Part shown: one piece after another, positions 1 to 18,699 of the stretch
Layout of the letters: each line of letters starts with the position of its first letter
Numbering within the stretch: the first letter of the stretch is position 1
From: an uncultured beta proteobacterium
GTDB taxonomy: Bacteria > Pseudomonadota > Gammaproteobacteria > Burkholderiales > Burkholderiaceae_C
Reading direction: 5' to 3'
Length of the DNA: 18,699 nucleotides
Assembly (NCBI GenBank): GCA_903920405.1
Contig: CAIXMC010000400.1
Span: forward strand, 1 to 18,699
Translations under genes and position numbers: made by a program
The notes under the pieces: generated by a model
Told to the model about the DNA's origin: nothing
Seen by the model: the letters and a program-made list of their open reading frames with translations, nothing else
The model's database searches: none

Positions 1-794
1 GCAGATTGAAATTGCCCTAGAACATTCTGCATTTTTTCCATGGCTTCCAGCATTTGGCCGGTTTCGTCCTTGCTTGTTGTTAATATTTTTTTATCAAACC
101 GACCCTCCGCCACATTGTCTGCAAGTTCCACTGCAAGTTTCATGGGCAGGGTGATACTGCGTATCAGGTAAAACCCAAAACCAAGCGCAAATGCAATCGC
201 AAGCAACAGCACCACCACAACCAGCGTGCGTGTGATTTCAAAACTGGCCAGAGAACGTTGATACTCTGCGTTGGCCACGTCCATCTGTAGCTTTTGCAAA
301 CCTCTGATAACGGGAGACACTTCATCCCAAAGCGTAGCCACATTGGGTTCGTAAAGACTTGCCATGTCAACGCTGTTGGATCGAAGAGCCTCAACCATGG
401 GAAGAACGCCATTCTGTAAAAATGCTTCGCGTTTGACCTGAAAACTTTGCACCAGCTTCTTCTCTTCTTCAGTGAGTTGGTTGGCACGGTAGGCTTCCCA
501 TGTCTTGGCAATTTTTGAAATGTTTTCAGTCACACGCTGGACCGCAGCCGCAGAATTTTCGACGGAAGAATTGGACACAGCGCGCGAAAGCAGCAATTGA
601 TTCTCCTGCATAAGCGATTCCACTTGGGCCAACTGGTTCAGTGGCACCAGTTGGTCAGATTGCATCGTCTTCAACCTTTCGTTGGCCATACCCAGCGAGC
701 GAAGCCCTGTCGCGGCGATGGCAATCAGTACCACGACCAATACCACCAACAAAAGCATCAGACGGATGCCAATTTTCAAATCGTTCAATTTCAT
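1..794 (-). CDS. Methyl-accepting chemotaxis protein, N-terminal part (MCP0, runs off window)
   Basis: This is a membrane chemoreceptor whose reading frame is open to the left edge, so only about 264 N-terminal residues are seen. It starts MKLNDLKIGIRLMLLL, like the other two large receptors here. TM1 is about residues 11-32, followed by a periplasmic helical domain of about 150 residues (four-helix-bundle type). TM2 (VVVVLLLAIAFALGFGFYL) and a HAMP start (IRSITLPMKLAVELADNVAEG) follow. The ATG at 794 has AGGA eight bases upstream. The sensor part resembles MCP2: both have an ESLMQ.NQ segment, a later VKR.AF..G..PMV.ALR segment and W.E..PVI.G..K.Q. MCP0 and MCP2 are therefore probably duplicates. 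The signalling hairpin and any C-terminal pentapeptide lie outside the window. The ligand is unknown. Confidence 0.93.
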   Translation of the reverse strand, partial: MKLNDLKIGIRLMLLLVVLVVVLIAIAATGLRSLGMANERLKTMQSDQLVPLNQLAQVESLMQENQLLLSRAVSNSSVENSAAAVQRVTENISKIAKTWEAYRANQLTEEEKKLVQSFQVKREAFLQNGVLPMVEALRSNSVDMASLYEPNVATLWDEVSPVIRGLQKLQMDVANAEYQRSLASFEITRTLVVVVLLLAIAFALGFGFYLIRSITLPMKLAVELADNVAEGRFDKKILTTSKDETGQMLEAMEKMQNVLGQFQS

Positions 795-868
795 TTCAAC
801 GTTCCTGGGAATGGTAAAACCGACTCAATGAAAGATAAGACAGCAGCCACCCATTTTCTACTTAATAA

Positions 869-894
869 CATATCAAAATAATAGCAAACTATGC
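869..894 (-). repeat. Diverged half-copy of GCTAT-N7-RTAGC interspersed repeat
   Basis: On the minus strand the segment reads GCATAGTTTGCTAT, then seven bases, then ATATG. It aligns without gaps to the core of the repeat copies at 15371-15421 and 17164-17214. It lies in the 162-base gap between the DUF3147 gene and MCP0. The match is degenerate, so this is a probable relic only. Confidence 0.45.
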
Positions 895-956
895 AGTATT
901 GACGAGCCTTGGCGGCGAATTTGAATATCAACAAATGAGAGCCTTTGGCCGCAGCT

Positions 957-1307
957 TTATAGCTGAACTCCAACCTTGCGCAGCAACGGCAGCATGACCC
1001 AGTAACACGCGGTGGTTGCTGCTGCCGAAATACCCAAGCTCAACCAAAAGTTCATATCCAGCTTGAGCAAAACGGGCAGTACAAAAAATAAGACAAGCGA
1101 TGGCAGAACGAGCCAGAACACTTGCATTGAAAGCTCCCCGATGAACGTGGAAGACGACCCCTCGACGTGTAACCAAATGAAGGCGAACAAAGAGGTAAGC
1201 GGAAGAGCGGCCAACAGCGCAGCCATGCCGGAATGGCGCTTTGCAATCTCGGACACAGCCACGATGACAACGGCTGAGAGGACGACCTTGAGTGCATAGA
1301 AAAGCAC
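957..1307 (-). CDS. DUF3147 (GlpM-like) small membrane protein
   Basis: This is a 116-residue, very hydrophobic inner-membrane protein with about four transmembrane segments: residues about 3-20, 28-46, 58-80 and 88-110. The features EIAKRHSGMAALLAALPLTS, FWLVLPSLVLF and ACYWVMLPLL fit the DUF3147/GlpM family as I know it. The function of that family is not established. The start chosen is GTG at 1307, because an in-frame stop lies shortly upstream and no ATG precedes the conserved N-terminus. No clear Shine-Dalgarno is visible. It sits between two chemoreceptor genes on the same strand, 61 bases after MCP1 ends, so it may be co-transcribed, but nothing in the sequence links it functionally to chemotaxis. 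Confidence 0.85.
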   Translation of the reverse strand: MLFYALKVVLSAVVIVAVSEIAKRHSGMAALLAALPLTSLFAFIWLHVEGSSSTFIGELSMQVFWLVLPSLVLFFVLPVLLKLDMNFWLSLGISAAATTACYWVMLPLLRKVGVQL

Positions 1308-1368
1308 GATGAGTGGACTCAGGTGAAATAGCTTTGATGGCTAATGGATAGAGCGGTGGTCCTACAAG

Positions 1369-3912
1369 TTAGTAGGGTATGAAATGACCAGACCCTGAAC
1401 CGCGCACAGAGGTAGAAAGCAGGGGTGTACTGGATCGGAGAGTGGCTCCCGTGCGACTTTTGAGTACTGGCAATGCTTGATGACTCTTCCCAGTGGGTTG
1501 ATCAACACCCGTATTAAAAAATGCAATACTTTGCTGCAGTTGCCCCGCCTGGCTTGAAAGCTCTTCACTGGTCGCTGCCAGTTCTTCAGATGCACTGGCA
1601 TTGATCTGTGTAGCTCGGGTGAGCTGCCCCATCGCGCCACCAATTTGAGTGACAGATTCGCTCTGCTCTGCACTGGCTGCTGCAATTTCTTGCACCAGCT
1701 CACTGGTTTTTTCAATGCTGGGAACGATCTCTTCGAGTAATTTACCGGCACGCTCTGCAGTGGTCACGCTGCTTTGCGCAAGCTCACCAATTTCCTTGGC
1801 GGCCTCCTGGCTACGTTCAGCGAGCTTGCGAACTTCGGCTGCCACCACCGCAAAGCCTTTGCCATGTTCACCTGCCCTGGCCGCTTCAATGGCGGCGTTC
1901 AATGCCAGCAAATTGGTTTGGTAGGCAATGTCATCAACGATACTGATTTTGGATGCTATTTTTTTCATAGCTGTTACCGTATGACTGACGGCGCTTCCAC
2001 CGTCTTTGGCCTCTTTGGTGGTTTTGGTGGCCATGCCATTGGTCACTTTGGCGTTGTCGCTGTTTTTGTTGATGGACACCGACATGACCTCAATTTGCGA
2101 AGTAGATTCTTCAACCGATGCCGCTTGCTCACTGGCCGCCTGACTCAAGGACTGGGCGGTAGCACTCACCTGACTGGCCGCACCGGTGAGGGCATTTGCC
2201 GCACCTCGCACTTCACCAATCACGCGGGTCAGGTTGTCGTTCGATGCATTGACGCTGTCTTTGACCTTGCCAAACAAACCGTGGTAGTCGCGTGTGATGC
2301 GCTGGGTCAAGTCGCCTTCAGCCACAGTGGCGAGCACATTAGCAACATCGTTCAGACTTTGTTCGCAGGTCTGTACAAGTTCATTCATACCTGTACTCAG
2401 GTTGGCCAGGAAGCCCGTTTTGCCCTCGGTTTTGATACGATGTGAGAAGTCACCCAAACCGGCCGCAGTCACAATATGAGCCACTTCGCGCTCGGAAGCC
2501 ATTTCTTCGGTGCGATCCACCCAGTGCGTGACACGCCCAATGTTCTGGCCTGCGTTGTCCAGGATAGGCTTGGCCAGCAAGCGCATCTGACGCCCCTCCA
2601 TCTCAACATCCTCTGCAAGGCCTGATTGCAGCGCATGGTCAAACTTGGCTGCCATGTCGTGATTTTTAAACATGCTGCTGAGTTTGTTGCCGTAATACTT
2701 GTCCGCATCAAAGCCGGGGCCACCCACTAATTTCAGCATTTGTTTGGCAGCCGGCGTGGCGTGGACAAAAATGGTGTTGGCATCCGAAACTGTCACGCAC
2801 TCTGGCAGACTGTCCAGCGACTGACGGATTCGCAAGTTAAAACTCGCAGCTTGTGCCGCATCACGCAAAGTGAGTTGCACTTTGTCCATGGCATCGCTGA
2901 TACGCGCTTTTTGGCCAGGCAGGCGATCCATGGCAACATCGAGTTTGCCTTCGGTATAACCAGACACCACTTCGACAATTTTCATCGTGACGGCAAGGTG
3001 AGACTGCACCATGCTGTTGGTGGACTCGGCCATCACACCGTAAGCCCCGGGCAAGCCTTGGGTAGGCATGCGGTGGTCAATCTGGCCTTTGTCATGCTGG
3101 GCAGCCATATCCTGCTGGGCAGCTTGAAACTGGCATAAAACCGACTGCATTTTGGCAAGTGACTGCATCAGAATACCTGTTTCATCACGACTGTCCACCA
3201 CAATATTGCCATCCAGCTTGCCATCGGCAACGTCATCTGCCACCTGAAGCGCTTTGGAAATGGGTGCAGTGATGGAGCGAGTCATCATCCAGCCAAAAAG
3301 TATTGCAAACAATACATTCAAAACACTGACAACGATGAGCACATTGCGGGTTAACCGGTACTCCACCTCAGACTTTTCAAAATCTGCCTTGTTCTCGTTT
3401 TCATAGTAGGCGAGGTTTTCTTCAATGGCTTCGAGCAATAAAGTCAAGGCAGGAGCTGCCTCTGCGGTCAGCAAGGCAGTTGCCTCCGGGATTTTGTAGT
3501 CCTGCGCCAACTCCAGCACTTTGTTATTAAGTTCAAGCGCCTTCACTTTGGCCTGTGCAATTTTTTCGAGGTTGGCTTTGCCAATGTCACTGACGGAAAG
3601 AGTTTGCAAAACCTCCCACTCTTTGACGTAGTCTTCGCGCGCTTGATTGAATCTTGCCACTTCCCGCTTCCTGGCCGCTACATCCTCGTAAAGGATCGAT
3701 GATCGCACCACCCTCGCAACGACATGCACAGATTCTGCCAACTTGGTGTTGATACGGATTCTGACGAAGTTACTGGTGACCACCTCTTCCAGATTGGATT
3801 GAATGCTGGAGATGTCTATCACGGCCACAATAGCCATGATCACCGAAAAAAACACAATCAGCCCGAAGGTGATAAAAAGGCGTGTACCAATTTTGAGGTT
3901 ACGAAAATTCAT
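1369..3912 (-). CDS. Methyl-accepting chemotaxis protein with HAMP repeats and PAS domain (MCP1)
   Basis: This chemoreceptor has 847 residues. TM1 is about 13-33, then a helical periplasmic sensor (34-188) unlike that of MCP0/MCP2. TM2 is 190-210 and the first HAMP about 211-263. Further HAMP-like segments lie at about 311-350 and 478-560, flanking a PAS-like domain at about 360-470. The coiled-coil signalling domain follows, with its tip around 675-701 ([20 protein letters not shown]). After a flexible tail of about 45 residues it ends in HFIPY, which fits the CheR/CheB tether consensus x-[HFYW]-x-x-[HFYW]. Relative to the Cache receptor in this window, each arm of the hairpin is seven residues shorter. 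The ATG at 3912 has GGAG upstream. The cytoplasmic half is closely similar to MCP2, so this is a tandem paralogue with an exchanged sensor. Confidence 0.97.
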
Positions 3913-3965
3913 ATAAAAACTCCATGGTGGTTGAGACTTGCCAGAAAACGATGGTTTTTTTCGTC

Positions 3966-4131
3966 AGGATATGGTCAACAATAAGTTGTGCATTTGGCCG
4001 TCAAAGTTAAAGATGCCATGCCAAGCGCAAATCGCGCAGTATGGCCGGCCCAGCCACGTCAGCGATTTGTAACGATGCAGTGCGCCCAAATCGGATGAGC
4101 CAAATGAAAAACTTATTGTTGACCATATGCT
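3966..4131. repeat. Long inverted repeat between MCP2 and MCP1 (MITE-like)
   Basis: Arms at 3969-3998 and 4099-4128 are reverse complements over 30 bases with two mismatches; both contain AACTTATTGTTGACCATAT or its complement. Two more paired bases lie just outside. The roughly 100-base interior holds an inner inverted repeat (CAAATCGC 4028-4035, GCGATTTG 4062-4069) and the palindrome GGCCGGCC. It begins within a few bases of the MCP2 stop codon and ends 54 bases before the MCP1 start, filling the intergenic gap. No target duplication is visible and no T-run follows the arm, so it is not a standard terminator. It could be a MITE remnant or a large mRNA stem separating the two genes. Confidence 0.8.
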
Positions 4132-6650
4132 TAATAGGATTTGAAATTCCCGATGCCTATTTTGCGAACAGAAGTAGCCAGCAAGGATGCCACACCACCT
4201 CTGCTACGCTCCCGCAAAAACTGGCGGCTGTCCTTTTGGCTTACCTTTTCACCCGTGTTGAAAAATGCAATACTGTGCTGAAGTTGCCCGGCCTGGCCTG
4301 AGAGTTGTTCGCTGGTGGCTGCCAGTTCTTCTGCTGCGCTGGCGTTTTGCTGGGTGGCTTGGCTTAATTGCCCCATGGCACCACCAATTTGTGTGACAGA
4401 TTCACTTTGCTCTGAACTGGCTGCTGCAATTTCTTGAACCAGTTCACTGGTTTTTTGAATGCTGGGTACGATTTCGTTTAACAATTTACCCGCACGCTCA
4501 GCGGTCGTGACGCTACTGAGCGCCAGTTCTCCAATCTCCCTGGCGGCTTCCTGGCTGCGTTCGGCCAGTTTGCGAACCTCGGCAGCCACTACTGCAAAGC
4601 CCTTGCCGTGCTCACCTGCTCTGGCGGCTTCAATGGCTGCATTGAGGGCTAACAGGTTGGTTTGGTAGGCAATGTCATCGACGATACCAATTTTGGATGC
4701 TATTTGTTTCATAGCTACCACCGTATGACTGACGGCGCTTCCGCCATCTTTGGCTTCATGGGTGGTTTTGGTCGCCATGCCGTCTGTGATTTTGGCGTTA
4801 TCGCTGTTTTGGTTGATGGAGACCGACATCACTTCAATTTGCGAAGTGGTTTCTTCAACCGATGAGGCTTGCTCGCTGGCGGCCTGGCTCAAGGATTGTG
4901 CGGTAATGCTCAACTGGTTGGCTGCGCTGGTAAGCGCGTCTGACGCTCCACGAACTTCACCAATCACACGAGTCAGATTGTCACTGGATGTGTTCACACT
5001 GTCTTTGACGCGACCAAACAAACCGTGGTATTCATGGGTGATTCGCTGAGTCAAATCACCCTGTGCCACACCGAGCATGACACGAGCGACATCTTCAAGA
5101 CCTTGTTCGCTGATGTCCATCAGTTGGTTCATGCCGTTTGAAATTTTGGCAAAAAATCCAGTTTTGTTGTCTGTGCGAAGTCTGCCATGAAAGTCGCCTT
5201 GCGTGGCTGCATGGACCATGGTGTCAAGTTCTTGTTCTGATGCAATTTCGTCAGTGCGGTCAATCCATTGAGTGATTCGCCCCATGGGTGTGCCGTGGCT
5301 GTCACGTACCGGCTTGGCGAGCAGGCGCAGATGGCGACCTTGAACTTCCATATCCACTGTTTCACCTGATCGCACAGCCTCGTCGAAACGTATGACGTGC
5401 TGAGGGTCTTTGAACAGACTGCTCAGTTTGTTGCCGTAAAACTTGTCGGTATCAAAGCCGGAGCCACCCAAAAGTTTCAGAAGTTCTTTGGCCGACGGCG
5501 ATGCATGCACCAGCAAAGCCTGGGCATTGGAAACTGTCACACACACGGTATCAAGTGCAGTGCGAATGCGCTCGTTGAAGGTGGCGGCTTCTTGGGCTGA
5601 CTTCATGGTGACCTGAACTTTGTCCATGGCCTCGGTAATGCGTGCTTTTTGGCCCGGGAGTCGATCCATTTGCAAATCCAAGTGACCCTCGGTATAGGCC
5701 TGCATGACCTCAACGACCTTCATGTTGACCGCAATATGCGACTGCACCAATTGGTTCACCGACTCGGCCATCGATCGATAAGAGCCTTGCAGATGCTCTG
5801 TGGGCATCCGGTAATCGAGCATGCCTTGGTCGTGCTGATGCGCCATTTCATTTTGAGCATCCAAAAACTGCCCCAACACCCCTTGCATGGTGGCCATGGC
5901 ACTGAGCAACTGGCCTGTTTCATTCTGGGGGTAGATGTCTGTAGTGACATCGAACTTGCCGACAGCCACATCTTGCGCAACTGAGACGGCATGGCGCATG
6001 GGTGCAGTGATGCTTCTGATCAAAAAGTAGCCTGACACCATGGTGAACGCAAGTGCTGCGACCATGGTCAGGATAATGCCATTTCGGGTGGTGTTGGCGC
6101 TGGCATGGGACAGGATGTAAGCTGCCTTGGAGTTTTCAAGCTGCATTTTTTTAATGCCTTGAATGACAGGTGCCAGTTCTTCCCAACGGTTAGTGAGGGT
6201 CTCGTCCACCAGCAGGGCGCGCCCCGGACTATTGTCTCTGAGTGCATCCACCATGGGGTCCAAGCCATCTTTAACAAACGCGGCTCGTTTGACTTCCAGG
6301 TCGGCGATCAGCTTTTGTTGTGCTTCAGAATTGGCTGTGGCGTGGAACAACTTGAGCGTGGTGGTGATGGTGGCAATATTGCCGGTTACCCCCTCAACCG
6401 CACGTTTTGAATTGTCGGCTGACGGATTGATGATAGCCCTGAGAATAAGCATCTGGTTGGCCTGCATCAGGCTTTCTATGCTTGACATATATTCCAGTGG
6501 CATCATGCCGTTGGAATACTGGTGTTCCATTTTGGTGTTGGCTTCACTGGCTGCGCGCAGGCCAACCCACCCGGTGATGAGCAACACAAGAGACAACAGA
6601 GCCAAAAGAAAGGACAGACGAGTCCCGATTTTCATATTCTTAAGACTCAT
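4131..6650 (-). CDS. Methyl-accepting chemotaxis protein with HAMP repeats and PAS domain (MCP2)
   Basis: This chemoreceptor has 839 residues. The start chosen is ATG at 6650 ([12 protein letters not shown]), because it aligns with the N-termini of MCP0 and MCP1 and has AAGGA upstream; an upstream in-frame ATG at 6683 would add 11 residues. TM1 is about 11-32 and a four-helix-bundle-type periplasmic domain spans 33-188. TM2 is 190-211 and HAMP 212-262. HAMP-like and PAS-like segments follow as in MCP1, then the signalling hairpin with the tip [17 protein letters not shown]. The C-terminus is NFKSY after a variable linker, matching the CheR/CheB tether consensus. The last 16 residues parallel MCP1 (pattern L.TSVR..G.G.F..Y). 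The PAS region reads VCVTVSNA where MCP1 has ECVTVSDA. The ligand is unknown. Confidence 0.96.
4699..4715 (-). repeat. GCTAT-N7-ATAGC motif inside MCP2 (similar at 1955-1971 in MCP1)
   Basis: A 17-base inverted repeat with the same half-sites and spacing as the interspersed repeat core occurs at the same place in both receptor genes, encoding A-M-K-x-I-A of the hairpin. Because this peptide is conserved for structural reasons, the DNA match may be coincidental. The parallel copy in MCP1 is at 1955-1971. Confidence 0.3.
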
Positions 6651-6710
6651 ACCACTGTCCTTTTTTAGTCTTTTCAAATTCAACTTGCAGGGAAAAAATG
6701 CTCAGGGAAT

Positions 6711-6736
6711 GCTACTACAAAGATAGCTATCAACGC
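6711..6736 (-). repeat. Half-copy of interspersed repeat upstream of MCP2
   Basis: The minus strand reads GCGTTGATAGCTAT, seven bases, then GTAGC. It matches the right half of the copies in dprA (17164-17214) and upstream of the LysM gene (15371-15421) with identical spacing. It lies 61 bases upstream of the MCP2 start in a 266-base gap and could sit within the promoter region. Confidence 0.6.
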
Positions 6737-6849
6737 ATGATGGACAAGGGTTAGAGGGCAAAATGATTCCCAAAATCCAGCATCGGCATGTTGCTCATTT
6801 TTTTGATTATTCAAGCCGTGTGATTGGATATGAAGGTAAACCCTGGGAG

Positions 6850-6868
6850 CGAGGGCATCTTGCCCTCG
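6850..6868. repeat. Stem-loop in the gap between MCP2 and the secreted-protein gene
   Basis: A perfect 7-bp stem CGAGGGC / GCCCTCG with a 5-base loop lies about 50 bases after the stop of the secreted-protein gene (minus strand). No U-run follows it on the minus strand, so intrinsic termination is unsupported. It may be a REP-like dispersed palindrome or a 3'-end stabiliser. The rest of 6651-6916 holds the half-repeat at 6711-6736 and the MCP2 ribosome binding site; I see no gene in it. Confidence 0.6.
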
Positions 6869-6916
6869 GCACATAAGCACGTCAGGGTGATATGCACTCT
6901 CTCAGGTTTTTTCACA

Positions 6917-7327
6917 TTAACCGCCAAGTTCGCCGAGCAAGCTCAAACACTTGTTGATGCGCTCTTTTTGAATGCCACCTGCCAGTTTCAAGGCTTCGTC
7001 TTCCTTGCCAGCCAAAATCAGCGGAACCAATTCGGTTTCACGGGTCTTTTTGAATGCGCCCCAGGTTTCAACCAACGCCTTGAACTGAGCCTCTTTGCCT
7101 TCGGGCGCTTTGAGCTGGTTTAACAATGCACTCGCAGCATTAGCCGTATCTTGCACCAGTTTTTGCTGCTCTGCACCGCGCTTTGTTTTATCGGTGGCAA
7201 GCGTCACCAGAGTTTCTCTGGCGACCATCATTTTGGATCGAAGGTCTTTGAAACCATCAGCATGGGCCCAAGGTGCTGCCAGCAGGGTGGCAAAAGTAAA
7301 ACACAAGACGGCAACAATTTTTTTCAT
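6917..7327 (-). CDS. Small secreted helical protein of the chemosensory cluster
   Basis: The protein has 136 residues and no family I can name. Residues 1-23 form a clear Sec signal peptide (MKKIVAVLCFTFATLLAAP, cleavage probably after AHA), giving a mature periplasmic protein of about 113 residues. The mature part is almost entirely amphipathic helix with few prolines, compatible with a four-helix bundle. The segment around W89 (W.AF...RE.ELVPLILAGKEDEA) resembles helix 3-4 of four-helix-bundle receptor sensor domains. It lacks a CXXCH motif, so it is not a c'-type cytochrome. It starts 51 bases after cheA with AAGGG upstream, so it is probably co-transcribed. A periplasmic partner or ligand-binding protein for a receptor is possible but is inference only. 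Confidence 0.85.
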   Translation of the reverse strand: MKKIVAVLCFTFATLLAAPWAHADGFKDLRSKMMVARETLVTLATDKTKRGAEQQKLVQDTANAASALLNQLKAPEGKEAQFKALVETWGAFKKTRETELVPLILAGKEDEALKLAGGIQKERINKCLSLLGELGG

Positions 7328-7378
7328 GGCATAACCCTTTCAAGATAAAAAATAACACCAACCCAAATCAACACATGC

Positions 7379-9565
7379 TCACACGCTGAGGCTAACGCTG
7401 GCAACTTCAGCAGTCACCAGTTCACCCAGAGACACCACATCCAGAATCAACGCCACTTCACCACTGCCCAAAATGCTGGAGCCTGAAATGCCACGCAAGG
7501 TTTTGAACAAGCGCCCCAAAGGTTTGATGACGGTTTGCTGCTGGCCGAGCAGAACTTCAACTTCAATACCGTATTTTCCACGTGGCGAACTTACCACCAC
7601 CACGCTGGTGCGATCCGGCAGGGTGGACTCCACACTGTAGAGGGTACGCAAGCGAACCACCGGCAACACAGCGCCACGCAACTCCACGCAATGGCGGCCT
7701 GCGGCATCCACACGCACATTCTGCCCCCCCGCTTCAATCACTTCCACCACCGAACCCAATGGCAACACAAACTTGGCCTTGCCCACACCCACCAAAAAGC
7801 CGTCAATGATGGCCAGGGTCAGTGGCAAGCGAATATCCACCTGTAACCCATGCCCTGGACTGCTACGGAGCTTGATGGAACCCCGCAGTGCTTCAATGTT
7901 GCGACGCACCACGTCCATGCCCACCCCACGACCTGACAGGTTGGTGACCTGATCTGCTGTTGAAAAACCGGCCTCAAAAATCAACATGTTGATGGCATCG
8001 TCACTAGGCACCATGCCGGGTTCAACCAAGCCACGATTCCAGGCACGTTGCAGCACACGTTCACGGTTAATGCCACGACCGTCGTCTTCAATGCGAATCA
8101 AAATGGCCCCGGTTTCATGACGTGCGCTCAACACCAGACGACCCATAGATGGTTTGCCCGCTGCCACACGCTCTTGCGGTGGCTCAAGCCCATGATCGAG
8201 CGAGTTGCGTACCAGGTGCATCAGGGGGTCGGCAATTTTTTCGACCATGGATTTGTCAAGCTCGGCCTCACCACCCACAATTTCAAAGTTCACTTCTTTG
8301 CCAAGGCTCGATGCGGTGTCTCGAACCACGCGCCTGAATCGGCTAAAGGTTTCACCCACAGGCACCATGCGCAAACCCAGAGTACCGTTGCGAATTTCCT
8401 CAATCAAACTGTTCATGTGCAAATTGGCTTCAATCAGGGCCATGTTGCGAGTTTCACGTGCCAGCAAATTGGCACCTGCTCCTGCAATAACCAACTCGCC
8501 CAGCAAGTTGATGACGGCATCAAGACGATCGGCCTGAACACGGATATAACGGTTTTCTTCGCCAACAGTGGTTTCGCGCGCTTTTTGCTGCTTGTTGAGA
8601 GCTGCCTCAACCACTTCGGGGGCGACACCGGCGGAGGCCTCTAAAAGATTGCCAATTTTGGGCTTTTCACCCGACGCAGCGGGCATTGTCAGCTCTTGAT
8701 GTGAGAGCGCTTCGGTCAGTTTGTTTTGACTGACAGCGCCGACCGACACCAACATATCGCCTAAACGAGGGGTGTCTGGCATATTTTCAATGGCACGAAC
8801 AAGCTTTTGCTCGACACTCTCTGGCGCTTTGATGTCAAGCTCACAGTCATCGGCCACAAAGCTGAAAGCACCTTCAATCTCTTCACGCGAGGCCTTGGAT
8901 TCAAGCGCCATCACAAAGCTCAAGTAACAGGTTTCGGGGTTAAGGTTTACCAGTGCAGGCACAGCATCCATGCCACACACCATGGACTTGACCCTGCCCA
9001 AAACTTTCAAGTATTTGGCAATGGACAAAGGGTCCATGCCATTGCGAAAAGTATCTGCACCAAAACGGGCAGAAATGTTCCATACCGTCATGATCGGCGT
9101 ATGGCTCGATGCCAAGGCATCAGCGGTGACAGCGTCGGCAGCAGCAGAGGCCACGCTTTCGATGTAAGCGCACAACTGAATAACCAAATCTGCCCGCAGG
9201 TCTTTTTGGTCTGCGGTGTCCGCAGCCTCATCTGATGCCGTTTCGACCAAAAATTTAATTTGATCATTGCATTGCAGCAGCAAGGTGCTTAACTCAGGCG
9301 AAAGATGAATGTCACCTTCTCGCAATTTATCAAGCAGGGTTTCAACATGGTGTGCAAAGTCCACCACTTTGTTCAAACCAAAAATACCCGCCGAGCCTTT
9401 GACCGTATGGGCGCAGCGAAACAAATTGTCAAGTAACTCACGGTTGTCAGGCTGTTCTTCCAGTTCAAGCAACAAAGATTCAATGGCCTGGGTTTGCTCG
9501 CTGGCCTCGCTGATGAACGCGGGCATGGCCGCAGCAATAAAGTCCTGGTCTGCATCATGACTCAT
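7379..9565 (-). CDS. cheA: Chemotaxis histidine kinase CheA with MshEN-like insert
   Basis: CheA autophosphorylates in response to receptors and passes phosphate to CheY. It has 728 residues. The P1 HPt domain (about 8-115) carries phospho-acceptor His53 in AHTVKGSAG. Residues about 157-246 form a globular domain containing FGADTFRNGMDPLS and CYLSF; it stands where P2 normally lies but does not look like the classical CheY-binding P2. Residues 267-290 match the MshEN c-di-GMP consensus, with a weaker second copy at 303-326. P3 dimerisation is about 337-400. The P4 ATPase has the N box (HLVRNSLDHG, 450-459), G1 (DDGRGI, 494-499) and G2 (GRGVGMD, 545-551). The CheW-like P5 is 590-728. The kinase residues look intact. 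It follows the STAS gene by 21 bases. Confidence 0.97.
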   Translation of the reverse strand: MSHDADQDFIAAAMPAFISEASEQTQAIESLLLELEEQPDNRELLDNLFRCAHTVKGSAGIFGLNKVVDFAHHVETLLDKLREGDIHLSPELSTLLLQCNDQIKFLVETASDEAADTADQKDLRADLVIQLCAYIESVASAAADAVTADALASSHTPIMTVWNISARFGADTFRNGMDPLSIAKYLKVLGRVKSMVCGMDAVPALVNLNPETCYLSFVMALESKASREEIEGAFSFVADDCELDIKAPESVEQKLVRAIENMPDTPRLGDMLVSVGAVSQNKLTEALSHQELTMPAASGEKPKIGNLLEASAGVAPEVVEAALNKQQKARETTVGEENRYIRVQADRLDAVINLLGELVIAGAGANLLARETRNMALIEANLHMNSLIEEIRNGTLGLRMVPVGETFSRFRRVVRDTASSLGKEVNFEIVGGEAELDKSMVEKIADPLMHLVRNSLDHGLEPPQERVAAGKPSMGRLVLSARHETGAILIRIEDDGRGINRERVLQRAWNRGLVEPGMVPSDDAINMLIFEAGFSTADQVTNLSGRGVGMDVVRRNIEALRGSIKLRSSPGHGLQVDIRLPLTLAIIDGFLVGVGKAKFVLPLGSVVEVIEAGGQNVRVDAAGRHCVELRGAVLPVVRLRTLYSVESTLPDRTSVVVVSSPRGKYGIEVEVLLGQQQTVIKPLGRLFKTLRGISGSSILGSGEVALILDVVSLGELVTAEVASVSLSV

Positions 9566-9586
9566 GGTATTTACCTTTTCAATGGT

Positions 9587-9883
9587 TCAAGATGAGTGTG
9601 AGGAGTGTGACGAGGGCATGAGCCACTGCGTCAAGCCCATGGCATCACAGGCGTATGAAAAAACAGCGCTGGGTTGAAGAATTTTCCAGGGATGATCCAT
9701 ATTGACCAGGGCAGCCAACAGTTGCAATCCAGCGCCATCAATTTCAGCGACATTTGCCGCAGACACCACAAGCACGTCTGCATTTTTGACGCTTTGCTCG
9801 CTCACCCAGGCCAGCAGTTTGTCACGCGTTTCAACGGCGCTGTAAATGGTCATCTCTTCGGGAAGCTCGAAGGGTTTGCTCAT
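9587..9883 (-). CDS. STAS-domain protein of the chemotaxis operon
   Basis: This single STAS domain has 98 residues and a typical strand-helix layout; the signature loop reads AEIDGAGLQLLAAL. In SpoIIAA-type anti-sigma antagonists this loop is DSSGL and a serine is phosphorylated. Here Asp49 is followed by Gly50 and Ala51, so the usual phosphorylatable serine is absent. Such STAS proteins are common beside cheA in proteobacterial chemosensory operons and their role is poorly defined; a scaffold or interaction role fits better than a phospho-switch. AGGA lies upstream of the ATG at 9883. It is 21 bases before cheA and 76 bases after cheY. The C-terminus is a serine/histidine repeat (SSHSSHSS) of no known significance. 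Confidence 0.9.
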   Translation of the reverse strand: MSKPFELPEEMTIYSAVETRDKLLAWVSEQSVKNADVLVVSAANVAEIDGAGLQLLAALVNMDHPWKILQPSAVFSYACDAMGLTQWLMPSSHSSHSS

Positions 9884-9959
9884 GGCATATTCCTGTTACC
9901 TGTTAAAACATCACTGATACATAAAACCGTGACTGACCCTATCATTACGGGTTAGCAGT

Positions 9960-10328
9960 TCAGGGTAGGCACAGTTTGGAAACCGCATTCAACAACGATG
10001 CCGGTGAAAACGGCTTGACCATCCAGGCCTTGGCACCGGCAGCCTTGCCTTCTGCTTTCTTGGATTCCTGAGTTTCAGTGGTGAGCATTAACACGGGCAA
10101 AAATTTATAGTTGGGCAACGCTCTGGCTGCTCTCACAAATTCAATACCATTCATGCGAGGCATGTTGACATCGCAAACTGCCATGTGGATTTTGCGGCCA
10201 TCAAGGAAAGCCAGGGCAGCTTGACCGTCACCTGCTTGCAACACCTCATAACCCGCCCCCTTCAGGGCCATGGAGACCACCTGGCGCAAGCTGGCTGAGT
10301 CGTCAATCACCATAATTGTTTGTGCCAT
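9960..10328 (-). CDS. cheY: CheY-like single-domain response regulator
   Basis: This is a 122-residue stand-alone receiver domain. The acidic pocket is Asp9/Asp10 (VIDDSAS), the phospho-acceptor is Asp53 (VCDVNMP), the switch Thr is Thr83 (LTTE) and the conserved Lys is Lys105 (MVKPFSP). All catalytic residues are present and no output domain follows, so it should act through protein binding as CheY does. It is encoded 14 bases after the CheZ-like gene and directly before STAS and cheA, which makes it the obvious phosphorylation target of this CheA. Whether its output is the flagellar motor, pili or another process cannot be read from the sequence. Confidence 0.95.
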   Translation of the reverse strand: MAQTIMVIDDSASLRQVVSMALKGAGYEVLQAGDGQAALAFLDGRKIHMAVCDVNMPRMNGIEFVRAARALPNYKFLPVLMLTTETQESKKAEGKAAGAKAWMVKPFSPASLLNAVSKLCLP

Positions 10329-10342
10329 ATCTTCTTGTTACC

Positions 10343-10981
10343 TCAAAAAAAAGTAGTTCCATCATCCACCACAGCACCTTCTGTGTCGTCATGCTGTTGA
10401 TGTTGCTCCGACATCACATAGGTGGCCGCCAGGCGTTCAAGCCATTTTGCAGCGTTCACCGAAGTATCAGACTGATGAATGGCCTGCTGCAAACGATTCA
10501 TGTCCTGATGCAACAAAGTGAGCATCTGACTGATGCGATCCTGGTACTGAAAACCTTCGTACATGCGATCCACTTGCAAACTGACAATCTGGGTTTCGCG
10601 AGCAAAAGGTTTGGCGATATTCTCCAGCGCCTCTACACAGGAGGTGATCATGGCGATCACCCGATGGATCGCTTCAACAGCCTCTGGTGTACAACCGCTT
10701 AACACAGGTAGCAAAACATCACCACACGCTTGAGCGAGTTGGGTCATGCCACCCTCACTTTGCGCCAAGGCCGCCGTAATTTCCTTGGACTGACGAACAG
10801 CCAAATCAAGATGTGGACCCAGCTCATCAAAAGCATCCAGCATTTGTTGAACGGCTTCCTCGGAATGTTGGCATGAAGAAACCAGTTGACGCGCCCACAC
10901 AGGCAATATTTGCTCACTCAAATCAACCAAAGCCAGCGCATTTTGCAAATCTGGCTGCGCTTGGGTAACCGACCTTGTCAT
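10343..10981 (-). CDS. CheZ-like putative CheY phosphatase (DxxxQ motif)
   Basis: This predicted all-helical protein has 212 residues. The ATG at 10981 overlaps the stop of the upstream receptor gene (ATGA), which fixes the start; a longer in-frame extension would lie inside that gene. Overall sequence does not strongly resemble enterobacterial CheZ, but a long helix carries [11 protein letters not shown], with Asp148 and Gln152 in the DxxxQ arrangement of the CheZ active site (D143/Q147 in E. coli, from memory). Length and position also match CheZ (214 residues). The C-terminus is acidic and ends aromatic ([15 protein letters not shown]), in the place where CheZ has its CheY-binding tail. 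The next gene is cheY. A phosphatase for that CheY is the best inference, but catalysis is unproven. Confidence 0.75.
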
Positions 10982-12504
10982 GCGTCCAGCCATTGAGAAT
11001 TGAAGTAGCAGCCGCATCCCAACAAATGATTCTCGTCCAGTGGTACAACATACGATGTCTTGGACTGCACCATAAGGGAGACTGGATTGAGAATGCTGTA
11101 GGTCACCCAGCCACCTTGTTCTGTATCGCACAAGCCCCAGGCATCAGCAATCAATTTTTCAGCATCTACGCCCGGCATGTCACGCAAGTCAGAGCCATCT
11201 TTTTCGGGCATGGCACCGTGAACTGAATAAAAACCGTCTCGGTCAAAAATAAAGATGTACATATCACGGTCAATGAACGCCTTGCGGGGATCATGAAAAT
11301 CGCGCAGAGCTTGCTCATCATCGGTAGTGCGAATATGCACCAAGGCATCAAACACCAGTTGACGGGCTTGATCGGCAGTACCTTGGCGAAGTTGAATGTC
11401 TCCTACCGAGATTTCCAAAACAGAGGCTTGGTCGATCAGGCGGTCAGAGTTGGTGCTTGCCCGATGGACCAAGGCAGCATTTTCCTGTGTCAAAACATCT
11501 AGGTCGCCCACAGCGTGAACCACTTCTTCAAGGGCTGCGCTTTGAGTGGCACTGCCTTCGGCCATGACGTTCACATTCATGGCAATTTCCGCAATGCCAG
11601 AAATAAGACTGACCATGTTGTCGTTGATGTGCTTGATGCTTTGGACAGTTTCACCCACTCTTGCGGAAGACTCTGCAATCAGCCCGCGAATTTCAGCAGC
11701 AGCCGTCTGGCTGCGTTTGGCCAGGTTTCGCACTTCAGAGGCCACTACCGCAAAACCCCTGCCTTGTTCACCGGCACGAGCAGCTTCAACAGCAGCATTG
11801 AGAGCGAGCAGATTCGTCTGAAAAGCAATGCCGTCAATCACGCCAATGATTTCAGACATGCGTTTCGATGTCACCTCCAAAGGTCCCATGCTCCGCACAG
11901 CATCGTTCATCATGGTACCGGCCGAGTCGGCCTCATGGTGCAAGCTCGATGTCATCATGCTGACCTCGTGCGCCGCAGCCGCATTGCGTGCCACGGTTTC
12001 ACTGACGCGCTTGACATGAAGGGAAGTTTGTTGCAGATGCTGGCCTTGTGCCTCTGCCCGCTCGGCAAGTGAACGGGTGTCATCGACCAGCTTTTTGCCG
12101 GTGTCGCCCAGCAAGACAGCAGCCGTGCGAATGTTGGCCACCATGCTGGACATGTTGGCAATCATGATTTCAAGGTGTCGCCCAAAATTGCCCAAGGTGC
12201 TCACACCCCCATCGGATGTATTGGTGAGGTTGCCTTGCGATACTAAACGCATCGCGTTTTCGGTTCGATCACGTTCTGTCTGGGTAATCTGAAAAAACGC
12301 CGCCTGAAAATAGACCCAAAGTGCTACACCCAACACGGCCACCATCGTGACCCGCCAGCCGCTGCTTGAATCTGGACTGCATTCAACGAAGTGCATCAAG
12401 ACAATGATGCCCAATGCGATCAGCAATGGAGAAGGAAGCGTCCAAAAACGTGTACGCCCTGACAAGGGACGCAAAATTGCGGTTGCAGGCGTAAACATGG
12501 TCAT
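10978..12504 (-). CDS. Chemoreceptor with C-terminal cytosolic Cache domain (MCP3)
   Basis: This 508-residue receptor has unusual architecture. TM1 (about 23-40) and TM2 (about 52-70) are separated by only about 11 residues, so there is no periplasmic sensor. A short HAMP-like linker (about 72-125) leads to a signalling hairpin with the tip [20 protein letters not shown] (about 235-254). C-terminal to it, residues about 375-500 form a Cache-type sensor, seen from [33 protein letters not shown] and LLGCGCY. By topology this Cache domain is in the cytoplasm, whereas Cache sensors are usually periplasmic. The hairpin arms are seven residues longer than in MCP1/MCP2. No tether pentapeptide is present (ends QWLDA). 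ATG at 12504 is preferred over 12498 because AAGG is better spaced. Confidence 0.94.
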
Positions 12505-12530
12505 TATGGCCTTAAAAATGGGCTAATGTG

Positions 12531-12914
12531 TCAACGCAAGGCCAGCTCAATTTTGGCTTGTAAGGTTTCAAGACGAGGAGGCTTGACGATGTACCCGAAA
12601 GTGCCCAGCGGCATGGTCGTCTCCAGCGTGGCGGTGCTGGCATCTGCACTCATGAAAATCACGCGCATATTTTTCACCATGGGGCTGCTGTGTGTTCGCA
12701 ATTGCTGAACAAATTCAATGCCATCCATGGGTTTCATGTGAACATCTGTCAAAACCAGATCGGGCTTGAAGACAATCATGGCACGCAAAGCGCTCACACC
12801 ATCTGATGCGGTCTCAATAGACTGAATGCCAAGACGACGCAAGCTGTTGACCACAAAACTGCGCATCACTTCATCGTCTTCAACGACCAGAATCCGGGCA
12901 AGTGAGATTCTCAT
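12531..12914 (-). CDS. CheY-like response regulator (second receiver)
   Basis: This is a 127-residue single receiver domain. Acidic pocket Asp13/Asp14 (VVEDDEV), phospho-acceptor Asp57 (LTDVHMKPMDG), switch residue Ser89 (FMSADAS) and Lys111 (IVKPPRL) are all present, so it should be phosphorylatable. No DNA-binding or enzymatic output domain follows. It lies 26 bases before the Cache receptor and downstream of a stand-alone HPt gene, so it may be a sink or intermediate in a relay from CheA rather than a motor regulator. It differs considerably from the other CheY in the window, so this is not a recent duplication. The ribosome binding site (AGG) is weak. Confidence 0.93.
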   Translation of the reverse strand: MRISLARILVVEDDEVMRSFVVNSLRRLGIQSIETASDGVSALRAMIVFKPDLVLTDVHMKPMDGIEFVQQLRTHSSPMVKNMRVIFMSADASTATLETTMPLGTFGYIVKPPRLETLQAKIELALR

Positions 12915-12971
12915 TTTGAACCTATCTTATAAAACACAGACGAAATTGACTGTTGTAAATTTATGAAAACA

Positions 12972-12997
12972 AAGCATTCTTTGAATGGTAAATGCTT
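12972..12997 (-). terminator. Possible weak terminator or hairpin after the HPt gene
   Basis: On the minus strand, AAGCATT and AATGCTT pair across a 12-base loop and are followed by TGTTTTC. The stem is AT-rich and the T-tract interrupted, so termination would be inefficient. It lies in the 124-base gap between the HPt gene and the receiver gene. Confidence 0.35.
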
Positions 12998-13038
12998 CAC
13001 TGCAATACAAGAAACTTCCCAGGTTGACACCAGGGGTT

Positions 13039-13401
13039 TCAATTTTTCGCCAGAAAAGCGCGAATTTCAACGATGAGTGCCTGCAGTTCGGGAGCAAGTT
13101 CCCTGTAAAGAGGCAGCACAACAGCAGCAGGCTCAGTCTTGCTGATTTTTTCTAGGGTAGTGACTTGTGCGACCAAGGCATCGCAAGCAAAGATGGGCAT
13201 ATAACCCTTGATGGCGTGCAGTATGCGATTGGCTGCGGGGACATCTTCTGACAGCAGTGCAGCGTCAATTTTGGGCAAATCGGCCACCATGCTATCGACC
13301 ACAGTTTTCAAAATTTTGCACAGGCTAAGCTGAGATCCCATCATTCCTATACCACGCGCTGCATTAAGGCGCTGATATGAATTGGAGTTCGTTGTTTCCA
13401 T
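13039..13401 (-). CDS. Stand-alone HPt (histidine phosphotransfer) domain protein
   Basis: The protein has 120 residues. The segment RILHAIKGYMPIFACDAL is an HPt signature with His62 as the likely phospho-acceptor and Lys65-Gly66 following as in the family. The rest is predicted helical. The ATG at 13401 was chosen because AAAGAG lies upstream and the residues before it are unconserved; a TTG 18 bases further up is the only in-frame alternative. It is the first gene of the chemosensory string, 124 bases before a receiver gene, so phosphate exchange between the two is plausible. No kinase domain is attached. HPt domains are often degenerate, so function rests on the single motif. Confidence 0.82.
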   Translation of the reverse strand: METTNSNSYQRLNAARGIGMMGSQLSLCKILKTVVDSMVADLPKIDAALLSEDVPAANRILHAIKGYMPIFACDALVAQVTTLEKISKTEPAAVVLPLYRELAPELQALIVEIRAFLAKN

Positions 13402-13441
13402 GAATTGACACTCTTTCAAAATGGCAAAGGCTTGAAATATC

Positions 13442-13483
13442 TGTCAGTCTGGTCTGTCTGAATCAGCACCAGTGAAACTGACA
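13442..13483. promoter_or_regulatory. Interrupted palindrome upstream of the chemosensory string
   Basis: TGTCAGT-CTGGT (13442-13453) pairs with ACCAG (13468-13472) and ACTGACA (13477-13483), leaving a four-base bulge and a 14-base loop. On either strand no T-run follows, so it is not a terminator. It abuts the -10-like box at 13483-13488, 41 bases upstream of the HPt start codon. It could be an operator or a structured leader. Confidence 0.5.
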
Positions 13484-13511
13484 CTATATGCCGTGAATAC
13501 GTAGAGGAAAA
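13483..13511 (-). promoter_or_regulatory. Candidate sigma-70 promoter for the HPt-led string
   Basis: On the minus strand TATAGT (13483-13488, five of six consensus bases) is preceded after 17 bases by TTTTCC (three of six). The position is right for a transcript starting about 75 bases before the HPt gene. The -35 box is poor. No sigma-28 type chemotaxis promoter was recognised in this gap. Confidence 0.3.
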
Positions 13512-13613
13512 ACAAATTATGTCCATAGACCGTTTGATAAAAATTAGTGAACGTATTCTAGCTAGACTCAGAAAAACCATTTGGTATCCCATGCCGTTCA
13601 CAATGGGTGCGAT

Positions 13614-14585
13614 TCAACGTGATGTGGAAGGTGTACCAAAAACCTGCCCTGGCTGCAGATGAGTGCCGTGCAAAAAATCTGCCAAGGCCAAACGCTTACC
13701 GCCAGAGCGCTGCACCTGTGTCAATAACACTATTGAATCAATAGCTGCCACCGCAATACCAGCAAGGGTTACAGCCATAATTTGTCCATAACTTGCAGAC
13801 TTGGGCGCTTTTGTATCAGCCACTTGTGCCGACCAGATTTTGAGTAGGTCACCTTCCCATAAAGTGAATGCACCGGGGGATGGATTGAAAGCACGCACCC
13901 TGCGACATAGGGTTTGCGCTGGCACAGACCAATCGACTTGAGCCTCGCGCTTGTCAATTTTGGCAGCGTAACTGATGCCTGTCAGTGGCTGGGGTTGAAG
14001 TGCCATGTGTTCCAAAGACTTCAAGACTTGTACCATCAGGCAGGCCCCCATTTGTGCCAGTTTGTCATGCAGCGTGCCGGTGGTGTCGGTGTCCAAAATG
14101 GGCAGTGACTCCATCGCAGCAATAGCACCCGTATCCAGCCCTGCGTCCATCTGCATGATGGTCACCCCACTGTGGGCATCACCGGCTTCAATGGCACGGT
14201 GGATGGGCGCAGCACCTCGCCAGCGCGGTAGCAATGAGGCATGAATATTAAAGCAGCCCAAGCGAAAAGCATCCAGCACCCACTGCGGCAGTAGCAGCCC
14301 GTAGGCGGCCACAACCATGGCATCGGCATGTGTGGCTTGCAGGGCGGCTTGCGCTGTCCGGGCATCGCTTTGATAGGTGCCGTCAAGACGCAAACTGCGC
14401 GGCTGAACCACGGCAATGTTGTGGTGCTGGGCGAGTTGCTTGACCTTGGATGCCTGCATTTTCATTTTGCGCCCAGCCGGTCTGTCAGGCTGGGTCAAAA
14501 CCAACACCACCTCATGCCCGTCTGCCAACAAATGAGACAGCGCAACGGCTGCAAATTCGGGTGTACCCGCAAAAACAAGTCTCAT
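13614..14585 (-). CDS. fmt: Methionyl-tRNA formyltransferase
   Basis: Fmt transfers a formyl group from 10-formyl-tetrahydrofolate to initiator Met-tRNA in the cytoplasm. It has 323 residues, close to the usual length. The N-terminal Rossmann-type domain begins [16 protein letters not shown] and includes [12 protein letters not shown]. The formyl-folate and catalytic region has [17 protein letters not shown] followed by [10 protein letters not shown]. The C-terminal domain includes [13 protein letters not shown] and [13 protein letters not shown] at 14585 overlaps the stop of def by four bases (ATGA), so the pair is translationally coupled. In the C-terminal domain the segment [17 protein letters not shown] is encoded by DNA aligned in frame with an interspersed repeat found in dprA, with no net length change. 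Confidence 0.98.
13725..13775 (-). repeat. Repeat-like segment inside fmt
   Basis: This 51-base segment of fmt aligns without gaps to 17164-17214 in dprA at 35 of 51 positions, including AGCTATTGATTCA, and in the same reading frame. The core ATAGC-N7-GCTAT spacing is kept with one half-site mismatch. Because Fmt is not lengthened here, chance or codon convergence remains possible. Confidence 0.5.
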
Positions 14586-15091
14586 TCGTGGTTCTCTCGC
14601 TGGGCTTTGAGCATTTTGGTCTTGATGCGTTTGCGCTTGAGCAGGGAAAGGTACTCTACAAACACCTTGCCCAACAGATGATCCATTTCATGCTGAATGC
14701 AAACGGCCAACAGACCCTCTGCCTCCATCAACCGCGGCCGTTCTTGGGTGTCTTGCACTTCGACTTTGACGCAGGTATGACGCTGCACCTGATCGTAAAT
14801 ACCAGGAACAGACAGACAACCTTCTTCGCTGAATTGTGTGTCATCACTGATCCAGACTTGCCTGGGGTTGATCAGCACCAAAGGGTTGTTACGACGCTCA
14901 GAGACATCGATCACAATCAACTGCTCATGCACATTCACTTGGGTGGCTGCCAAACCAATGCCTTTGGCGCTGTACATGGTCACTAGCATGTCATCAATCA
15001 ATGTCCGCAAACGAGCACCAAAGTCTTCCACAGGTTTGGCTTTGGTGTGCAATTTGGGGTCAGGGTAGCAAAGAATGGGGAGTAGAGCCAT
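14582..15091 (-). CDS. def: Peptide deformylase
   Basis: Def removes the N-formyl group from nascent proteins using a bound Fe/Zn ion. It has 169 residues, the standard length. All three motifs are intact: KGIGLAATQ (43-51), EEGCLSVP with metal ligand Cys92, and QHEMDHLLG with ligands His134/His138 and catalytic Glu135. The ATG at 15091 gives the conserved start [15 protein letters not shown]; the frame stays open upstream only because it reads into the mobile element at 15157-15294. No strong Shine-Dalgarno is visible. It overlaps fmt by four bases, the usual def-fmt arrangement. Any promoter must lie between the start and the MITE end or be supplied by the MITE. Confidence 0.98.
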
Positions 15092-15156
15092 GATGTCGGT
15101 TGAAATATATGTTGCTATTTTCGCTATTTTCTCAAGAACTGGGGTGCGATTCAAAG

Positions 15157-15294
15157 GTAACCGTTTAGACCTCATGTCAAATGCCGTCATTCCCGCGAAG
15201 GCGGGAATCCAGTGCATGTTGGTTTACCAAGGTACAAAGGTAGTCTGGATTCCCGCCTTCGCGGGAATGACGATGGTGGGGTCTAAACGGTTAC
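15157..15294. mobile_element. 138-bp MITE with 15-bp TIRs, 8-bp target duplication and GTAA ends
   Basis: GTAACCGTTTAGACC at 15157-15171 is perfectly inverted at 15280-15294. The element is flanked immediately on both sides by ATTCAAAG (15149-15156 and 15295-15302), an 8-bp target-site duplication. Inside, two palindromes ATTCCCGC-GAAG-GCGGGAAT (15189-15208 and its inverted partner 15249-15268) are themselves arranged head to head, so nearly the whole element can fold on itself. No coding capacity for a transposase is present. GTAA termini with 8-bp duplications are the hallmark of the IS66 family, which is the likely mobiliser (inference). The inner palindrome is of the dispersed type widespread in betaproteobacteria. 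It lies 65 bases upstream of def. Confidence 0.93.
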
Positions 15295-15355
15295 ATTCAA
15301 AGTGATGTGAAGCAATATTCACCCGTCAAGCTGCGCGAACTTGAGTGAGTGTTTT

Positions 15356-15364
15356 GGTATAACA
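15356..15364 (+). promoter_or_regulatory. Candidate extended -10 promoter toward the LysM gene
   Basis: TGGTATAAC is an extended -10 box (TGn plus TATAAC, five of six). No good -35 hexamer lies 17 bases upstream. It is about 220 bases before the LysM gene and just before an interspersed repeat copy, which would then lie in the leader. Confidence 0.3.
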
Positions 15365-15370
15365 AATCTG

Positions 15371-15421
15371 CCTCTAGCGCCCGTCCTGCTTGCGTAGTTA
15401 GCTATCTTTTTGGTAGTAAAA
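15371..15421 (+). repeat. Interspersed repeat copy upstream of the LysM gene
   Basis: CCTCTAGCGC at the left end leads through a stem-like middle to GCGTAGTTAGCTAT, seven bases and GTAGT. It aligns ungapped with the copy inside dprA (17164-17214). I recognise the pattern (tCTAGCGC...AAGCG..AG.AGCTAT) as a dispersed intergenic repeat of Comamonadaceae. Confidence 0.75.
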
Positions 15422-15583
15422 TAGGCGAATAAATTGGCCTCACTCTTTTCCTTGTATGTATCCATATTGGCTGCTCCACGTCACTTTACATCGCACCCCA
15501 GGAACTCGAGAACTGGCTTTGTCGCTTGATGTGACTTTGGACTGGTGCAAAATACCACACCATTCAACAGAATGCAAAATACC

Positions 15584-16798
15584 ATGAACAAACTTTCTTT
15601 TCACACCCTTGCGCCAACGCTGGCTCTGGCCGCTGCGTCCCTGCTTTGCACATTGTCTCTGGCGAAACTCCCTCCTCCCACGGCGGCGCAGCGCTCCACT
15701 GCCGAGCAAGTGTCGCAAAGCGGTGTCGCCTTGAGCGAGTTGGCAGCCAACGCACCCCCCAGCTACACCATACGAGCAGGAGACACTCTCTGGGACATTT
15801 CTGGATTGTTCCTTAAAAGTGTGTGGCGCTGGCCTGAACTGTGGGGCATGAACATGGCAGACATCAAAAACCCGCATCTTATTTATCCCGGGCAAACTTT
15901 GTTTCTGGACACACGTGATGGTCGTGCGCGGTTGCGCCTGGGAATAGACGGTAACGGTAATGCGCCTGGTGACTTAAACACGGTTCGAATATCGCCACGT
16001 ACCCGCATTGAAAACATCAGCGCGGGTGCCTTGCCTACCTTGAAAAGTCACCTGATCGAACCTTTTTTGGCCGAACCCATTATTGCGGATGATGCCAACC
16101 TGGGCACGGCGGCGCGCATTGTGGCCACGCAGGAAGGCCGTGTGTTACTCACACGAGGAGATCGCGCCTACGCCCGCGGCCCAGCCGGTTACCCTTTGCA
16201 GGATGACACTACCAAAAAATACCAGATCTTTCGCGTGTTTCGCAACGCTACGGCACTCAAAGACCCCCTGACCGGTGAAGTGCTTGGCTATGAAGCGCGA
16301 TATGTGGGTACTGCCAAATTGCAGCGTAGCGAGACCACCCAAAGCCGCATGGATGCACAAGGCAAAGGACTGACTGACATTGTTCCCGCCACCATTGACA
16401 TCATTGCTGCCAAAGAAGAAATGCGTGTGGGAGACCGTCTGTTGCCCGATCCTCCCCGCCAGATTCAAAGCTATGTGCCCCATGCATCACCCGTGTCACT
16501 GGAGGCGCGCATTGTGTCGGTCTACGGCAGTGCCGTAGCCAATGCCGCACAAAATCAGGTGGTGGCCATCAACAAGGGAACGCGAGACGGCATCGAGAGC
16601 GGTCATGTCATGGCCATCATGAATGACGGCAGTCGTCTGATTGACAAAACCGACCCCAGCCTGCCACAAATCAAACTGCCCGATGAACGCAGTGGCCTGC
16701 TCATGGTGTTCCTGCCGTTTGAGAAAGCATCTTACGCTTTGGTGCTGGACATCGACCAGGGGGTCAAGGCCGGCGACCGGCTCATCAGCCCTCGTTAA
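15584..16798 (+). CDS. LysM-domain envelope protein upstream of dprA
   Basis: The protein has 404 residues from the ATG at 15584 (MNKLSFHTLAPTLALAAASL), which gives a standard Sec signal peptide. GTG 15545 and ATG 15572 are alternatives, and none has a convincing Shine-Dalgarno. A LysM peptidoglycan-binding domain follows shortly after the signal peptide (YTIRAGDTLWDISGLFL ... WPELWGMN ... NPHLIYPGQTLFL). The remaining roughly 290 residues form an uncharacterised C-terminal region shared, as far as I recall, by LysM proteins encoded before dprA in betaproteobacteria. It includes repeated beta-rich segments such as VGDRLLPDP and AGDRLISPR. No catalytic peptidase or amidase motif was seen. The stop codon overlaps the dprA start by one base (TAATG), so translation is coupled. 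Confidence 0.93.
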   Translation: MNKLSFHTLAPTLALAAASLLCTLSLAKLPPPTAAQRSTAEQVSQSGVALSELAANAPPSYTIRAGDTLWDISGLFLKSVWRWPELWGMNMADIKNPHLIYPGQTLFLDTRDGRARLRLGIDGNGNAPGDLNTVRISPRTRIENISAGALPTLKSHLIEPFLAEPIIADDANLGTAARIVATQEGRVLLTRGDRAYARGPAGYPLQDDTTKKYQIFRVFRNATALKDPLTGEVLGYEARYVGTAKLQRSETTQSRMDAQGKGLTDIVPATIDIIAAKEEMRVGDRLLPDPPRQIQSYVPHASPVSLEARIVSVYGSAVANAAQNQVVAINKGTRDGIESGHVMAIMNDGSRLIDKTDPSLPQIKLPDERSGLLMVFLPFEKASYALVLDIDQGVKAGDRLISPR

Positions 16799-18036
16799 TG
16801 ACGATACAACGTCAAGAGCTTGAAGCCTGGCTGCGGCTCACGCAGAGCGCGGGTGTCGGCAACGTCACTGCACGCAAGCTGCTGGGGGCATTTGGTGTTC
16901 CTGAAGCCATTTTTACGCAATCGGTTAGCGCCTTGCAACAGGTGGTTTCGTCTGCACAGGTCAGTGCTTTGGTGGCCACACCGCCAGAGCTTGCCTCTTT
17001 GCTGGCCACCACGTGGGATTGGCTACAGCACAGCGCGCCTGATGCGCATCAGCGCCAAGTGCTCACGCTAGGCGATGCCGGCTATCCCCAAGCTCTGCTT
17101 GAACTCGATGACCCGCCCTTGATGCTCTACCTTTTGGGTAATGCACAATTTATGGAAAATCGGCCTGTAACGCTTGACAGTCAAGCGTTAGTAGCTATTG
17201 ATTCAGTAGCTAAATACTTACCCATCGACCGTCACCGATGTTTGGCTGTCGTAGGCAGCCGCAACCCAACGCCGCAGGGCGCAGAAAACGCCCGTCTTTT
17301 TTCCAAAACGCTGGCACAAGCAGGTTTGACGATTGTCAGTGGATTGGCGCTTGGCATTGACGGCGCCGCTCACGAAGGTGCGCTCAGCAGCCAGGCAGAC
17401 CACGCCCTGACGATAGCTGTCGTTGGAACAGGATTGGACAGGGTCTATCCCAAAGCGCACCATACCTTGGCACATCGCATTGCCCAAAATGGCGTGATCA
17501 TCAGCGAATATCCTCTGGGCAGTGCCCCCATCAGCGCCAATTTCCCCAGACGAAACCGACTCATTGCCGCCCTCTCACGCGCCACACTGGTGGTGGAGGC
17601 CACGCTGAAATCAGGCTCTCTCATCACGGCTCGCCTGAGCGCCGAGCAGGGCAAAGATGTCTTCGCCATTCCTGGCTCCATTCACGCCACCCAATCGCGT
17701 GGATGCCATGCCCTTATCAAGCAAGGCGCAAAGCTGGTCGAATCCGTCCAGGATGTGCTAGATGAGTTTTCCGATATTCAAAGCATTGCTATGACAACAG
17801 TAGCTACAGAGGCACGTCCATCAAGCGTTACAGGCCTTTTTGACCAGGAACACATGATTCGTGAAGCACTCGGTTTTGACCCCGTGGGACTCGATGCCCT
17901 TCAGGCCAGAACAGGGCTTGAGACCGCTCAACTGCAAGCGGTGCTGATGACGCTTGAAATGGGAGGTGAACTGGCAAGACTGCCAGGCGGACTATTTCAA
18001 CGTTTGGCTTGTAGCCGCGATACACGTCTGCTTTGA
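16798..18036 (+). CDS. dprA: DNA-processing protein DprA, with repeat-derived insertions
   Basis: DprA binds incoming single-stranded DNA and loads RecA during natural transformation. It has 412 residues. A helical N-terminal region (TQSAGVGNVTARKLLGAFG) precedes the Rossmann-fold core. The core includes VVGSRNPTPQGAENARLFSK, TIVSGLALGIDGAAHEGAL, VGTGLDRVYPKAH, SEYPLGSAPISANFPRRNRL, VEATLKSGSLITARLSAEQGK, FAIPGSI and GAKLV. The C-terminal winged-helix domain starts near EALGFDPVGLDAL. About 22 residues between N-R-P and the Rossmann strand C-L-A-V-V-G-S-R (encoded at 17164-17229) look extra compared with typical DprA and are largely encoded by an interspersed repeat. A second core motif sits in the linker to the winged helix (17788-17804). 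The frame is intact. Confidence 0.97.
   Translation: MTIQRQELEAWLRLTQSAGVGNVTARKLLGAFGVPEAIFTQSVSALQQVVSSAQVSALVATPPELASLLATTWDWLQHSAPDAHQRQVLTLGDAGYPQALLELDDPPLMLYLLGNAQFMENRPVTLDSQALVAIDSVAKYLPIDRHRCLAVVGSRNPTPQGAENARLFSKTLAQAGLTIVSGLALGIDGAAHEGALSSQADHALTIAVVGTGLDRVYPKAHHTLAHRIAQNGVIISEYPLGSAPISANFPRRNRLIAALSRATLVVEATLKSGSLITARLSAEQGKDVFAIPGSIHATQSRGCHALIKQGAKLVESVQDVLDEFSDIQSIAMTTVATEARPSSVTGLFDQEHMIREALGFDPVGLDALQARTGLETAQLQAVLMTLEMGGELARLPGGLFQRLACSRDTRLL
17164..17214 (+). repeat. Interspersed repeat inserted in frame in dprA
   Basis: CCTGTAACGCTTGACAGT, then CAAGCGTTAGTAGCTATTGA, then TTCAGTAGCTAAA: the left half is an inverted repeat (AACGCTTGAC-A-GTCAAGCGTT) and the right half carries GCTAT-N7-GTAGC. 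It matches the intergenic copy at 15371-15421. It encodes PVTLDSQALVAIDSVAK without a stop and keeps the DprA frame. Confidence 0.8.
17788..17804 (+). repeat. Second repeat core in the dprA linker
   Basis: GCTAT-GACAACA-GTAGC has the same half-sites and seven-base spacing as the core at 17194-17210. It falls in the linker between the Rossmann core and the winged helix, a place where sequence is free to vary, so a degenerate repeat relic is plausible. Confidence 0.45.
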
Positions 18037-18084
18037 GTGTCTATTTTGGCTTTTGAAGTTTTTGCGTGTTTGTACAGTAATGCC

Positions 18085-18546
18085 ATGTTTGAAATTCTCG
18101 CCTACGTCTTTGAAAATTATGTCCATGCCAACAGTGTGGTGACCTTGCCAGCACTACAGCGCCAGCTTTTTTCCCTGCATTTTGACCAGCATGTCATAGA
18201 ACGCGCATTGCTGTGGCTGCAAGACTTAAAAACTCAGGCACATCAACTGGTTGAACACCCTGTTGTGCCTGATCGCACCGCACGAAGCATGCGGATTTTG
18301 GCATCGTGGGAGCAAAAACGCCTAGGCACTGACAACTGGGCTTACCTGTGCTTTTTGCAGTCTATCGGAAAACTGTCGGATGCCAAACTTGAACTCGTTC
18401 TTGACCGTGTGACGGCAACACCTGCTGCCCTGCTTAGCCTGCAAGACTTAAAACTGATCATTTTGATGGTCTATTGGAGTCTGAATGATGAGCCTGATGA
18501 TTTGTTGCTCGATGAGCTTTGCGACAGCCCAAGGACGATACATTAA
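18085..18546 (+). CDS. smg: Smg family protein (DUF494)
   Basis: The protein has 153 residues (E. coli Smg is about 157). It starts MFEILAYVFENYVHAN, which parallels the conserved Smg N-terminus (MFDVLMYLFETYIH). Other matching places are ALLWLQDL, SMRIL and the C-terminal LQDLKLIILMVYWSL. The ATG at 18085 is chosen on this conservation although the frame is open upstream to the dprA stop. The Shine-Dalgarno is weak. The molecular role of Smg is not established; its gene regularly follows dprA in proteobacteria, as here (48 bases after the dprA stop). It is slightly short at the C-terminus but otherwise ordinary. Confidence 0.93.
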   Translation: MFEILAYVFENYVHANSVVTLPALQRQLFSLHFDQHVIERALLWLQDLKTQAHQLVEHPVVPDRTARSMRILASWEQKRLGTDNWAYLCFLQSIGKLSDAKLELVLDRVTATPAALLSLQDLKLIILMVYWSLNDEPDDLLLDELCDSPRTIH

Positions 18547-18591
18547 ACCTAGATTCCTCAGTTGACCGCTTATTATCTTCACTAAACCGTT

Positions 18592-18699
18592 ATGAAAATT
18601 GATATTTGTGACTTCGATGGAGTTCACCCTTTGGGTGAGAGCGCTACGCACCCGATTGAGCTACTGGCGACACGTCTGGGGGTGTTGTTCCTCCTTGCA
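18592..18699 (+). CDS. Possible truncated open frame at the right edge
   Basis: An ATG at 18592 opens a frame that runs off the window after 36 residues (begins MKIDICDFDGVHPLGESATH). I do not recognise it, no Shine-Dalgarno precedes it, and it is too short to judge. It contains a 6-bp stem TCACCC-TTT-GGGTGA at 18624-18638. It is not the start of topB, which often follows smg in this group, so something may be inserted here. Confidence 0.2.
   Translation, partial: MKIDICDFDGVHPLGESATHPIELLATRLGVLFLLA

Follow-up and report, generated by a model that had tools for sequence, protein, structure and literature searches.

The cheA gene at this locus raises the question of whether a chemosensory kinase may carry a c-di-GMP sensor within its own chain. 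The gene lies in the window, i.e. the whole analysed stretch of 18,699 nucleotides from an uncultured beta proteobacterium (contig CAIXMC010000400.1 of assembly GCA_903920405.1). A sequence-only reading had placed a pair of c-di-GMP-type MshEN motifs at positions 8588–8767, an interval that corresponds exactly to residues 267–326 of the predicted CheA. The identity of the kinase is given by Pfam matches to Hpt, H-kinase_dim, HATPase_c and CheW domains, all of which are present. The features of the locus are collected in Table 1.

Table 1. Coordinates of cheA, of the segments of its product and of two adjacent genes (positions in the window; residues refer to CheA).
Feature	Position	Strand	Details
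cheA	7379-9565	minus	728 aa; P1-P2-MshEN_N-P3-P4-P5
P1, Hpt domain, residues 16-103	9257-9520	minus	Pfam PF01627, E 7e-16
P2-type domain, residues ~160-248	8822-9088	minus	beta-alpha-beta-beta-alpha-beta in the predicted structure
MshEN motif I, residues 267-290	8696-8767	minus	RLGDMLVSVGAVSQNKLTEALSHQ
Spacer, 12 residues, 291-302	8660-8695	minus	length fixed, sequence variable
MshEN motif II, altered, residues 303-326	8588-8659	minus	KIGNLLEASAGVAPEVVEAALNKQ
P3, H-kinase_dim, residues 339-392	8390-8551	minus	Pfam PF02895, E 5.2e-7
P4, HATPase_c, residues 446-583	7817-8230	minus	Pfam PF02518, E 2.4e-16
P5, CheW-like, residues 589-713	7427-7801	minus	Pfam PF01584, E 4.5e-21
STAS-domain protein adjoining cheA	9587-9883	minus	PF13466, E 4.4e-6, 27.2 bits (just below the cut-off of 29.2)
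CheY-like single receiver	9960-10328	minus	PF00072, E 2.1e-23

Residues 104–338 of CheA yielded no Pfam match above the cut-off, and the two weak ones found extend to residues 121 and 154. According to the structural model, the MshEN segment sits between P2 and P3. It had been proposed to lie between P1 and the dimerisation domain; the segment does precede P3, but a P2-type domain intervenes after P1 in the predicted structure. The protein shares the four Pfam domains with the canonical five-domain CheA (P1–P5), a P2-type fold being predicted in the model; it differs from the canonical form in the additional domain that separates P2 from P3.

The published motif consensus, RLGxx(LVI)(LVI)xxG(LVI)(LVI)xxxxLxxxLxxQ, spans 24 residues and has 11 fixed positions. 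Motif I agrees with it at 10 of these, the sole deviation being A277, as noticed in the sequence-only reading, and a score of 10 was reached by none of 20,000 shuffles of the protein (the maximum was 9, obtained four times). Motif II, which was correctly placed 36 residues further on (start to start), agrees at 5 of the 11 positions; G3, L21 and Q24 are kept, and positions 1, 2 and 17 carry the conservative K, I and V. Taken alone, it stands at chance level: within 30 offsets, 6,068 of the 20,000 shuffles were as good, and 12 of 705 windows of the CheA score at least 5 against the consensus. Motif II was therefore rejected as an independent statistical finding, and it is accepted solely because of its alignment with relatives.

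The NCBIfam model NF053729 (c-di-GMP_motif, MshE-related; 53 positions, curated cut-off 38 bits) matched residues 267–292 of the whole CheA with an E-value of 6.9e-6. The HMM comparison proposed in the sequence-only reading thus gave a match at the expected site, but its score of 25.8 bits is under the cut-off, as is that obtained with the MshEN segment (33.8 bits). A PDB sequence search with the segment detected PilF (E 2.4e-4) and Vibrio cholerae MshE (E 3.5e-4), and a profile of the segment matched PilF (E 5.4e-20), MshE and PilB in the same database. The c-di-GMP-binding domains of PilF (PDB 6f8l, 8pdk), the best sequence match of this profile, have tandem motifs in common with the CheA segment; PilF differs from CheA in being a pilus ATPase with several MshEN copies. 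The view that a helical linker resembles the MshEN motif by coincidence, which the score of motif II alone might favour, was rejected on the evidence of the shuffles, the HMM match and the segment profile; a paralog encoded in the same genome, which exceeds the NF053729 cut-off, also argues against it, and the probability of such a coincidence is negligible.

A search with residues 255–335 identified 296 proteins, the best 120 of which were aligned to give 92 distinct segments. In all 92 distinct orthologs from these best 120 of 296, the six contact positions of motif I are invariant, as are G3, V17, L21 and Q24 of motif II, and K1 is found in 91. The spacer has 12 residues in 92 of 92, and each of its positions is occupied by 5 to 12 different residue types. 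In the same set, residues that do not contact the ligand are also conserved, namely A321, A322 and Q327 (92/92) and K325 (90/92). Among 15 loci of the genus, the window's own counted, that were chosen by full-length CheA similarity and not by the motif, motif I is present in 14; in the remaining locus (L014) the frame is interrupted and the motif is unreadable. Two loci (L014 and L057) contain orthologous CheA frames of 441 aa which open only downstream of motif I, with an in-frame stop located upstream of this frame in L014; these short frames reflect either an assembly error or a real truncation.

The genome (2.68 Mb in 458 contigs, approximately 90% complete) encodes a second CheA, 48% identical to that of the window. 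Its tandem consists of RLGDMLVRCGTLTPQELDIALNTQ, followed by six residues and then PIGAILVEQGSVQPEVIEAALTKQ, and it scores 46.3 bits against NF053729, above the 38-bit cut-off. The claim of a tandem, for which the second copy of the window CheA gives only a chance-level score, is thus supported by homology. Since the paralog with six spacer residues passes the cut-off, the 12-residue spacer is regarded as a variant trait. Among the relatives of the paralog (the best 120 of 246 matches; 90 distinct of 121 sequences, counting the paralog itself), motif II position 1 is P in 89 of 90, and Q24 of both motifs is present in 90 of 90. No segment of the MshEN type was found in a third CheA of this genome (C147). 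From these alignments we infer that the MshEN domain was already present before the two CheA types that carry it diverged, and that the longer spacer of the window type, like its K and AG changes, arose later.

An entropy test of contact versus other positions in 99 distinct pairs favoured the contacts (p 0.0002), but little weight is given to it because motif I had been selected by a score that rewards contact positions and motif II had been anchored on its last six positions; the unanchored ortholog and paralog alignments are the fairer test of conservation. Judged by these sequence comparisons, the CheA segment is a real MshEN_N-type domain, a variant with unequal half-sites. On contig C32 of the same genome (positions 1–6000), frames of 388 and 649 aa both contain similar tandem MshEN motifs. 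By eye, the longer frame includes an ATPase region bearing a Walker A motif and the shorter one stops soon past the MshEN region; the pair look like a duplicated MshEN unit.

The sequence-based case for an MshEN-type domain in CheA held up well. AlphaFold predicted four helices for the segment, but the support from fold comparison is weak: a Foldseek search with the 93-residue model returned nothing significant, and MshE and PilF were absent among the best 50 of its 72 matches. The VIA-align comparison was confined to Foldseek's own 294 candidates.

The MshEN_N domain of V. cholerae MshE (PDB 5htl) is likewise built of tandem 24-residue motifs and has four helices, which in CheA are only predicted; the motif starts are 29 residues apart (24 + 5) (PMC5013675). 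In MshE, the guanines stack against R9 and R38, their remaining faces are covered by L10/L54/L58 and L25/L29/L39, the Hoogsteen edges are bound by the backbones of G11 and G40, and ribose and phosphate are held by Q32/Q61, the roles of R38 and G40 being carried over from the likeness ("similar" binding) described for guanine 2 (PMC5013675). When these contacts are mapped on the window CheA by alignment, 9 of 12 are identical and 3 of 12 conservative. As reported for MshE, changes of Arg9, Asp12 or Gln32 reduced binding no more than fivefold, a change of any conserved hydrophobic contact caused a more than tenfold loss, binding by G11L and G40I was poor or absent, and the isolated four-helix part bound at least as well as the whole (PMC5013675).

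Compared with MshE, the window CheA is a variant in which the spacer is longer (12 residues, versus 5 in the 53-residue domain of MshE), the second half-site is altered (R to K, L to I and L to V, corresponding to R38K, L39I and L54V, with the turn glycine shifted) and MshEN_C is absent. The altered motif II with its two changed hydrophobic contacts, the longer spacer and the lack of MshEN_C would suit an MshEN_N fold that has lost the ligand, as in XpsE, and acts without it between P2 and P3, either as a spacer or for docking. The more than tenfold loss seen in MshE on changing single hydrophobic contacts was weighed in favour of this reading, and the retention of the non-contact residues A321, A322, Q327 and K325 points to a role beyond ligand contact. 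However, the motif I contacts and G3, L21 and Q24 of motif II are fixed in the orthologs and nearly so in the paralogs, which counts against a pure scaffold, since this would not need them. Moreover, none of the eight XpsE changes is present in the CheA segment, and a ligand-free role is considered somewhat unlikely.

A precedent outside pilus systems is provided by Escherichia coli NfrB, in which MshEN is fused to a non-pilus enzyme, as in CheA, although NfrB is a glycosyltransferase with MshEN at its C-terminus. This MshEN binds c-di-GMP (Kd 1 uM) and is required for NfrB output; replacing one or two Leu residues affected phage infection (a functional read-out) moderately or not at all, and the strongest effect came from G491L (PMC8669469, PMC8669472). 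Given the contact mapping and mutants of MshE and the function of NfrB in a non-pilus enzyme, c-di-GMP binding by the CheA segment is, by analogy, likely, perhaps weaker at guanine 2.

In named genomes, a scan revealed 262 relatives of the segment, of which 80 loci were retained, mostly from Rhodoferax and other beta proteobacterial MAGs. Further hosts are Simplicispira, Rugamonas, Roseateles, Azoarcus, Pseudomonas, Colwellia, Chromatiales and a Nitrospirae bin. One locus, from an uncultured beta proteobacterium of the Loclat set (L044), encodes a segment 100% identical to the 93-residue segment of the window. In an order-level sample of 300 genomes, 60 besides the window's own match at 57 bits or more (hand count), and the CheA kinase signature was present in all 30 loci fetched; many weaker matches of this sample lie in frames of approximately 570–600 aa, the size of pilus ATPases. 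In a phylum-level sample, 20 of 398 genomes match at E 1e-9, and the 19 loci inspected besides the window's own comprise 12 CheAs by signature, 5 with a Walker A motif like that of pilus ATPases and 2 with neither. In two genomes from a different class of this phylum (L170 and L171), the tandem of CheA is more diverged, and both Arg positions are occupied by P or A.

Both motifs could be read in 102 of 110 loci. The other eight consisted of three without an in-frame CheA signature, two without motif I and three in which the anchor failed to detect motif II (L098, L117 and L133), which is nevertheless visible there by eye. Across the 102 CheA loci, the spacer is 5 to 20 residues long, and the first position of motif II is occupied by K in 44 loci, by P in 37 and by R in 5.

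The prevalence of K or P at this position (81/102) would be compatible with another cyclic dinucleotide or a linear guanine nucleotide as the ligand, an option that arises because, of the two half-sites, the one for guanine 1 alone is canonical; weak binding of cGAMP is also on record for VcMshEN (PMC5013675). It is, however, improbable: none of the mononucleotides tested in that study was bound by VcMshEN, half-site 2 retains its glycine, Leu21 and Gln contacts, and the genome of the window has the enzymes that make and break c-di-GMP, with many GGDEF and EAL matches (32 and 13, respectively). No PilZ match was found in this assembly (approximately 90% complete). This absence was dropped as an argument for MshEN as the main receptor, since 35 of 40 genomes searched within the genus have a PilZ match.

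The best reading of these data, to which a probability of roughly 0.6 is assigned, is that c-di-GMP binds and modulates the window CheA. Binding with control of the kinase is the likeliest reading because of the conservation, and, of the functions considered for the domain, feeding c-di-GMP into the kinase is the most likely one; the analysis suggests that the messenger may act directly on the kinase. Residues ~266–335 would form an MshEN_N four-helix domain with one c-di-GMP between the two motifs. If the contacts follow those in the MshE structure, guanine 1 would lie on R267, G269/D270, L283, L287 and I304, and guanine 2 on K303, G305/N306, L268, V319 and L323, with ribose and phosphate held by Q290/Q326. 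Since the last helix of the segment continues toward the P3 dimerisation helices in the predicted model, binding may stiffen or reposition the P2–P3 joint, and this change could alter the access of P1 to P4. High c-di-GMP would then most likely lower CheY phosphorylation, the sign of this effect being a guess.

The unequal half-sites could also be explained if the ligand were completed across the CheA dimer. One symmetric c-di-GMP would then be shared by the canonical motifs I of both protomers, with motif II as a structural partner, and, lying on the two-fold axis of the dimer, would switch the kinase; a spacer of this length and variability would permit such a shared site. This arrangement is very improbable.

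The fusion of MshEN with CheA has been noted before: in one sentence, Wang et al. (2016; PMC5013675) named CheA among the proteins carrying MshEN, an association like that in the window CheA; in the main text of that paper CheA occurs once, with neither architecture nor test, and the list is placed in the supplementary tables. In the open-access papers searched, no test of c-di-GMP on an MshEN-CheA, of binding or otherwise, was found. As far as these searches show, the MshEN_N-type domain in CheA is of a kind already in print but apparently unstudied. A survey of CheA architectures (Berry et al. 2023) lists P2, receiver and CheC/CheX as auxiliary domains, and its abstract describes CheA as being without a sensor domain of its own. 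The terms c-di-GMP, cyclic, GspE, T2SS, MshE, PilB, EspE and second messenger are all absent from its main text, and by these terms MshEN in CheA is a domain unnamed there.

In two other links between c-di-GMP and chemotaxis, the messenger meets the chemosensory pathway at a receptor (the PilZ chemoreceptor Cbp1) or at the chemotaxis methyltransferase (through a PilZ adaptor) and not in the kinase chain. If the domain binds c-di-GMP, the biofilm messenger would feed directly into the chemosensory kinase in many proteobacteria, above all betaproteobacteria. The input of c-di-GMP would then not be limited to PilZ adaptors or receptors, and swim-or-settle decisions would be coupled at the kinase step.

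Besides the STAS and CheY genes (Table 1), the neighbourhood of cheA encodes a Cache-type receptor, another receiver, an Hpt protein and HAMP-rich receptors. The paralogous cheA also has STAS and CheY frames in front of it and a HAMP-array receptor nearby; since both neighbourhoods show it, the order CheY, STAS, CheA, with receptors close by, is present in two copies in the genome. A protein of 220–262 aa without a Pfam match is encoded between CheY and the Cache receptor (10343–11005, minus strand), and a 226-aa frame, matched by position alone, lies at the corresponding site in a second genome of the genus (L156, 10304–10984). The 136-aa protein encoded directly downstream of cheA (6917–7327, minus strand), likewise without a Pfam match, begins with what by eye is a signal peptide.
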